Source: Prevotella sp.
Lineage (GTDB): Bacteria; Bacteroidota; Bacteroidia; Bacteroidales; Bacteroidaceae
Direction of reading: 5' to 3'
DNA length: 64,000 bases
Assembly: GCA_017470345.1 (NCBI GenBank)
Contig: JAFUEP010000042.1
Location: 1 to 64,000, forward strand
The notes beneath the pieces are model-generated. The model was not told the origin of the DNA. It saw only the letters and a list, made by a program, of their open reading frames with translations, and did no database searches. Of the stretch, positions 1-64,000 are shown piece by piece (positions within the stretch are counted from its first letter, which is position 1; each line of letters starts with the position of its first letter). Both the position numbers and the translations under genes were made by a program.

Positions 1-379
1 ACTTTTCAATCCTGCAAATGGTATTGTGGTATTGTGATACTGTGATACTGCGTTAGTTGTATCATATTGAAAGTAGGCTGTCCTGAACGACGTTGCAAAG
101 TGTCATTGGCGTCAAGAAGGCGGGTGACACTTTGACGGCGGCGCCCTGCAAGTCGGTGACAATCTGATTTCCGCGTTTTTCGTGAGACACATGGCTCCTG
201 TGTCTTATGCGCAATACAATTGCCGTTGCAATCGAAGCAGTGAGCCAGAATGTCGGGACCACGCTGGCACACAGACACGCAGGCACACAGCACCATTTGA
301 TACCCCCCAAAAAAAAGGGAACCAGTTCTTTTAATGCTGTGTGGGTGCATATAGATGTGACAGCGTTGTCTCGCCAGCG
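1..379. other. Intergenic region, no gene recognised
   Basis: No reading frame here looks like a protein. The left edge holds short direct repeats (ATTGTGGT and GTGATACT units). An inverted pair CAAAGTGTCA (96-105) and TGACACTTTG (125-134) could form a hairpin, and AGACACA/TGTGTCT (185-191 and 199-205) a second, smaller one. Both lie downstream of ettA on its strand and could act as processing or termination structures, but neither has a clear T-tract. Confidence 0.5.
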
Positions 380-2077
380 CTACTCTTCCATCAGCTTGCG
401 ATAGCGGGCGCGTCGGGGCTCGTCCAGTCCGAGGCGCAAGGCCTTGTTGGCTTCATACTCCGAGTAGTTGCCGTCGAAGAAGAAGGGGGCGTCGCCTCCC
501 TCGAAGGCCAGGATGTGGGTGCAGATGCGGTCGAGGAACCATCGGTCGTGGCTGATGACGACGGCGCATCCGGCGAAGGCCTCGAGTCCTTCCTCCAGTG
601 CCCGGAGCGTGTTGACGTCGATGTCGTTGGTCGGCTCGTCGAGGAGCAGCACGTTGCCCTCCTGCTTGAGTGCGAGGGCCAGCTGCAGTCGGTTGCGCTC
701 GCCGCCTGAGAGTACGCCGCACTTCTTCTCCTGGTCGACGCCAGTGAAGTTGAAGCGCGAGAGATAGGCCCTCACGTTGACGTCGCGTCCGCCCATGCGG
801 ATGGTCTCGTTGCCTTGTGAGACGACCTGATAGACCGACTTCTCGGGGTCGATGTCCTTGTGCTGCTGGTCGACATAGCTCAGTCGGACGGTCTCGCCTA
901 CGGAGAACGTGCCGGCGTCGGGCGTGTCGAGGCCCATGATGAGTCGGAAGAGGGTGGTCTTGCCGGCTCCGTTTGGTCCGATGACGCCGACGATGCCGTT
1001 GGGCGGCAGGACGAAGTTGAGGTCCTTGAAGAGTGTCTTGCCGGGGAAGGCCTTGGCAACGTGCTGGGCCTCGATGACCTTGTTGCCCAGGCGGGGCCCG
1101 TTGGGGATGAAGATCTCGAGCTTCTCCTCCTTCTGCTTCTGCTCCTCGTTGAGCATCGTCTCGTAGGAGTTCAGTCGGGCCTTGCCCTTGGCGTGGCGGG
1201 CCTTGGGCGCCATGCGCACCCACTCGAGCTCGCGCTCGAGGGTCTTGCGCCGCTTGGAGGCCGACTTTTCTTCTTGCGCCAGGCGCTGGCTCTTCTGCTC
1301 GAGCCACGACGAGTAGTTGCCCTTCCAGGGGATGCCCTCGCCGCGGTCGAGCTCGAGGATCCATTCGGCGACGTCGTCGAGGAAGTAGCGGTCGTGGGTG
1401 ACGGCGATGACCGTGCCCTCGTATTGCTGGAGGTGCTGCTCGAGCCAGTCGATGGACTCGGCGTCGAGATGGTTGGTGGGCTCGTCGAGCAGCAGCACGT
1501 CGGGCTTCTGCAGGAGGAGTCGGCAGAGGGCCACACGGCGCCGCTCGCCGCCTGAGAGGTCCGTCACGGGCCATTCGGCGGGGGGGCAGTTGAGTGCTGC
1601 CATGGCGCGCTCGAGCTTCGAGTCCATGTTCCATGCGTCAGTGGAGTCGATGATGTCCTGCAGCTCTGCCTGACGGGCCATGAGCTGGTCCATCTTGTCG
1701 GGGTCCTCGTAGTATTCGGGTAAGCCGAATTTCACGTTGATGTCGTCGTATTCAGCCAGTGCGTCGTAGACGTGGCGCACGCCGTCGCGCACGTTTTCCA
1801 TGACGGTCTTCGTCTCGTCGAGGGGCGGGTCCTGTGGCAGATAGCCGACGGAATAGCCCGGGCTCCACACGACGTTGCCCTGATACTGCTGGTCGAGCCC
1901 TGCAATGATTTTCATCAGGGTCGACTTACCTGCACCGTTGAGTCCGATGATGCCAATCTTGGCGCCATAGAAGAAACTGAGGTAGATGTTCTTGAGCACC
2001 TGCTTCTGGTTCTGCTGGATGGTCTTGCTCACTCCGACCATCGAGAAGATGACTTTCTTGTCGTCGACTGTTGCCAT
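380..2077 (-). CDS. ettA: ABC-F translational throttle protein EttA
   Basis: This 565-residue cytoplasmic protein has two ABC ATPase domains and no membrane segment. The first Walker A (GLNGAGKST) is at residues 45-53 and the first signature (LSGGE) at 174-178. The second Walker A (GPNGAGKT) is near residue 366 and is followed by a second LSGGE and a second DEPTN Walker B. The charged linker between domains and the tail ending in RYRKL are typical of EttA, which binds the ribosomal E site and gates entry into elongation according to ATP/ADP. The ATG beginning MATVDDKK was chosen because the frame further upstream reads through repeats. The upstream neighbour is the GHL10 gene, 188 bp away across a repeat-rich spacer, so separate transcription is possible. 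Confidence 0.93.
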   Translation of the reverse strand: MATVDDKKVIFSMVGVSKTIQQNQKQVLKNIYLSFFYGAKIGIIGLNGAGKSTLMKIIAGLDQQYQGNVVWSPGYSVGYLPQDPPLDETKTVMENVRDGVRHVYDALAEYDDINVKFGLPEYYEDPDKMDQLMARQAELQDIIDSTDAWNMDSKLERAMAALNCPPAEWPVTDLSGGERRRVALCRLLLQKPDVLLLDEPTNHLDAESIDWLEQHLQQYEGTVIAVTHDRYFLDDVAEWILELDRGEGIPWKGNYSSWLEQKSQRLAQEEKSASKRRKTLERELEWVRMAPKARHAKGKARLNSYETMLNEEQKQKEEKLEIFIPNGPRLGNKVIEAQHVAKAFPGKTLFKDLNFVLPPNGIVGVIGPNGAGKTTLFRLIMGLDTPDAGTFSVGETVRLSYVDQQHKDIDPEKSVYQVVSQGNETIRMGGRDVNVRAYLSRFNFTGVDQEKKCGVLSGGERNRLQLALALKQEGNVLLLDEPTNDIDVNTLRALEEGLEAFAGCAVVISHDRWFLDRICTHILAFEGGDAPFFFDGNYSEYEANKALRLGLDEPRRARYRKLMEE

Positions 2078-2105
2078 AGTTATTCTTTGGGTTATTACAT
2101 TTTTC

Positions 2106-2262
2106 GCAAGCTTTGCTTGCTGGGAGTGAGGGGGAGTGAAAAGGGAGTGAGGGGGAGTGAAGGAGACGTCAGTTCTATCGCCAACATCATGCCTGGGAGT
2201 AACGTCCACTTCACTACCCTTTCACTTCTCTTTTACTCCTCTTTTACTCCTCTTTCACTTAT
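2106..2262. repeat. Hairpin-forming tandem-repeat arms between GHL10 gene and ettA
   Basis: The left side is purine-rich with repeated GGGAGTGA or GGGGGAGTGA units. The right side (about 2208-2262) has pyrimidine-rich units such as TTTTACTCCTC and TTTCACTT, the reverse-complement theme. The inner edges also match loosely (GAAGGAGACGTC against the complement of GACGTTACTCC). The unique core between the arms is about 40 bp. A smaller perfect hairpin, GCAAGC-TTT-GCTTGC, lies at 2106-2120. The architecture is like that of the hairpins around the four-helix gene and before araR. It could attenuate readthrough into ettA. Confidence 0.6.
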
Positions 2263-2265
2263 AGG

Positions 2266-3750
2266 TTATAGCTTGATGGTTTTCTTCGCGGGTTTGCTCT
2301 CGTTCTGGAGGCGGTCGAGGGCGGTGATGACATAGGTGTACTTGTCTGAGCCTTTCTGATACGGCAGTTTCAGATGCGTCTGCGATGTGACGCAGAGGAT
2401 CTTTGAGGCGTCAGAGGTGTTCACCTTCTCGCCCTTGGCAAAGCGATAGACGACGTAGCGTGTGGCGACGTCGCCCCACTTCTTGCCCTTCGGCGCGGTC
2501 CAGAAGAGGATATAGCCGTCGCTGGTCCAGACGGGCTTCACGCGGCGGGGCTTCTTGGGGGTCTTCTTGTCGATGAAGGGCATGAGGGGCTGCAGTGCGG
2601 GCGTGCGCCAATAGGTCTGACGGAGGGCGGTGGCGTAGTTGCCCGTGTTGTCGACAGCGGCCTTGGCATACCACAGGACGGTGCCGTCGACGTTCTGCAT
2701 CTGCTGGTGGAGGCGTTGCTTGGCTGGCTGCTGGTTGAGGCTGGGGTTCTGCAGGTCGGCGGCCTTGACGGTGCGCTCGATGTCCTCGCCGATGAAGAGG
2801 GGGCGTCCGGCGGCATGCTGATTCCACCATCGGATGAGGGTCTCGTAGTCGGCCGACTTGTGGCCTATCTCCCAATAGATCTGCGGCACGCAGTAGTCGA
2901 GCCATCCGTTGTTGATCCATAGGAGGACGTCGGCATAGAGGTCGTCGTAGTTCTGCAGGCCGTTGGTGTCGCTGCCAATGTCAGCGGAGCGCTTGTTGCG
3001 GTAGATGCCGAAGGGCGAGATGCCCACCTTGACCCATGGCTTGGCCTTGTGGACGGTCTCATAGAACTGCTTGATGAAGAGGTTGACATTATAGCGGCGC
3101 CAGTCGCCACGGTCCTTGATACCGTTGCTATAGAGGCGATACTGGGCGTCGTCGGGGATGGTCTGGCCAGCGGCGGGATAGGGATAGAAATAATCGTCCA
3201 TGTGGATGCCGTCGACGTCGTAGCGGGTGACGATGTCGCGGGCCACCTGGCAGATGTAGTCGCGGTTCTCGGGGATGCCGGGGTTGAGGATGAGCAGGTC
3301 GTCGTAGGAGAAGCAGCGCTCGGGCTGGCGCACGCCGATGTGCTTCGACGAGAGGGCCGTGGTGCCTTTGGTCTTGGCGCGATAGGGATTGATCCATGCG
3401 TGGAGCTCCATGCCGCGACGATGGCACTGGTCGATCATCCAATGCAGGGGGTCCCAGTAGGGATTGGGGGCCTTGCCCTGCTGGCCGGTCAGGAATCGGC
3501 TCCAGGGTTCAAGATTGCTCTCATAGAGGGCGTCGCACTCGGGCCTGACCTGGAAGAAGATGGCATTGACGCCAGTGCGCTGCAGCTCGTTGAGCTGATA
3601 GATGAGCGTCTCCTGCATCTTCTGGGTCGACATGCCTTGGAACTGTCCGTTGACGCATTGTATCCAGGCGCCACGGAATTCTCGCTTGGGCTGTGCGCCA
3701 ATGGTCAGCGCCAACAGCATCATGAGGGTTGATATGAAGATCCGTTTCAT
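2266..3750 (-). CDS. GHL10 (DUF187) family glycoside-hydrolase-like protein, exported
   Basis: The 494-residue protein starts with a signal peptide (MKRIFISTLMMLLALTIGAQ, cleavage after about residue 20). The GHL10/DUF187 TIM-barrel follows directly, opening with FRGAWIQCVNGQFQG and including the typical VNAIFFQVRPECDALY, LHAWINPYRA and VDGIHMDDYFYPYP stretches. The acidic DD in the last is a candidate active-site element. The last 100 residues look like a beta-sandwich (fibronectin III-like). Family members act on glycans at the cell surface or periplasm, but the substrate cannot be read from the sequence. The start ATG overlaps the TGA of the upstream HAD gene by 4 bp (ATGA), which implies translational coupling. 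A longer upstream frame was rejected because it is the shadow of the HAD gene. Confidence 0.88.
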   Translation of the reverse strand: MKRIFISTLMMLLALTIGAQPKREFRGAWIQCVNGQFQGMSTQKMQETLIYQLNELQRTGVNAIFFQVRPECDALYESNLEPWSRFLTGQQGKAPNPYWDPLHWMIDQCHRRGMELHAWINPYRAKTKGTTALSSKHIGVRQPERCFSYDDLLILNPGIPENRDYICQVARDIVTRYDVDGIHMDDYFYPYPAAGQTIPDDAQYRLYSNGIKDRGDWRRYNVNLFIKQFYETVHKAKPWVKVGISPFGIYRNKRSADIGSDTNGLQNYDDLYADVLLWINNGWLDYCVPQIYWEIGHKSADYETLIRWWNQHAAGRPLFIGEDIERTVKAADLQNPSLNQQPAKQRLHQQMQNVDGTVLWYAKAAVDNTGNYATALRQTYWRTPALQPLMPFIDKKTPKKPRRVKPVWTSDGYILFWTAPKGKKWGDVATRYVVYRFAKGEKVNTSDASKILCVTSQTHLKLPYQKGSDKYTYVITALDRLQNESKPAKKTIKL

Positions 3751-4364
3751 AGATAGTTGTATATTTCTTGTGTCCAGTCTGATCCGTTCTCTGGGCAGAA
3801 CGTGCGCATGCCCAGCTGAGAGGCGGCGGCCACGTTGCGTGGCCCGTCGTCGACGAAGAGGCAGTCGGAGGGTGGCGTCTGCTCCCGGATGAGCAGCTGG
3901 CGGAAGATGGTCTCGTCGGGCTTCATCAGCTGCATCTGATAGCTCAGATAGAGGGCGTCGAAATAATAGCCGACGGGATGGCCATGTCCGTCGAAGCGCG
4001 TCGAGCAGCACCACTCCATCATGTAAGGATTGGTGTTGGAAAGCAGCAACAGCCGGTAGCCCTCAGCACGCAGGCGTGTCAGGGCGTCAAGGTTGCGCTG
4101 GGGCAGCTCCTTGGCATAGCCCTGCCAGGCATAGCAGCACTCCGCTGCCGTCACCTCGCGGCCTACGAGCTTGCTGAGCTCCAGTCGGAAGGTCTCGGCA
4201 TCGATGCGTCCGCCTTCCAGGTCGCCGAAGATGCCCTGCTGGGTGTAAGGGTCGAGCCGGCGGTCAGCATCCTGCAGGCCTAATTCCTGGAAGCGTCTGA
4301 CTGACTGCTGTTGGTCGAGCGTGATGACGACGCCTCCCAGGTCGAAGATAATGGTACGTATCAT
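3747..4364 (-). CDS. HAD-superfamily phosphatase (subclass IA)
   Basis: The 205-residue cytosolic protein opens with the HAD motif I, IIFDLGGVVITLD. In this group the first Asp is the nucleophile and the second acid is replaced by the Gly of GGV, as in the YihX / glucose-1-phosphate phosphatase group. Motif II is LLLLSNTNP, motif III includes the Lys of QLMKPDETIF, and motif IV is CLFVDDGPRN. The helical cap lies between motifs I and II. The substrate is probably a small phosphorylated metabolite but is not determined by the sequence. The gene sits 17 bp after metH and overlaps the next gene by 4 bp, so it belongs to the smpB-metH operon. Confidence 0.88.
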   Translation of the reverse strand: MIRTIIFDLGGVVITLDQQQSVRRFQELGLQDADRRLDPYTQQGIFGDLEGGRIDAETFRLELSKLVGREVTAAECCYAWQGYAKELPQRNLDALTRLRAEGYRLLLLSNTNPYMMEWCCSTRFDGHGHPVGYYFDALYLSYQMQLMKPDETIFRQLLIREQTPPSDCLFVDDGPRNVAAASQLGMRTFCPENGSDWTQEIYNYL

Positions 4365-4381
4365 AGTCCAGTATTCGTCGT

Positions 4382-7162
<2,781 letters not shown>

Positions 7163-7165
7163 ACC

Positions 7166-7648
7166 TTATTTATATATCTTCATGGCCCGGTCCATCTCGC
7201 GGCGGTCCTCCTTCTCCTTCAGCGTCTGACGCTTGTCGTAGGCCTTCTTACCCTTGCAGAGGGCGATGTCCATCTTGGCGCGCCCGTTAGCGTCAATCCA
7301 CACCAGGGTAGGCACGATGGTGTAGCCCGTTTGCTTCGTAGCGCTCTCGAGGCGGTTGATCTCGCGCCTGGTCAGGAGCAGCTTGCGGTCGCGCTTCTGC
7401 TCATGGTTGTTGTAGGAGCCATAGAAATAGGGGCTGACGGACATGCCCTTGACCCACATCTCGCCACGAATGATCGTGCAGTAGGTGTCGACGAGCGAGG
7501 CCTTGCCCGCACGGATTGACTTGATCTCCGTGCCAGTGAGCACAATGCCGGCCGTGAACTCCTCGATGAAGAAGTATTCGAACGCTGCCTTGCGGTTCTT
7601 TATCTGTACGGGGCTCTTCTTGCGGAGCTCCTCTTGTTGTTTGTTCAT
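7166..7648 (-). CDS. smpB: SsrA-binding protein SmpB
   Basis: SmpB binds tmRNA and delivers it to stalled ribosomes for trans-translation. The 160 residues match the family: the [30 protein letters not shown] beta-barrel start is recognised in parts (for example [14 protein letters not shown] at about 40-53), and the basic tail ([20 protein letters not shown]) is the segment that folds into a helix in the decoding site. The start ATG overlaps the TGA of the upstream DMP19 gene by 4 bp, and metH begins 3 bp downstream. No tmRNA gene was found in this window. Confidence 0.96.
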
Positions 7649-8151
7649 ACGACAGTAGCAAAATTCTCGATGTTGTTATCCACATAGCGTGCGACCTGAG
7701 CCGTCAGCTCCTCCTCGTTCTCGACGAACCAGTCGTCGTAGTCGTCGAACTCGGGATGCAGCTCAAAGAGCGCCATGAACTCCTCGTCAGTGCAGTCGCG
7801 CTCCAGCTCCTCACGCGACTGGAGCCACAGCGTGTGGACCTCATAGAGCCGTTTGCCGAGCTCGCGAATGCCCCAAATCTTGTTGAGAACCTTGGCAAAG
7901 GGATTCTTGAAGATGAGCGGGCCATACCCATTGTGTATCAACTGGATAAACCCTCCGTCCATCACTTCCTCATGAAGCGTGTCCCAACAGAGCAGCGTCA
8001 CCTGGTCGACGCTCAGTTCGGTGATATTCTCACTGGTCAGTTCGCCTCCGATGGCCTCACGCAGGGCCTTGATGAAGACGGCGAGAAACTCGTCCATCCC
8101 CTCCATGGCCGCCTGGCTCAGGTCTTGGTCTTTAATCGTTATCTGTATCAT
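7645..8151 (-). CDS. DMP19 / DUF4375 family protein
   Basis: The 168-residue acidic protein contains the conserved block [13 protein letters not shown] (about residues 65-77) with flanking helices, as in DMP19-like (DUF4375) proteins. A viral member is described as a DNA-mimic protein; the role of chromosomal bacterial members is unknown to me. The C-terminal half is very acidic ([18 protein letters not shown]). The ATG reading MIQITIKDQ was chosen over an upstream one because the upstream codons overlap a clear promoter, which would leave no leader. It is the first gene of the operon continuing with smpB and metH. Confidence 0.75.
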
Positions 8152-8159
8152 TGCGAGTG

Positions 8160-8191
8160 CAAAGATACAACAAATAATCGTAACCACCAAA
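8160..8191 (-). promoter_or_regulatory. Bacteroidetes-type promoter for the DMP19-smpB-metH operon
   Basis: Read on the minus strand, TTTG (at 8188-8191) is followed by 20 bp and TATCTTTG (8160-8167), an exact match to the TTTG / TAnnTTTG sigma-ABfr promoter consensus. The -7 element ends 9 bp before the chosen start codon, so the leader is very short. Confidence 0.8.
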
Positions 8192-8215
8192 TAAGTCAGT
8201 GATTTTGCTCACGAC

Positions 8216-8295
8216 AAAGTACCCCTTTGACTGCATCAAAGGACCGCTTTGAGGGTCATAAAGGACCGCTTTGCCCATGTCAAAGGACCGCTTTG
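8216..8295. repeat. 22-bp-period palindrome array A (four units)
   Basis: Four 14-bp cores begin at 8216, 8238, 8260 and 8282, exactly 22 bp apart. The first is AAAGTACCCCTTTG and the other three are AAAGGACCGCTTTG. The 8-bp spacers are all different (ACTGCATC, AGGGTCAT, CCCATGTC). Each core begins AAAG and ends CTTTG, so it is quasi-palindromic. The array lies between the divergent promoters of the smpB-metH operon and galM. Three related arrays occur in this window. Confidence 0.85.
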
Positions 8296-8375
8296 CCAAA
8301 ACCGCCGCGACGGCCCCTGCCAAACGCTATAATGTGTTAAAACGACACTACTCACGAAAAATAGTTAATAAAACA

Positions 8376-8407
8376 TTTGGCCAATTCGCCAAAAAGTGGT
8401 AACTTTA
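8376..8407 (+). promoter_or_regulatory. galM / arabinose operon promoter with palindrome over -33
   Basis: TTTG (8376-8379), a 20-bp spacer and TAACTTTA (8400-8407, one base off TAnnTTTG) form a promoter 50 bp before galM. A perfect inverted repeat TTTGGC-CAATTC-GCCAAA (8376-8393) covers the -33 box. Its place makes it a candidate operator, possibly for the AraR regulator encoded downstream, but no second copy was found in the window. Confidence 0.65.
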
Positions 8408-8456
8408 CACCCAAATTAGAAACATCAATAACTTTAAACTATTAAACAAAACATTC

Positions 8457-9623
8457 ATGAAGACAAGAAAAGCATCTTTACTCGGCGCTGGCGCTATCAT
8501 GGCCCTCGCCCTGGCTTCGTGTGACGGCCAGTCTGGCCAGCAGCTGACACTGTCGGGTCTCGACGCCGCAAAGTTCGACACAGTGATTAACGAGAAGCCC
8601 GTAGGACTCTACACCCTGACCAACGAGCAGGGCATGGAGGTCTGCGTGACCAACTTCGGCGGTCGCGTGGTGAGCATCATGGTGCCCGACCGCGACGGCA
8701 AGATGACTGACGTCGTGCTGGGCTACGACAACATCGCCCAGTATGCCGACGCAGCCAACTTCGGCAGCGACTTCGGCGCCTCGATCGGCCGCTATGCCAA
8801 CCGCATCAAGAACGGACAGTTCACCCTCAACGACAGCGTCATCCAGCTGCCCCAGAACAACTTCGGCCATTGCCTGCACGGCGGTCCCACTGGATGGCAG
8901 TATCAGGTCTATGAGGCCCAGCAGGTAGATCCCCAGACGCTGAAGCTGACCCTCGTCTCGCCTGACGGCGACAACCAGTTCCCTGGCCAGGTGACTGCCA
9001 CAGTGACCTACACGCTGACCGCTGAGAACGCCCTTGACATCAAGATGGAAGCCGAGACAGACGCGCCCACGATTGTCAACATGACCAACCACTCGTATTT
9101 CAACCTGAACGGTGATCCCACACAGCCCGCCATGGACATGGTGATGTATATCAATGCTGACAAGTTCACGCCTGCCGACTCAACGTTTATGCCTACAGGC
9201 GAGGTGCGCGACGTCACGGGCACGCCCATGGACTTCCGTACGGCCCACGCCATTCAAGATTCGCTCCGCATGGACGACGAGCAGGTGCGCTTCGGCAACG
9301 GCTTCGACCACAACTGGATTCTCAACACCAACGGCGACGACACCCAGGTCTGCGCCTCGCTCTATTCGCCCAAGACGGGCATCCTGCTTGAGGCCTTCAC
9401 CAACGAGCCCGGCATGCAGGTCTACACTGGCAACTTCCAGGGCATCGACGGCGAGCAGGACAAGGTGCGCAAGGGCGGCCTGAAGTATCCGCAGCGCCCC
9501 TCCGTCTGCCTCGAGAGCCAGAAGTATCCCGACTCGCCCAACCATCCCGAGTGGCCCAGCCCCTATCTGAACCCCGGCGAGAAGTACTATAGCCACCTGG
9601 TTTTCAAGTTCTCAGTTAAGTGA
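8457..9623 (+). CDS. galM: Aldose 1-epimerase (mutarotase), lipoprotein
   Basis: GalM-type enzymes interconvert alpha and beta anomers of aldoses. The 388-residue protein has a lipoprotein signal with lipobox ALASC (lipidated Cys22), so it acts outside the cytoplasm. The mutarotase domain starts at about residue 45 (GLYTLTNEQGMEVCVTNFG) and shows GRYANRIKNG, the catalytic His in NMTNHSYFNLNG and the catalytic Glu region TNEPGMQVYTGNF. It is the first gene after the arabinose-region promoter, so arabinose or arabinose oligomers are plausible substrates. Its stop codon TGA is also the first three bases of the left arm of the following inverted repeat. Confidence 0.92.
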   Translation: MKTRKASLLGAGAIMALALASCDGQSGQQLTLSGLDAAKFDTVINEKPVGLYTLTNEQGMEVCVTNFGGRVVSIMVPDRDGKMTDVVLGYDNIAQYADAANFGSDFGASIGRYANRIKNGQFTLNDSVIQLPQNNFGHCLHGGPTGWQYQVYEAQQVDPQTLKLTLVSPDGDNQFPGQVTATVTYTLTAENALDIKMEAETDAPTIVNMTNHSYFNLNGDPTQPAMDMVMYINADKFTPADSTFMPTGEVRDVTGTPMDFRTAHAIQDSLRMDDEQVRFGNGFDHNWILNTNGDDTQVCASLYSPKTGILLEAFTNEPGMQVYTGNFQGIDGEQDKVRKGGLKYPQRPSVCLESQKYPDSPNHPEWPSPYLNPGEKYYSHLVFKFSVK

Positions 9624-9661
9624 TTGAATATTGAATATTGAAAATTGAAAATTAGCTGCGC
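9621..9661 (+). repeat. Left 41-bp inverted arm flanking the four-helix-bundle gene
   Basis: The arm consists of degenerate tandem units (TTGAATA, TTGAATA, TTGAAAA, TTGAAAA) and ends in TTAGCTGCGC immediately before the ATG of the next gene. It pairs with the arm at 10065-10105 with few mismatches. The tandem-unit construction and the CTGCGC end are shared with the hairpin before araR. Confidence 0.8.
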
Positions 9662-10075
9662 ATGGAGACTGGCAACAAGATCCTGGATCTTTCAAAGGCT
9701 TATGCTATCCGCATCATACGTTTGTACCAATTTCTTAATAATGAAAAGCGAGAGTACATCTTGTCGAGACAATTATTAAGAAGCGGTACAAGCATAGGAG
9801 CTAATGTCAGGGAGAGTATCAATGCGCAGAGCAAATTAGATTTCATCAATAAATTAAACATCGCCTTAAAGGAATCGAACGAGACTGAATACTGGCTGGA
9901 GTTATTATACGAAACTGATTACATTGAAGAAACTATGTTTTCTTCGTTTATAACAGATAATCATAACATCTCCGGCACACTGGTCAACATTATAAAGACT
10001 ACAAAAAACAATTTAAATAACAAAACACTTAACCCAAAGATTGAAAGTGAGAATGGTGATGACGGCGCAGCCTAA
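9662..10075 (+). CDS. Four-helix-bundle protein of the S23 / 23S rRNA intervening-sequence family
   Basis: The 137-residue protein has the family pattern: an N-terminal helix (ILDLSKAYAIRIIRLYQFL), then SRQLLRSGTSIGANVRES near residues 38-55, then ESNETEYWLELLYETDYI near 79-96. Proteins of this fold include those encoded in intervening sequences of 23S rRNA and Avd of diversity-generating retroelements; the function of isolated copies is not established. The gene is AT-rich (many TTA, AAT and ATA codons) inside a GC- and C-rich operon, which suggests later arrival. Its start codon abuts the left inverted arm and its stop lies at the inner edge of the right arm, so gene and arms look like one insertion unit between galM and the transporter. 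Confidence 0.88.
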   Translation: METGNKILDLSKAYAIRIIRLYQFLNNEKREYILSRQLLRSGTSIGANVRESINAQSKLDFINKLNIALKESNETEYWLELLYETDYIEETMFSSFITDNHNISGTLVNIIKTTKNNLNNKTLNPKIESENGDDGAA

Positions 10076-10105
10076 TCTTCAATATTCAATCTTCAATCTT
10101 CAATA
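10065..10105 (-). repeat. Right 41-bp inverted arm flanking the four-helix-bundle gene
   Basis: Read on the minus strand it has units TTGAAGA, TTGAAGA, TTGAATA and TTGAAGA, then TTAGGCTGCGC, mirroring the left arm at 9621-9661. The last codons and the TAA of the four-helix gene lie inside its inner edge. Transcript from the galM promoter would fold the two arms together with the gene as the loop. Confidence 0.8.
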
Positions 10106-10113
10106 AAAAAATT

Positions 10114-11859
10114 ATGAATTGGAGTTCGCATGAATTTATCTGGCTCGACTGGGTGGTCCTCGCCCTCGGCCTTTGTGGAGTGGTGGCAGCCGTGTGGTAT
10201 GCCATTTGGAAAGACAGGAAAGCCCAGAAGGGCGAAGACTCGTCGGCTTACCTCTTTGGTAAGGGCGAGCCCTGGTATGTGATTGGTATGGCCATCTTCG
10301 CCGCCAACATCGGATCGGAGCACCTCGTCGGCCTCGCCGGCACTGGCGCCAAGGACGGCGTGGGCATGGCCCACTGGGAGATGCAGGGCTGGATGATCCT
10401 CATCCTCGGCTGGCTCTTCGTCCCCTTCTATCAGCTGCTCATCAACAAGATGGGCAAGATCATCACCATGCCCGACTTCCTGAAGTTCCGCTACACCCAG
10501 CGCACGGGCTCGTGGCTGTCGATCATCACGCTGGTGGCCTACGTGCTGACGAAGGTCTCTGTGACGGCTTTCACGGGTGGCATCTTCTTCAAGTATCTGC
10601 TCGGCATCCCCTTCTGGTATGGCGCCATTGGCCTGATTGCCATCACGGCCGTCTTCACCGTCTTTGGCGGCATGAAGGGCGTGATGACGCTCTCCAGCAT
10701 CCAGACACCTATTCTTATTATCGGTTCGTTCCTCGTCCTGTTCCTGGGTCTCTCGACTCTCGGCGACGGCAGCATCACCCAGGGTTGGGCCAACATGATG
10801 GCCGCCTGCAACGCTGCCCACGACGGATTCGGCACCACCCACATGTTCCACACCGACCCGGCCGACCCGATGTATCCCCAATTCCCGGGCTACGTCGTCT
10901 TCCTTGGCGCATCGATCATCGGCTTCTGGTACTGGTGCACTGACCAGCACATCGTTCAGCGTGTGCTCGGACAGGTGCCTGGCGAGGACAACGCCGAGGT
11001 CATCAAGCGCGCCCGCCGCGGCACCATCGCTGCCGGCTTCTTCAAGATCCTGCCCTGCTTCATGTTCCTCATCCCGGGTATGATTGCCTATGCACTTTCG
11101 CTCAAGACGGGCAGCGGCATCGAGATGGACATCACCAACCACGAGTCGACTGACGGCGCCTTCGCCATGATGGTGAAGAACATCCTGCCTGCCGGCATCA
11201 AGGGCATCGTCACCATCGGCTTCGTCTGCGCACTCGTCGCTTCGCTGGCCGCCTTCTTCAACTCATGCGCCACGCTCTTCACTGAGGACTTCTACAAGCC
11301 CATGAAGAAGGGTAAGTCGGAGGCTCACTACGTCTTCGTAGGCCGTATGGCCACGGTCGTCGTCGTGCTGCTGGGTCTGGCCTGGATGCCTATCATGATG
11401 AACATGGGCAACCTCTACTCCTACCTGCAGGACATCCAGTCGCTGATTGCTCCCGCCATGGTGGCAGTCTTCACGCTCGGTATCTTCTCGAAGAAGATCA
11501 CTCCGAAAGCAGGCGAATGGGGCCTCATCGGCGGCTTCTGCATCGGCATGTTGCGTCTGGTGACCAACGTCATCACCGACTCGGGTAAGGCCGTGATGGA
11601 AGGCGGCTTCTGGGATGCCACCTCATGGTTCTGGCAGACCAACTGGCTCATCTTCGAGTGCTGGCTCCTGGTGTTCATCATCGTGCTGATGGTCGTCGTG
11701 AGCTGCTTCACGCCTGCTCCCTCGAAGGCACAGGTCGATGCCATCACCTTCTCGGCTGACTTCAAGAAGAGCATCCGCGAGAGCTGGGGCGTCTGGGACA
11801 TCGTCGGCACACTCGTTGTCATCGGTCTCTGCGCCTGCTTCTATGCTTACTTCTGGTAA
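10114..11859 (+). CDS. Sodium:solute symporter (SSS/SGLT family), probable arabinose transporter
   Basis: The 581-residue inner-membrane protein has about 14 hydrophobic segments and the SGLT-type pattern: FGKGEPWYVIGMAIFAANIGSEHLVGLAGTGAKDG at the first helices (read in parts: ANIGSEHLVGLAG), GWLFVPFY, KFRYTQRTGS, and the later WYWCTDQHIVQRVLG signature. Family members couple inward Na+ flow to uptake of sugars. Its place with araR, araD, araA and a ribulokinase makes L-arabinose the likely substrate; this is inference from context. It begins 8 bp after the right inverted arm. Confidence 0.9.
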   Translation: MNWSSHEFIWLDWVVLALGLCGVVAAVWYAIWKDRKAQKGEDSSAYLFGKGEPWYVIGMAIFAANIGSEHLVGLAGTGAKDGVGMAHWEMQGWMILILGWLFVPFYQLLINKMGKIITMPDFLKFRYTQRTGSWLSIITLVAYVLTKVSVTAFTGGIFFKYLLGIPFWYGAIGLIAITAVFTVFGGMKGVMTLSSIQTPILIIGSFLVLFLGLSTLGDGSITQGWANMMAACNAAHDGFGTTHMFHTDPADPMYPQFPGYVVFLGASIIGFWYWCTDQHIVQRVLGQVPGEDNAEVIKRARRGTIAAGFFKILPCFMFLIPGMIAYALSLKTGSGIEMDITNHESTDGAFAMMVKNILPAGIKGIVTIGFVCALVASLAAFFNSCATLFTEDFYKPMKKGKSEAHYVFVGRMATVVVVLLGLAWMPIMMNMGNLYSYLQDIQSLIAPAMVAVFTLGIFSKKITPKAGEWGLIGGFCIGMLRLVTNVITDSGKAVMEGGFWDATSWFWQTNWLIFECWLLVFIIVLMVVVSCFTPAPSKAQVDAITFSADFKKSIRESWGVWDIVGTLVVIGLCACFYAYFW

Positions 11860-11864
11860 TAAAA

Positions 11865-11943
11865 CAGTACATAGTTCATAGTGCAAAGTTCATAGTCGAA
11901 CTGCGCATTATGAACTATGAACTACGAACTGTGAATTATGAAC
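11865..11943. repeat. Gene-less tandem-repeat hairpin preceding araR
   Basis: The left half has repeated AGTTCATAGT units, the apex reads CGAACTGCGCATT, and the right half has TATGAAC units (TATGAACTATGAACTACGAA in part), so the region can fold into a long imperfect hairpin. CTGCGC near the apex matches the inner border of the arms around the four-helix gene. The araR start codon lies inside the right arm, so folding could limit AraR translation. Confidence 0.7.
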
Positions 11944-12612
11944 TTCTATAGTGAACACGCGAAAGTCTGGGTGTCGGTCGATGTCATCATCTTTGGCTTC
12001 GACGAAGGTCAGCTGAAGATTCTCATCGGCCGACGCCAGATGGATCCCGGACGAGGACAATGGAGCCTCTATGGTGGATTCGTCGGCACCAGCGAGAGCA
12101 TCGACCAGGCAGCAGAACGCACCCTGCAAGAGCTCACAGGCATGCAGCGGCTCTATATGCGCCAGCTGGGAGCTTTCGGAGCCGTCGACCGCGACCCTGG
12201 CGAACGCGTCATTTCGATTGCCTACTACGCACTCATCAACGTTGCCGACTACGACGAGAAGCTGCGTGCGCAGTACGGGCTGGAGTGGGTCGACGTCAAC
12301 CATGTGCCGCAGCTCTATTCCGACCACAACGAGATGGTGGCCATGGCGTTGAGCAAGATGAGGCAGAAGATCAAGTCCGAGCCCATCAGCTTCCGGCTGC
12401 TGCCTCCGCTCTTCACCCTCACCCAACTGCAGCACCTCTATGAAGCCGTGCTTGGTGAGGAAGTCGACAAGCGCAACTTCCGCAAGCGCATCAAGGACAT
12501 GGACTTCATTGAGAAGACCGAACTCATCGACAAGACCTCGTCGAAACGCGGTGCTGCGCTCTTCCGCTTCAATCGGAAGGCCTATAAAGAGGATCCGAAC
12601 TTCAAACTATAA
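11938..12612 (+). CDS. araR: AraR-type Nudix-domain transcriptional regulator
   Basis: The 224-residue protein joins a Nudix fold (about residues 8-135) to a winged-helix DNA-binding domain (about 150-220, with RNFRKRIKDMDFIEKT as the likely recognition region). The Nudix box is degenerate: the spacing from GGFVGTSE to RTLQELTG fits, but two of the three catalytic Glu are replaced (Thr and Leu), so it probably binds a ligand without hydrolysing it. Nudix regulators of this build control L-arabinose use in Bacteroides (AraR), where arabinose releases the protein from DNA. Its place before araD and araA agrees. The ATG lies in a hairpin arm, which may modulate translation. Confidence 0.88.
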   Translation: MNFYSEHAKVWVSVDVIIFGFDEGQLKILIGRRQMDPGRGQWSLYGGFVGTSESIDQAAERTLQELTGMQRLYMRQLGAFGAVDRDPGERVISIAYYALINVADYDEKLRAQYGLEWVDVNHVPQLYSDHNEMVAMALSKMRQKIKSEPISFRLLPPLFTLTQLQHLYEAVLGEEVDKRNFRKRIKDMDFIEKTELIDKTSSKRGAALFRFNRKAYKEDPNFKL

Positions 12613-12634
12613 ATAACCAAAACACACTATTACT

Positions 12635-13345
12635 ATGTTAGAAGAACTCAAACAGAAAGTATTCCGTGCCAATCTTGACCTTGTCAAGCAGGGACTGGTC
12701 ATCTTCACATGGGGCAACGTCTCAGGCATCGACCGCGAGCGTGGCCTCGTTGTCATAAAGCCCAGCGGTGTCAGCTACGACGAAATGAAGGCGGACGACA
12801 TGGTTGTCGTTGACCTCGAGAGCGGCAAGGTCGTCGAGGGCGACCTCAACCCTTCGAGCGACACCCCCACACACCTTATATTATATAAGGCATTCCCCAA
12901 CATCCAGGGTGTCGTCCACACCCACTCCACCTATGCCACGGCTTTTGCCCAGGCTGGCCGCGACATTCCCAACATCGGCACCACACATGCCGACTACTTC
13001 TATCAGGACATTCCCTGCACGCGCGACATGACCGAGGCTGAAGTGAAGGGACAGTATGAGCTGGAGACGGGCAACGTCATCGTCGACGAATTCCTGAACC
13101 GTCGGAAGATCAATCCGGACCACACCCCTGGTGTGCTGGTGAAAAACCACGGCCCGTTCTCGTGGGGCACGTCGCCCGACAACGCCGTCTACAACGCCAA
13201 GGTGATGGAGCAGTGCGCCAAGATGGCCTTCGTCTCCTTCGCCGTCAACCCCAACACGACGATGAACCCGCTGCTGGTCGAGAAGCACTACATGCGCAAG
13301 CATGGCCCCAACGCCTACTACGGCCAGAAGGGACAGAAGCACTAA
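12635..13345 (+). CDS. araD: L-ribulose-5-phosphate 4-epimerase AraD
   Basis: The enzyme converts L-ribulose-5-phosphate to D-xylulose-5-phosphate, the last specific step of arabinose catabolism. The 236 residues show the class II aldolase/epimerase zinc site: Asp76 (PSSDTPTH), His95 and His97 (VVHTHST), and His172 (LVKNHGPF), agreeing with the positions in the E. coli enzyme. The phosphate-binding region [11 protein letters not shown] is at about 27-37. It starts 22 bp after araR and precedes araA. Confidence 0.96.
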
Positions 13346-13393
13346 AACATATATCATATAACTTAATATCTTAAAACTTAAAAACTCAAGACA

Positions 13394-14932
13394 ATGAAAG
13401 CATTTGAAAATTTAGAGATTTGGTGGGTGACTGGTGCACAGTTGCTCTATGGAGGTGATGCAGTCGTAGCCGTTGACGGTCATTCGAAGGAAATGGTCGA
13501 AGGACTGAACAACAGCGGTATCATTCCTATCAAGATCGTATATAAGGGCACGGCCAACTCGTCGAAGGAGGTCGAGGCCGTGATGAAGGCTGCCAACAAC
13601 GAGGAGAAGTGCGTGGGCATCATCACATGGATGCACACCTTCTCGCCCGCCAAGATGTGGATCAAGGGTCTGCAGGCCCTGCAGAAGCCTCTGCTCCACT
13701 TCCACACACAGTACAATGCCGAAATCCCCTGGGAGACGATGGACATGGACTTCATGAACCTGAACCAGTCGGCCCACGGCGACATCGAGTTCGGACACAT
13801 CTGCACCCGCATGCGTGTGGCTCGCAAGGTGGTCTGCGGCTACTGGAAGGACGAGCAGGCACAGAAGCAGATTGCCGTCTGGGCCCGCGTGGCTGCCGGT
13901 GTGGCTGATGCTCACAACGTGCGCTGCCTGATGTTCGGTATGAACATGAACAACGTAGCTGTCACCGATGGCGACCGTGTCGAGTTCGAGCAGCGTCTGG
14001 GCTACCATGTCGACTACTATCCCGTCTCCAGCCTGATGGACTACTTCAAGAAGGTGACTGACAAGGAAGCCGACGAGCTCGTCGAGGAGTACAAGAAGCT
14101 CTACACCATCAAGATCGACGAGTCGGGCGAGCAGGTCTACTGGGAGAAGGTGCACAACGCCGCCAAGGCTGAGATTGCCCTGCGCCGCGTGCTGAAGGAT
14201 GAGGGCGCCACGGCCTTCACCACCAACTTCGACGACCTGGGCGACGCCGACATCGACGCACCCGACTTCTGCGGCTTCGACCAGATTCCCGGCCTCGCCT
14301 CGCAGCGCCTCATGGAAGAGGGCTACGGCTTCGGTGCCGAGGGCGACTGGAAGACGGCCTGCCTCTACCGCACGCTGTGGGTCATCTCGCAGGGTCTGCC
14401 CACGGGCTGCTCTTTCCTCGAGGACTACACGCTGAACTTCGCCGGCGACCGCTCCAGCTGTCTGCAGAGCCACATGCTCGAGGTCTGCCCCCTCATCGCC
14501 GTCGACAAGCCCAAGCTGGAGGTTCACTTCCTCGGCATCGGCATCCGCAAGCAGCAGACCGCCCGTCTCGTCTTCACCTCGAAGACCGGCCGTGGCATCA
14601 AGGCCACCGTCGTCGACCTGGGCAACCGCTTCCGTCTGATTTCGCAGGAGGTGGAGTGCATCGAGCCCAAGCCCATGCCCAACCTGCCCGTGGCCTCGGC
14701 CCTCTGGGTGCCCCAGCCCACGTTCGAGATTGGCGCCGGAGCCTGGATTCTGGCCGGCGGCACTCACCACTCAGCCTTCTCCTACGACATCACCGAGGAG
14801 TACTGGGAGGACTTCGCTGAGATGCTCGGCATCGAGTATGTCAAGATCAACAAGTCGACGAAGACCTACGAGTTCAAGCAGCAGCTGCAGAACAACGAGA
14901 TGTACTACATGCTCAGTAAAGCCCTGAAGTAA
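13394..14932 (+). CDS. araA: L-arabinose isomerase AraA
   Basis: AraA converts L-arabinose to L-ribulose in the cytoplasm with a Mn2+ site. The 512-residue protein is full length (the E. coli enzyme has 500). It opens with [18 protein letters not shown], carries the glycine-rich [17 protein letters not shown] region with a metal-ligand Glu, the [10 protein letters not shown] segment with a second Glu, QSHMLEVCP with a metal His, and [10 protein letters not shown] near the end. The ATG was chosen at the conserved N-terminus. The ribulokinase gene follows after only 2 bp. Confidence 0.97.
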
Positions 14933-14934
14933 TT

Positions 14935-16527
14935 ATGAATGCAAAGCAAGTAATAGAAAGCGGAAAGGCCATCCTCGGCATCGAGTTTGGCTCTACCCGC
15001 ATCAAGGCCGTCCTCATCGACCAGGACAACAAGCCCATTGCCCAGGGTTCTCATGAGTGGGAGAACCAGCTCGTCGACGGACTCTGGACCTACAGCATCG
15101 AGGCCATCTGGTACGGCCTTCAGGACTGCTACGCCGAGTTGCGTAAGGACGTCTTGAAGCAGTATGACTGCGAGATCGAGACGCTGGCCGCCATCGGTTT
15201 CTCGGCCATGATGCATGGCTATATGGCTTTCAACGAGAAGCAGGAGATTCTGGTGCCCTTCCGCACCTGGCGCAACACCAACACGGGCAAGGCAGCCGCT
15301 GAGCTGTCGAAACTGTTCAATTACAACATCCCCCTGCGCTGGAGCATCTCGCACCTCTATGAGGCCATCCTCGACAACGAGGAGCACGTCCATGACATCA
15401 AGTATCTGACCACGCTGGCAGGCTATGTCCACTGGCAGGTCACTGGCCAGTTCGTCCTCGGCGTCGGCGATGCCTCGGGCATGATTCCCGTCGACCCCGA
15501 GACCAAGACCTACGATGCCGGAATGGTGCGCCAGTTCGACGAAATCCTTGCAGCCAAGGGCCTGCCCTACAGTTTGAAGGACATCCTGCCCCGCTCGCTC
15601 AACGCTGGTGAGAACGCCGGCTTCCTCACACCTGAGGGTGCCAAGAAGCTCGACGTCAGCGGTCATCTGAAGGCTGGCATCCCCGTCTGTCCCCCCGAGG
15701 GCGACGCCGGCACCGGCATGGTGGCTACCAACGCCGTGAAGCAGCGCACGGGCAACGTCTCGGCCGGCACGTCGAGCTTCTCGATGATCGTGCTGGAGAA
15801 GCCGCTCTCGAAGCCCTACGAGCCCATCGACATCGTCACCACGCCCGACGGCTCGCTCGTCGCAATGGTCCACTGCAACAACTGCACCTCGGACATCAAT
15901 GCCTGGGTCTCGCTCTTCAAGGAGTACCAGCAGCTGCTCGGAGTGCCTGTCGACATGAACGAGCTCTACGGCCGTCTGTTCAACAAGGCCCTTGAGGGCG
16001 ACGCCGACTGTGGCGGTCTCATCTCATTCAACTACGTCTCCGGCGAGCCCGTCACGGGACTTACCGACGGCCGTCCCCTCTTCGTGCGCTCTGCTAACGA
16101 CAAGCTCAACCTGGCCAACTTCATGCGGGCTCACCTCTACGGTGCCATCGCCGTGCTGAAGTTCGGCAACGACATCCTGCTGAAGCAGGAGAACGTCAAG
16201 GTCGACCGCATCACAGGCCACGGCGGCTACTTCAAGACCGCCGGAGTAGGTCAGCGCATGCTCGCTGCAGCCCTCGGCTCCCCCATCTCCGTGATGGAGA
16301 CGGCCGGCGAAGGCGGTGCCTGGGGCATAGCCCTGCTGGCCGGCTATCTGGTCAACAACCCACAGAAGCTGTCGCTGGCCGACTATCTGGAGCAGGTTGT
16401 CTTTGCCGGCAACACCGGTGTCTCGATTGCTCCGACAGCCGCCGATGTAGAAGGTTTCAACCGCTACATCGAGAACTACAAGCGCTGTCTGCCCATCGAG
16501 AAGTGCGCCGCTGAGACCAAGAAGTAA
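14935..16527 (+). CDS. araB: FGGY-family carbohydrate kinase, probable L-ribulokinase
   Basis: The 530-residue protein has the actin-like FGGY fold: the N-terminal phosphate loop [15 protein letters not shown] (about 14-28), [16 protein letters not shown], the catalytic-Asp region [14 protein letters not shown], and [20 protein letters not shown] near residue 425. Of the FGGY enzymes it is closer in style to the Bacteroidetes ribulokinase than to E. coli AraB. Phosphorylating L-ribulose to L-ribulose-5-phosphate is the missing step between AraA and AraD, so this assignment rests on operon position plus family. D-xylulose kinase is the alternative. It is the last gene before a strong terminator. 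Confidence 0.85.
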
Positions 16528-16585
16528 ACTAAGACTGGACGAGCAGGAGGGACAACAATCCCCTGCCCTGTCCCCCGACTATGAG

Positions 16586-16634
16586 AAAGAGGGTGTGTCA
16601 AGGGGCGACCCCATGACACATCCTCCTTTTTTTT
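16586..16634 (+). terminator. Rho-independent terminator after the ribulokinase gene
   Basis: A 15-bp stem with one wobble (arms around GGGTGTGTCA and TGACACATCC), extended by GGGG-CGA-CCCC, is followed by eight T. It closes the galM-araB unit. Confidence 0.9.
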
Positions 16635-16671
16635 AATCAGTAGTTGTTATCAAACTAACAGCCGAGACACA

Positions 16672-18039
16672 ATGGAGACCATCAACGACTTCTTCGCCTC
16701 GCTCAGCTCCCTCCTCTGGGGCTGGCCCATGATCATCCTCCTGCTAGGCACCCACATCTTCCTGACCTTTCGCCTGCGCTGTCCGCAACGCAAGCTGCTG
16801 ACCGGCATCCGGCTCTCCGTCAGGAAAGACCCTGGGGCCAGCGGCGACGTCAGCCAGTTTGGTGCACTGGCCACGGCCCTTGCCGCCACCATCGGCACTG
16901 GCAACATCGTCGGCGTGGCCACGGCCGTCGCGCTGGGCGGTCCTGGAGCAGTGCTGTGGTGCTGGCTGACCGGCATCTTCGGCATGTCGACCAAGTATGC
17001 CGAGGGCCTGCTGGCCGTGAAGTACCGCGTCAAGGGCGCCAACGGCCGCATGTACGGCGGTCCGATGTATGCCCTCGAGCGCGGACTGGGCATGAAGTGG
17101 CTGGCCGTGCTCTTCGCCGTCTTCACGGCGCTCGCCTCCTTTGGCATCGGCTGCACCGTTCAGGCCAACTCCATCGCTCTGCTGGCCAACGAGACGTTCG
17201 GCATCCCGACGTGGGCGGTTGGCCTGTTGGTCTGTGTCCTGACTGGCATCGTCATCCTTGGAGGCGTCAGGATCATCGCCCGCGTCTGCACCTTCCTCGT
17301 TCCCTTCATGGCCCTCATCTACGTCGTAGGCTGCGTCGTCATCCTCTGCATGAACGCCTCCTTCGTCGGGCCGGCCATCGAGCTGATCGTCCGCTCGGCC
17401 TTCAATCCCGAGGCTGCCGGCGGCGGCTTCGTCGGCAGCACGGTGATGATGGCGGCCCGCTACGGCATCGCCCGCGGACTGTTCAGCAACGAGAGCGGCA
17501 TGGGCTCGGCACCCATCGTCGCGGCCGCTGCCCAGACACGCAACCCCGTGCGCCAGGCCCTCGTCTCGAGCACCGGCACGTTCTGGGACACCGTCGTCAT
17601 CTGCGCCCTCACCGGCATCGTCCTGGTGAGCAGCATCCTCGCCTACCCTGACATCACCTACGCCGACGGCGCAGCCCTGACCAAGGTGGCCTTCTCGAAG
17701 ATTCCCTACGTCGGGGCTCCGCTTCTCACATTCGGCATACTGACCTTCGCCTTCAGCACCATTCTCGGTTGGAGCTACTACGGCGAGAGTGCCGTCGACT
17801 ATATCGAGGGCACCCACATGAACCGCTTCTATCGCATCCTCTACATCGTGGCCCTCTTCTTCGGCAGCATCATCAACCTCGACATCATCTGGAACATCGC
17901 CGACTGCATGAATGCCCTGATGGCCATCCCCAACCTCATCGCCCTGCTCCTGCTCAGCGGTGTGGCGGCCCGTGAGACGAAGAAATACCTCTGGGCCAAC
18001 CGTCTCGACGACGAGATGGACGACAACGAAACAGACTAA
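16672..18039 (+). CDS. AGCS-family sodium:alanine/glycine symporter
   Basis: The 455-residue membrane protein has 10-11 hydrophobic segments and AGCS signatures: FGALATALAATIGTGNIVGV (about residues 63-82), GGPGAVLWCWLTGIFGMSTK, GRMYGGPMYALERGLG and GLFSNESGMGSAPIVAAAA. Such carriers import alanine or glycine with Na+. It follows a terminator with no clear promoter of its own and is 20 bp before the GH51 gene, so the two are probably co-transcribed. An amino-acid carrier beside arabinan-degrading genes is unexpected; the family signature is firm but the substrate is not proved. Confidence 0.9.
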   Translation: METINDFFASLSSLLWGWPMIILLLGTHIFLTFRLRCPQRKLLTGIRLSVRKDPGASGDVSQFGALATALAATIGTGNIVGVATAVALGGPGAVLWCWLTGIFGMSTKYAEGLLAVKYRVKGANGRMYGGPMYALERGLGMKWLAVLFAVFTALASFGIGCTVQANSIALLANETFGIPTWAVGLLVCVLTGIVILGGVRIIARVCTFLVPFMALIYVVGCVVILCMNASFVGPAIELIVRSAFNPEAAGGGFVGSTVMMAARYGIARGLFSNESGMGSAPIVAAAAQTRNPVRQALVSSTGTFWDTVVICALTGIVLVSSILAYPDITYADGAALTKVAFSKIPYVGAPLLTFGILTFAFSTILGWSYYGESAVDYIEGTHMNRFYRILYIVALFFGSIINLDIIWNIADCMNALMAIPNLIALLLLSGVAARETKKYLWANRLDDEMDDNETD

Positions 18040-18059
18040 CCAACCATATCAAAAAAGTA

Positions 18060-19655
18060 ATGAAGAAACTATTTGCATTGACCACCTTAGCGCTGGCCAT
18101 GACCACATCGACCATCGCTCAGGACGCCACCGTCAGCATCCATGCTGACCAGGGGCAACAGAAGATCTACAAGGAAATTTACGGACAGTTTGCCGAACAT
18201 CTCGGCACCTGCATCTATGGCGGCCTGTGGGTGGGCCCCGAATCGCCCATCCCCAACGTCGACGGCTATCGCAAGGACGTCCTCGAGGCCCTGAAGGCCC
18301 TGAAAGTTCCCGTGCTGCGCTGGCCGGGCGGCTGCTTCGCCGACGAATACCACTGGCGCGACGGCATCGGCCCCCGCTCAGAGCGGCCGAAGATGCAGAA
18401 CAACAACTGGGGCGGCACCATCGAGGACAACTCCTTCGGCACCCATGAGTTCCTCAACCTCTGCGAGATGCTGGGCTGCGAGCCTTACATCAGCGGCAAC
18501 GTCGGCAGCGGCACGGTCGAGGAGCTGGCCAAGTGGGTGGAGTACATGACGAGCGACGGCGACACCCCGATGGCCAAGCTGCGGCGGCAGAACGGACGCG
18601 ACCGTGCCTGGCGGGTGAAGTTCCTCGGCGTGGGCAACGAGTCGTGGGGCTGCGGCGGCAACATGCGTCCCGAGTACTATGCCGACCTCTATCGCCGCTA
18701 CCAGACCTACTGCCGCAACTACGACGGCAACCATCTGTTCAAGATTGCCAGCGGCGCCTCCGACTACGACTACAACTGGACGAAAGTGCTCATGCACAAC
18801 GCCGGCACGCAGATGCAGGGCCTGTCGCTCCACTACTACACCGTCTCGGGATGGAACGGCCCGAAGGGCTCTGCCACCAAGTTCGACGCCGATGACTACT
18901 ACTGGACGCTCGGCAAGTGTCTCGAGATTGAGGACGTCATCCGCAAACACAAGGACATCATGGACAAAGAAGACCCGAAACACCGCGTCGGACTGATGGT
19001 CGACGAATGGGGCACCTGGTGGGACGAAGAGCCCGGCACGGTCAGAGGCCATCTCTATCAGCAGAACGCCATGCGCGACGCCATGGTGGCCGCCCTGACC
19101 CTCAACGTCTTCCATCGCCACACCGACCGTGTCCGCATGGCCAACATCGCCCAGGTGGTCAACGTGCTCCAGTCGATGATCCTCACCGACCAGAAGGACG
19201 GCGGACACATGGTGCTCACGCCCACCTACCACGTCTTCCAGATGTACACGCCCTTCCAGGAGGCCACCTATCTGCCGCTCGACTTTGAGTGCAGCGAGAT
19301 GCGCGTGCAGCACGACTGGAAGAAGCCTGTCAACCCCTCCGACGCTGGGCGAGGCTATCGCACCCTGCCCCTCGTCTCCGCCTCGGCAGCCAAGACCGTT
19401 GAGGGCGACATCGTCGTGTCGCTCGTCAACGTGAGCCTCGACAAGGCTCAGGACATCGCTTTCAACATCGACGGACTGACGGTCAAGAGCGTCAGCGGCC
19501 GCCTGCTGACCTGCCATCGCGTAGACGACTACAACGACTTCGCCACGCCCGACCGTATCGTCCCGACCGACTTCAAGGGTTGCCGACTCGACAAGAAGGG
19601 GCACCTCAGCGTCAAGTTGCCCGCCAAGAGCATCGTCGTGCTGCGTATCAAGTAA
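18060..19655 (+). CDS. abfA: GH51 alpha-L-arabinofuranosidase, exported
   Basis: The enzyme removes terminal alpha-L-arabinofuranosyl units from arabinan and arabinoxylan. The 531-residue protein has an N-terminal signal peptide (about 20 residues, ending TSTIAQ). The GH51 barrel includes VPVLRWPGGCFADEYHW. The acid/base is Glu194 (GNESWGCGG) and the nucleophile Glu316 (VDEWGTWW). The C-terminal 150 residues form the typical beta-sandwich. No lipobox Cys follows the signal, so it is probably periplasmic. It supplies arabinose to the adjacent araBDA pathway. Confidence 0.95.
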   Translation: MKKLFALTTLALAMTTSTIAQDATVSIHADQGQQKIYKEIYGQFAEHLGTCIYGGLWVGPESPIPNVDGYRKDVLEALKALKVPVLRWPGGCFADEYHWRDGIGPRSERPKMQNNNWGGTIEDNSFGTHEFLNLCEMLGCEPYISGNVGSGTVEELAKWVEYMTSDGDTPMAKLRRQNGRDRAWRVKFLGVGNESWGCGGNMRPEYYADLYRRYQTYCRNYDGNHLFKIASGASDYDYNWTKVLMHNAGTQMQGLSLHYYTVSGWNGPKGSATKFDADDYYWTLGKCLEIEDVIRKHKDIMDKEDPKHRVGLMVDEWGTWWDEEPGTVRGHLYQQNAMRDAMVAALTLNVFHRHTDRVRMANIAQVVNVLQSMILTDQKDGGHMVLTPTYHVFQMYTPFQEATYLPLDFECSEMRVQHDWKKPVNPSDAGRGYRTLPLVSASAAKTVEGDIVVSLVNVSLDKAQDIAFNIDGLTVKSVSGRLLTCHRVDDYNDFATPDRIVPTDFKGCRLDKKGHLSVKLPAKSIVVLRIK

Positions 19656-19682
19656 AAACAACCCCATGGGCAGAATCAAAAG

Positions 19683-19720
19683 AAATAATCTGAAATGCTT
19701 GCCGTTTCAGATTATTTTTG
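19683..19720 (+). terminator. Hairpin terminator after the GH51 gene
   Basis: A 13-bp perfect stem (AAATAATCTGAAA with TTTCAGATTATTT) and a 9-base loop run into a short T-rich stretch. It overlaps the spacer of the following promoter. Confidence 0.75.
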
Positions 19721-19728
19721 TATCTTTG
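19698..19728 (+). promoter_or_regulatory. Promoter for transketolase
   Basis: CTTG (19698-19701), a 19-bp spacer and TATCTTTG (19721-19728, exact -7 consensus) lie 38 bp before the gene. The terminator stem of the preceding gene sits within the spacer. Confidence 0.7.
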
Positions 19729-19766
19729 CATCCAAATCGTGATTATCATTTAACCAAAACACTTTT

Positions 19767-21779
19767 ATGAACGACAACAAAGTAATGAACCGCGCAGCCG
19801 ACAACATCCGAATCCTGGCTGCCGCAATGGTTGAAAAAGCAAAGAGCGGACACCCCGGCGGAGCCATGGGTGGCGCTGATTTCATCAACACTCTCTACAG
19901 CGAGTTCCTCGTCTACGACCCTGAGAATCCCGAGTGGGAAGGCCGCGACCGCTTCTTCCTCGACCCCGGCCACATGGCCCCCATGCTCTACAGCCAGCTC
20001 TGCCTCATCGGCAAGTACAGCCTCGACGACCTCAAGCAGCTCCGCCAGTGGGGCTCCGTCACCCCTGGCCACCCCGAGCGCGAACTGGCCCGCGGCATTG
20101 AGAACACCAGCGGACCCCTCGGCCAGGGCCACACCTTCGCCGTCGGTGCCGCAATCGCCGCCAAGTTCCTCAAGGCCCGTCTAGGCTCGGTGATGAACCA
20201 GACCATCTATGCCTACATCTCAGACGGCGGCGTGCAGGAGGAGATCTCGCAGGGTGCAGGCCGCATCGCCGGCAACCTTGGCCTCGACAACCTCATCATG
20301 TTCTATGATGCCAACGACATCCAGCTCTCCACCCGCACCGACGTCGTCACCTCTGAGGACACCGCCCGCAAGTATGAGGCATGGGGCTGGTATGTGCAGA
20401 AGATCGACGGCAACGACGTCGACCAGATCCGCGAGGCCATCCGCAAGGCTCAGGCCGAGAAGGAGCGCCCCAGCCTCATCATCGGCCACTGCGTCATGGG
20501 CAAGGGTGCCCGCAAGGCCGACGGTTCCAGCTATGAGAGCAACTGCGCCACCCACGGCGCCCCCCTCGGCGGCGATAACTTCGTACAGACGATGAAGAAC
20601 CTCGGTGCTGACCCCGAGTACCCGTTCCAGATCTTCCCCGAGGTTGAGGAGATGTATGCCCGCCGCCGCGAGGAGCTGAAGAAGATTGTGGCTGAGCGCT
20701 ACGCCGAGAAGGCCGAATGGGCCAAGGGTCACCCCGTCCAGGCCCGTCAGCTGGAGGAGTGGTTCAGCGGCCGTGCTCCCCAGATCGACTGGTCGAAGGT
20801 CGAGCAGAAGGCCGGTGCCGCCACGCGCGGCGCTAGCGCCACAGTGCTTGGTGTGCTGGCCGAGCAGGTGCCCAACATGATCTGCGCCTCGGCCGACCTT
20901 TCTAACAGCGACAAGACCGACGGCTTCCTCAAGAAGACCCACGACATCGTGCGCGGCGACTTCACCGGAGCCTTCTTCCAGGCCGGCGTCGCTGAGCTCA
21001 CCATGGCCTGCTGCTGCATCGGTATGGCCCTCCACGGCGGTGTCATTCCCGCCTGCGGCACCTTCTTCGTCTTCTCAGACTACATGAAGCCCGCCGTCCG
21101 CATGGCCGCCCTCATGGAGCTGCCCGTCAAGTTCATCTGGACCCACGACGCCTTCCGCGTCGGCGAGGACGGACCCACCCATGAGCCCGTCGAGCAGGAA
21201 GCCCAGATCCGCCTCATGGAGAAGCTCAAGAACCACCACGGCCGCAACTCGATGCTTGTCCTGCGTCCCGCCGACGCCGAGGAGACCACCGTCTGCTGGC
21301 GCATGGCTATGGAGAACACCACGACGCCGACGGCCCTCATCTTCAGCCGTCAGAACATCGAGAACCTGCCCGAGGGCAACGACTACACGCAGGCCGCACG
21401 CGGCGCCTACGTCGTCGCCGGCAGCGACGCCGACTACGACGTCATCCTGCTCGCCAGCGGCTCCGAGGTCTCCACGCTCGAGGCCGGCGCCAAGCTGCTG
21501 CGTGAGGACGGCGTGAAGGTGCGCATCGTCAGCGTTCCCTCCGAGGGTCTCTTCCGCTCGCAGCCCGCTGACTATCAGCTGAGCGTTCTGCCCACAGGCA
21601 AGAAGAAGTTCGGCCTCACCGCCGGACTCCCCGTCACCCTCGAGGGCCTCGTCGGCTCCGACGGATGCGTCTGGGGTCTTGAGAGCTTCGGTTTCTCTGC
21701 GCCCTACAAGGTGCTCGACGAGAAACTCGGCTACACCGGCCAGAACGTCTACGATCAAGTCAAGAAACTCCTTGCTTAA
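19767..21779 (+). CDS. tkt: Transketolase
   Basis: This thiamine-diphosphate enzyme moves two-carbon units between ketose and aldose phosphates and uses xylulose-5-phosphate, the end product of the arabinose route. The 670 residues cover all three domains: pyrophosphate domain with KSGHPGGAMGGAD (about 26-38) and GPLGQGHTFAVG, the diphosphate/Mg motif region ISDGGVQEE...YDAND, the pyrimidine domain with FVFSDYMKPAVRMAALM and THDAFRVGEDGPTHEPVEQ, and the C-terminal domain. It has its own promoter and terminator but lies directly after the arabinose genes. Confidence 0.96.
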   Translation: MNDNKVMNRAADNIRILAAAMVEKAKSGHPGGAMGGADFINTLYSEFLVYDPENPEWEGRDRFFLDPGHMAPMLYSQLCLIGKYSLDDLKQLRQWGSVTPGHPERELARGIENTSGPLGQGHTFAVGAAIAAKFLKARLGSVMNQTIYAYISDGGVQEEISQGAGRIAGNLGLDNLIMFYDANDIQLSTRTDVVTSEDTARKYEAWGWYVQKIDGNDVDQIREAIRKAQAEKERPSLIIGHCVMGKGARKADGSSYESNCATHGAPLGGDNFVQTMKNLGADPEYPFQIFPEVEEMYARRREELKKIVAERYAEKAEWAKGHPVQARQLEEWFSGRAPQIDWSKVEQKAGAATRGASATVLGVLAEQVPNMICASADLSNSDKTDGFLKKTHDIVRGDFTGAFFQAGVAELTMACCCIGMALHGGVIPACGTFFVFSDYMKPAVRMAALMELPVKFIWTHDAFRVGEDGPTHEPVEQEAQIRLMEKLKNHHGRNSMLVLRPADAEETTVCWRMAMENTTTPTALIFSRQNIENLPEGNDYTQAARGAYVVAGSDADYDVILLASGSEVSTLEAGAKLLREDGVKVRIVSVPSEGLFRSQPADYQLSVLPTGKKKFGLTAGLPVTLEGLVGSDGCVWGLESFGFSAPYKVLDEKLGYTGQNVYDQVKKLLA

Positions 21780-21819
21780 GGCATGTGAGCTACCGCCATC
21801 CTGCTGGGAGCTCCCATAT

Positions 21820-21867
21820 AAAAAAGATACAGGGATTCACGCATGTGGAGCCCTGTATCTTTTTTTT
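21820..21867 (+). terminator. Terminator after transketolase
   Basis: AAAGATACAGGG and CCCTGTATCTTT pair around a 16-base loop, followed by eight T in all. Confidence 0.92.
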
Positions 21868-22108
21868 AGCCTTCTACAGATTATGGCGTGGACATGCAAA
21901 CTTTAATATTGAAGCCACGTCCCACACAGATTGTAGTAGGATGAAAAATGAGAAATAATTGTGATTTTCCGAAAAATCCAGAGAAGTGTCATTTTGATAC
22001 CAATTTTTAACATTTCAGAATTACTTGATTTACAACGTGTTGCGAAAAAGTTACAAAATCACCTTAAAAAAAATCGAAAAAAAAGTATCATCGTATTGAA
22101 AAAATGCC

Positions 22109-22116
22109 TACCTTTG
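22109..22116 (+). promoter_or_regulatory. Probable -7 promoter box
   Basis: TACCTTTG matches TAnnTTTG, 54 bp before the acidic lipoprotein gene. No good TTTG is found at the -33 distance. Confidence 0.5.
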
Positions 22117-22170
22117 CATCGTTTTAATAAACTAATGATTGTTTTACAGATTTAAAAAAGAAGCAAAGAA

Positions 22171-22476
22171 ATGAAAAAGATTGCATTTATGTTCGTTGCA
22201 GCTGCTATGTTCGCAGCTTGCGGTGGTGAGCAGAAGCCCGCTCAGGAAGCAGAAGTTGAAGCACCCGTTGAGGAGGCTGTTGAGGAGATTGTCCTGACCG
22301 CTGAGGATTCAGCTGCTGTTCTCGCTCAGTTCGAGGAAGGCGCAGAGGTTGCTGACTCCGTTCTGGAGGCTGCTTTCGCTGATTGCCTGGCCAAGAAGGT
22401 CGCCGCTGCTGCTGAGGCAGTAGAGGAGGTTGCCGCTGAGGCTACCGAGGCCGTTGAGGAAGCTGTTGAGGAGTAA
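22171..22476 (+). CDS. Small acidic lipoprotein-like protein, Ala/Glu/Val-rich
   Basis: The 101-residue product has a lipoprotein-type signal (MKKIAFMFVAAAMFAACGG, candidate Cys17), then a mature part made almost wholly of Ala, Glu and Val. EAVEE, EVEE and EEAVEE repeats at both ends would form an amphipathic or coiled helix. The net charge of the mature part is strongly negative. I recognise no domain. Similar tiny acidic lipoproteins occur in Bacteroidetes without known function. It stands alone between its own promoter and terminator, which points to a highly expressed single gene. Confidence 0.75.
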   Translation: MKKIAFMFVAAAMFAACGGEQKPAQEAEVEAPVEEAVEEIVLTAEDSAAVLAQFEEGAEVADSVLEAAFADCLAKKVAAAAEAVEEVAAEATEAVEEAVEE

Positions 22477-22507
22477 TCCATCACTACGGACTTAAAAAGC
22501 TAAGCCA

Positions 22508-22560
22508 AGAGGGATGCACTCTCTAACCCCGTGAGGGATTAAGAGTGTATCCCTCTCATT
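22508..22560 (+). terminator. Terminator after the acidic lipoprotein gene
   Basis: AGAGGGATGCACTCT (22508-22522) pairs with AGAGTGTATCCCTCT (22542-22556), then ATTTTG follows. Confidence 0.85.
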
Positions 22561-22595
22561 TTGTCCTTTCGGAAGGCGGAAACTCTTCCACAGAC

Positions 22596-22697
22596 AAAGC
22601 GGCACTTTGACCACGCCAAAGCGGCACTTTGATGACCTCAAAGCGGTACTTTGACAATGCTAAAGCGGTACTTTGTTGAAGGAAAAGCGGTACTTCG
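22596..22697. repeat. 22-bp-period palindrome array B (five units)
   Basis: Cores start at 22596, 22618, 22640, 22662 and 22684: AAAGCGGCACTTTG twice, AAAGCGGTACTTTG twice, then AAAGCGGTACTTCG. Spacers are ACCACGCC, ATGACCTC, ACAATGCT and TTGAAGGA. It lies between two convergent genes, after the terminator of the acidic lipoprotein gene and before that of rpsP. The core is the reverse-complement orientation of that in array A, with internal changes. Confidence 0.87.
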
Positions 22698-22726
22698 GAA
22701 AAACGAAGCTACAGAGATAGTGAAAT

Positions 22727-22760
22727 AAAAAAAGCTCCCTCAAACGAGGGAGCTTTTTCT
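22727..22760 (-). terminator. Terminator of rpsP
   Basis: On the minus strand AAAAAGCTCCCT and AGGGAGCTTTTT pair around a 6-base loop with A and T tracts on either side, so it may work in both directions. Confidence 0.9.
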
Positions 22761-22763
22761 TCT

Positions 22764-23282
22764 TTATGCCTCAGCTGGAGCTTCTTCGGCAGGTGCTGCA
22801 GCTTCCTGAGCAGCAGCCTCAGCGGCGGCCTTCTTCTCAGCCACCTTCTTGGCGATAGCCTCGTTCACCTTCTTCTCGGCATCGAGAGCCTTCTGAGCGG
22901 CTTCCTTCTTAGCTTTCTGTTCTGCCTCGCGGACCTTGTCGAGACCGCGCTGCTTGTCTGCCTTCCATGCATCGAACTTGCGCTGAGCGGCCTCCTCGTC
23001 GAAAGCACCCTTGCGCACACCTCCGCGGAGATGCTTCATCAAGTAGACGCCCTCGTCGCTGAGGATGTTGCGTACGGTGTCAGTGGGCTGAGCACCAGTC
23101 TCAACCCAATAGAGTGCACGCTCGAAATTAAGGTCTACCGTGGCGGGATTGGTGTTAGGGTTGTACGTACCAATCTTCTCAGTGAAACGACCATCACGTG
23201 GTGCACGAGCGTCGGCGATAACGATGCGATAGAAGGCATAGCCTTTGCGTCCACCGCGCTGCAATCTGATTTTTGTTGCCAT
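22764..23282 (-). CDS. rpsP: 30S ribosomal protein S16 with long charged C-terminal extension
   Basis: The first 85 or so residues are a standard S16 ([40 protein letters not shown]). S16 is usually 80-90 residues long; here it has 172. The rest is Lys/Glu then Ala/Glu-rich and predicted helical (for example [18 protein letters not shown]), ending EEAPAEA. Bacteroidetes S16 proteins commonly carry such extensions; their role is not known to me. The gene is monocistronic with a consensus promoter and strong terminator. Confidence 0.96.
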
Positions 23283-23344
23283 TTTGCTTTTACTTTTTTG
23301 TTGTTAAACTTTAATTTCATGCTTCCATCTCGTGAAAGCGGTTG

Positions 23345-23376
23345 CAAAATTACTCTTTTTTTCTGAGACTGGCAAA
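23345..23376 (-). promoter_or_regulatory. rpsP promoter
   Basis: On the minus strand TTTG, a 20-bp spacer and TAATTTTG give an exact consensus match. The leader is about 55-60 bases. Confidence 0.8.
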
Positions 23377-23392
23377 CTTTTCCTCTCTTTTG

Positions 23393-23400
23393 TATCTTTG
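23393..23400 (+). promoter_or_regulatory. Probable -7 box for the glycosyltransferase gene
   Basis: TATCTTTG lies 30 bp before the gene. A second match, TACTTTTG at 23417-23424, is too close to the start codon to leave a leader. Neither has a good -33 box. Confidence 0.45.
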
Positions 23401-23429
23401 TTTAATGTTTTTTTTGTACTTTTGTCGTC

Positions 23430-24344
23430 ATGATGAAACGAGAATTGTCTGTTTTAATACCAGTCTACGAGGATGACTGCCGCGAGCAGGTGTCATCTAT
23501 ATGCCGCCAGCTGGCAGGCTCAACGCTTGAACGCTATGAGGTCATCGTAGCGGACGATGGTTCGAAGGATCGCAGCTTCACTGAGCTGTGCCGCGAAGTC
23601 AGCACCCTACCCCACGTTCGCTTTATCGCGCGCGAAAAGAACAGCGGCAGGGCCTGCATCCGCAACTTTCTGGCAAAGGAGGCAAAATACGAGTGGCTGC
23701 TGTTCATCGACGCTGAACTGATGCCGAAGGACGACCAATTCATTAAAAGGTATATTGAAAGCGAGGGCCGTGACGTCGTCTGTGGCGACTACGAAGTAGG
23801 TACGTGCGACAATCCGTCTAATCTGCGCTATCGTTATGAGACTGCTATAGCAAGCCAGCACGCAACAGACAGACGACGCGCAAAGCCCTTCCATCACTTC
23901 CACACAGCCAACTTCCTAATTGCCAGGCGATTGATGCTGGCCTATCCCTTCGACGAGCGCTTCCGCGACTATGGCTACGAGGATGTGCTGTTTGGCAAGC
24001 GCCTCTCGCAGGCGGGCGCCAGCATTGAGCACATTGATAATCCCGTCATTTTTTGCCATTTCGACACCAACGAGCGCTTTGTCAGTAAGACGGAAGAATC
24101 GCTGCGTACACTCCACGAGTTCCGAAACGACCTTCGCGGCTATTCGCGCATGCTAACCTTTGTCGACGGAATCCACCTCGATAGCGTCAGATGGGCCATC
24201 CGCTTATGGCACTTCGCCTTTGGCCGACTAGAGCGTCGACTGCTTTACGGCCTCTGGCCCCGCCTGGGCATCTTTAAGGCTTACAAGCTGGGATTCTTCC
24301 TTAGCTTAAAACAGAATTCTCCTTCAACCGATAACAAAAAGTAA
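23430..24344 (+). CDS. Glycosyltransferase family 2
   Basis: The 304-residue cytoplasmic or membrane-associated enzyme has the GT-A fold. The nucleotide-binding start is LSVLIPVYEDD, followed by VIVADDGSKDRS (about 38-49), NSGRACIRN and the metal-binding acidic motif LLFIDAELM (in place of DxD, near residue 92). The acceptor-side segment is DYGYEDVLFGKRL, the usual ED motif of GT2 enzymes. No transmembrane helix is clear. Donor and acceptor cannot be told; it is not in a polysaccharide cluster. Two adjacent ATG codons allow start at either. rhaM follows after 4 bp. Confidence 0.88.
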   Translation: MMKRELSVLIPVYEDDCREQVSSICRQLAGSTLERYEVIVADDGSKDRSFTELCREVSTLPHVRFIAREKNSGRACIRNFLAKEAKYEWLLFIDAELMPKDDQFIKRYIESEGRDVVCGDYEVGTCDNPSNLRYRYETAIASQHATDRRRAKPFHHFHTANFLIARRLMLAYPFDERFRDYGYEDVLFGKRLSQAGASIEHIDNPVIFCHFDTNERFVSKTEESLRTLHEFRNDLRGYSRMLTFVDGIHLDSVRWAIRLWHFAFGRLERRLLYGLWPRLGIFKAYKLGFFLSLKQNSPSTDNKK

Positions 24345-24348
24345 ATCA

Positions 24349-24669
24349 ATGAAAAAAAGATTCGCATTCAAGATGTTTCTCAAACCCGGATTTGAGGAAG
24401 AGTACGCACGTCGCCATGCAGCCATATGGCCAGAACTGAAACAGATGATCAAGGAGCAAGGCGTCGAGAACTACAGCATCTATTGGGACAAGGACACCAA
24501 CATTCTCTTCGCCTATCAGGAATGTACAAAGGAGGGCAACTCGCAGGACACGGAGAACGTCGACCCCATTACTCAGCGCTGGTGGGACATGATGGCTGAT
24601 ATCATGGAAGTCAACCCAGACAACTCGCCCGTCTCAATTCCTCTCGAGGAGTTGTTCCACATGGACTGA
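24349..24669 (+). CDS. rhaM: L-rhamnose mutarotase
   Basis: This 106-residue dimeric alpha/beta-barrel enzyme interconverts alpha and beta L-rhamnose. The family pattern is present: KMFLKPGFEEEYARRHAAIWPEL in parts (for example GFEEEYARRHAAIWPEL with the key His), then GVENYSIYWDKDTNILFAY and RWWDMMADIM. It is co-directional with the GT2 gene and there are no other rhamnose genes here, so it may serve salvage of cell-wall rhamnose or have broader sugar specificity. Confidence 0.9.
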   Translation: MKKRFAFKMFLKPGFEEEYARRHAAIWPELKQMIKEQGVENYSIYWDKDTNILFAYQECTKEGNSQDTENVDPITQRWWDMMADIMEVNPDNSPVSIPLEELFHMD

Positions 24670-24695
24670 AATTGCGAATAAGGTAAAAATAAAGG

Positions 24696-24741
24696 CTTTA
24701 CGTCAGGGAATGCGTCAATTGGCAAACTCCCTGACGTAAAG
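24696..24741 (-). terminator. Shared hairpin between rhaM and galE
   Basis: A perfect 14-bp stem CTTTACGTCAGGGA / TCCCTGACGTAAAG has an 18-base loop. On the minus strand it is followed by CCTTTATTTTT, so it best fits termination of the galE transcript. Confidence 0.7.
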
Positions 24742-24753
24742 ATTAACACATGA

Positions 24754-25794
24754 TTATTGGATACCGTCCTCACGAAGCTTTTCCTGCCAGCGCCAGGCAC
24801 TGCGAAGCACTTCGTCCGTAGGCGTGTCGGCCTTCCAGCCTAACACCTTGTTAGCCTTGTCGACGTTGCCCCAAACCTTCTCAATGTCACCTTCGCGGCG
24901 GGGTGCAAACTCCCAGTTGAGCTTCACGCCAGTGGCTTTCTCGAAGCCTTCGACGATCTCAAGCGTTGAGAGGCCACGGCCTGTGCCGATGTTGAAGATC
25001 TCGACGGCGTCAGTCTCTGGCTTGTCGAGCACTCGCTCCATGGCCTTGACGTGAGCCTTAGCCAGGTCGACGACATAGATATAGTCGCGGATGCAGGTGT
25101 GGTCAGGCGTATTATAGTCGTGGCCGAAGATCTTGAGCTGCTTGCGGATACCAATGGCCGTCTGGGTGACGAAGGGAATGAGATTCATGGGCACACCATT
25201 GGGCAGCTCGCCGATAAGGGCCGAGGGATGCGCCCCGATGGGGTTGAAGTAGCGGAGGATGATCGACTTAATGGGGGCACCAGAGTGGATGTAGTCCTGG
25301 ATAATCTCCTCGTTGATCTGCTTTGTATTGCCGTAGGGGGATAGAGCTTTCTGTATCGGGGCCTGCTCAGTGACGGGCAGATTCTCCTCTGAAGGCTGTC
25401 CATAGACGGTGCACGACGACGAGAAGATGATGCCCTTGACGTCATACTTAGGCATGAGTTCAAGCAGATTGATCAGCGAGGTGATATTGTTTCGATAGTA
25501 AAGAAGGGGCTTCTCGACACTTTCTCCGACAGCTTTCGAAGCAGCGAAGTGAATGATACCTTCAATCTTGGGGTATTTGCGGAAGACGCCCTCAAGGGCT
25601 TCCATATCGCAGCAGTCGACCTTTTCGAATGCAGGGCGCTGGCCCGTGATCTTCTCAATGCCGTCGACGACGGCTGCATTAGAATTTGACAGGTTATCGA
25701 CGATGACGACCTCATAGCCTGCCTGCTGTAGCTCTACGGTGGTATGACTGCCAATGAAGCCTGTTCCACCAGTGACAAGGATAGTTTGTTTCAT
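24754..25794 (-). CDS. galE: UDP-glucose 4-epimerase GalE
   Basis: GalE interconverts UDP-glucose and UDP-galactose with bound NAD. The 346 residues show the Rossmann motif TGGTGFIGSH (8-17), the catalytic Ser region FSSSCTVYG (124-132), and Tyr154-x3-Lys158 (SPYGNTK). PRREGDIEKVWGNVDKANKVLGW marks the usual C-terminal end (in part, EKVWGNVDKANKVLG). It starts 39 bp after the rnfA stop on the same strand, so it may be read from the Rnf transcript. Confidence 0.96.
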   Translation of the reverse strand: MKQTILVTGGTGFIGSHTTVELQQAGYEVVIVDNLSNSNAAVVDGIEKITGQRPAFEKVDCCDMEALEGVFRKYPKIEGIIHFAASKAVGESVEKPLLYYRNNITSLINLLELMPKYDVKGIIFSSSCTVYGQPSEENLPVTEQAPIQKALSPYGNTKQINEEIIQDYIHSGAPIKSIILRYFNPIGAHPSALIGELPNGVPMNLIPFVTQTAIGIRKQLKIFGHDYNTPDHTCIRDYIYVVDLAKAHVKAMERVLDKPETDAVEIFNIGTGRGLSTLEIVEGFEKATGVKLNWEFAPRREGDIEKVWGNVDKANKVLGWKADTPTDEVLRSAWRWQEKLREDGIQ

Positions 25795-25833
25795 TGCTGT
25801 TATAAGATTAATAATGAATATGTTGAAATGCTT

Positions 25834-26433
25834 TTACAATCCAAAGAGAGCCCGCAGGCCGCCGTCGACTCCTGAGAAGCCCATGAAGGCGAGGCTCAAC
25901 AGACCAGCAGAAATGAGCACGATGGCCATGCCGCGCATGCCTTTGGGAACTGCCGTCATCTCGAGCTGCTCGCGCATGCCTGCAAAGACGGTCAGGGCAA
26001 GTCCGAAGCCCAATGCCGTCGAAAAGGCATACATGATTGACTGGGCCAGCGAATAGTCCTTCTGGATGACAAGGATGGCCACGCCGAGCACGGCGCAGTT
26101 GGTCGTGATGAGCGGGAGGAAGATGCCAAGTGCCTGATAGAGGGCTGGCGATACCTTCTTAAGTACGATTTCTACCATCTGGACTAACGAAGCGATGACG
26201 AGGATGAAAGCAATCGTCTGAAGATACTCCAGTCCGAATGCCTCGAGGACAAACTTCTGGACGAGCCATGTGACGATAGTGGCCAGGGTGAGAACGAAGG
26301 CCACTGCGGCCGACATGCCCAACGAGGTCTCAATCTTCTTCGACACGCCCAGGAATGGACAAATGCCGAGGAATTGTGCCAGTACGATATTGTTGACGAA
26401 GATGGCCGAAATAAAGATGAGTACGTATTCCAT
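25834..26433 (-). CDS. rnfA: Rnf complex subunit RnfA
   Basis: This 199-residue inner-membrane protein has six hydrophobic helices and the conserved NNIVLAQFLGICPFLGVSK start and LPLITTNCAVLGVAI centre with the Cys thought to help hold an iron-sulfur centre with RnfE. RnfA forms the membrane core of the ferredoxin:NAD+ oxidoreductase that pumps Na+ or H+. The gene order of this cluster is rnfB, C, D, G, E, A. Confidence 0.96.
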   Translation of the reverse strand: MEYVLIFISAIFVNNIVLAQFLGICPFLGVSKKIETSLGMSAAVAFVLTLATIVTWLVQKFVLEAFGLEYLQTIAFILVIASLVQMVEIVLKKVSPALYQALGIFLPLITTNCAVLGVAILVIQKDYSLAQSIMYAFSTALGFGLALTVFAGMREQLEMTAVPKGMRGMAIVLISAGLLSLAFMGFSGVDGGLRALFGL

Positions 26434-26439
26434 ATCTGC

Positions 26440-27024
26440 TTACGACTTTTTTATTTTGTTGACGATAGCTATGAGATAGCCGAGAGTGATGAATGCCCCT
26501 GGAGGTAAGATAAAGAGCAACACGTTGCACGTCTCTGGCAACAAGGTCAATCCGAAGATAGAACCAGCCCCCAGCAGTTCGCGGACGATGCCCAAAAGCG
26601 TCAATGCGAAGGTGAATCCAAGTCCGATGCCGATGCCGTCGAAGAGCGAAGACACTGGCGAGTTCTTGCACGCGAAAGCTTCGGCACGTCCGAGGATGAT
26701 GCAGTTGACGACAATCAGCGGGATGAAGAGTCCGAGAGCCTTGTCTACATCAGGCAAGTAGGCCTTGATGACTAACTGGAGGATGGTGACAAAGGCTGCT
26801 ATAACGACGATGAACACAGGGATACGCACCTTGTCGGGGGTCAGGCTCTTAAGAAGCGATATGACGAAGTTGGTACACACGAGCACCGCCATTGTAGCCA
26901 GTCCCATGGACAGGCCATTGAGTGCCGACGTGGTTGTGGCCAGCGTAGGACACATGCCAAGCATAAGGACGAACGTGGGGTTCTCCTTGATGATACCGTT
27001 GCGGATGATGTTGATATAGTTCAT
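26440..27024 (-). CDS. rnfE: Rnf complex subunit RnfE
   Basis: A 194-residue six-helix membrane protein related to RnfA with inverted topology. Signatures include NPTFVLMLGMCPTLATTTSA (with the core Cys) and LFIPLIVVNCIILGRAEAFA in parts. The ATG reading MNYINIIRNG was chosen; a longer frame would run back into rnfG. It lies 6 bp before rnfA. Confidence 0.95.
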   Translation of the reverse strand: MNYINIIRNGIIKENPTFVLMLGMCPTLATTTSALNGLSMGLATMAVLVCTNFVISLLKSLTPDKVRIPVFIVVIAAFVTILQLVIKAYLPDVDKALGLFIPLIVVNCIILGRAEAFACKNSPVSSLFDGIGIGLGFTFALTLLGIVRELLGAGSIFGLTLLPETCNVLLFILPPGAFITLGYLIAIVNKIKKS

Positions 27025-27028
27025 AGCT

Positions 27029-27658
27029 TTACTCCTCCTTAAGGGTTTGTTTGGTTGCATCAGTAGTGCCGTCTACAGGCGTCATTTTGTAAGCCTTAAA
27101 GGCGTTGTTGACGGCCAGCAGGAAAGCTCGGCTAGTGATGGTCGAAGCCGTGATGGCATCAATCTGACCACCGTCTTTGCTGACGGTAAGAGGTTCTGAA
27201 GGGTTGCGCCCGATGATATCGCCCTTCTGTCCACTTTGGAACCACAGGTCGGCTTTAGCGCCAAGGCCCGGTGTCTCTGCGTGTTCAAGCAGGGTGTAAC
27301 CTAATATATTGCCGTCCGGATCGAATCCGACAAGCACCTTGAGGTCACCTCCGAAGCCCATCGTCGTGCTCTCAACGGCAGCTCCGAGGTCGGTGCCTTC
27401 GTCGTTCTGAGTCTGATAGACGACGTAGACAAGTTCCTTTCCTTTGGCGTCCATCTGGCGTACGGTATCTGTGTGGGCCACGGTGAGGCCGTCGCAAGCC
27501 ATCACACGCTTGATTCCATCGGCCAATGCCTTTTCTTTCTGTTGCTCGATAGGGCCACTGGTCAGTCCGTTGACGGCTGCCAGCACTCCGCCCATGACAA
27601 CTGCAACAACTGTCAGCACGAGAACCATGTTGACGAGAGATGATTCCAGTTTCTTCAT
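27029..27658 (-). CDS. rnfG: Rnf complex FMN-binding subunit RnfG
   Basis: The 209-residue protein has one N-terminal membrane helix and an extracytoplasmic FMN-binding domain. The covalent flavin site is IDAITASTITS (about 166-176), where Thr175 is the likely FMN-threonyl residue. The segment HAETPGLGAK is also conserved. It passes electrons between RnfD and the core. The start overlaps the rnfD stop by 4 bp. Confidence 0.94.
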   Translation of the reverse strand: MKKLESSLVNMVLVLTVVAVVMGGVLAAVNGLTSGPIEQQKEKALADGIKRVMACDGLTVAHTDTVRQMDAKGKELVYVVYQTQNDEGTDLGAAVESTTMGFGGDLKVLVGFDPDGNILGYTLLEHAETPGLGAKADLWFQSGQKGDIIGRNPSEPLTVSKDGGQIDAITASTITSRAFLLAVNNAFKAYKMTPVDGTTDATKQTLKEE

Positions 27659-28656
27659 TTCTTCACCTCCTCTCCGAAGCGACGTGGCTTCACATAAGTG
27701 TTGATAAGTGGTGTAAACGCATTCATGATAAGAATGGCAAACGACATACCCTCGGGATAAGCGCCCCAGTTGCGGATTATGATAGTCAGCAAGCCAATAG
27801 AGACACCATAGATAATCTGACCGCGATGCGTCATGGGCGAGGTCACGTAGTCAGTTGCCATAAAGATGGCTCCAAGCATCAGTCCGCCGCTCAAGATGAC
27901 AGCGAACGGGTCTGCATAGGCAGGACTGATTAAATGCATAATAGCACTGAAGATGAACACGGTTCCGATGATACTGACAGGAATATGCCATGTGATGATG
28001 CGGCGATAGAGCATGTAGGCAAAGCCGATGAGCAGCGCAAGGCCGCAGATTTCGCCAATCGTGCCGGCTCCGCCTGCAAACGAGTGGTTGCCGAGAAGCA
28101 GGGCGAAGGCATCTGGCATACGGTCGAGGACAGAGGCATCGCCACTCTTGATGGCTTGCTTCATGAGGGCCAGCGGCGTCGCGCCTGTCTCTGCATCGAC
28201 ATAGTCGAGTAAATGGCCAGGCACCGGCCAGGTGGTCATCTGTGCAGGAAAAGCGACAAGCAGTGCACAACGTCCGACGAGGGCCGGATTAAAGATATTG
28301 TTGCCCAGTCCGCCAAAGGTCATCTTGGCCACACCTATAGCGAAGAGGGCGCCTATGAAGACAATCCAGACAGGCAGGTTGGATGGCAGATTCATACCCA
28401 AGAGCAGACCCGTCAGCATGGCCGATCCGTCGAGCACCGTAGTGCGCGGATTCTTCAGCAGATACTTGTTGATGGCCCACTCAATGAACACACAAGAAGC
28501 TACGCTCGACATGCATACAATAGCCGAGCCAATGCCGAAGTAATAGAACGACACAAGCAGGGCCGGCAGCAATGCAATCAGCACGCCATACATGTTACGC
28601 TCAACTGTGTCATGGTTGTGAGCGTGGGGCGATAATGATACGATCAGGTTTCCCAT
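27655..28656 (-). CDS. rnfD: Rnf complex membrane subunit RnfD
   Basis: The 333-residue membrane protein has about ten hydrophobic helices. The covalent FMN motif ETGATPL (156-162) places the flavin on Thr160. GGLGNNIFNPALVGR is also typical. With RnfG it forms the electron path across the membrane. Confidence 0.95.
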   Translation of the reverse strand: MGNLIVSLSPHAHNHDTVERNMYGVLIALLPALLVSFYYFGIGSAIVCMSSVASCVFIEWAINKYLLKNPRTTVLDGSAMLTGLLLGMNLPSNLPVWIVFIGALFAIGVAKMTFGGLGNNIFNPALVGRCALLVAFPAQMTTWPVPGHLLDYVDAETGATPLALMKQAIKSGDASVLDRMPDAFALLLGNHSFAGGAGTIGEICGLALLIGFAYMLYRRIITWHIPVSIIGTVFIFSAIMHLISPAYADPFAVILSGGLMLGAIFMATDYVTSPMTHRGQIIYGVSIGLLTIIIRNWGAYPEGMSFAILIMNAFTPLINTYVKPRRFGEEVKK

Positions 28657-28688
28657 TATGTGATTGTTACGATTTAATGACTTGTTAT

Positions 28689-30056
28689 TTACTTCTTGGC
28701 TGCCCGACTACGGATGATGCCCATCACGGTCGACTTGCCCTGACGGATTTGGTCAAGAAGCGGACGATAGGCCGGACACGTGTGCTGACAGGATCCGCAC
28801 TCGATGCAGCTCGTGATATCCTCATGCTCGGCCCGTTCCCAGTTCTTGTAGGCGCTCAAACGCGAAAGCAGATAAGGCTCAAGTCCCATCGGGCAGGCGT
28901 CGACACACTTTGCACATCGGATACAGGGTTCTGGCTCTCTGCGGACTGCATCATTCCCAGACAGGATAGTCACCGAGTTGGTGCCCTTACAGATAGGCAC
29001 ATCGAGATTCGAGAGAGCTTTGCCCATCATGGGGCCGCCAGCCAACAATTTGTTGTCACCTTCTGGCATGCCGCCACATAATTCAATAAGGTCTCGCATA
29101 GGTGTACCCATGCGAACAAGGAAATTACCTGGATGGCTCAGCTTTTTACCAGTGACAGTTGTATAGCGTTCAAAGAGTGGCTTATTCTTCATAACAGCCT
29201 CATAGACAGCATAGGCTGTACCCACATTCTGAACTATTGCTCCGACGTTGACAGGAATAGCAGGCGGTGCGGGCACCTGACGTCGGATAACAGCATCGAC
29301 GAGTTGCTTTTCGCCTCCTTGGGGATAGCGTTGTTTGAGAGGAACGACCTCGACGGCGAAGCCGGAACCGGCAAACGCTTTATTACACTTCTCGCTAAGC
29401 AACTCTATTGCCTTGGGCTTGTTGGTTTCAATACCAATGTAGCCAGTCTTCACTTTAGCAGCTATCATCAGCAGATGCAGTCCGACGATGATCTCATCGG
29501 CATGTTCCATCATCAGTCTATAATCGGCCGTGATGTACGGCTCACACTCGACGGCATTGATGATAACACACTCGGCTTTGGCTGTGGGGGGAGGCGTCAA
29601 TTTAATGAAAGTAGGGAATCCTGCGCCACCCATACCAGTGATACCGGCCCACTTCACGCGATTGATAATCTCCTCAGGGGTCAGTTCAGGATGATCAGCT
29701 ATTGTAACTAGTTTATCGGAACGGTCAATCGACTCTTCCCACTCGTCACCCTCTACATTGACAATAATGACGGGTTTGCGATAGCCTGTAGCATCGATGG
29801 CTGTGTCAATCTTGAAGACAGTGCCGCTTACCGATGAATAGATAGGAGCAGAGACAAATCCGCCTGCCTCAGCCAGCAACGACCCAACTTTTACCTTGTC
29901 ACCTTTTTGGACGACTGGTTTAGCTGGTGCTCCGATATGTTGCGACAGGGGGAATACAGCCTGCTTAGGGAGTGCAGCAACTTGGGTAGCGACTTCGTGG
30001 GTCAACTTATTCTCCTCGGGGTGTATGCCCCCTATGCGGAATGTTTTTATCTTCAT
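28689..30056 (-). CDS. rnfC: Rnf complex NADH-binding subunit RnfC
   Basis: This 455-residue peripheral subunit docks on the cytoplasmic face and exchanges electrons with NAD(H). The N-terminal part has GGIHPEENK and a lipoyl-like barrel, then the nucleotide and FMN-binding region (GMGGAGFPTFIKL, VECEPYITADYRLM in parts). Two 4Fe-4S clusters sit near residues 375-430: CIRCAKCVDACP and CIECGSCQHTCP. The start overlaps the rnfB stop by 4 bp. Confidence 0.96.
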   Translation of the reverse strand: MKIKTFRIGGIHPEENKLTHEVATQVAALPKQAVFPLSQHIGAPAKPVVQKGDKVKVGSLLAEAGGFVSAPIYSSVSGTVFKIDTAIDATGYRKPVIIVNVEGDEWEESIDRSDKLVTIADHPELTPEEIINRVKWAGITGMGGAGFPTFIKLTPPPTAKAECVIINAVECEPYITADYRLMMEHADEIIVGLHLLMIAAKVKTGYIGIETNKPKAIELLSEKCNKAFAGSGFAVEVVPLKQRYPQGGEKQLVDAVIRRQVPAPPAIPVNVGAIVQNVGTAYAVYEAVMKNKPLFERYTTVTGKKLSHPGNFLVRMGTPMRDLIELCGGMPEGDNKLLAGGPMMGKALSNLDVPICKGTNSVTILSGNDAVRREPEPCIRCAKCVDACPMGLEPYLLSRLSAYKNWERAEHEDITSCIECGSCQHTCPAYRPLLDQIRQGKSTVMGIIRSRAAKK

Positions 30057-30934
30057 GCTTCTTCCTCCTTCTTTATTATGGGTTCAACGACTTCCGGCTT
30101 TGGTTTCGGTGCCGGGAAATTAACAGCATGAATGACCTTAGTCGGACAAACATCAACACATTTTCGGCAGAGACGACATTTCTCAGAATCAATGTAAGAA
30201 ACATTTCCGTCAAGTGAAATGGCTCCAAACTGACATTCTTTCACACACTTGCCACAGCCGATACATGCAGCTTTGCAGGCCTTCATCGCTGAAGCTCCCT
30301 TGTCGCGATTAACGCAGCTGACGAAGACCCGACGGCCCTTGGGTCCCTTTCGCCGTAGTTCGATAATGCCACGCGGACACGCTCTCGTGCAGGCGCCGCA
30401 GGCTGTACAACGATCCTCATCGACTTCAGCCAGTCCAGTTTCCGGGTGAATGTGGATAGCATCGAACTGGCAGGCTGCCACACAGTCGCCACAGCCCAAG
30501 CATCCATAGCCACAGGCCGACTCACCAGCTCCACAAGCATGCATCGCACTGCACGTGCGAAGACCACCATACTGGACGATTTTCGGACGGAGCTCGCAAG
30601 TGCCTCCACAACGGACAACAGCCACCTGAGGAGCACCATTTTGGATGGCCATACCTAACAAATCGGCCACACGTGTCATTACCTCTGAACCACCAACAGG
30701 GCAAGTCAGTCCATTGAGACTTCCCTTGTCAGCACCCTTTACAAGCGCTTCGGCCATGCCCCCGCATCCTGCGAATCCGCAGCCGCCGCAGTTGGCTCCA
30801 GGCAACAACTCGCCCACCTCGCCAATGCGAGGATCTTCATAGACAGCAAAGCGCTTGGAACAGAGATAGAGCACCACAGCGGACACTAAGCCAATGCCTC
30901 CAAGAACGATGACTGCAATCAAGATGTCATTCAT
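30053..30934 (-). CDS. rnfB: Rnf complex ferredoxin-like subunit RnfB
   Basis: The 293-residue protein has an N-terminal membrane helix (about 5-25), a 4Fe-4S domain of the Fes type (GANCGGCGFAGCGG, about 47-60), and a set of ferredoxin domains with CGYGCLGCGDCVAACQ, CTACGACTRACP, CIGCGKCVKECQ and CRLCRKCVDVCP. It accepts electrons from ferredoxin and passes them into the complex. It follows the RseC-like gene by 16 bp. Confidence 0.96.
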   Translation of the reverse strand: MNDILIAVIVLGGIGLVSAVVLYLCSKRFAVYEDPRIGEVGELLPGANCGGCGFAGCGGMAEALVKGADKGSLNGLTCPVGGSEVMTRVADLLGMAIQNGAPQVAVVRCGGTCELRPKIVQYGGLRTCSAMHACGAGESACGYGCLGCGDCVAACQFDAIHIHPETGLAEVDEDRCTACGACTRACPRGIIELRRKGPKGRRVFVSCVNRDKGASAMKACKAACIGCGKCVKECQFGAISLDGNVSYIDSEKCRLCRKCVDVCPTKVIHAVNFPAPKPKPEVVEPIIKKEEEA

Positions 30935-30950
30935 AATTTTTGTTCTAGAA

Positions 30951-31370
30951 TTATTTGTTTGTTTCTTCTATTCGGAAAGTAAGTTTGCGGGCAAGACGCC
31001 CACGCATCAACCATAAAATAATATAATAAGGTATCAATGCGGCTAACATCAACAGTGCTGTCACTGCTTCGGATACGGCAAGACACTGCATGACGCATAG
31101 GACAGCGAGCATCATTAATAAAGGATAGCCGAACCCTAGTAGAAGAGCCCGCCCTGCTGTATCAGTCGACACAACCACCGTCACTTCATCACCAACGTTA
31201 AACTGCTTTTCGCAATGCCAAACGTCAATGATTTTCATCTTCATCTCAGAAGCGTGACAAGCTGAGGCAACTTTACAGGCTGCACAAGCACTCATTTGTG
31301 CAATCCGCACCTGAACGTGGTCGCCGTCGACCATTGCAACTACCCCCTGATGACATACGCCGTTCTTCAT
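30951..31370 (-). CDS. SoxR-reducing / RseC family protein
   Basis: This 139-residue protein has an N-terminal soluble domain with a Cys-rich stretch (CAACKVASACHAS, about 29-41) and two C-terminal membrane helices separated by a short loop, the RseC architecture. RseC-type proteins are repeatedly found with rnf genes and in E. coli take part with the Rsx complex in reducing SoxR. It is the first gene of the rnf operon here. Confidence 0.9.
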   Translation of the reverse strand: MKNGVCHQGVVAMVDGDHVQVRIAQMSACAACKVASACHASEMKMKIIDVWHCEKQFNVGDEVTVVVSTDTAGRALLLGFGYPLLMMLAVLCVMQCLAVSEAVTALLMLAALIPYYIILWLMRGRLARKLTFRIEETNK

Positions 31371-31379
31371 TTACGGGTG

Positions 31380-31387
31380 CAAAGTTA
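31380..31387 (-). promoter_or_regulatory. -7 box of the rnf operon
   Basis: On the minus strand TAACTTTG, an exact -7 match, ends 9 bp before the RseC-like gene. No good -33 box is seen at the normal distance. A divergent promoter lies about 50 bp away. Confidence 0.6.
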
Positions 31388-31438
31388 ATAAGAAAAAGGG
31401 AAAGAATAAAGTTTTTTTAGGAAAAAAAACCGTAATCG

Positions 31439-31469
31439 TTTGCAAATACAAATCTTTTTTATACTTTTG
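31439..31469 (+). promoter_or_regulatory. Promoter for the acidic protein and ClC genes
   Basis: TTTG (31439-31442), 19 bp and TACTTTTG (31462-31469) fit the consensus, 23 bp before the start codon. Confidence 0.75.
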
Positions 31470-31492
31470 CAATCAAAAAGGGAAGAAACGAT

Positions 31493-31936
31493 ATGAAAGC
31501 AACTGAACAAACGCTACAACAAATTGAACGGGCCATTCGCAAGACTGCAGAAAAATTTCCTTCAACCGAGGAAGCATGCACTATGACCGACATTCACGTT
31601 CGTGTGACCCAAGAAACGGGTGAACTATTGACATTTGACGACGACGATCATGAATTGACCCGTTGTGTCGTCGAACAGTGGATTGACAACAAAGACGATG
31701 ATTTCTACGAGCAGGTGGCGACTGTGGTACGTCAATGCCTAAACAATCAGCGCAAGTTGGTCGAGACGATGGCAATCTTGAGACCATATGCCTTTGTTCT
31801 CGAAGATGAAGATCGCGAGACATTGGCCGAGTTGTTTGTTGTCGACGACGAAGACACAGTCATTATTGATCCTGAGCTCATGAAAGGACTTGAAGACGAC
31901 CTTGACAATTTCCTCGACCACTTGCTAAAATCATAA
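31493..31936 (+). CDS. Conserved acidic protein of unknown function
   Basis: I do not recognise the family. The 147-residue protein is cytoplasmic (no signal or membrane segment), strongly acidic (FDDDDHELTR, NKDDDFYEQ, VVDDEDTVIIDPEL) and mostly helical at both ends. It has its own consensus promoter and is 21 bp upstream of the ClC gene, so the two are probably co-transcribed. Codon use agrees with the neighbours. Confidence 0.75.
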   Translation: MKATEQTLQQIERAIRKTAEKFPSTEEACTMTDIHVRVTQETGELLTFDDDDHELTRCVVEQWIDNKDDDFYEQVATVVRQCLNNQRKLVETMAILRPYAFVLEDEDRETLAELFVVDDEDTVIIDPELMKGLEDDLDNFLDHLLKS

Positions 31937-31957
31937 TCCTTTCGTATAGGCATAGAC

Positions 31958-33766
31958 ATGACCGACACACCAACGGAATCAGCTGTATTACAATGGTTTA
32001 CGCGGCTTAACGAGTGGCGTAAGACCAATATCAGCGAGCGCATGTTCGTGCTCGTGCTGGCTTTTTGGGTCGGTCTGCTTTCAGCTGTAGCAGCATTTGT
32101 TCTCCATAGCATCATCAATCTTATCGGGCGTCTGCTGACAAGCCAGTTTGATGCCGATTCTTCCAACTGGCTATACTTGGTATATCCTGCGGTAGGCATC
32201 TTCCTGACCATGCTCTTTGTCAGATATGTCGTTAAAGACAACATATCTCACGGTATCACACGAATACTCTACGCCATCAGCTCAAACCACTCGCGTCTCC
32301 GAAGCCACAACATGTGGTCATCGGTCATTGCGTCGGCTGTCACTATCGGCTTTGGTGGATCAGTTGGAGCCGAGGCTCCTATTGTTCTCACCGGATCAGC
32401 CATTGGTAGCAATCTGGGCAAACTTTTCAAGATGGACTCTCGCACCCTGATGTTGCTCGTTGGCTGTGGTGCGGCAGGCGCTATAGCCGGAATCTTCAAA
32501 GCCCCTATTGCAGGTCTTGTGTTCACCATAGAGGTGCTCATGATTGACATGACAATGACATCATTGTTGCCTATCCTCGTCAGTTGTGTCACAGCCACCT
32601 GTTTCACCTATATATTTAGTGGCGACGCAGCGCTCTTCTCTTTCCATCTTGACGAAGGCTGGACAATACAACGCGCGCCGGCCTGCGTATTCTTAGGCAT
32701 CTTCTGCGGACTCGTAAGTCTTTATTTCGTCAGAATGATGAATTTCTGTGAAAGTTTTTTTGCCCGCTTCAGTGCACACAGCTATGTAAAATTGACGATC
32801 GGGGCTTTACTTTTAAGCCTGCTCATCTACCTTTTTCCTGCACTTTATGGTGAGGGGTATAATTCCATCAACCTACTACTCCACGGACACTCTACGGCAG
32901 ACTGGGACAACATTCTCAACAACTCCCACTTCGCTGGGCAAAGTGAAATGCTCATTCCATACATCGCCCTTGTCCTGCTGACCAAGGTCTTCGCCACCTC
33001 AGCCACAAACGGTGCTGGCGGCGTCGGCGGAACATTTGCGCCCTCATTGTTCGTCGGATGCTTCAGCGGATTTCTCTTTTCACGTCTGTGGAACGTTTAT
33101 GAGATTGGTGTCTACGTGCCAGAGAAGAATTTCGCCCTGATGGGAATGGCTGGCGTGATGTCTGGTGTGATGCATGCTCCCCTGACAGGCATTTTTCTTA
33201 TTGCAGAACTAACCGGCGGCTACAGTCTGTTGCTTCCTCTGATGATTGTTTCCGTCTGCTCTTATCTGACAATCATTCTATTTGAGCCCCACAGCATCTA
33301 CGGAGCCCGGCTCGCCAAGGAGGGCAAACTGATCACCCACCACACTGACCACGCCGTGCTGACGCTGATGCAATTAGACGCTGTAATAGAACGCAGCTAT
33401 ATAGCCATCGAGCCAGATATGAATCTGGGCGAGATTGTCCGTAAGGTAAGTCGTTCACACGACCGTTTCATTCCTGTCCTCGACCCTGCAGGCTCCCTGC
33501 TGGGCGAGATAGACCTCGACAGCATCCGTCACATCATGTTCCGAACCGAACTCTATCATCATTTCACAGCACGTCAGCTTATGCAACCTCCCCCAGCCTT
33601 ACTCTCCGACCGGATGACGATGGCTGAAGTGATGAAAACCTTCGAACAGACGAGGGCCGACTGGCTGCCAGTACTGAATGATGATAGCCATCTGCGCGGT
33701 TACATATCGCGCCAGCGCCTCTTCACACAATACCGAAAGATGGTCGCTGACATGAGTGAAGAATAA
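31958..33766 (+). CDS. ClC-family chloride channel/transporter with tandem CBS domains
   Basis: The 602-residue protein has 10-12 membrane segments in the first 440 residues, then two CBS domains (about 465-520 and 535-595) that usually bind nucleotides to regulate gating. The selectivity-filter motif is GGSVGAEAP (about 133-141), with the gating glutamate Glu139 present, although the surrounding pattern differs from GREGP. Later segments GAGGVGGTFAPSLFVG and GMAGVMSGVMHAPLTG are standard. The gating Glu favours exchange or gated channel function, but the ion cannot be stated. Confidence 0.93.
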   Translation: MTDTPTESAVLQWFTRLNEWRKTNISERMFVLVLAFWVGLLSAVAAFVLHSIINLIGRLLTSQFDADSSNWLYLVYPAVGIFLTMLFVRYVVKDNISHGITRILYAISSNHSRLRSHNMWSSVIASAVTIGFGGSVGAEAPIVLTGSAIGSNLGKLFKMDSRTLMLLVGCGAAGAIAGIFKAPIAGLVFTIEVLMIDMTMTSLLPILVSCVTATCFTYIFSGDAALFSFHLDEGWTIQRAPACVFLGIFCGLVSLYFVRMMNFCESFFARFSAHSYVKLTIGALLLSLLIYLFPALYGEGYNSINLLLHGHSTADWDNILNNSHFAGQSEMLIPYIALVLLTKVFATSATNGAGGVGGTFAPSLFVGCFSGFLFSRLWNVYEIGVYVPEKNFALMGMAGVMSGVMHAPLTGIFLIAELTGGYSLLLPLMIVSVCSYLTIILFEPHSIYGARLAKEGKLITHHTDHAVLTLMQLDAVIERSYIAIEPDMNLGEIVRKVSRSHDRFIPVLDPAGSLLGEIDLDSIRHIMFRTELYHHFTARQLMQPPPALLSDRMTMAEVMKTFEQTRADWLPVLNDDSHLRGYISRQRLFTQYRKMVADMSEE

Positions 33767-33784
33767 GAATCGAGAATAGAAGAT

Positions 33785-34759
33785 ATGCAAAAAAGTGACC
33801 TTAGAATCATTTTCATGGGTACGCCAGACTTTGCCGTTGCTACCCTTGAGGCTTTAGTGGAAAACGACTACAACGTGGTGGCAGTCGTCACGCAACCAGA
33901 CAAGCCTGTCGGGCGTCATGGCTCTATCCTGCAACCCTCTGCCGTCAAACAATTTGCGCTGGGACATGACATCCCCGTACTCCAGCCTGAACGTATGAAG
34001 GATCCTGACTTCATCGAAGCCTTACGCGCCTACAATGCAAACCTCCAAGTCGTCGTGGCTTTTCGCATGCTACCAGAGATTGTGTGGGCAATGCCGGAAT
34101 TTGGAACGTTCAACGTTCATGCAGCATTGTTACCCCAGTACCGTGGTGCAGCCCCTATCAATTGGGCCATTATTAACGGCGAGACTCAAACTGGCGTAAC
34201 AACATTTTTTCTTGATCAACAGATTGACACAGGACGCATTATACACCAACTACCGTTCGACATTCCTGACACTGCCGATGTCGAGTATGTATACAATGGA
34301 CTCATGCACCTTGGTGCCCGCATCTGTCTCGAGACGCTTGAGCTCATCCTTCAGTCCGACGGTCATCCTGAGAGCATGGCCCAACCATCTGACTGTACCG
34401 ATCTAAAGCCTGCCCCCAAAATTTTCAAGGACACATGCCGAATCAATTGGCAACAGAGTGCCAAGAGTATCTATGACTTTGTTCGTGGGCTGTCCCCCTA
34501 CCCCGGAGCCTGGACCACTCTTTCCAGCAAAGACGGCAGCGAACTGGTACTCAAACTTTTTCGTACAACCAAGACTTCGCTTACTGCCGCATCAATGCGT
34601 CCAGGTCAGATATCCACCGATGGGCACCGTAAGCTCTATATTGCTGCCTCAGACAATTTGCTTCAAATTGACGAACTTCAACTGGCAGGCAAGAAGCGCA
34701 TGGATACGGCCTCATTTCTCAACGGTATTAAGGAAATCGAAAAATATTTCATCATTTGA
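33785..34759 (+). CDS. fmt: Methionyl-tRNA formyltransferase
   Basis: The enzyme formylates initiator Met-tRNA with 10-formyl-tetrahydrofolate. The 324-residue protein has the catalytic motif region FNVHAALLPQYRGAAPINWA (about 108-127; Asn, His and the later Asp are the active-site set), IDTGRIIHQ, and a C-terminal beta-barrel (SPYPGAWTTL). Start is set by the family N-terminus (LRIIFMGTPDFA). Confidence 0.96.
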   Translation: MQKSDLRIIFMGTPDFAVATLEALVENDYNVVAVVTQPDKPVGRHGSILQPSAVKQFALGHDIPVLQPERMKDPDFIEALRAYNANLQVVVAFRMLPEIVWAMPEFGTFNVHAALLPQYRGAAPINWAIINGETQTGVTTFFLDQQIDTGRIIHQLPFDIPDTADVEYVYNGLMHLGARICLETLELILQSDGHPESMAQPSDCTDLKPAPKIFKDTCRINWQQSAKSIYDFVRGLSPYPGAWTTLSSKDGSELVLKLFRTTKTSLTAASMRPGQISTDGHRKLYIAASDNLLQIDELQLAGKKRMDTASFLNGIKEIEKYFII

Positions 34760-34818
34760 CATAATAAACCGCACTGGCTGACGTTACTAACAATGTAAAC
34801 CAATCCCTACGTCCGCCT

Positions 34819-34932
34819 ATGCAAATATTTACCCACGAAGAAATGACCCCTAGCGAAAAGACACTCCAACTGATCCGACAAATTGCTTATACCTATCGCT
34901 ACGTCAATCAGCAGTCTTTCTGCCTTAATTAA
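34819..34932 (+). CDS. Small conserved protein, 37 residues
   Basis: The frame reads MQIFTHEEMTPSEKTL and ends in NQQSFCLN. The pattern T-H-E-E-M-x-P-S-E followed by IRQIAYTYR and a final CLN resembles small hypothetical proteins I recall from Bacteroidales genomes, but no function is known to me. It sits in the 186-bp gap between fmt and rpe, 13 bp before the rpe start. The frame is open from ATG to TAA with usual codon use. A longer reading of rpe that would cover it in another frame was rejected. Confidence 0.6.
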   Translation: MQIFTHEEMTPSEKTLQLIRQIAYTYRYVNQQSFCLN

Positions 34933-34945
34933 CAACAACACTACC

Positions 34946-35593
34946 ATGACATTAGTCTCACCCTCACTGCTCGCGGCCGATTTTCTAAATCTCGGCCGTG
35001 AGATTCAAATGATTAACCGCTCTGAAGCAGACTGGCTCCATCTAGACGTCATGGACGGTTCATTCGTGCCAAACATCTCCTTTGGATTCCCGGTCCTTGA
35101 GGCTGTAGCAAAAGTCTGTCAAAAGCCCCTCGATGTTCACTACATGATTGAACGCCCTGAACGTTACATACATCAGACGGCCCGCTTAGGTGCTATGATG
35201 ATGAACGTCCACTACGAGGCGACGCTCCATCTGCATCGCGTCGTTGAAGAAATCCATCAAGCAGGAATGAAAGCAGGCGTCACGCTCAATCCCTCGACGC
35301 CCGTCAGTCTTCTTGAAGACATCATTGCTGACGTCGACATGGTGCTTCTGATGAGTGTCAACCCTGGATTTGGTGGACAGCGCTTCATCGAGAACACGAT
35401 CCTCAAAGTGCAACGTTTACGAGAACTTATCGACCGTCATGACTGCCACACTCTCATCGAAGTCGACGGAGGTGTTCAGTCTGAGACCGCTCCACGTCTG
35501 GTTAGTGCAGGAGTAGACGTACTTGTCAGCGGAAGTTACATCTTCAATAATGAACAACCAGAATTAAAGATTCACGAACTGAAACAATTATAA
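34946..35593 (+). CDS. rpe: Ribulose-phosphate 3-epimerase
   Basis: Rpe interconverts ribulose-5-phosphate and xylulose-5-phosphate in the pentose phosphate pathway. The 215-residue TIM-barrel has SPSLLAADFLNLGREI, the metal His in WLHLDVMDGSFVPNIS (about residues 32-47), VHYMIERPE, MSVNPGFGGQRFIENT and IEVDGGVQ. The ATG giving MTLVSPSLL is the family start. Confidence 0.96.
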   Translation: MTLVSPSLLAADFLNLGREIQMINRSEADWLHLDVMDGSFVPNISFGFPVLEAVAKVCQKPLDVHYMIERPERYIHQTARLGAMMMNVHYEATLHLHRVVEEIHQAGMKAGVTLNPSTPVSLLEDIIADVDMVLLMSVNPGFGGQRFIENTILKVQRLRELIDRHDCHTLIEVDGGVQSETAPRLVSAGVDVLVSGSYIFNNEQPELKIHELKQL

Positions 35594-35609
35594 TTAAAAA
35601 TTGAATATT

Positions 35610-35987
35610 ATGAAGAAAGCAATTGCAACACAGAAAGCCCCTGCGGCTATCGGTCCTTATAGTCAGGCCATCGATGCCGGCAGCTTTGTATATCTAAGTG
35701 GTCAGCTGCCGATTGACCCCACAACGGGCCAGTTCCCGGAAGGCGGCATCAAGGAGCAGACACGCCAGTCGCTCCTAAACGCTCAAGCTATTCTGATTGA
35801 GGCAGGTTTAGATCTTCAGAATGTCGTCAAGACCACCGTTCTGCTGAGTGACATCACCAATTTCGGCCCTATGAACGAGGTCTACGCAGAGATGTTCTCT
35901 GCACCATTCCCTGCCCGTTCAGCCTTTGCTGTGCGCGACCTGCCCAAAGGCGCACTTGTTGAAATAGAGATGATTGCCGCCAGATGA
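35610..35987 (+). CDS. ridA: RidA-family enamine/imine deaminase
   Basis: RidA hydrolyses reactive 2-aminoacrylate-type enamines released by PLP enzymes. The 125-residue protein shows GPYSQAIDAGSFVYLSGQLP and the active-site Arg region FPARSAFAVRDLPKGALVEIEMIA (quoted in part). The ATG at the start of MKKAIATQ was chosen; a TTG three codons upstream lies in an AT-rich spacer. Its last bases overlap the queC start by 4 bp. Confidence 0.94.
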   Translation: MKKAIATQKAPAAIGPYSQAIDAGSFVYLSGQLPIDPTTGQFPEGGIKEQTRQSLLNAQAILIEAGLDLQNVVKTTVLLSDITNFGPMNEVYAEMFSAPFPARSAFAVRDLPKGALVEIEMIAAR

Positions 35988-36643
35988 AGGACACCATACT
36001 GATTCTTAGTGGTGGAATGGATTCGGTCACGATGCTTTACGACTATCGCGACCGAATCTCTCTCTGTCTTTCGTTCGACTACGGTTCCAATCACAATGCT
36101 CGTGAGTTACCTTTCGCCCGTCTTCACTGTCAGCGCCTGGGCATAGAACATCTGACGATTTCGCTCAATTTCATGAGCAAATTTTTCAAAAGTTCCCTCC
36201 TTGATGGCAGTGAAGCAATCCCTGACGGAAGCTATGCCGATGAAAACATGAAGTCGACTGTCGTTCCTTTCCGCAACGGCATCATGCTTTCAATAGCCGT
36301 AGGTATGGCAGAAAGTCGCGGGCTCAAGCACGTCATGATGGCAAATCACGGTGGCGATCACTCTGTCTATCCCGACTGTAGGCCTGAGTTCGTCAATTCA
36401 TTCAACAGTGCAGCCAATGCCGGCACTTATGCCGGAGTTACCCTCTTGGCTCCATACACAAATATGACTAAGGCAGACATTGCCCGTCGTGGCAAACAGC
36501 TTGGAATCGACTATTCCGAGACATGGTCGTGCTACAAGGGAGAGTCAATCCATTGTGGGCGTTGTGCCACATGCGTAGAGCGTCATGAAGCACTTGTCGA
36601 GGCCGGCATCGACGATCCTACTGTTTACCAAACATCCATCTGA
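35984..36643 (+). CDS. queC: 7-cyano-7-deazaguanine synthase QueC
   Basis: QueC turns 7-carboxy-7-deazaguanine into preQ0 with ATP and ammonia, in queuosine synthesis. The 219-residue protein has the PP-loop SGGMDS (9-14) and a zinc site made by Cys183, Cys191, Cys194 and Cys197. The preceding steps, QueD and QueE, are encoded elsewhere in this window (56557-57518). Start overlaps ridA by ATGA. Confidence 0.96.
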   Translation: MKDTILILSGGMDSVTMLYDYRDRISLCLSFDYGSNHNARELPFARLHCQRLGIEHLTISLNFMSKFFKSSLLDGSEAIPDGSYADENMKSTVVPFRNGIMLSIAVGMAESRGLKHVMMANHGGDHSVYPDCRPEFVNSFNSAANAGTYAGVTLLAPYTNMTKADIARRGKQLGIDYSETWSCYKGESIHCGRCATCVERHEALVEAGIDDPTVYQTSI

Positions 36644-36693
36644 CCCAATTAACACTGAAGATCAAGTCTCCAAGTACAGAAACTTATATTCCT

Positions 36694-37551
36694 ATGCATA
36701 CACGAGAAGAACAAATGCAAGCTTTCGGACGACTGCTCGACGTACTCGACGAGTTGCGACAGAAATGTCCATGGGATAAGAAGCAGACAATAGAAAGTCT
36801 TCGTCCCAATACGATAGAAGAAACATTCGAACTTTGTGACGCTATCATGAAAGGCGATTACCACGAGATGATGAAGGAGATGGGTGATGTGCTGATGCAT
36901 ACTTGCTTTTATGCCATGATAGCCCGTGAGGAAGGCCGTTATGATATCGCAGATGTTCTGAACACAGAATCCGATAAGCTCATTTACCGCCACCCTCATG
37001 TCTATCATCCCTCACAAGTGGGTGTACCTCATCCACACCCTTTGCCTTATGTGCCTGAAGGAGCCGACGCCCCTGGCGAATTCTCAAAAGCAGAGACAAG
37101 TGCTCAAGTATTGAAAAACTGGGAGCAGATAAAACTAAAGGAAAAAGACGGAAATAAGACAGTACTCTCAGGAGTGCCAGCTTCTCTGCCATCACTCATC
37201 AAGGCCTACCGCATTCAAGACAAGGCACGCAACGTAGGTTTCGACTGGCAGAAAAAGGAAGATGTCTGGACGAAAGTGCATGAGGAACTTAGTGAACTCG
37301 AAGCAGAACTGGCGCGCGAAGACAAGGAGAGGAGTGAAGCTGAATTGGGCGATTTCATCTTCTCTGTGATCAATGCTGCACGACTCTACCACCTGAATCC
37401 CGAGAACGCCTTAGAGCGTACTAATCAAAAGTTCATAAGTCGCTTCAACTACATCGAAGAGCACTCCATCCGCATTGGCAAGCCCCTCACAGAAATGAGC
37501 CTTGAAGAAATGGATGCATTGTGGAACGAAGCAAAAACACAGGAACAATGA
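36694..37551 (+). CDS. mazG: Nucleoside triphosphate pyrophosphohydrolase MazG
   Basis: MazG hydrolyses NTPs to NMP and PPi, cleaning aberrant nucleotides. The 285-residue protein has two MazG helical domains: the first with CPWDKKQTIESLRPNTIEET (about 26-45) and the EEx12-28ExxD metal pattern (FELCDAIMKG...MGDVLMH), the second with NVGFDWQKKEDVWTKVHEEL and ELGDFIFSVINAARL. Between them, after RHPHVYHP, is an insertion of about 30 residues rich in Pro and Val (PHPHPLPYVPEGADAPGEF) where most homologues go straight to the next helix. Confidence 0.94.
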   Translation: MHTREEQMQAFGRLLDVLDELRQKCPWDKKQTIESLRPNTIEETFELCDAIMKGDYHEMMKEMGDVLMHTCFYAMIAREEGRYDIADVLNTESDKLIYRHPHVYHPSQVGVPHPHPLPYVPEGADAPGEFSKAETSAQVLKNWEQIKLKEKDGNKTVLSGVPASLPSLIKAYRIQDKARNVGFDWQKKEDVWTKVHEELSELEAELAREDKERSEAELGDFIFSVINAARLYHLNPENALERTNQKFISRFNYIEEHSIRIGKPLTEMSLEEMDALWNEAKTQEQ

Positions 37552-37564
37552 AATACACACAGTC

Positions 37565-38479
37565 ATGCAGCCGTTTCGAGTACACATCTTAGGTTGCGGA
37601 AGCGCACTGCCCACCCTCAAGCACTACCCCTCTATGCAGATTGTGGAGTGCCGCGGTAAGTTATTCATGGTTGACTGCGGCGAAGGCGCTCAGTTGCAGA
37701 TACGGCGCTCTGGCTTGTCATTCAACAAGATGAGCCACGTTTTTATTTCCCATCTACACGGAGACCATTGCTTTGGGCTCATAGGCATGATCTCCACCTT
37801 CGGCCTTCTCGGTCGCACGGTCTCACTTCATGTCTATGCACCAGCTGATTTAGAGGATATGCTCGATAGGCAGATGCAGTTGTTCTGTCGCGACCTGGGT
37901 TACGATGTCGTGTTTCACACCGTTGATACCACCAACCATCTGACAGTCTACGAAGACCACTCGCTAAGCGTAGAAACTATCCCTCTCGACCATCGTATCC
38001 CCACTTGCGGCTATATCTTTCGCGAGAAGCCTACGCTTCCCCACATACGCCGCGATATGATTGAATTCTACAACATCCCAATCTCACAGATCAATAACAT
38101 AAAATCCGGCTGCGACTGGACAACTCCCGAAGGCGAAGTTATCCCCAACAAACGACTCACCACTCCTGCAGAAAAGCCGCGGGCCTATGCCTACTGCTCT
38201 GATACAGCCTATATCCCCACCTTGCACCAACACCTCAAAGGTGTCACCACCCTTTACCATGAAGCCACATATGCCGACGACAACCTGTTGATGGCGCAGA
38301 AATATCATCACAGCACCGCACGTCAGGCAGCCATGGTGGCACGCGATGCACAGGTCGGACAGCTTCTTTTAGGTCACTTCAGTTCACGCTACAGCGATGA
38401 AAGCGTGCTACTCAACGAAGCACAAGAAATCTTCGTCAACACTAGTCTAACCAATGAAATGGCTGTTTTCGACGTGTAA
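37565..38479 (+). CDS. rnz: Ribonuclease Z
   Basis: This zinc phosphodiesterase trims tRNA 3' ends. The 304 residues include the metal motif SHLHGDH (62-68), an early VDCGEGAQLQIRRSG, the later AYCSDTAY and YHEATYADD, and the final GHFSSRY. The ATG reading MQPFRVHILGCG fits the family; a longer frame covers the mazG end. It starts 13 bp after mazG. Confidence 0.96.
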   Translation: MQPFRVHILGCGSALPTLKHYPSMQIVECRGKLFMVDCGEGAQLQIRRSGLSFNKMSHVFISHLHGDHCFGLIGMISTFGLLGRTVSLHVYAPADLEDMLDRQMQLFCRDLGYDVVFHTVDTTNHLTVYEDHSLSVETIPLDHRIPTCGYIFREKPTLPHIRRDMIEFYNIPISQINNIKSGCDWTTPEGEVIPNKRLTTPAEKPRAYAYCSDTAYIPTLHQHLKGVTTLYHEATYADDNLLMAQKYHHSTARQAAMVARDAQVGQLLLGHFSSRYSDESVLLNEAQEIFVNTSLTNEMAVFDV

Positions 38480-38513
38480 AAACATCAAAAAAAGCCATTT
38501 TCTGCGCAAAACA

Positions 38514-38545
38514 TTTGGAAGTTTCGAAAAAAAACACTAACTTTG
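38514..38545 (+). promoter_or_regulatory. Promoter for the small exported protein and Ldt-sigma genes
   Basis: TTTG (38514-38517), 20 bp and TAACTTTG (38538-38545) are an exact consensus match, 22 bp before the start codon. Confidence 0.82.
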
Positions 38546-38567
38546 CCCCAAATATAAAAATGCGCGT

Positions 38568-38882
38568 ATGAAAAAGAACATCATGATATTGACAGTACTC
38601 GCCCTTCTCTCAGTGGGCACACCAGCCATGGCAATGGAAATGGTGAGCGAGATGGGTGTGGCTGAGCAAGTTGAAGAGCGCGTGCCTTCCATCAGTTTCG
38701 ACGGCAACACAGTCAGTGTCCAGTGGGCTAATGGCATGACTCTTGAAGTCATCTCGCTCACGGGACGTGCCATAGCTCAATACAAGATTGAAAGTCCTGC
38801 CCAGCGTGTTGAACTTAATCTTCCAAAGGGTTGCTACATTCTGAAAGTAGGCAAGGTGGTACGCAAGATCACCGTTCGCTGA
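38568..38882 (+). CDS. Small exported protein resembling a lone type IX sorting tail
   Basis: The 104-residue product has a clear signal peptide (about residues 1-22, ending PAMA). The last 55 residues (VQWANGMTLEVISLTGRAIA, then ELNLPKGCYILKVG and KITVR) resemble the C-terminal beta-sandwich of the type A sorting domain of the type IX secretion system, which usually ends larger cargo proteins. Here there is no cargo domain, only about 30 linker residues. It may be a stand-alone periplasmic protein of that fold or a relic. The transpeptidase frame overlaps or follows it directly. Confidence 0.7.
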   Translation: MKKNIMILTVLALLSVGTPAMAMEMVSEMGVAEQVEERVPSISFDGNTVSVQWANGMTLEVISLTGRAIAQYKIESPAQRVELNLPKGCYILKVGKVVRKITVR

Positions 38883-40426
38883 ATAACTCATTACTTATAA
38901 GAGTTCTCATTGTTGCATTTCCATTTGCATTTGCAGCATGCCTTGGAGACGGAACTCAAGAAGACGTGGAGCAAGCCTCTACGCAATTATTTGCTCTAAA
39001 TGCACCGTCTGCCCACGAGCGTTTAGAGCAAATTCTTTTTTCTGCAAAAGATTCACTTCAAGCAGACCACATGGCATCCGACTATTATCGGAGTGGCGGA
39101 GACTGGCTATGGGCCGAAGCACCTCAGATGGTGGCTCAATGTGATTCCGTCGTTCGTTATCTCCGTCGCCATGTTGAGTCGATGGGCTTTACGCCAGAAG
39201 CATTCTTCCTCAACGAGATTGAGGCAGACATTGAGCGACTCGACTCGCTACGCTTCGATTCTCTCAACACACAAGATCTTGTAATGGCCCGCACCGAGTT
39301 AAATCTGACACGTGCATATCTGCGCTATGCGCGAGGTCAACGTTACGGATTCATTAATCCCAATTATGTGCTCAACCATCTCGACCTCCGCGATGGTCAG
39401 CCAGGTAACTACAAACAGACGTTCGACCTGTCCGTCGAACAGCCAGACACACTTTTCACTATGCGCTCACTAAGCCGTGTCGCAGAGGGGAAGGCTGTAA
39501 ACTATCTGGAAAGCATAGAGCCATGTGATACTATTTACGACCGACTCATTGAAGCTTTTAGACACGACAGCACTCCAGAGGGCCGTCGGCGTCTGATTAG
39601 CAATATCGAACGCCGTCGATGGCGCACCCATGACGAGCATATTGCTGATGGCCGCTACATTCTCGTCAACCTGCCAGCCCAGCAACTATGGGCCGTCAGC
39701 CCTGACAGTGTATTCTCCATGCGCATCTGTTGTGGAGCATGGAGCACGAAGACCCCCATTCTTCACAGCGCCGTCTCGCGCATAGAGATCAACCCGGAAT
39801 GGATTATACCAGGCAGCATCATTCGCAATGACATCAGTCGGCGGTCAGGCGATTCAGTCTACTTTGCACGTAACCGCTATTTCATCACCAGCCGCCAGAC
39901 CGGCGACACAATAGACCCTCGCCACATCACACAAGCGCAACTACTCTCAGGTCAATACCGTGTAGCCCAGCACAGCGGACGCGGCAACTCGTTGGGCCGC
40001 ATCATCTTCAGATTTCCTAACCAGCATGCGGTCTACCTGCACGACACAAACAACCGAGGAGCTTTTGGAGCCGACCGCCGCACTATATCCCACGGATGCA
40101 TACGTGTTCAGCGCCCCTTCGACTTGGCGCTTTTCCTCCTTCCTGATGCAGACGAATGGCTACTCGACCGCATGCGTCTGTCAATGGACCTCCCTCCAAA
40201 AAGCGATCAAGGCAAAGAATACCTTAAGAAGCGAGCTGAAGAAAACGACACGTCGCCTATCCGTCTCATACATTCTACAAATGTCACTCCACGCGTGCCC
40301 GTGTATATTTCCTACTATACAGTGTATCCGAATCCCGAAACAGGACATCTTGATGTCTGGCCAGATCGTTATGAATATGACAAGCAGATTCTCAAATCGC
40401 TTCATCCCTATCTCTCAGGTCAATGA
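38831..40426 (+). CDS. L,D-transpeptidase (YcbB/LdtD-like), probable lipoprotein
   Basis: The enzyme forms 3-3 cross-links or attaches proteins in peptidoglycan. The catalytic domain has YLHDTNNRGAFGADRRTIS in part and the active Cys in SHGCIRV. The central region has the YcbB-type scaffold (WRTHDEHIADGRYILVNLPA in parts). The N-terminus is a lipoprotein-type signal (LLIRVLIVAFPFAFAAC) but no ATG or GTG stands before it: the only usual start codon is a TTG inside the preceding gene, and CTG (38879) or ATA (38897) are alternatives. The start is therefore uncertain. The stop overlaps the sigma-factor start by 4 bp, linking cell-wall remodelling with a stress sigma factor. Confidence 0.85.
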   Translation: MLHSESRQGGTQDHRSLNNSLLIRVLIVAFPFAFAACLGDGTQEDVEQASTQLFALNAPSAHERLEQILFSAKDSLQADHMASDYYRSGGDWLWAEAPQMVAQCDSVVRYLRRHVESMGFTPEAFFLNEIEADIERLDSLRFDSLNTQDLVMARTELNLTRAYLRYARGQRYGFINPNYVLNHLDLRDGQPGNYKQTFDLSVEQPDTLFTMRSLSRVAEGKAVNYLESIEPCDTIYDRLIEAFRHDSTPEGRRRLISNIERRRWRTHDEHIADGRYILVNLPAQQLWAVSPDSVFSMRICCGAWSTKTPILHSAVSRIEINPEWIIPGSIIRNDISRRSGDSVYFARNRYFITSRQTGDTIDPRHITQAQLLSGQYRVAQHSGRGNSLGRIIFRFPNQHAVYLHDTNNRGAFGADRRTISHGCIRVQRPFDLALFLLPDADEWLLDRMRLSMDLPPKSDQGKEYLKKRAEENDTSPIRLIHSTNVTPRVPVYISYYTVYPNPETGHLDVWPDRYEYDKQILKSLHPYLSGQ

Positions 40427-40977
40427 GCATACATATAGACGACAACCAACTTAAAGCCATGCTCATAGATCCTGATCAGCGTCGTAAAGGATTTGAACTC
40501 ATGGTACGCCAATATAGCGAACAACTCTATTGGCAAGTACGTCGTTTTGTCCTAACACATGAAGATGCTGACGACATCATTCAAAACGCCTTTATGAAAG
40601 CATGGAATGCGATAGCAACCTTCCATGGCGACTCGAAGGTAAGCACTTGGCTAAGCCGCATCGCCATTAATGAAGCCATCGATTTCAACCGTCGTCAGAA
40701 AAAAAGACCTGTTCATAGCACCGACGAAGCCGACATGGGCATTGCCAACCAGCTGCAAGCCGACAAATACTTTGACGGCGAGGAGGCCGAAGCACTACTT
40801 CAAGAAGCTATTGCCAACCTGCCAGAAGGACAGCGCACTGTTTTTCTGCTCCGCTACTATGATGACATGAAATATTCTGAAATCAGTCGTATCACAGGAA
40901 CCACAGAAGGCGGTCTGAAAGCCAGCTACCATATCGCGGTGAAAAAGATTACAGATTTTTTCCGCAAGCACGATTAA
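40423..40977 (+). CDS. ECF-type RNA polymerase sigma factor
   Basis: The 184-residue protein has region 2 (VLTHEDADDIIQNAFMKAWNA in parts, about 46-64) and region 4 (LPEGQRTVFLLRYYDDMKYSEIS, about 127-150, followed by the helix-turn-helix GTTEGGLKASYHIAVKKI). It would redirect RNA polymerase to a set of envelope or stress genes. The next gene has the form of its anti-sigma partner. Confidence 0.94.
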   Translation: MSIHIDDNQLKAMLIDPDQRRKGFELMVRQYSEQLYWQVRRFVLTHEDADDIIQNAFMKAWNAIATFHGDSKVSTWLSRIAINEAIDFNRRQKKRPVHSTDEADMGIANQLQADKYFDGEEAEALLQEAIANLPEGQRTVFLLRYYDDMKYSEISRITGTTEGGLKASYHIAVKKITDFFRKHD

Positions 40978-41019
40978 ACCTTTTATATTTATTAGCGTCA
41001 AGAAATAAAAAGACAAGCA

Positions 41020-41367
41020 ATGAACGAGGAAGATTTCATCAGAACACACTTTCAGCAGAAACCGAATCCTTTCAGGACCCCGGATGGTTATTTCGACAGC
41101 CTTGCTGACAGGATCATTAGCCGTCTACCCGAGGAAAAGGAGCAAAAGCCGGCTCGTATCAGACGTATGCAGCCATGGCTATATGCAGCTGCTTTTGTCG
41201 GCGTAGTTGCCCTCAGCGCTACGCTCTTTCTGAGTCACTCTGATAATTCAATTAAGAGCAATGAAGTTTTGGTTGCCTCATATAATGACACCTACTTCGA
41301 TGATGCTGCTGACTATGCGATGGTCGACAATCAAGACATCTACGCCTCATTGCTAGCCGATATGTAA
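41020..41367 (+). CDS. Probable anti-sigma factor, single-pass membrane protein
   Basis: The 115-residue protein has a cytoplasmic N-terminus with NPFRTPDGYFDSL (about 16-28), a motif common in Bacteroidetes proteins encoded next to ECF sigma factors, then one membrane helix (about 52-70) and a short acidic outer part. No zinc-binding anti-sigma motif is present. It is assigned as anti-sigma from this pattern and its place 42 bp after the sigma gene. Confidence 0.65.
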   Translation: MNEEDFIRTHFQQKPNPFRTPDGYFDSLADRIISRLPEEKEQKPARIRRMQPWLYAAAFVGVVALSATLFLSHSDNSIKSNEVLVASYNDTYFDDAADYAMVDNQDIYASLLADM

Positions 41368-41389
41368 ACCACTAATGACTACATAAGAC

Positions 41390-41869
41390 ATGAAAAGAAT
41401 ACAACTTGCATTACTATTTCTGACAATAACCTTAGCCGTCAATGCTCAGGGCAAAAATTATCAGGAGCAAGAGCGATTCTCGCCAGAGAAGTTCGAAGCC
41501 GAACTCCACGACTTTATCGTCAGCGAAGCCCACTTAAATAGTCAGGAGGAGGCAAAGTTCTTCCCACTCTATCGAGAAATGCAACAAAAGCAACGTACCA
41601 TCTTCAACCAACAACGAGCTCTCAGCAAACAGAAGCCCCAAAGCGAAGAGGCCTGTAGAAAAGCCATTCAGGAACGCAACGAGAAAGAAATCGAACTAAA
41701 ATGCATCCAGCAAGATTATCACAAACGTTTTTTAGAACTCTTGCCAGCCTCAAAGGTATGGGACATACTGAAAGCGGAAGAACGATTCCATCGTCGTGCA
41801 ATGAAGAACTGGAGCCAGCCACGCCATCCACAAGGTCAGAACCCGCGCAAGCGTACTAATCAAAAGTGA
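41390..41869 (+). CDS. Exported helical protein of unknown function (Spy/CpxP-like shape)
   Basis: The 159-residue product has a signal peptide (about 1-20, ending VNAQ) and a charged helical mature part with EEAKFFPLYREMQQKQR, as often encoded beside Bacteroidetes ECF sigma factors. The build resembles Spy/CpxP-type periplasmic proteins, but similarity is only in general shape. Its basic tail (HPQGQNPRKRTNQK) is unusual. It is last in the Ldt-sigma-anti-sigma group. Confidence 0.65.
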   Translation: MKRIQLALLFLTITLAVNAQGKNYQEQERFSPEKFEAELHDFIVSEAHLNSQEEAKFFPLYREMQQKQRTIFNQQRALSKQKPQSEEACRKAIQERNEKEIELKCIQQDYHKRFLELLPASKVWDILKAEERFHRRAMKNWSQPRHPQGQNPRKRTNQK

Positions 41870-41937
41870 GACTTGTCAAAAACGTCTTCATCTCGGCGCG
41901 ACAGCGACGACATTAAAGTAATAGGACCCGACAGAGG

Positions 41938-41983
41938 GCACCAGGCGGTTGAATGGTACTGAACGACTTTCTCCTCCTGGTGC
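41938..41983. other. Long-loop hairpin at the end of the DUF3256 frame
   Basis: GCACCAGG (41938-41945) and CCTGGTGC (41976-41983) can pair around 30 bases. The stem begins at the last base of the amber stop of the DUF3256 frame. No T-tract follows in either direction, so simple termination is not well supported. Confidence 0.4.
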
Positions 41984-42318
41984 TAACTGATTATATATGT
42001 TTTCATCACTTCAATAACCAAACTATCACGCATAGCCAACCTCACGTCAACACGCAGGTGTTCGTTCATATTGACTGACAAAGAATCTTCGGTCAATGCT
42101 GTCATCTCAGTCGTTCCCCCCAACATATTCGTCACCTCAGCCTTCATCTTCGCTTCCATGAAATCAATCATGTCAAGACGATTATTCTTTGAAATATAAG
42201 GCATCAACGAGTCTGGCATCAGCTTGAAAAAGTTGCCAATCGTCGGATTTTGCGCCCTTATAGGAAGGACGACTAATATAATCGTAATAAATAAAACTAT
42301 CTTTTTTATTCCCATCAT
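41983..42318 (-). pseudogene. DUF3256-family protein, cut short by an in-frame amber codon
   Basis: The 111-residue frame has a signal peptide (ending PIRAQ) and the family core KLMPDSLMPYISKNNRLDMI, MKAEVTNMLGGTTEMTALTED. Family members as I recall them are about 200 residues and continue with a pattern like V-K-T-Y ... FY..W.PL. Here the frame stops with TAG just after EVMKTYIIS. Reading through gives EEKVVQYHSTAWCPLSG, which fits that pattern, and continues 40 codons to TGA at 41860-41862. So a nonsense change in a degraded gene, or less likely readthrough, is suggested. The gene is 4 bp after rsmE. Confidence 0.6.
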
Positions 42319-42322
42319 TTCT

Positions 42323-43042
42323 CTAAAATTTACTCAGTTGCATCATCATCACAGCGGCCAGACCAGCGGTTTCCGTACGCAACCTACTCTTTCCCAAGTC
42401 AACTGAGATGAAGCCATGTTCGAGAGCCATACGCACCTCGTCGATAGAGAAGTCGCCCTCTGGTCCAACCATCACCAACGCATCATCCGATTCTGCAGGC
42501 CGTCGAAGTTCATCAAAAAGATTCACTCGTTCCACCTCCTCGTAGCAATGGGCAATATAGCGGCGGCCATCTGCATGGGCTTCAATGAAACGTTGAAAAT
42601 CTGTCATCTCATTCAGTTGTGGTAAAAAGGCTTTCCGACTCTGTTTGACGGCTGAAACAACAATTTTCTCAATGCGTGACAATTTCACCATGCGACGTTC
42701 CGAGAAACGGCAGTCCAAGAAGGTGAGCTCGTCGATTCCTACCTCCGTTACTTTCTCTGACAACCACTCAATGCGGTCCATCACCTTTGGTGGGGCGATG
42801 GCCAGGTGCAAATGGCCTTTCCATGCTGGTTTCTGAGGCAACACGTCAACAATCCGATAAGAACAGTGTTTGTTAGTAGCCATAGTGATCAAGGCACGAT
42901 AGAATGTGCCCTGCCCATCCATGAGCATCATCTCGTCGCCCTCTTTCAATCGGAGCACGCGCACGGCATGTTGAGCCTCCTCTACAGGAAGCCCTACTGC
43001 CGTCCGTGCATCAGGCACATAAAAGAAATGTGTCTCTTTCAT
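42323..43042 (-). CDS. rsmE: 16S rRNA (uracil-1498-N3) methyltransferase RsmE
   Basis: The 239-residue SPOUT enzyme has an N-terminal PUA-like part (HAVRVLRLKEGDEMMLMDGQG in parts) and the knotted SAM-binding C-terminus with VMVGPEGDFSIDEVRMA (about 190-206) and SVDLGKSRLRTETAGLAAV. It modifies the decoding region of 16S rRNA. The start overlaps the DUF151 gene stop by 4 bp. Confidence 0.95.
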   Translation of the reverse strand: MKETHFFYVPDARTAVGLPVEEAQHAVRVLRLKEGDEMMLMDGQGTFYRALITMATNKHCSYRIVDVLPQKPAWKGHLHLAIAPPKVMDRIEWLSEKVTEVGIDELTFLDCRFSERRMVKLSRIEKIVVSAVKQSRKAFLPQLNEMTDFQRFIEAHADGRRYIAHCYEEVERVNLFDELRRPAESDDALVMVGPEGDFSIDEVRMALEHGFISVDLGKSRLRTETAGLAAVMMMQLSKF

Positions 43043-43578
43043 CCGTCCTTGCTAGTTCTGAGCCTTATCTCGTCTCGTATATGGGAAGCCAGTTCATAGT
43101 TCTCATCCTCAATGGCCTTGTCAAGGGCCTGCTTCAGGTAGTCCATACGCATCGCATTAATGGGGATGGCCACTCCCTTGGAAAAGTCCTCATAAGGGTA
43201 GCTCTGGTGTCTCATCAGCCCGTCCTCTATATAGAGTGGAGTCCTCGAAATGATACTCATCAGGATTGCGTCGCTCATTCTCAGTCTGACTGATTCTCCA
43301 TTCTCCATATCCATCAGCATGACCTGATACTGGCCGTCATAGATACCGACAATCAGCATCTCATACGTTGAGTGAAGCATCTGGATCAGAGCTTCTGGCA
43401 GCAGAATTTTGCTGATCTCCGGAGCATTGATGCGCACCTTCAGTTGCGCAGCCATATCCTCATCGCACACCACCGAAATAGCTCTCTGCCGTGCCTCGTC
43501 GGTCAGCACGATCACCCACAAGTCGCTCGCGCCAGTAACTTGATGGAGACTATCATATCTCAGCAGTGTACGCTTCAT
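43039..43578 (-). CDS. Bifunctional nuclease family (DUF151) protein with UVR motif
   Basis: The 179-residue protein has the DUF151 domain (about 10-130; RMSDAILMSIISRTPLYIEDG is typical) joined to a C-terminal UvrB/UvrC-type helical hairpin (LKQALDKAIEDENYELASHIRDEIR, quoted here only to mark residues about 148-172 as LKQALDKAIEDEN). DUF151 proteins of plants are reported to have DNase/RNase activity; the bacterial role is not firm. The UVR motif may mediate protein contact. Confidence 0.88.
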   Translation of the reverse strand: MKRTLLRYDSLHQVTGASDLWVIVLTDEARQRAISVVCDEDMAAQLKVRINAPEISKILLPEALIQMLHSTYEMLIVGIYDGQYQVMLMDMENGESVRLRMSDAILMSIISRTPLYIEDGLMRHQSYPYEDFSKGVAIPINAMRMDYLKQALDKAIEDENYELASHIRDEIRLRTSKDG

Positions 43579-43585
43579 CCTCTCC

Positions 43586-44854
43586 CTATTTCTTTTCAGG
43601 TTTGAAAATCACAGAGAATGCCAGACCCAGCAACAGGGCATAGCCAGCAAAGATAAACCAGCATGTCGTCCAGTCACCGACTGTGAAGAAACTGCCATCG
43701 ACTACCTCGCCATGCGTGAAGTTATTGATGATAGCCTGAGCGCCAAGCGTGCCAAGTGAGGCTCCGATACCATTGGTCATGAGCATAAAGAGTCCCTGCG
43801 CGCTTGAGCGTATAGACTCGTCGGTACGACTCTCTACGAAGAGTGAGCCTGAGATATTGAAGAAGTCGAAAGCTACACCATAGACAATCATCGAGAGCAC
43901 AAAAAGCCAGACACCGCTGCCTGGATTGCCCATGCCGAAGAATCCGAATCGGAAAACCCATCCGAACATCGCAATCAGCATGACATTCTTAATACCAAAG
44001 CGCTTCATAAAGAAGGGGATAAGCAGTATGCAGGCCGTCTCACTAATCTGCGAGAGTGAAATCAGGATGTTGGCATGCTGCACGCCGAACGTATCAGCAT
44101 ACTCGGCCACGGCCCCGAAGCTGGCAATGAAAGGGTTGGCATAGCCGTTGGAAATCTGCAGGCAGACACCAAGCAACAATGAAAAACAGAAAAATATTGC
44201 CATCTCCTTTTGTTTGAACAGTGTAAAAGCGCGCAGCCCCAGTGCCTCGCTAAGCGACTTCTTTTCATCAGATCTCTTAATGGGACATTTAGGCAACGTG
44301 AAGCTATAGGCAAAGAGCAACAGACTGACTACACCCGAAGCCAGGAACTGGTTCTGGTTGTCTTGAAATCCCATGAGGTCGACGAACCACATCATGAGGA
44401 TGAATCCCACGGTGCCCCAGACACGGATGGGCGGAAAGTCCTTCACGGTGTCCATCCCAGCCTGAGTCAATGCATTGTAGGCCACTGAATTGACCAGCGC
44501 GATGGTTGGCATATAGAAGGCGATACTAAGCGAATAGAGTGTGAAGATGATTGCAAAGTTTGACTCAGAGCCGTGCGTATAGCCATACCAGCCCGTTGCA
44601 ATCATAAAGAAGCCTGCCAACAAGTGACATAGTCCGAGCAACCGTTGTGCCTGAATCCATCGGTCGGCCACGATACCGATGATGGCAGGCATGAAGATCG
44701 AGACGATGCCCTGCATGGAATAGAACCATCCAATCTCAGTGCTGAATCCGATATTGCCAAGGAATCTTCCCATACAAGTCAGATACGCACCCCACGCGGC
44801 GAACTCCAGAAAGTTCATCACCGCCAAACGTACTTTCAAATTCATATTTTCCAA
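43586..44854 (-). CDS. NupG-like nucleoside:H+ symporter (MFS)
   Basis: The 422-residue protein has 12 hydrophobic segments and the pattern of the nucleoside permease group: NFLEFAAWGAYLTCMGRFLG at the first helix, IVADRWIQAQRLLG in the loop after helix 2, VWGTVGFILMMW at helix 5. Substrate is probably nucleosides. The second Met (MNLKVRLAVM) is an equally good start. It is separated by 7 bp from the DUF151 gene. Confidence 0.88.
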   Translation of the reverse strand: MENMNLKVRLAVMNFLEFAAWGAYLTCMGRFLGNIGFSTEIGWFYSMQGIVSIFMPAIIGIVADRWIQAQRLLGLCHLLAGFFMIATGWYGYTHGSESNFAIIFTLYSLSIAFYMPTIALVNSVAYNALTQAGMDTVKDFPPIRVWGTVGFILMMWFVDLMGFQDNQNQFLASGVVSLLLFAYSFTLPKCPIKRSDEKKSLSEALGLRAFTLFKQKEMAIFFCFSLLLGVCLQISNGYANPFIASFGAVAEYADTFGVQHANILISLSQISETACILLIPFFMKRFGIKNVMLIAMFGWVFRFGFFGMGNPGSGVWLFVLSMIVYGVAFDFFNISGSLFVESRTDESIRSSAQGLFMLMTNGIGASLGTLGAQAIINNFTHGEVVDGSFFTVGDWTTCWFIFAGYALLLGLAFSVIFKPEKK

Positions 44855-44869
44855 GGTTTTTAGTTATAT

Positions 44870-45088
44870 TTATTCTAGAAGCTTTTTTTCGTAATAAGCT
44901 CTCAGCTGGCCTTTATCATCGAATCTGAGGGTCAGGGTGCCTGGGAGCCACTCGGTCATCGGCTGCTCCGTCGTCAGGGGATAGCATCGGCTCACGACCC
45001 CTGACAGAATCTCCACGACTGAGAGAGTCTGTTCCGACTGATCGGGCCAGACTATCCTGTGGGATGCTATCTTTCTGATTCTCTTCAT
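44870..45088 (-). CDS. Small conserved Bacteroidetes protein overlapping the DUF4296 gene
   Basis: The product from MKRIRKIASHRIVW is 72 residues; an ATG four codons upstream is also possible. It has the pattern of a small hypothetical family I recall from Bacteroidales: KxIASHRIxW, VVEI..G.V, YPLTTEQPMTEWLPGTL and RAYYEKKLLE. It looks soluble with several beta strands. The frame overlaps the 3' end of the DUF4296 lipoprotein gene by about 170 bp in another frame. Function unknown. Confidence 0.7.
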   Translation of the reverse strand: MKRIRKIASHRIVWPDQSEQTLSVVEILSGVVSRCYPLTTEQPMTEWLPGTLTLRFDDKGQLRAYYEKKLLE

Positions 45089-45845
45089 ACTTCGGGTCAT
45101 GGAATCTGATCAGTTGCACATTGCTCATAAACAGCAGGCGCGTCGTGCTGGTCTGCTCGTGGCCATCGTCAAGGTAGAAGTAGCCACGGATACGTTTAAT
45201 ATTCTTCGGCTGCGCAGGGAATCGCAGCTGACTGAGTCCAGAGACGCTGAACCGCAAGTTGCGTGCGATGGTCGTATCCTGATAGTCGACAGCCATATAG
45301 GCGATACCTGTCTTGTTGCCACTCTGATACATGTAGTTAGTCACGAACTGCAGGAGAAAGCTGTCACCCTTGCGGAAAGATGAGTCGCCCTCAATAGTGA
45401 AATCCCAGCGGTTGTAGGCCGGCACAGGCATCATGGCCATGGTGCTGCGCTCGGCCCAGATGTTGGCTGTGTCGCCCGTGGCATTCAGCATGGCATACTT
45501 GCCTATCTCTCCCTCTGTGGCGCCAAGCACAAGCGCTTGTTCCTCCAGTCTGTCAGCCACGCGCTGCAGGACAGCATTGAAACGATCAGCCCTCGTGTAA
45601 TAATAGATGAGCGACGAATCGAAGTCGGCCCTTGTGACATGATGTTTGCTAAAGACAGCCTCCTCATACTTAGCCTGCGTGAAGGCTTGGTCAGCCTGCC
45701 GCTGTGCCAATGCTCGAGCCATGTAGAAATCAACCATGATGTCCTCCATATCGTCCGGCTGAATGAACTTGCTGGGCGTCTTCGGTTTGCAGGCCATCAT
45801 CAGGGCCAGCACCGTCAGCAGACAGATGATTGGACTCCTACTCAC
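44916..45845 (-). CDS. DUF4296 lipoprotein
   Basis: The 309-residue protein has a lipoprotein signal (lipobox ALMMAC, Cys19) followed by the DUF4296 domain (about 27-115; FIQPDDMEDIMVDFYMARAL in parts, then a second helix with KHHVTRADFDSSLIYYY). A beta-rich middle follows. The last 60 residues (from NQKDSIPQ) are Ser/Asp/Arg-rich and low in complexity, and they share DNA with the next gene in another frame. Function is unknown. The start overlaps lspA, which makes the peptidase that would process it, by 8 bp. Confidence 0.82.
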   Translation of the reverse strand: MSRSPIICLLTVLALMMACKPKTPSKFIQPDDMEDIMVDFYMARALAQRQADQAFTQAKYEEAVFSKHHVTRADFDSSLIYYYTRADRFNAVLQRVADRLEEQALVLGATEGEIGKYAMLNATGDTANIWAERSTMAMMPVPAYNRWDFTIEGDSSFRKGDSFLLQFVTNYMYQSGNKTGIAYMAVDYQDTTIARNLRFSVSGLSQLRFPAQPKNIKRIRGYFYLDDGHEQTSTTRLLFMSNVQLIRFHDPKYEENQKDSIPQDSLARSVGTDSLSRGDSVRGREPMLSPDDGAADDRVAPRHPDPQIR

Positions 45846-46470
45846 GCTTCATACTGATTTGACTGATCTCTCTCCTATAGAACAGCAGCAGAGCCACGAC
45901 ACCCACGGAGATGCTCGCATCAGCGAAGTTGAAGACAGGGCTGAAGAAGATAAACTCGTCGCCCCCACAGAAGGGGAACCAGTCAGGATAATGCGTGACA
46001 ATCAGCGGGAAATAGAACATGTCGACCACCTTACCCGTCAGGAATGAGGCATAGCCGTTGCCAAAGCCAACATATTCGCTGACGTGATACATCGTAGAGG
46101 CGTCGAAGCAAAGACCATAGCACATACAGTCGATAAGGTTGCCTGCTGCGCCGGCCAACACCATTGCCAGACAGACGACATAGCCCCAACGGGGTTGCTG
46201 CCGAGTGGTGAGACGCCAGATGTAGACGCTGAGTACAGCGATGGCTGCGACGCGGAAGAGCGACAGAAGCAGCTTCGAACCAATCTGCATGCCGTAAGCC
46301 ATGCCGTTATTCTCGATGAACGTGATGTAGAACCAGTCAAAGACATGAATGCTCTCGTGAAGCGCCATGTGTGTCTTGACCCAGATCTTGATGAGCTGGT
46401 CGACGACGAGGATGACTGCGATGAGTATCACAGCCAGCCGTCCACGGGTGATGATTGACTTATCGTTCAC
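45838..46470 (-). CDS. lspA: Lipoprotein signal peptidase LspA
   Basis: This inner-membrane aspartyl protease cuts signal peptides of lipoproteins. The 210 residues contain four membrane helices and the two catalytic Asp: Asp114 (GNLIDC) and Asp184 (FNFADASIS). A loop of about 60 residues between them is longer than in E. coli LspA (164 residues), as is usual in Bacteroidetes. It overlaps the upstream gene by 4 bp. Confidence 0.96.
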   Translation of the reverse strand: MNDKSIITRGRLAVILIAVILVVDQLIKIWVKTHMALHESIHVFDWFYITFIENNGMAYGMQIGSKLLLSLFRVAAIAVLSVYIWRLTTRQQPRWGYVVCLAMVLAGAAGNLIDCMCYGLCFDASTMYHVSEYVGFGNGYASFLTGKVVDMFYFPLIVTHYPDWFPFCGGDEFIFFSPVFNFADASISVGVVALLLFYRREISQISMKRE

Positions 46471-46853
46471 TTCCGTTTCTTCTCCAGTTCCTTCGACTCT
46501 ACACTCAGCGTGGCATGAGGCACGGCACGAAGGCGCTCTTTTGGTATGAGCTTACCCGTTATGCGGTCGATACCGTATGTCTTATTATCTATGCGCACAA
46601 GCGCTGCCTTCAGTCCCTGAATGAACTTCTGCTGGCGTGCGGCAAACTTGATGAGGTCTTCCTTTGACTGGGCCTCACTACCCTCCTCCAACGCCTTGTA
46701 CGTGGGCGATGTGTCGTCGACGTCGTTAGAGTCACGATTAGTGAGTGTGGCCATCATCTGATCATAGTCACGCTTGGCTAAGGCCAGTTTCTCGTTGATA
46801 ATCTGACGGAACTCCTCGAGCTCCTCGTCAGTGTAGCGGGTCTTTTCTGCCAT
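46467..46853 (-). CDS. DksA/TraR-family protein without zinc-finger cysteines
   Basis: The 128-residue protein has the DksA-type coiled-coil N-terminus (YTDEELEEFRQIINEKLALA, about 7-26) and the C-terminal zinc-finger position (YGIDRITGKLIPKERLRAVPHAT), but there is not one Cys in the whole protein, so no zinc is bound there. DksA-like proteins enter the secondary channel of RNA polymerase. The order ileS, dksA-like, lspA is common in Bacteroidetes. Confidence 0.88.
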   Translation of the reverse strand: MAEKTRYTDEELEEFRQIINEKLALAKRDYDQMMATLTNRDSNDVDDTSPTYKALEEGSEAQSKEDLIKFAARQQKFIQGLKAALVRIDNKTYGIDRITGKLIPKERLRAVPHATLSVESKELEKKRK

Positions 46854-46865
46854 GTTTTCTGTTGG

Positions 46866-49800
46866 TTAGATTTTGTTAATCTTAATATTCAGTTTAAAGT
46901 CGTCAAAGTCAACTTCCGTGCCGTCGTTGTCAGAAATACTGATTGTATCGGCCAGCACCTGCGTCTTAATATAGTCGGCAAATGCACTGATGGCCTTCTC
47001 CACCTCGTTGTTTGGTGCAACGGCAATGTTGATGCGGTCTGTAATCTCCAGTCCACCATCCTTGCGCAGGTTCTGAATGCGGTTGATAAGCTCGCGGGCC
47101 ATACCCTCGTTGCGCAGCTCGTCGTTCAGTTCAACCTCGAGAGCGACGGTCAGTGTTCCCTCATTGGCCACGAGCCATCCTGGAATGTCCTCGCTGATGA
47201 TCTCGACGTCGTCCAGTTCTATCTGTAGGATATTCTCGTCGATGTTTATGCTTAGCGTGCCATTGGCCTCGAGCTCAGCAATCTGTTCCTGACTGAGGGC
47301 GTCGACCTGTGCAGCAACGGCCTTCATCATCTTGCCAAACTTCTTGCCCATCGTTCTGAAGTTACACTTCACCTTCTTCACCAGAACGCCCTGGCCTTCA
47401 ACAAATTTCAGCTCTTTGACATTCACCTCGTTCATAATGAGCTGTTTGACGGCCTCGATATACTTTTTCTGCTCCTCAGTAGCAGGAATCATGATGGCGG
47501 CCAACGGCTGACGCACCTTGATGTTCACCTTGCGGCGCAAGGCGAGCACCATCGACGTGATCTTCTGTGCCATCTCCATGCGAGCCTCGAGGTCAGCATC
47601 AATCAGGCTTTCATCGCATACGGGGAAGGTGTCCAGATGCACGCTCGTCTTCTCGCCGCCAAGATCGCGGTAGAGCTGATCGGCATAGAAAGGTGCAAAG
47701 GGTGCCAGCAGCTTGCTGACAGTTATAAGACAGGTATAGAGCGTGTCGTAAGCCGAGCGCTTGTCGTCGCTCATATCCTTGCCCCAGAAGCGCTTACGGT
47801 TGAGTCGGACGTACCAGTTGGAGAGATCGTCGTTGACGAACTGATCAATCAGTCGGCCTGCACGAGTAGGATCATAGTTGTCCATCTCAGCCTGCACCTT
47901 CTTGACGAGCGTATTCAGGCAGGAGAGGATCCATCGGTCAATCTCCGGACGTTCTGTTTGTTGCGTTGCAGATGGGACATATCCATCAACATTGGCGTAA
48001 AGTGCGAAGAACGAATAGGTATTGTATAGTGTGCCGAAGAACTTGCGGCTCACCTCGGCGACGCCCTCGGGGTCGAACTTCAAGTTGTCCCATGGCTCCG
48101 AGTTGGTCATCATATAAAAGCGGACGGGGTCAGAGCCGTACTTGTCAATCATGTCGAAGGGGTTGACCACATTGCCGACGCGCTTTGACATCTTGTTGCC
48201 CTTGGCGTCGAGCACCAATCCGGTAGAGATGACGTTCTTGAAAGCTACTGAGTCGAAGACCATCGTAGCGATGGCATGCAGAGTGAAGAACCAGCCACGC
48301 GTCTGGTCGACACCTTCATTGATGAAGTCAGCGGGGAAGGCCTCACCTTTGTCGATGAGGTCGCGGTTCTCAAACGGATAATGCTGCTGGGCATAGGGCA
48401 TGGCCCCCGAGTCGAACCAGACGTCAATAAGGTCGGCTTCGCGTTTCATGGGTTTGCCGTCGTCCGTCACCAATATTATATAGTCAGCATAGGGGCGGTG
48501 CAGGTCGATGCGCTGATAGTTCTCGTCGCTCATATTGCCAGGCACAAAACCCTTGTCTTTCAGCGGGTTCGACGTCATGACACCTGCCTCGACGGCCTTT
48601 TCAATCTCGTTATAGAGTTCTTCGACGCTGCCGATGCACTTCTCCTGACCATCTTCCGAGCGCCAGATAGGCAGTGGCGTGCCCCAGAAGCGTGAGCGCG
48701 AGAGGTTCCAGTCGTTCAGGTTCTCCAGCCAGTTGCCGAAGCGGCCCGTGCCTGTCGACTCTGGATGCCATCCGATGGTCTTGTTCAGCTCGCTCATACG
48801 CTCCTTCTTGGCCGTAGAGCGGATGAACCACGAGTCGAGAGGATAGTAGAGCACGGGCTTGTCCGTGCGCCAGCAGTGAGGGTAGTTGTGGGTGTGCTTC
48901 TCAATCTTGAAAACCTTGCCTTGCTGCTTCAGGTCCATGCAGATCGAGATGTCGAGCGTCTCATCCTTGTCTGTAAGCGTCTCGTCATAGGCATTCTTGA
49001 CATAGCGTCCGGCAAACTTGAGCCACTCCTGCTTGTTCACATATTTCTCAACGAAGTCAGGGTCAAGGTCCTCCAGCAAGAAGTATTTGCCCTGAAGGTC
49101 GACAACGGGGCGCTCCAGTCCTTTCTTGTCGATGAGCACGATGGGGCAAATACCTGCCTTCTTGGCGACAAAAGCATCGTCGGCACCGAAGTTTGGCGCG
49201 ATGTGGACGATGCCCGCACCATCTTCCGTCGTCACATAGTCGCCAGGGATCACGCGGAAGGCGTCGCCCATGGGACGTATCATCGGCATCAGCTGTTCAT
49301 AGGTCATGCCGACAAGGTCGGTGCCCTTGTAGTGGCCCACGACGCGATACGGCAGGAACTTGCCACCTTTCTTGAATTCGGGCATCTCGCCGCCGTCGGT
49401 GATTTCTGCTGCTGTGTCGAAGTAAGCAGCGACGCGCGCCTCAGCCAGAATCACCGTGATGGGCTCAGCTGTGTAGGGGTTGTAGGTCTCAAGGGCTACA
49501 TAGTCGATTTTCGGACCCACACAGAGTGCCGAGTTGGCAGCCAGCGTCCAGGGTGTCGTCGTCCATGCGAGGAAGTAACAGGGTCCCCAGTCAGCACCCG
49601 CAGGAGCCTGACCTTTAACCTTAAACAGGGCTGTGCACGTTGTGTCCTTCACGTCGCGGTAACAGCCTGGCTGGTTCAGTTCATGACTCGAAAGGCCTGT
49701 GCCGGCTGCAGGGCTGTACGGCTGTATGGTGTAGCCCTTGTAGAGCAACCCCTTCTTATAAAGTTCTTTGAGCAGCCACCAAAGGGTCTCAATGTACTTA

Positions 49801-50279
49801 TTGTCGTAGGTGATATACGGATGGTCCAGATCGACGAAATAGCCCATGCGCTCCGTCAGGTCACGCCACTCCTGAGTGTACATCATCACGTTCTCGCGAC
49901 ACTTTTGGTTATATTCCTCTGTAGAGATATAACGTGGCGATTCAGGATTGTCGATATCCGCCTTGGTGATGCCCAACGACTTCTCGACAGAGAGTTCCAC
50001 GGGCAGTCCGTGGGTGTCCCATCCTGCCTTGCGCTTCAACTGGAAGCCCTTCATCGTCTTATAGCGGTTGAACGTGTCCTTCAGAGCTCGTCCCAGCACG
50101 TGGTGGATGCCAGGATGGCCGTTGGCCGAGGGAGGACCCTCGAAGAAGACGAACTGCGGGCACCCCTCGCGCTCATCTACAGAACGATGGAAGACATCTT
50201 CCTCCATCCATTTTTCCAGAATTTCCTTGTTTACCTGAGTCAGGTTCATGCCGCTGTGTTCAGCGAATCTTTTTGTCAT
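46866..50279 (-). CDS. ileS: Isoleucyl-tRNA synthetase, eukaryote-like (IleRS2) type with GxHH motif
   Basis: The 1,137-residue enzyme charges tRNA-Ile. The usual class I HxGH signature is replaced by GIHH (Gly57-Ile58-His59-His60, in SANGHPGIHHVLGR). KMSKR is at 696-700. The editing domain is about 190-410 (WTTTPWTLAAN, DYVTTEDGAGIVHIAPNFG in parts). The C-terminus has the anticodon-binding helices and the extended IleRS2-type tail without a zinc finger. Published work on IleRS2 enzymes linked GxHH to very high mupirocin resistance; applying that here is inference. It has a consensus promoter and heads the operon down to rsmE. Confidence 0.97.
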   Translation of the reverse strand: MTKRFAEHSGMNLTQVNKEILEKWMEEDVFHRSVDEREGCPQFVFFEGPPSANGHPGIHHVLGRALKDTFNRYKTMKGFQLKRKAGWDTHGLPVELSVEKSLGITKADIDNPESPRYISTEEYNQKCRENVMMYTQEWRDLTERMGYFVDLDHPYITYDNKYIETLWWLLKELYKKGLLYKGYTIQPYSPAAGTGLSSHELNQPGCYRDVKDTTCTALFKVKGQAPAGADWGPCYFLAWTTTPWTLAANSALCVGPKIDYVALETYNPYTAEPITVILAEARVAAYFDTAAEITDGGEMPEFKKGGKFLPYRVVGHYKGTDLVGMTYEQLMPMIRPMGDAFRVIPGDYVTTEDGAGIVHIAPNFGADDAFVAKKAGICPIVLIDKKGLERPVVDLQGKYFLLEDLDPDFVEKYVNKQEWLKFAGRYVKNAYDETLTDKDETLDISICMDLKQQGKVFKIEKHTHNYPHCWRTDKPVLYYPLDSWFIRSTAKKERMSELNKTIGWHPESTGTGRFGNWLENLNDWNLSRSRFWGTPLPIWRSEDGQEKCIGSVEELYNEIEKAVEAGVMTSNPLKDKGFVPGNMSDENYQRIDLHRPYADYIILVTDDGKPMKREADLIDVWFDSGAMPYAQQHYPFENRDLIDKGEAFPADFINEGVDQTRGWFFTLHAIATMVFDSVAFKNVISTGLVLDAKGNKMSKRVGNVVNPFDMIDKYGSDPVRFYMMTNSEPWDNLKFDPEGVAEVSRKFFGTLYNTYSFFALYANVDGYVPSATQQTERPEIDRWILSCLNTLVKKVQAEMDNYDPTRAGRLIDQFVNDDLSNWYVRLNRKRFWGKDMSDDKRSAYDTLYTCLITVSKLLAPFAPFYADQLYRDLGGEKTSVHLDTFPVCDESLIDADLEARMEMAQKITSMVLALRRKVNIKVRQPLAAIMIPATEEQKKYIEAVKQLIMNEVNVKELKFVEGQGVLVKKVKCNFRTMGKKFGKMMKAVAAQVDALSQEQIAELEANGTLSINIDENILQIELDDVEIISEDIPGWLVANEGTLTVALEVELNDELRNEGMARELINRIQNLRKDGGLEITDRINIAVAPNNEVEKAISAFADYIKTQVLADTISISDNDGTEVDFDDFKLNIKINKI

Positions 50280-50319
50280 GACGTTATCGTATTATTATTG
50301 TTATTCTACAATTGACGTG

Positions 50320-50351
50320 CAAAAGTACAAAAATTTCCCGATTCCGCCAAA
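50320..50351 (-). promoter_or_regulatory. ileS operon promoter
   Basis: On the minus strand TTTG (50348-50351), 20 bp and TACTTTTG (50320-50327) match the consensus. The leader is about 35 bases. Confidence 0.8.
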
Positions 50352-50436
50352 CATGCGGTTTATTTTTTACCATTTGTTAGTATGACACGTATGCAGACAT
50401 ACTGCTTCGGACGTTAAACTATGGTATTGACGAAAC

Positions 50437-50516
50437 AAAGGACCGCTTCGTCGTCGTCGAAGGAGCGTTGTGTCACACACACAGGACCGCCGCGCCACCA
50501 GAAAAGGACAACTTCA
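50437..50516. repeat. 22-bp-period palindrome array C (four degenerate units)
   Basis: Units start at 50437, 50459, 50481 and 50503: AAAGGACCGCTTCG, GAAGGAGCGTTGTG, ACAGGACCGCCGCG and AAAGGACAACTTCA, with 8-bp spacers TCGTCGTC, TCACACAC and CCACCAGA. The sequence has decayed but the 22-bp step is exact, which shows common origin with arrays A, B and D. It lies between the BASS transporter end and the ileS promoter. Confidence 0.75.
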
Positions 50517-50545
50517 ATAAAAGGCTCTCAGACAGACACGTCTTT

Positions 50546-51505
50546 TCATCCCTTCTCATCCATCTTTTTCTTCTGCCAGATTTCAATCGAGTTGATGATA
50601 TTCTGCCAAAGAATATAGCAACCTGGACCGACTGAGGAGAGCGGATTCAGATAGGTGTAGGCTATCCAAATGGCGAAGGCAGTGTTCTTCTGTCCCAAAG
50701 CCTGACCTGCCTCCTGGGTGCGGTCGAAGAAATGGCCGATGAAGCGACCTACGGCAAACTGCACTACACAGAGCATCAGACCCAGCAGGGCGATGGCCAT
50801 CAAAAGGGCGACAGAGGTCTCGGCGTGGACAATGTTCTTCACCGTAGTGCCCGTGACGATCATGAGCGAGCAGCCCCACATGTAATAGCTCAAGTCACGA
50901 ATGGAGATAATCCAGCGATGCAGGCGGTGCATGTGGTGCTTCACGACATAGGCCATACCCATCGGAATGACGAGCACGAGGAGCACCTCGCGAAATATCT
51001 CGGCAAAAGCCTGCCAGAATGTGATGTGGGCCGACTTCTCGATCATTGGAAAGCAAATGGGGACGAGCAGCACTGTCAGGATGTTGGAGAGGAAGGTGTA
51101 GGTCGTCATCTGCTCGAGGGAGCCACCCAGTTTCTGGGTGACCACAGCAGCCGCAGTGGCACAAGGAGAGATGATACACATCAGGAGGGCCTCGGCAAGC
51201 ACCAGCGTGTCGTCTGTGAGCCTGAAGCAGAGGATGACACCCATTGTGACGCTGACAAAGAGTATATTGAACAGCGTCACCCACAGATGCCATGCGACGG
51301 GTCTGAGAGCACGGAAGTCAACTTTGCAGAATGTGACGAAGAGTATGAGAAACATGAACAGAGGCAGGATAGCCTCGAAAAAAGGAGCGAAGAATCGGGC
51401 CGCCCCATCGAGCGCCGGCACGGAGGCGAAGAGGAGGTAAGCAAGCGTACCCGTTGCCATCGAGACGGGCAGCGTCCAATCTTTGACAAAACGTATGACA
51501 TCCAT
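50546..51505 (-). CDS. BASS-family (bile acid:sodium symporter-like) transporter
   Basis: The 319-residue membrane protein has about ten hydrophobic helices. PLFMFLILFVTFCKVDFRAL early and the crossover region LLMCIISPCATAAAVVTQKLGG (quoted in parts: CIISPCATAAAVVT) fit the BASS superfamily, where the discontinuous helices bind substrate and Na+. The substrate is not known; bile acids are only one option. The ATG reading MDVIRFVKDW was chosen over an upstream TTG that lies in the promoter. Confidence 0.82.
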   Translation of the reverse strand: MDVIRFVKDWTLPVSMATGTLAYLLFASVPALDGAARFFAPFFEAILPLFMFLILFVTFCKVDFRALRPVAWHLWVTLFNILFVSVTMGVILCFRLTDDTLVLAEALLMCIISPCATAAAVVTQKLGGSLEQMTTYTFLSNILTVLLVPICFPMIEKSAHITFWQAFAEIFREVLLVLVIPMGMAYVVKHHMHRLHRWIISIRDLSYYMWGCSLMIVTGTTVKNIVHAETSVALLMAIALLGLMLCVVQFAVGRFIGHFFDRTQEAGQALGQKNTAFAIWIAYTYLNPLSSVGPGCYILWQNIINSIEIWQKKKMDEKG

Positions 51506-51514
51506 AACGGTGGG

Positions 51515-51522
51515 CAAAGGTA
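51515..51522 (-). promoter_or_regulatory. -7 box for the BASS transporter
   Basis: TACCTTTG on the minus strand ends 9 bp before the chosen ATG. No -33 TTTG is seen at the usual distance. Confidence 0.55.
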
Positions 51523-51564
51523 GACAAAAATTTTAATAATTTCTATTAAATAATCATTAAATTA

Positions 51565-51596
51565 TTTGGCAGGTCAGAATAATTGATGTATATTTG
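51565..51596 (+). promoter_or_regulatory. Promoter for the DUF4332 gene
   Basis: TTTG (51565-51568), 20 bp and TATATTTG (51589-51596) match the consensus. Confidence 0.78.
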
Positions 51597-51649
51597 CTGA
51601 CAGATATTATAGATACTACGTTTTTTATCAACTAAAAACCAAACGCGTT

Positions 51650-52057
51650 ATGGATTACAAGATTATTGACATCGAAGGTGTGGGCGACGTCTATGCTGAG
51701 AAGCTCGTTGCCGCTGGTATCAACAAGGTGAGCGAACTGCTCGACAAATGTGCTGCCCCCAAGGGCCGCAAGGAACTGGCCGAGGCCACGGGCATCAGCG
51801 AGAAACTCATTCTGCGCTGGACAAACCATGCCGATCTCTTCCGTATCAACGGCGTTGGCCCCCAGTTTGCCGAACTGCTTGAGGCTGCCGGGGTCGACAC
51901 TGTGAAAGAGTTCCGCCACCGAGTGGCAGAAAATCTTCAGCCGAAGCTGGCCGAGCTGAACGAGGAGCGCCACATTTGCGGCCGCGTGCCCGCTGTCGTC
52001 GAGGTACAGAAAATGATTGACCAGGCAAAGGAGCTTGAGCCCCGGATGACTTATTAA
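51650..52057 (+). CDS. DUF4332 protein with helix-hairpin-helix motifs
   Basis: The 135-residue protein has two HhH-like units: DIEGVGDVYAEKLVAAGI (about 7-24) and RINGVGPQFAELLEAAGV (about 64-81), the layout of DUF4332. Such motifs often bind DNA in a non-specific way; the role of these small proteins is not known. It has its own promoter and shares a terminator with the convergent helicase gene. Confidence 0.85.
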   Translation: MDYKIIDIEGVGDVYAEKLVAAGINKVSELLDKCAAPKGRKELAEATGISEKLILRWTNHADLFRINGVGPQFAELLEAAGVDTVKEFRHRVAENLQPKLAELNEERHICGRVPAVVEVQKMIDQAKELEPRMTY

Positions 52058-52075
52058 TAGTAAGAAGCAATAAGT

Positions 52076-52117
52076 AATAAGTGAGAAGTGGGAGTAAGCA
52101 CTCACTTCTCACTTATT
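52076..52117. terminator. Bidirectional hairpin between convergent genes
   Basis: AATAAGTGAGAAGTG (52076-52090) pairs with CACTTCTCACTTATT (52103-52117). The left arm is preceded by more units (AATAAGT, AAGCAAT), so it belongs with the tandem-repeat hairpins of this window. It covers the last codons of the helicase gene. Confidence 0.65.
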
Positions 52118-53550
52118 TGTGTCTGGGGCCAGTTGACCAGGTAAACCTGTTCTGTCGCACGGGTGAGGGCGGTGTAGAGCCAGTGGATGTAGTCAGCCGT
52201 CAACATCTCATCAGTCATATAACCCTGATCAATGTAAACATGGGCCCATTGACCACCTTGTGCCTTATGACAGGTGACGGCATAGGCATACTTCACCTGA
52301 AGGGCATTATAGTAGACGTCAGACTTGAGTTGTTTCAGACGCTGACTCTTTAGTGGGATATCATCATAATCCGCCATCACATTATTATATAGTTGCTCCT
52401 GCTGATCGCGCGTCAGAGCGGGCGACTCAGAAGTGAGCGTATCGAGCATCACCTTGGCCGTCAACTCATAGTCGTCATAGTCTGGAAACTGGAGGGTCAC
52501 GTCAGCAAAGCGGAAGCCGTAGAGACACTCCTCATTCCTCACCTTGAAGACCACGCAGCGATCGCCATTGGCAAGGAACGAAGGCTGACTGGTAACGTCA
52601 TCACCTTTCTGCGAGTTGCCAGTTACGAGGCTGTAATTGTTTTTTACCACCATCAGCTGGTCGCCGCGCGAGAGCAGCTCCTCGCGGTCGAGAACGGTGT
52701 TGCGGATGCCTTGATTGTAGATATTGGCCCGTTTGTTCGAACGGCAGATAACGACCGTCTCGTCAACACCCACACGGCTGTAGCTGCTCGCCAATCGCTC
52801 AATGAGTTCGTCGCCTGGGACTACACAGATGTCTGCAAAGCCCCTCAGATGCAGTCGAGGCAGCTGGGTCGTGGCATCGTGCGTGATTAGCTGCCTGACC
52901 ATCGTCGCATTATATAGAATGCCCGACTCACGGCTCTGGCGAAGCACCTCGCTGACGTCGGCCTCGTAGACCGTCAACCCATAACCGCTCAGCACACTGC
53001 CCATCAGCGCAGGCGACTCCTCCTCACCAACAGGCGGCAACTGTGCAGCGTCGCCGATGAGCAACAGACGACAACGTAGACCCTGATAAACATAGCTGAT
53101 AAGGTCGGAGAGCAAATCACCCGAGCCGAACATCTCGTTCACAGCAGTATGTGAGACCATCGAAGCTTCGTCAACGATGAACAGCGTGTCAGCATGCAGA
53201 TTATCGTTCAGTCGGAAGGATGACAGGTCAGCAGCGGTCTGCTGGCGATAGATGCGCCGATGAATCGTAAAGGCAGACTGGCCGGCATAGAGCGAGAACA
53301 CCTTTGCCGCCCGCCCCGTAGGAGCCAGCAGCACGAGCTTCTGCCCCAGCCCACGCATCGCCTTGACGACGGCAGCCGCTAAGGTCGTCTTGCCCGTGCC
53401 GGCTGAACCTCGGAGCACCATCGCAGGATGGTCGGACGTGCGGTCGGACATGAATTGTGAAAGCACCTGGACAGCACTCAGCTGCTCGTCAGTGGGAATC
53501 TTGGGCACAAAGGCTTCACGAATGCGATAAACCAGTTCTGCATCTAACAT
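52102..53550 (-). CDS. RecD-like DNA helicase / AAA ATPase
   Basis: The 482-residue protein is an SF1 helicase: Walker A GSAGTGKTT (about 48-56), Walker B FIVDEASMVS, motif III LLLIGDAAQLPPVG, and the C-terminal UvrD-like motif YAVTCHKAQGGQWAHVYID with a final WLYTALTRATEQVYLV. It lacks the N-terminal region of RecD and RecD2. It probably acts alone in repair or recombination. The ATG giving MLDAELVYRI was chosen because the frame upstream runs through the promoter box. Confidence 0.92.
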   Translation of the reverse strand: MLDAELVYRIREAFVPKIPTDEQLSAVQVLSQFMSDRTSDHPAMVLRGSAGTGKTTLAAAVVKAMRGLGQKLVLLAPTGRAAKVFSLYAGQSAFTIHRRIYRQQTAADLSSFRLNDNLHADTLFIVDEASMVSHTAVNEMFGSGDLLSDLISYVYQGLRCRLLLIGDAAQLPPVGEEESPALMGSVLSGYGLTVYEADVSEVLRQSRESGILYNATMVRQLITHDATTQLPRLHLRGFADICVVPGDELIERLASSYSRVGVDETVVICRSNKRANIYNQGIRNTVLDREELLSRGDQLMVVKNNYSLVTGNSQKGDDVTSQPSFLANGDRCVVFKVRNEECLYGFRFADVTLQFPDYDDYELTAKVMLDTLTSESPALTRDQQEQLYNNVMADYDDIPLKSQRLKQLKSDVYYNALQVKYAYAVTCHKAQGGQWAHVYIDQGYMTDEMLTADYIHWLYTALTRATEQVYLVNWPQTQISEK

Positions 53551-53555
53551 GCGTG

Positions 53556-53563
53556 CAAAGTTA
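53556..53563 (-). promoter_or_regulatory. -7 box of the RecD-like gene
   Basis: TAACTTTG on the minus strand ends just 5 bp before the chosen ATG, so the message would be nearly leaderless; a start further in is possible. No good -33 box is present. Confidence 0.5.
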
Positions 53564-53637
53564 GTCAATTTAAGTAAAAACTTAGGGACTTTAACTCCCT
53601 TTAACTCCACTTAAGTCGTAACTCCTCAAAAAAATCG

Positions 53638-53645
53638 TAACTTTG
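53638..53645 (+). promoter_or_regulatory. -7 box upstream of the small membrane protein, DUF3822 and rsmD
   Basis: TAACTTTG lies 27 bp before the ATG of the 46-codon frame. The upstream region holds direct repeats (TTTAACTCC) but no clear TTTG. Confidence 0.55.
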
Positions 53646-53672
53646 CACCTCAGAAGAGAGAGACACCACATA

Positions 53673-53813
53673 ATGAGACACTCAAATCTTTATATCAACA
53701 TGCTGCTCGCCTTGCTCGCCTTTGCCCTCGTGGCTATCTGTGCAAGAAGCATCGCCAGCGAGGCACGAAGCAACCACTATCAAACGACGACTGAACATGC
53801 AAGCCAGAAGTAA
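53673..53813 (+). CDS. Possible small membrane protein, 46 residues
   Basis: The frame begins MRHSNLYINMLLALLAFALV and ends HASQK. It has a short basic N-terminus, one strong hydrophobic helix (about 10-25) and a polar tail. It is the first ATG after the promoter box and overlaps the start of the DUF3822 gene by 17 bp. I know no homologue; it could instead be leader sequence. Confidence 0.4.
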   Translation: MRHSNLYINMLLALLAFALVAICARSIASEARSNHYQTTTEHASQK

Positions 53814-54606
53814 GACCAAACATCGGCTGACCCTGCGCATTGGGCGAGGCACCATGGCATTCGCTATGTATAGCAACGACGAGGGACAACAAAGCATCCT
53901 CTACGAGCCCTACGTGGTAAAAAGCGGAGTGAGCATCGCTGCAAATCTGCGCGAAGCATTCAAAACGAGCGACCTGTTGCTTCAAGCACCGCCTCGCGTG
54001 AGACTGATGCTCGACACCGACGTGCTGTTCGTGCCCGTTGACCTGTTCAGCGAACAGACGATGGACGACATGCTTCATCACGCCTTCCCAGAGACAGAAC
54101 AGGACGCAGTGTGCTACAACGTTGTGCCCGACCTTAACTGCGTAGCTCTCTTCGCTGTTAATCGCGACCTCCGGCTCGTTGTCGACGACCACTTCAGCGA
54201 CGTGCAGGTCATCGCAGCTGCGAGTCCGGTATGGCGCCATCTGCATCAGCGCAGCTATACAGGAGCCTCACGCAAGCTCTTCGGCTATTTTCACGAGCGT
54301 CGACTTGACATATTCAGTTTTCAGCAAAACCGCTTCAAATTCTTCAACTCGTATGAAGCAGGACGAAGCCATGACGCAATCTACTTTCTCCTGTACGTCT
54401 GGAAACAGCTGCAGCTCAATGCCGTCGACGACGGGCTCCACCTTGCAGGCAACATGCCCGAACAGGAATGGCTACTGACGGAGCTACGCCGTTATCTGCA
54501 ACGAGTCTTCACTGTCAATCCGCAAGCCGACTTTCAGCAGTCAGCAGTGAGGTTGCCAAATGGTATGCCATACGATTTACAAACGCTATTCCTCATAGGA
54601 CGATGA
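53797..54606 (+). CDS. DUF3822 family protein
   Basis: The 269-residue protein has an actin/ASKHA-like start (HRLTLRIGRGTMAFAMYSND, about 9-28) and a second half with KLFGYFHERRLDIFSFQQNR, the duplicated strand pattern of DUF3822. The family is confined to Bacteroidetes as far as I know and its function is not established. It is coupled to rsmD by a 4-bp overlap. Confidence 0.8.
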   Translation: MQARSKTKHRLTLRIGRGTMAFAMYSNDEGQQSILYEPYVVKSGVSIAANLREAFKTSDLLLQAPPRVRLMLDTDVLFVPVDLFSEQTMDDMLHHAFPETEQDAVCYNVVPDLNCVALFAVNRDLRLVVDDHFSDVQVIAAASPVWRHLHQRSYTGASRKLFGYFHERRLDIFSFQQNRFKFFNSYEAGRSHDAIYFLLYVWKQLQLNAVDDGLHLAGNMPEQEWLLTELRRYLQRVFTVNPQADFQQSAVRLPNGMPYDLQTLFLIGR

Positions 54607-55148
54607 GAATCATTACAGGGAAATACAAAGGAAGGCGGTTCGACATTCCGCGCTCGTTTAAGGCTCGTCCCACAACCGACTTTGCCAAGGAGAACATTTT
54701 CAATGTTCTGACTCAATACATTGACTTTGAAGGTACTACGGCACTTGACCTCTTTGCCGGAACAGGTAGTATTACGCTGGAGCTTCTCTCGAGAGGATGC
54801 AGCCAGGTCGTCAGCGTAGAGCTTAACCGCGACCACCACCGTTTCATTCAGGAATGTCTAAGGAAACTATTGGGCGACCAGCACTCTTCAGCTGCCATCC
54901 CCATGCGTGGCGATGTTTTCCGATTCGTCAAGAACTGCCATCAGCAATTTGACTTCATCTTTGCCGATCCCCCTTACGCCCTTGAACAGCTACCATCAAT
55001 CCCCGACCTTATTTTCTCGAGGGAGTTGCTTAAGCCTGAAGGAATCTTCGTCTTCGAGCACGGCTCGAACAATTCGTTCACGGATCATCCGAACTTTGCA
55101 GACCACCGCGAATATGGCAGCGTAAACTTCACCATATTCCGCAATTAA
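54603..55148 (+). CDS. rsmD: 16S rRNA (guanine-966-N2) methyltransferase RsmD
   Basis: The 181-residue Rossmann methyltransferase shows MRIITGKYKGRRF, RPTTDFAKENIFNVL, SAM motif I ALDLFAGTGSITLELLSRG (about 50-68) and the catalytic motif FADPPYAL. The ATG is fixed by this N-terminus and overlaps the DUF3822 stop (ATGA). Its end overlaps the convergent cardiolipin synthase gene by 4 bp. Confidence 0.95.
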   Translation: MRIITGKYKGRRFDIPRSFKARPTTDFAKENIFNVLTQYIDFEGTTALDLFAGTGSITLELLSRGCSQVVSVELNRDHHRFIQECLRKLLGDQHSSAAIPMRGDVFRFVKNCHQQFDFIFADPPYALEQLPSIPDLIFSRELLKPEGIFVFEHGSNNSFTDHPNFADHREYGSVNFTIFRN

Positions 55149-56560
55149 AGCAAAGGGGAGAACAGACGGGCAAACGACTCAATCAGGCGCGTCAGGAAGC
55201 GAGGACGCATCAGATCAACCATCGACGTAAGCGGCACGCAATTTCGCTCATCATCAAGAAAGACATCGCGAAGCCTTTGCGCTGTTGCATTGCCGTAGAC
55301 AAAGGCATTTGCCTCAAAATTGTTTTCAAATGAACGGAAATCAACGTTCGTAGAACCGCACGAAGAGACCACATCATCGCTGACAAGCATCTTCGAGTGG
55401 AGAAAACCTGGTTTGTAAAGCAGGACCTGCACGCCCGCCTCGACAGCACGACGCAAGAAGCTGCGGCTGGCCCACTCCGTGAAACGGGCATCACTACGCA
55501 TAGGTACCATCACCTTTACATCCACACCTGATAGAGAGGCTGTCTTCAAAGCATAGAAGACAATTTCTGTTGGCAGAAAATAGGGGGTCTCGATATAAAC
55601 ATAGCGACGGGCAGCAAGAATGATGCGCACATAGCCCTGCATGATTTCAGCCTCTTCTGCCGTAGGACTGCTCGTGACGACCTGAAGAAGCGAATCCTTC
55701 GTGTGAGGAGCTTTCGCGAGCGAGGGAGGATAATACTTGGCCTCGCTGAGCAGTGAAGTGTCGACAAAGTACCAGTCAATGAGGAAGGCGCGCTGAAGGG
55801 CATAGACTCCCCTACCCTCAATACGCAACATTGTGTCGCGCCAGCCATCCTTCACATAGCGCATTGCGATGTTCATGCCCCCGATATAGCCGACCCGTCC
55901 ATCGATTATAAAGATCTTGCGATGGTTGCGATAGTTAGCCCGACGGGCAAAAGAGGGGAAGCGGACAGGCATGAAGGGCTCAACCTCAATACCTTCGCGT
56001 CGCAAGCGTTCAAAGAATCGGGCAGGCACATTCCAGCATCCTACGTCGTCATATACAATACGTACTTCTACGCCTTGGTGCGACTTAGCCATAAGGGCAT
56101 CCGCTATGAGCCGTCCAAGCGCGTCGTCCTCGAATATATAAATATCAATATGTATATGACTGGTGGCACAGGCGATATCGCGAAGAAGCGACGGGAAGAA
56201 GTCGTAGCCACTTGTCAGGACCTGAACGTCGCTGCCGCTGAAAGGCAGCGAGAAGCTCTCGTTGACAAACAGGTCGATGAGAGGTTTCTGGGTGTCAGGC
56301 AAGATCAGGTTGCGCTGCTCGACAAATCCGAGCATTGAGCGTTTCGTCAGTGCATCCATCGAGCGGCGGCTCACCATGCGTTCCTTGCGCGTGTTCACTC
56401 CGAAAAAGACATACGCAATGATGCCTATAAGGGGCACGAAGTAGATGACGAGAGCCCAGGCCATCGTCTTGGCGGGCTGGCGATTATCCATAAGTACGTG
56501 GACAATCGCACTGATTACCACCATCTGATACAGAATGAATAACAGTCCTTGCAAGCTCAT
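55145..56560 (-). CDS. cls: Cardiolipin synthase (PLD family)
   Basis: The enzyme joins two phosphatidylglycerols in the inner membrane. The 471-residue protein has two N-terminal membrane helices (about 5-25 and 35-55) and two phospholipase D motifs: NHRKIFIIDG with GGMN (near 215-230) and HSKMLVSDD with GSTNVDFRS (near 390-410). The start overlaps the queE stop by 4 bp. Confidence 0.94.
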   Translation of the reverse strand: MSLQGLLFILYQMVVISAIVHVLMDNRQPAKTMAWALVIYFVPLIGIIAYVFFGVNTRKERMVSRRSMDALTKRSMLGFVEQRNLILPDTQKPLIDLFVNESFSLPFSGSDVQVLTSGYDFFPSLLRDIACATSHIHIDIYIFEDDALGRLIADALMAKSHQGVEVRIVYDDVGCWNVPARFFERLRREGIEVEPFMPVRFPSFARRANYRNHRKIFIIDGRVGYIGGMNIAMRYVKDGWRDTMLRIEGRGVYALQRAFLIDWYFVDTSLLSEAKYYPPSLAKAPHTKDSLLQVVTSSPTAEEAEIMQGYVRIILAARRYVYIETPYFLPTEIVFYALKTASLSGVDVKVMVPMRSDARFTEWASRSFLRRAVEAGVQVLLYKPGFLHSKMLVSDDVVSSCGSTNVDFRSFENNFEANAFVYGNATAQRLRDVFLDDERNCVPLTSMVDLMRPRFLTRLIESFARLFSPLL

Positions 56561-57159
56561 TCGATTCCTATGAGTTTATGTGTCTGCAGCGAGAGTCGCC
56601 ACTCGGGGTGACGCTTGATGTAGTCAACACACGATGCCACGATTCTTCTGTTTTGCTCTGCATCGCCTGTGTCGCAAGGCTGAAGGTAGAGTGTTGCCCC
56701 TATACTTGTCAGTTCTATAGAGCTACAGATAGTCTCGATGTCTTCGGCCGATGTAAATACAATCTTTATCTCATCAGGGCGTTTCGCCTCACTTCCCCAC
56801 CCTTCTTTGAGAGGACGTTTAGGCGAGACGGTCAGCCAATCGAGATTTCGCGGAGCAGGAAGGGTCCCATTGCTCTCCATCGCCACCTCATAGCCATAAG
56901 CATGGAGCAGGTCAACAAAAGCCTCGTCCACCTGTATAGTCGGTTCTCCTCCAGTGAGAACGACGAACCGGCTCTCAAAGGGCGCGATAGCCTGCATGAT
57001 CTCGTCGGCAGTCATATCGCGGAAGGAATCGAACTCTGTGTCACAGAACGGACATCGCAGGTTGCATCCCGCAAAACGGATGAACACCGCCGCACGTCCT
57101 ACATTGCGCCCTTCGCCCTGCAGGGAATAGAATATGTCATTGACTCGAAACATCCTCAA
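56557..57159 (-). CDS. queE: 7-carboxy-7-deazaguanine synthase QueE
   Basis: QueE is a radical SAM enzyme in queuosine synthesis, converting carboxy-tetrahydropterin to carboxy-deazaguanine. The 200-residue protein has the substrate loop FYSLQGEGRNVGR and the cluster cysteines Cys32, Cys36 and Cys39 (CNLRCPFC), then VLTGGEPTIQVD. The Met at residue 3 is also a possible start. It works between QueD (next upstream) and QueC (elsewhere in the window). Confidence 0.95.
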   Translation of the reverse strand: MRMFRVNDIFYSLQGEGRNVGRAAVFIRFAGCNLRCPFCDTEFDSFRDMTADEIMQAIAPFESRFVVLTGGEPTIQVDEAFVDLLHAYGYEVAMESNGTLPAPRNLDWLTVSPKRPLKEGWGSEAKRPDEIKIVFTSAEDIETICSSIELTSIGATLYLQPCDTGDAEQNRRIVASCVDYIKRHPEWRLSLQTHKLIGIE

Positions 57160-57185
57160 AGGTCTTTATTCCTGATGATCAATTC

Positions 57186-57518
57186 TCAATCTTCCTCATA
57201 ACAAGCCACGTTGCCCTCGCTTTCTTGAACGGTGGCCTTATAGCACTGCGGAATCTGGTCGACGCACCAACGGGCGATGTTTTCGGCCGTGGGATTGAAA
57301 GGCAGCACGTCGTTTAGGTTCTGATGGTCGAGCGGACGCTTGATCTTGCGCTTCACTTCGGTAAAGTCGACAACCATGCCGTTCTGATTCAGCTTTTCTG
57401 CCTTGCAATAGATCGTGATGATCCAGTTATGACCATGCAGCTGACTGCACTTGCTGTCGTAATCCAACTCCAGACGATGGCTGGCCGATACTTCGATTCT
57501 TTTACTGATATAATACAT
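57186..57518 (-). CDS. queD: 6-carboxy-tetrahydropterin synthase QueD
   Basis: The 110-residue enzyme makes 6-carboxy-tetrahydropterin from dihydroneopterin triphosphate. It has the zinc ligands His14, His28 and His30 (SASHRLEL and LHGHNW) and the catalytic Cys24. The tail has QESEGNVACYEED with the conserved Glu. The ATG reading MYYISKRIEV was chosen since the longer frame enters dnaG. It is 13 bp after dnaG and 26 bp before queE. Confidence 0.95.
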   Translation of the reverse strand: MYYISKRIEVSASHRLELDYDSKCSQLHGHNWIITIYCKAEKLNQNGMVVDFTEVKRKIKRPLDHQNLNDVLPFNPTAENIARWCVDQIPQCYKATVQESEGNVACYEED

Positions 57519-57531
57519 AACATCTTTCGTT

Positions 57532-59568
57532 TTAAACAACGAGATCGCTGCCCAGCTGACGCGCCAGTGCATCACGAATCTCTTTGGTATCCTTATGTTC
57601 TTGTAATAATTGCATCATACGTTTCATGTCGCCGCCCGCTGTCCGCAACTCCTGCTGGATGCTACGCAGACGAGCCTCCATGAGATCAAGGCGGAAGTCC
57701 ATCATCAGATGGCGCACCCGATGGCAGAGCGAGCCTTCGCGCTCCTCCACGACAAAGCGTCGGCCAAGCTGATGGCGGTCGATGGCAAGACTCGTTGCCA
57801 GCTGGCTTACCTCAAGGTCAGGATGACCGCAGAAGTAAGTCTCAGCTTTGAAACCGGGCTCTCCGCTATGGGCTACGGCCTCTTGCAGGATCTGTCTGTA
57901 GACGGGCAATGTCAGCTGAAGACCATCCTGGCTGAGATCGAAGTCGATGTATTGGGCCACGTTAAGCGTGACCGTGCCTCCATCCTCCGTCTCGACATTG
58001 TCGAAGATAATCTCCTCGCCATGCCTGACCACCTCGCGGATGAGCAGCAGCTCCACCTTCGATGCTTGTTCCTGTGGCGTATGCAGGGCAAGCGGTTCCT
58101 CCGACACAGGAGGAGCAATAGGTTCCGGCTCGACAAAGCCTTCGCCCGGTATATATATGGGCGGCACGTCAGGCATGCCTGTCTGCGGCGGCAATGGTGC
58201 TGCTGCCGTGGCGGGCTGCTGCCGTCGCTGCTCACGCTCGCGTTCCTTTTCTTTTTCCTCTAAGCTTCGACGGATATATTTGTTCATCTCAGCGATGAGG
58301 GTCTGCTCCTTCATGCCGATGCGACGCGAGAATTCGCTGATGTACGTGGAGCGCAGGATCTGGTCCGGGATGACTGAGATACTCTTGACGATGCCCCCAA
58401 TACCTTCAGAGCGCTTCACGGGGTCTGAGACGTTCTCGACCGTCAGGCGGCTCTTGAACGTGATGAAGTCCGTCTGATGTTCGTCAATATAGCGTTTCAG
58501 CTCTTCCGTCGAATGCTTGCGGGCGAAGCTGTCCGGATCGTCGCCGTCAGGCAGGAGCAGCACCTTGATGTTCATCCCCTCCTCGAGCAGCATGTCCGTA
58601 CCACGCATGGCAGCATGGATGCCTGCCTCATCGCCGTCGTAGAGCAGCGTGATGTTGTTAGTAAAACGGTGTAGCAGACGGATCTGATAGACGGAGAGCG
58701 CCGTGCCGCTGTTGGCCACGACATTCTCGACGCCAGCCTGATGCATCGCAATGACGTCAGTGTAGCCCTCGACCATGAAGACGCGGTCTTCCTTGACAAT
58801 GGCCTTCTTGGCCTGATAGATGCCATAGAGCTCGCGTTCCTTATGATAGATGTCGGAGTCGGGCGAATTGACATACTTCTGCGCGACGCCCTTCGTTCGC
58901 GAATCAAGAACACGCCCGCCGAAAGCCACCACCTTGCCAGAGACGTTGAGCCACGGGAAGATGGCGCGCCCAGAATATCGGTCGTAGATGCCCTTCTCAT
59001 TTTCAATGCAGAGGCCCGTCTTCAGCAGGAAATCCTTCTTGTAGCCTTTCGCGATGGCTGCCGAACACAAAGCATCGCGCCGCTGTGGTGCATAGCCAAG
59101 CTGAAACTTCTCGATGATATCATCACGGATGCCACGACTGCGGAAGTATTGTTTGCCAATGGCGATGCCGTCAGGCGAATTCTTCAGCGTGTCGTGAAAC
59201 CAGTCGCGGGCCCACTCGTTGACGACGAACATCGATTCGCGCTCGCTCTGCTGGGCGCGCTCCTCGTCAGTCAGTTCCTTCTCGACGATTTCTATGTTGT
59301 ATTTCCTGGCCAGCCAGCGCAGGGCCTCTGGATACGTGATCTGCTCGTGCTCCATGAGGAACTTAGCCGGCGTACCACCCTTGCCGCAAACGAAGCAGTG
59401 GCAGATGTTCTTCGTCGGCGACACCATGAACGACGGATTGCGATCGTCGTGGAACGGGCACAAGCCTTTATAGTTCACGCCCGCCTTCTTCAGCGTCACG
59501 AACTCACCTACGACGTCGACGATCTTTGCCGCGTCGATAATCCTATCGACCGTTGCCCTGTCTATCAT
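57532..59568 (-). CDS. dnaG: DNA primase DnaG
   Basis: DnaG makes RNA primers at the replication fork. The 678-residue protein has the N-terminal zinc-binding domain with CPFHDDRNPSF and CHCFVCGKGG (about 37-62), and the catalytic Toprim core with VEGYTDVIAMHQAG (about 272-285) and LLYDGDEAGIHAA (about 313-325). A Pro/Gln-rich linker (about 450-520) joins the C-terminal helicase-interacting domain. It heads the dnaG-queD-queE-cls unit. Confidence 0.97.
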   Translation of the reverse strand: MIDRATVDRIIDAAKIVDVVGEFVTLKKAGVNYKGLCPFHDDRNPSFMVSPTKNICHCFVCGKGGTPAKFLMEHEQITYPEALRWLARKYNIEIVEKELTDEERAQQSERESMFVVNEWARDWFHDTLKNSPDGIAIGKQYFRSRGIRDDIIEKFQLGYAPQRRDALCSAAIAKGYKKDFLLKTGLCIENEKGIYDRYSGRAIFPWLNVSGKVVAFGGRVLDSRTKGVAQKYVNSPDSDIYHKERELYGIYQAKKAIVKEDRVFMVEGYTDVIAMHQAGVENVVANSGTALSVYQIRLLHRFTNNITLLYDGDEAGIHAAMRGTDMLLEEGMNIKVLLLPDGDDPDSFARKHSTEELKRYIDEHQTDFITFKSRLTVENVSDPVKRSEGIGGIVKSISVIPDQILRSTYISEFSRRIGMKEQTLIAEMNKYIRRSLEEKEKEREREQRRQQPATAAAPLPPQTGMPDVPPIYIPGEGFVEPEPIAPPVSEEPLALHTPQEQASKVELLLIREVVRHGEEIIFDNVETEDGGTVTLNVAQYIDFDLSQDGLQLTLPVYRQILQEAVAHSGEPGFKAETYFCGHPDLEVSQLATSLAIDRHQLGRRFVVEEREGSLCHRVRHLMMDFRLDLMEARLRSIQQELRTAGGDMKRMMQLLQEHKDTKEIRDALARQLGSDLVV

Positions 59569-59578
59569 AATTCGCCTG

Positions 59579-59610
59579 CAAAGTTACAACTTTTTTATGA
59601 AACAAGCAAA
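59579..59610 (-). promoter_or_regulatory. dnaG promoter
   Basis: On the minus strand TTTG (59607-59610), 20 bp and TAACTTTG (59579-59586) match the consensus exactly, 10 bp before the ATG. Confidence 0.82.
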
Positions 59611-59629
59611 CAGTTGGGCAACATGATGT

Positions 59630-61324
59630 CTATTTCTTCAGATATTTGGCCAGTTCGGAGCCATTCTGGCGGAGGCCCTTGGCCATCGACTGGGCGTTCA
59701 TCTGAGCGCCTATTTTCGATGCGTGCGTATGATCTTTCTTGAAGTACTTGCCAGCCTTTTCCTTGATTTCCGCCACCTTGGCCTTAGCCTTCTCTTTATC
59801 CTCGGGCAGTTTCTTTACGGCGAACTTCTTGTCGAGGAAGTCGGCGCTGATATTGTGCATGTCGACAAATTCCACGCCCGTCTGCCCGACCACCTCGCGA
59901 TACCACTTGCCGTAGCTGTCGTCGCGTCGTTCAATGCGCCCTTCTGGCCACTCGTTGCGCGGGGTCAGCGAGACAAGTATGGGCGTAGCCCCTTTCTCGC
60001 GCACATCGTCGATCATCTTCTTGAGATACCAGCCGAAGGAATAGACCACCTCATAGGTGTCGTTGTCGAGATGATAGACATGGAGGGTGTCCTTCGTGCC
60101 AGGAATGACGCCACGTGCCTTCTTGTCAGTAATGGGACAGATGTCGTTATGGCCAAACTGGATCGTGACAAAATCGCCAGGCTGCAGCGAGTTGTAGACC
60201 TTGTCCCAGAGTCCTTCCTTAATAAATGTACGCGTAGAACGGCCGGCACGTGCGGCATTGACCAGCGTGATCTTCGACTCGTCGAAGACGGTCTGTGCCT
60301 GCGAAGCCCATCCCCACATGCCGTCGTCGTCCTTGTCGGCATTCTTGACTGTGGAGTCGCCAGTGAAGAAGACAACGGGCTTGCCTGCCTCGCGCTTCAC
60401 GTCGTAATGATCGGCGGGCATGTTGCGCATCATGGCCTGCAGGGGCTTCAGCTGCGGGTTGTGACTCTGCCAGATGCCCTCGGCGGCGCTCTGAGCGTTC
60501 ATCTCAGCGCCAAACTTCGACGTGTGGATCTTGTCGCCCATGAAGTGATATTGCTCTTTCCAGTGGCTATACGAGTCGAGTTTCGCGCCTGAGATTTCGT
60601 TCAGGTCCACAAAGGGGACACCCTCTATGGCAGCCACATAGGCGGCCCATTCCGTCTGCGGCTTGCGCACGATACGGCCCTTGTCGTCATAGGCATCACG
60701 AGGGGTGAGCGACATGAGGATAGGATTAGCGCCAGCGGCACGAATCTCAGCAACATATCTGCGCAGATAGTTGCCATAGCTGTAGACGGTGTCCTGCCGC
60801 TGGGTGCGCTGGCTGAATCCCACGTAGCATGTATCAGGGTCGACGCCAGGGATGACGGCGCGTGCACGTCGCTGGTCGAAGAACTCGCCGCCGTCGTTAT
60901 GGCCGATGGAGACGATGACCCAGTCGCCTGGCTTTAGCGCCTGGCGGACGGCTGGCCACAGATCCGTATAGAACGTACGCGTCGACATACCGCCAAGCGC
61001 TTGGTTCTCAACCGTTATCTTATCCTCATTAAAGTATTTATTTGCATAGTACCCCCATCCCCATTGGCCATTGGAACCATCGCCACGGGTGCCGTTGCGC
61101 ATCGTGGAATTACCAATGAGAAACAGCACGGGATTAGCGCCACGACGCGTGCTGCCAGGCTTGGGGCGCGACATCAGGGCTTTGGCTATCGAGTCTGGTG
61201 TGTTGTCGACCACCTTGTTCACATCCTCAATCGGGTCGGGCAGGTTGTCGAAAACCTGGCCGCTCACTCCACCTGCCAACATGAGACATGCTGCCAGGAT
61301 GCATATTCTGCTTTTCGTTATCAT
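59630..61324 (-). CDS. Exported protein with two SGNH/GDSL esterase domains
   Basis: The 564-residue protein has a signal peptide (about 1-22, ending GGVSGQ) and two complete SGNH hydrolase domains of the rhamnogalacturonan-acetylesterase type. Domain 1 has GNST (71-74), GHND (141-144) and Asp264/His267; domain 2 has GDST (322-325), GHND (391-394) and Asp531/His534. Both sets of catalytic Ser-Asp-His look intact. Such enzymes remove acetyl groups from pectic or other glycans. A tandem copy may act on two positions. The Lys-rich insert near 505-530 in domain 2 is unusual. An upstream longer frame enters the repeat array and was rejected. Confidence 0.9.
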   Translation of the reverse strand: MITKSRICILAACLMLAGGVSGQVFDNLPDPIEDVNKVVDNTPDSIAKALMSRPKPGSTRRGANPVLFLIGNSTMRNGTRGDGSNGQWGWGYYANKYFNEDKITVENQALGGMSTRTFYTDLWPAVRQALKPGDWVIVSIGHNDGGEFFDQRRARAVIPGVDPDTCYVGFSQRTQRQDTVYSYGNYLRRYVAEIRAAGANPILMSLTPRDAYDDKGRIVRKPQTEWAAYVAAIEGVPFVDLNEISGAKLDSYSHWKEQYHFMGDKIHTSKFGAEMNAQSAAEGIWQSHNPQLKPLQAMMRNMPADHYDVKREAGKPVVFFTGDSTVKNADKDDDGMWGWASQAQTVFDESKITLVNAARAGRSTRTFIKEGLWDKVYNSLQPGDFVTIQFGHNDICPITDKKARGVIPGTKDTLHVYHLDNDTYEVVYSFGWYLKKMIDDVREKGATPILVSLTPRNEWPEGRIERRDDSYGKWYREVVGQTGVEFVDMHNISADFLDKKFAVKKLPEDKEKAKAKVAEIKEKAGKYFKKDHTHASKIGAQMNAQSMAKGLRQNGSELAKYLKK

Positions 61325-61353
61325 GTTTTTGTTTGTTTTAATAGTTGCGAGTG

Positions 61354-61385
61354 CAAAGATACAACTTTTCTGCCAATAAAACAAA
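61354..61385 (-). promoter_or_regulatory. Promoter of the SGNH esterase gene
   Basis: On the minus strand TTTG (61382-61385), 20 bp and TATCTTTG (61354-61361) fit the consensus, 30 bp before the ATG. Confidence 0.82.
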
Positions 61386-61426
61386 TTTATCGCCCACCAT
61401 TTTCTTTCAAACGCACCCCTAAAAAC

Positions 61427-61528
61427 AAAGGACCGCTTTGAGGTCGTCAAAGCGGTCCTTTGAAGCAAGAGAAGCGGTCCTTTGAGACCTTCAAAGCGGT
61501 CCTTTGAGTGAGGATAAACGCCACTTTG
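61427..61528. repeat. 22-bp-period palindrome array D (five units)
   Basis: Units begin at 61427, 61449, 61471, 61493 and 61515. The first is AAAGGACCGCTTTG, the next three are AAAGCGGTCCTTTG (third GAAG...), the last TAAACGCCACTTTG. Spacers are AGGTCGTC, AAGCAAGA, AGACCTTC and AGTGAGGA. Here the core appears in both orientations within one array, so units 1 and 2 form a 15-bp perfect hairpin. It lies between the divergent esterase and etfB promoters. Confidence 0.87.
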
Positions 61529-61575
61529 AGAAATGGGCCGGAAAAGAAGGATTTGACGATTGTTTTGTTGCACAT

Positions 61576-61621
61576 TTCCGAAAAAGTGTGCACATCGGAC
61601 AGCCTTCTGTGCACTTTTCCG
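61576..61621. promoter_or_regulatory. Imperfect inverted repeat upstream of etfB
   Basis: TTCCGAAAAAGTGTGCAC and GTGCACTTTTCCG pair around a 15-base centre. It ends 10 bp before the -33 box of the etfB promoter, a fitting place for an activator or repressor site. No other copy is in the window. Confidence 0.4.
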
Positions 61622-61630
61622 CCTTTTTGT

Positions 61631-61661
61631 TTTGGTTTTCAAACAAAAAGCCGTACCTTTG
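61631..61661 (+). promoter_or_regulatory. etfBA promoter
   Basis: TTTG (61631-61634), 19 bp and TACCTTTG (61654-61661) fit the consensus, 42 bp before etfB. Confidence 0.78.
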
Positions 61662-61703
61662 CAGCGCGTTTAAGAGCAAACATTATATACATTATTATAT
61701 TAT

Positions 61704-62576
61704 ATGGCATTAAAGATTGTTGTTCTGGCCAAGCAAGTGCCAGACACCCGTAACGTGGGCAAGGACGCCATGACTGCCGAAGGCACCGTCAACCGCGCCG
61801 CCCTGCCCGCCATCTTCAACCCCGAAGATTTGAACGCCCTGGAGCAAGCCCTCCGGCTGAAGGAGCAGAATCCGGGTTCTACAGTAGGAATCCTCACGAT
61901 GGGTCCTCCACGTGCAGGCGAAATCATCCGTCAGGGACTTTATCGCGGAGCCGACACAGGCTGGCTGCTCACTGACCGTCTCTTTGCAGGAGCCGACACG
62001 CTGGCCACATCTTATGCACTGGCCACGGCCATCAAGAAGATCGGTGACGTCGACATCGTCATTGGCGGCCGTCAGGCCATCGACGGCGACACGGCCCAGG
62101 TTGGTCCCCAGGTGGCCCAGAAGCTGGGTCTCAACCAGGTGACCTATGCTGAGGAAGTATGTTCGGTGAAGGACGGCATTGCCGTCATTAAGCGCGTCAT
62201 CGACGGCGGCGTGGAGACGGTTGAGGCTCCCCTGCCCGTTGTCATCACGGTGAACGGAAGCGCAGCTCCCTGCCGTCCGCAAAATGCGAAGCTGGTGATG
62301 AAGTACAAGCGTGCCACCTGTCCCATGGAGCGTCCTGCCGAAGGCACGCCTTACGACCATCTCTACGAGGAGCGTCTTTATCTGACGCTCAACCAGTGGT
62401 CCGTAGCCGATGTCGACGGCGATGCCTCACAGTGCGGTCTGGCCGGCTCGCCCACCAAGGTGAAGGCTATTAAGAACATCGTGTTCCAGGCCAAGGAATC
62501 GAAGACGCTCAGCGCCAGCGATGCTGACATCGAGGGAATGATCAAGGAATTGTTAGACGAAAAGATTATTGGATAA
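61704..62576 (+). CDS. etfB: Electron transfer flavoprotein beta subunit
   Basis: EtfB holds AMP (or FAD in bifurcating forms) and pairs with EtfA to carry electrons from acyl-CoA dehydrogenases. The 290-residue protein shows LKIVVLAKQVPDTRNVG, NPEDLNALEQAL, GGRQAIDGDTAQVGPQVAQKLG (about 112-133, in parts) and RATCPMERPAEG late. The next genes are etfA and an acyl-CoA dehydrogenase, forming an Etf-dehydrogenase unit. Confidence 0.95.
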   Translation: MALKIVVLAKQVPDTRNVGKDAMTAEGTVNRAALPAIFNPEDLNALEQALRLKEQNPGSTVGILTMGPPRAGEIIRQGLYRGADTGWLLTDRLFAGADTLATSYALATAIKKIGDVDIVIGGRQAIDGDTAQVGPQVAQKLGLNQVTYAEEVCSVKDGIAVIKRVIDGGVETVEAPLPVVITVNGSAAPCRPQNAKLVMKYKRATCPMERPAEGTPYDHLYEERLYLTLNQWSVADVDGDASQCGLAGSPTKVKAIKNIVFQAKESKTLSASDADIEGMIKELLDEKIIG

Positions 62577-62582
62577 CGAGAT

Positions 62583-63605
62583 ATGAATAATGTATTTGTT
62601 TATGTTGAGATAGAAGGTACGCAGGTACAGGAAGTATCTCAGGAGCTGTTGACCAAGGGTCGCAAGCTCGCCAATGAACTGGGCGTAGAGCTCCACGCCG
62701 TGGTGGCCGGTACGGGCATCAAGGATAAAGTGGAGGATCAGATTCTGCCTTACGGCGTCGACAAGCTCTTCGTCTTCGATGGCGAAGGCCTCTTCCCCTA
62801 TACTTCAGCTCCCCACACGGACATCCTCGTCAACCTCTTCAAGGAGGAGCAGCCGCAGATTTGCCTCATGGGCGCTACGGTGATAGGTCGTGACCTCGGT
62901 CCCCGCGTCAGTTCGTCGCTGACCTCTGGCCTCACCGCTGACTGCACGGAGCTGGAGATTGGCCCGTATGACGACGCCAAGAGCGGCAAGCACTACGACC
63001 AGCTGCTCTATCAGATCCGTCCCGCTTTTGGTGGCAACATCGTGGCTACGATTGTCAATCCTGACCATCGTCCGCAGATGGCTACCGTCCGCTCGGGCGT
63101 CATGCAGAAGGCCCTCTACGAGGGTGACTGCAAGAAGGAAGTGGTCTATCCCGAGATCAGCAAGTATGTCTCCCCCGAGGCCTTCGTCGTGAAGGTGCTC
63201 GACCACCACGTGGAGGCTGCCAAGCACAACCTGAAGGGTGCTCCCATCGTGGTTGCTGGCGGTTACGGCATGGGCTGCAAGGAGAACTTCGACATGCTCT
63301 TCCAGCTCGCTAAGGTGCTCCATGGTGAGGTGGGCGGAAGCCGCGCCGCCGTCGATGCAGGCTGGCTCGACCACGACCGTCAGATTGGTCAGACGGGCGT
63401 CACCGTTCATCCGAAGGTTTACATCGCCTGCGGCATCTCTGGTCAGATTCAGCACATTGCCGGTATGCAGGATTCGGGCATCATCATCTCTATCAACAGC
63501 GATCCCGATGCGCCCATCAACAAGATCGCTGACTATGTCATTGTTGGTACTGTTGAAGAGGTAGTTCCCAAGCTCATTAAGTATTATAAGCAGAACTCTA
63601 AATAG
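62583..63605 (+). CDS. etfA: Electron transfer flavoprotein alpha subunit
   Basis: The 340-residue FAD-binding subunit has an N-terminal alpha/beta domain and the C-terminal FAD site: GGYGMGCKENFDML, GGSRAAVDAGWLDHDRQIGQ in parts, and the end motif YIACGISGQIQHIAGMQDSG (about 280-299). It is 6 bp after etfB. The stop TAG shares its last base with a GTG start of the next small frame. Confidence 0.95.
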   Translation: MNNVFVYVEIEGTQVQEVSQELLTKGRKLANELGVELHAVVAGTGIKDKVEDQILPYGVDKLFVFDGEGLFPYTSAPHTDILVNLFKEEQPQICLMGATVIGRDLGPRVSSSLTSGLTADCTELEIGPYDDAKSGKHYDQLLYQIRPAFGGNIVATIVNPDHRPQMATVRSGVMQKALYEGDCKKEVVYPEISKYVSPEAFVVKVLDHHVEAAKHNLKGAPIVVAGGYGMGCKENFDMLFQLAKVLHGEVGGSRAAVDAGWLDHDRQIGQTGVTVHPKVYIACGISGQIQHIAGMQDSGIIISINSDPDAPINKIADYVIVGTVEEVVPKLIKYYKQNSK

Positions 63606-63787
63606 TGCAATACATAGAAAGTCTTCTGAAGATTTTACTTTACGTCTTTGCTTTTATTGCTTTCGTCTGCATCTTTTTCTTTTGGGACAGCGACAGAGCC
63701 GTAATGCAATGTTTAGGAGTATTTCTTGTTACATTAATATTATATATCATAGTAAAAAGAATAAATAACAATGGCAAACTATTATAG
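63605..63787 (+). CDS. Small membrane protein between etfA and the acyl-CoA dehydrogenase
   Basis: The 60-residue frame starts with GTG, sharing one base with the etfA stop. It has two hydrophobic helices (LLKILLYVFAFIAFVCIFFF and CLGVFLVTLILYIIV) with a WDSDR turn between them and a polar end (KRINNNGKLL). It overlaps the next gene start by 17 bp. It is AT-rich beside GC-richer neighbours. I know no homologue. It could help dock the Etf system to the membrane, but this is only a guess from position. Confidence 0.55.
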   Translation: MQYIESLLKILLYVFAFIAFVCIFFFWDSDRAVMQCLGVFLVTLILYIIVKRINNNGKLL

Positions 63788-64000
63788 CGATCATCCTGAG
63801 ATCGGGTTCTACCTGAACCATCCCCTCATGGCTCGTATTGTCGAGCTGAAAGAGAAAGGCTTCGCTGATGCGAAAGAATATGACTATGCTCCCGTTGACC
63901 TGGGCGATGCCATCGAGAACTACAAGCAGATTCTCGACATCACGGGCGACATTGCTGCCAACATCATCGCGCCTAACTCCGAGAGCGTGGACCTGGAAGG
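63771..64000 (+). CDS. Acyl-CoA dehydrogenase, N-terminal part (runs off the window)
   Basis: The first 76 codons read MANYYSDHPEIGFYLNHPLM, then EYDYAPVDLGDAIENYKQIL and GDIAANIIAPNSESVDLEG. This is the start of Bacteroidetes acyl-CoA dehydrogenases that follow etfBA. The flavin-dependent enzyme would pass electrons from acyl-CoA to EtfAB. Catalytic residues lie beyond the window, so the substrate length class cannot be told. Confidence 0.85.
   Translation, partial: MANYYSDHPEIGFYLNHPLMARIVELKEKGFADAKEYDYAPVDLGDAIENYKQILDITGDIAANIIAPNSESVDLE

Follow-up and report, generated by a model that had tools for sequence, protein, structure and literature searches.

The stretch at 61427–61528 raises the question of why short palindromes should follow one another at an exact 22-bp step between two genes, and what might read them. 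The window (the whole stretch of DNA analysed, 64,000 bp, bases 1–64000 of one contig) belongs to a Prevotella sp. genome (G000; 2.67 Mb assembled, 62% complete). The original prediction described four intergenic loci of 4–5 units, each a 14-bp palindromic core plus an 8-bp spacer, and named cooperative protein binding among its readings. Phased protein binding was left as the best remaining reading, but the class of arrays proved to be wider than had been described.

All four loci were present in the window, A, B and D clearly and C in a decayed state. Array A (8216–8295, four units, inner letters TACCC and then three times GACCG, step 22 bp) lay between divergent genes (7645–8190, minus strand; 8457–9623, plus strand). 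Array B (22596–22697, five units, two with CGGCA and three with CGGTA, step 22 bp) lay between a convergent pair, a gene at 22171–22476 (plus) and the ribosomal protein S16 gene at 22764–23282 (minus). Array C (50437–50516) kept four decayed units in 22-bp register between two minus-strand genes, a class I tRNA synthetase (46866–50279) and an SBF transporter (50546–51517), in agreement with the claim that the step is kept where the core has decayed. Array D (61427–61528) was flanked by divergent genes for a GDSL lipase-like protein (minus) and an etfB-like protein (61704–62576, plus) and consisted of four units and a decayed fifth (61515–61528). In shuffled versions of the window, AAAGN6TTTG was expected 1.83 times and reached 8 at most in 100 shuffles; the window itself contained 24.

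In the type unit (61426–61440) a 15-bp odd palindrome, CAAAGGACCGCTTTG, preceded a gap of 7 bp, and the symmetric form of the unit was CAAAG-N5-CTTTG (15 bp, odd palindrome) plus 7 bp. The 22-bp step of the original prediction was therefore right, but its division into 14 and 8 bp is better read as 15 and 7 bp. By eye, the general form of the core was RAAGCGGYVCTTY in either direction, with Y and V free; since these two positions vary freely, inversion of a unit would need point changes only, passing through near-symmetric forms such as AAGCGGCGCTT. All spacers differed within the window, as claimed, but some arrays elsewhere (L190 and L294) shared spacers. Nor was there a single core form: the AAAG...TTTG ends were one variant, and about half of the G000 arrays found ended in TTTT or TTCT.

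Two other kinds of short sequence feature were seen in the window. Runs of 7-bp tandem repeats with differing units lay near gene ends at 9623–9653, 10074–10104 and 11866–11944. A TTGCACA...TGTGCAC dyad (61568–61615) was located ~90–140 bp upstream of the etfB-like gene, and the motif was also seen upstream of this gene in L274–L292, L239 and L253; the form TGCACA-N5..25-TGTGC was found in 18 of 21 loci, whether an array was present or absent, and the dyad looks like a separate operator.

The window arrays are members of a genome-wide family. Matches to AAAGGACCGCTTTG with up to two mismatches numbered 111 in G000, against 10 for the reversed pattern, and 40 further stretches, chosen around some of the matches listed, were examined. 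In 606,556 bases (~4.9 kb of these counted twice), sites with up to two mismatches to the 11-bp inner core AAGGACCGCTT or its reverse complement gave 132 neighbour distances of 40 bp or less, of which 131 were 22 bp and one was 24 bp. Neither random spacing nor free variation between 20 and 24 bp, named beforehand as evidence against a spacing-dependent function, was found. Among 50 G000 arrays of chained cores (a few of them inside long ORFs and hence doubtful), 39 had four units, five had three and six had five; pairs were entered only if both cores were nearly perfect and chains of fewer than three units were mostly left out, so short arrays were under-counted. In the nearest relative, G296, there were 443 inner-core matches with one mismatch allowed (control, 63), and, again with most chains of fewer than three units left out, four units were counted in 20 of 29 arrays from 20 stretches.

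G296 was 93% identical to the array-D region over all 1501 bases and served for a count of substitutions, which rests on this one close relative. Across the 52 units of 13 orthologous arrays, differences were counted at 6 of 465 fixed core positions, 12 of 104 free core positions (Y/V), 49 of 461 spacer positions and 165 of 1528 positions in the 60-bp flanks, the last figure perhaps being raised by poorly aligned flanks in some pairs. The difference between core and spacer was significant at P = 3e-10, and the CGG letters, where a hairpin would have its loop, differed at 4 of 156 positions against the same spacers (P = 0.001). Five of the 18 ortholog pairs (array C, L181, L205 and both L211 arrays) were left out of this count as decayed, gapped or in ORFs, as were the last units of L206 and array D. 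Arrays were picked by their core in G000, so core decay on the G000 lineage is hidden; we estimate that this accounts for at most half, against the eightfold difference seen. The cores are under selection, and the spacers keep their length only.

Array length in the 18 pairs differed by whole units, 22 bp (array D, with exactly one unit fewer in G296) or 66 bp (L211/L294); the exception was a single 1-bp gap in L205, a doubtful array inside an ORF. Over whole arrays, 103 of 1385 positions differed, against 223 of 2069 in 60-bp flanks. The array had changed faster than its own flanks in 7 of the 18 pairs, including arrays A (4/77 positions; flanks, 2/120) and B (2/99; flanks, 1/120), which places the constraint on the core letters and not on the array as a block. 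Array C differed at 17 of 77 positions from its G296 ortholog, which looked less decayed. The proposal that spacing is more constrained than sequence was upheld: spacers changed at the flank rate, lengths changed by whole units, and the 22-bp step recurred under other cores, as described below.

Four loci with one core had been described; what was found is a class of several architectures, seen in many Prevotella genomes and with a core particular to each species. The genomes compared were mostly metagenome assemblies. AAAGN6TTTG-N8-AAAGN6TTTG occurred in 43 of 200 same-genus genomes and its reversed control in 11 of 200, so that single matches mean little, and since the pattern fixes the step it is no test of the step; genomes rich in it had differing inner letters. 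At the level of the order, the pattern was found in 1 of 118 genomes besides G000 (G414), where most matches were tandem repeats of a different sort. When the gap was allowed to vary, the step did not change: pairs of GGAGGCTCC in G128 (gaps of 3–30 allowed) were at step 22 in 21 of 21 cases, and pairs of CTAGANTCTAG in G277 (gaps of 1–31 allowed) in 47 of 47, two of which look like duplicated stretches. Array sizes in G128 (n = 15) were four units in three arrays, five in nine and six in three, so four units are not universal.

Scans that did not start from a given core were also run. One that scored identity between lags alone showed 22 prominently in several genomes, but in G000 and G296 lags 14 and 21 were as frequent or more so; a scan aware of palindromes took its place. 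Run on all loci, that scan was biased, since most loci had been chosen by a 22-bp pattern; it was therefore applied to 83 loci of the genus (755,495 bases) taken without 22-bp preselection, where odd palindromes chained at a fixed lag were collected blind to their sequence. At lag 22 there were 23 chains, 11 of them with at least three units (9 distinct places in 9 genomes), with the provisos that two arrays were counted twice through interleaved dyads, that a few loci overlap or are near-copies and that L381, a case of seven units whose spacers are conserved, may be of another nature. Every other lag from 16 to 40 gave 0–9 chains, all of two units except one of three at lag 23. A stricter palindrome rule left six chains at lag 22 and at most three at any other lag. 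The cores at lag 22 were unrelated (e.g. AACGGAGGCTCCGTT, GGTAAAGNCTTTACC, GGAAAAGCCTTTTCC, TTCTAGAGTCTAGAA and TGGAACCNTGTTCCA). In G187, 83% identical in the etfB-like gene, a four-unit array was syntenic with array D and its core had drifted to AAAGCTGTCCTTTG. The step of 22 bp was thus kept across the species tested while the letters of the palindrome changed. Conservation of position in distant species was considered and is not claimed: of 21 comparisons made for one side of a gene, 7 had an array in the reference (by our grouping, 4 distinct loci out of 13), and only the G187 array at etfB was syntenic on both sides.

Three architectures were distinguished in G000. Class I, to which the window arrays belong, had TTTG ends and no common flank that could be seen by eye. 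Class II had TTTT or TTCT ends and flanks at a fixed distance. Of 31 aligned copies, 25 (23 from G000, two from G296) were kept after five orthologs and L200, the recent duplicate of L188 (79% alike in variable columns), had been dropped. Motif D (ATTCNGAATTTTNTTTACAAA) stood near both ends in the same direction; fifteen of the 25 elements had 15 or more of its 21 letters at each end, and in the five that passed 17 of 21 at both ends the copies were 175–177 bp apart. Motif P2 (YTGANAATCA...TTRYAA) lay between the array and one end. Between the motifs, mean identity was 31% and that of the best pair 56% (25 copies, 71 variable columns), with distances kept. In five G000/G296 ortholog pairs, motif columns outside the units differed at 16 of 250 positions and other columns at 76 of 355. 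Two further differences between G000 and G296 were noted: L209:6880–7070 (G000) carried an extra ~170 bp with a terminator-like inverted repeat downstream of the array, missing in L306 of G296, and L310:8390–8600 (G296) an extra ~200-bp block with inverted repeats near the class II left boundary, where G000 has other sequence.

Class III elements had the order A-B-A at a step of ~22.5 bp, where B was GTAATATASSSSTATATTAC. Exact copies of B numbered 26 in G000, 41 in G296 and one in G006, with none in the other 296 of 299 genomes searched. In the class III composites (L180:781, L186:6677, L187:11186, L193:193 and L310:2802) a long, almost perfect inverted repeat surrounded GTAATATA(GGGG or CCCC)TATATTAC. 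A similar grammar in other letters was found in G162 (99% complete), where A was CAAAGTTSAACTTTG and B was AACATATATGTT; the order was A-A-B-A, and also B-B-A-B in seven aligned copies with P2 and direct end motifs D' (GGANAANAGAACAAT). The fixed order A-A-B-A points to two readers, or to a single one that has two modes. Strict P2 occurred in 66 of 200 same-genus genomes (reversed control, 0 of 200). An array-like chain was near 4 of 11 P2 sites in the loci examined, and P2 stood beside G128 arrays in one of 30 flanks (15 arrays); since few P2 sites elsewhere adjoin arrays, the link between the two rests on class II of G000 and on G162. P2 is built like motif D (a 9-bp palindrome, 5 bp, TTACAAA). 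It had the form TTGATWATCA-N5-TTRCAAA at L354:1420–1470 (G128) and was occasionally a full palindrome, TTTGYAA-N5-TGATWATCA-N5-TTRCAAA.

By a simple ORF caller, 38 of 49 G000 arrays lay between ORFs, in agreement with the claim that they are not coding; seven of the 11 ORFs that contained an array were of 130 codons or fewer. The 38 intergenic arrays were between co-directional (23), convergent (9) or divergent (6) genes. Read by eye, arrays sat nearer the stop of the upstream gene than the next start. Class II elements between co-directional genes pointed with them in seven cases and against them in five (n = 12, counted by hand). Proteins encoded by 33 of 112 flanking genes and by one further gene (G000 and G296) were scanned with Pfam. 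They included ribosomal protein S16, an electron transfer flavoprotein, a tRNA synthetase, an S13 peptidase, an SRP54-type GTPase, GidB, Band 7, OmpA and FecR proteins and one tyrosine recombinase (L203), with GH25 and GDSL lipase domains twice each; six of the 34 had no Pfam match, and no common function was apparent among the 34.

The observations to be explained are thus the geometry, the peak in copy number, the dispersion over the chromosome, the selection on the cores and their species-specific letters. On balance, we think it probable that a dimeric DNA-binding protein uses the arrays as its sites throughout the chromosome, assembling at every second helical turn, and that the specificity of this protein drifts from one species to another. 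Binding by a protein, its dimeric state and the cooperation of its dimers are our inferences. Each unit would be a double-stranded site occupied by a homodimer, its two half-sites inverted about the central base; a repeat of 22 bp, two helical turns, would set neighbouring dimers nearly on one face of the DNA, where they may touch each other, and in the four-unit arrays that prevail in G000 four dimers would complete the assembly. As for a phased multi-dimer site, the step stayed near whole helical turns whatever the core, and the core was under purifying selection with a free spacer. The cores are read letter by letter, part of the centre included, and the arrays are strand-indifferent. That letters change between species and pitch does not suggests a conserved assembly with drifting specificity: the sequence preference of the protein would drift in each species, the arrays would follow and the geometry of the assembly would stay fixed. 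Its chromosomal role we can guess at; the putative protein might act chromosome-wide (nucleoid folding, bridging, or insulation between transcription units) and not on one regulon. Several points weigh against this reading. A drifting protein must carry some hundred arrays along, which is a demanding coupling; in G162 two unrelated palindromes are combined in a fixed order, for which one dimer may not suffice; the excess conservation of whole arrays given above is modest; and the recombinase at L203 was the one DNA-acting protein among the 34 neighbours scanned. A wider version, which we put forward tentatively, is a genus-wide marking of the chromosome with invariant geometry and site letters rewritten in each species, the letters and a putative fast-evolving protein forming a species-specific code. 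The invariant geometry would then consist of about four dyad sites at 22 bp, sometimes ordered with a second palindrome and flanking motifs.

A dimer assembling on the duplex fits better than recent transposition, RNA hairpins or slippage. A miniature mobile element (REP- or MITE-like), in which a transposase acting on the palindromes or flank motifs spread the arrays and the enzyme assembly sets the 22-bp step, is unlikely, yet several features resemble one: class II has parts in fixed order with direct end motifs in both G000 (D) and G162 (D'), L188 and L200 are a recent duplicate, the class III palindrome is confined to three of 299 genomes, and the species-specific families resemble REPs. 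Against it, the 25 class II copies are on average as little alike as noted, with spacing kept; Y1_Tnp (PF01797) was missing from the array-bearing genomes G296, G187, G012, G162, G046 and G119; GTAG and CGTC tags stood beside only 3 and 8 of 179 units; and the core is under selection. No empty site was found in the 18 ortholog pairs, a weak test as the pairs were found through the array. A RAYT/Y1 transposase as the mover was rejected, PF01797 being present in 17 of the 27 genomes searched, with arrays (G000 among these) or without, and not following the arrays.

Hairpins in RNA or single-stranded DNA, with arrays transcribed as mRNA tails or leaders and serving as terminators, stabilisers or processing signals, seem rather improbable. 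The units are palindromic, opposite units can form long stems, the class III element is a long near-perfect inverted repeat and the closeness to upstream stops (by eye) would suit such a role. Several arrays, however, have one orientation (++++ or ----) and could form short stems only, the would-be loop letters are conserved while other letters vary freely, class II showed no strand preference in 12 cases, and arrays also lie between divergent genes. Rfam gave no match at gathering score in six sources, and a search for fixed-register covariation in the 25 class II elements turned up no convincing pair (all column pairs compared; z of the best <4). It is very improbable that an ordinary transcription factor uses the arrays as the operators of its regulon: the sites are palindromic, phased and intergenic and the GH25 and GDSL lipase domains recur among the scanned neighbours, but the other neighbours are unrelated, convergent regions also hold arrays (9/38) and the copy number is high. 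Functionless minisatellite slippage or chance, to which recent identical units in some arrays (L190, L294) might point, is scarcely credible and is already contradicted by the sequence-blind scan and the core substitution count; 22 is preferred under unrelated cores, most spacers differ and copy number peaks at four.

Where binding sites are scattered in large numbers, their sequence is usually preserved, since a single protein has to recognise every one of them; in these arrays it is the spacing that is preserved, and the letters change. If one protein keeps pace with that change, they offer a tractable case of a DNA-binding protein co-evolving with many sites, in a genus abundant in rumen and gut whose chromosome organisation is little known. 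A ready test is that the cores of a Prevotella genome should be predictable from the 22-bp lattice alone.

No description of such arrays was found in open-licence full texts, and the known systems that come nearest differ in definite ways. According to PMC2817692, REPs are short intergenic palindromes of high copy number, regularly spaced and in alternating orientation in BIMEs. The arrays have in common with REP, BIME and REPIN elements that they are scattered intergenic palindromes in both orientations; they differ by the rigid 22-bp step and the peak at four units, and neither a Y1_Tnp gene in every array-bearing genome (six had no match) nor a regular GTAG or CGTC tag was found. BrickBuilt, a MITE from Porphyromonas gingivalis strains with matches in P. 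gulae, consists, according to PMC4596501, of a 23-nt unit repeated in tandem with no spacers in between, and one strain has 19 copies of it. It is like the arrays in belonging to Bacteroidales, in its intergenic position and in its short tandem unit flanked by leader and tail motifs, and unlike them in the tandem repetition without spacers; the word-stem "palindrom" does not occur in the text of PMC4596501. The whole-length likeness of a MITE family was not seen among the 25 class II elements, where identity averaged 31% and reached 56% at best. The end motifs of class II (D, and D' in G162) are direct repeats. CRISPR, which the original prediction had excluded, is not supported, the 15-bp unit and 7-bp spacer falling short of repeats and spacers each >20 bp; Pfam identified no cas family in the 34 proteins scanned from the neighbourhood of G000 and G296 arrays.

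Plasmid iterons, too, are sets of sites that recur about every two helical turns, but the arrays are scattered over the chromosome, palindromic and in either orientation; no replication initiator was among the 34 scanned neighbours, and the array-D region had no match in 72,556 plasmid records. DNA uptake sequences are short genome-wide signals with dialects that differ between related species, but they are not arrays and have no palindromic cores at fixed pitch. Palindromes of 13–15 bp scattered on the chromosome are known as matS and as the sites of Noc and SlmA, and Lrp-type octamers (Lrp/AsnC) hold four dimers. All these sites are single or loosely spaced and conserved in sequence, whereas in the arrays the spacing is strict and the sequence has turned over.
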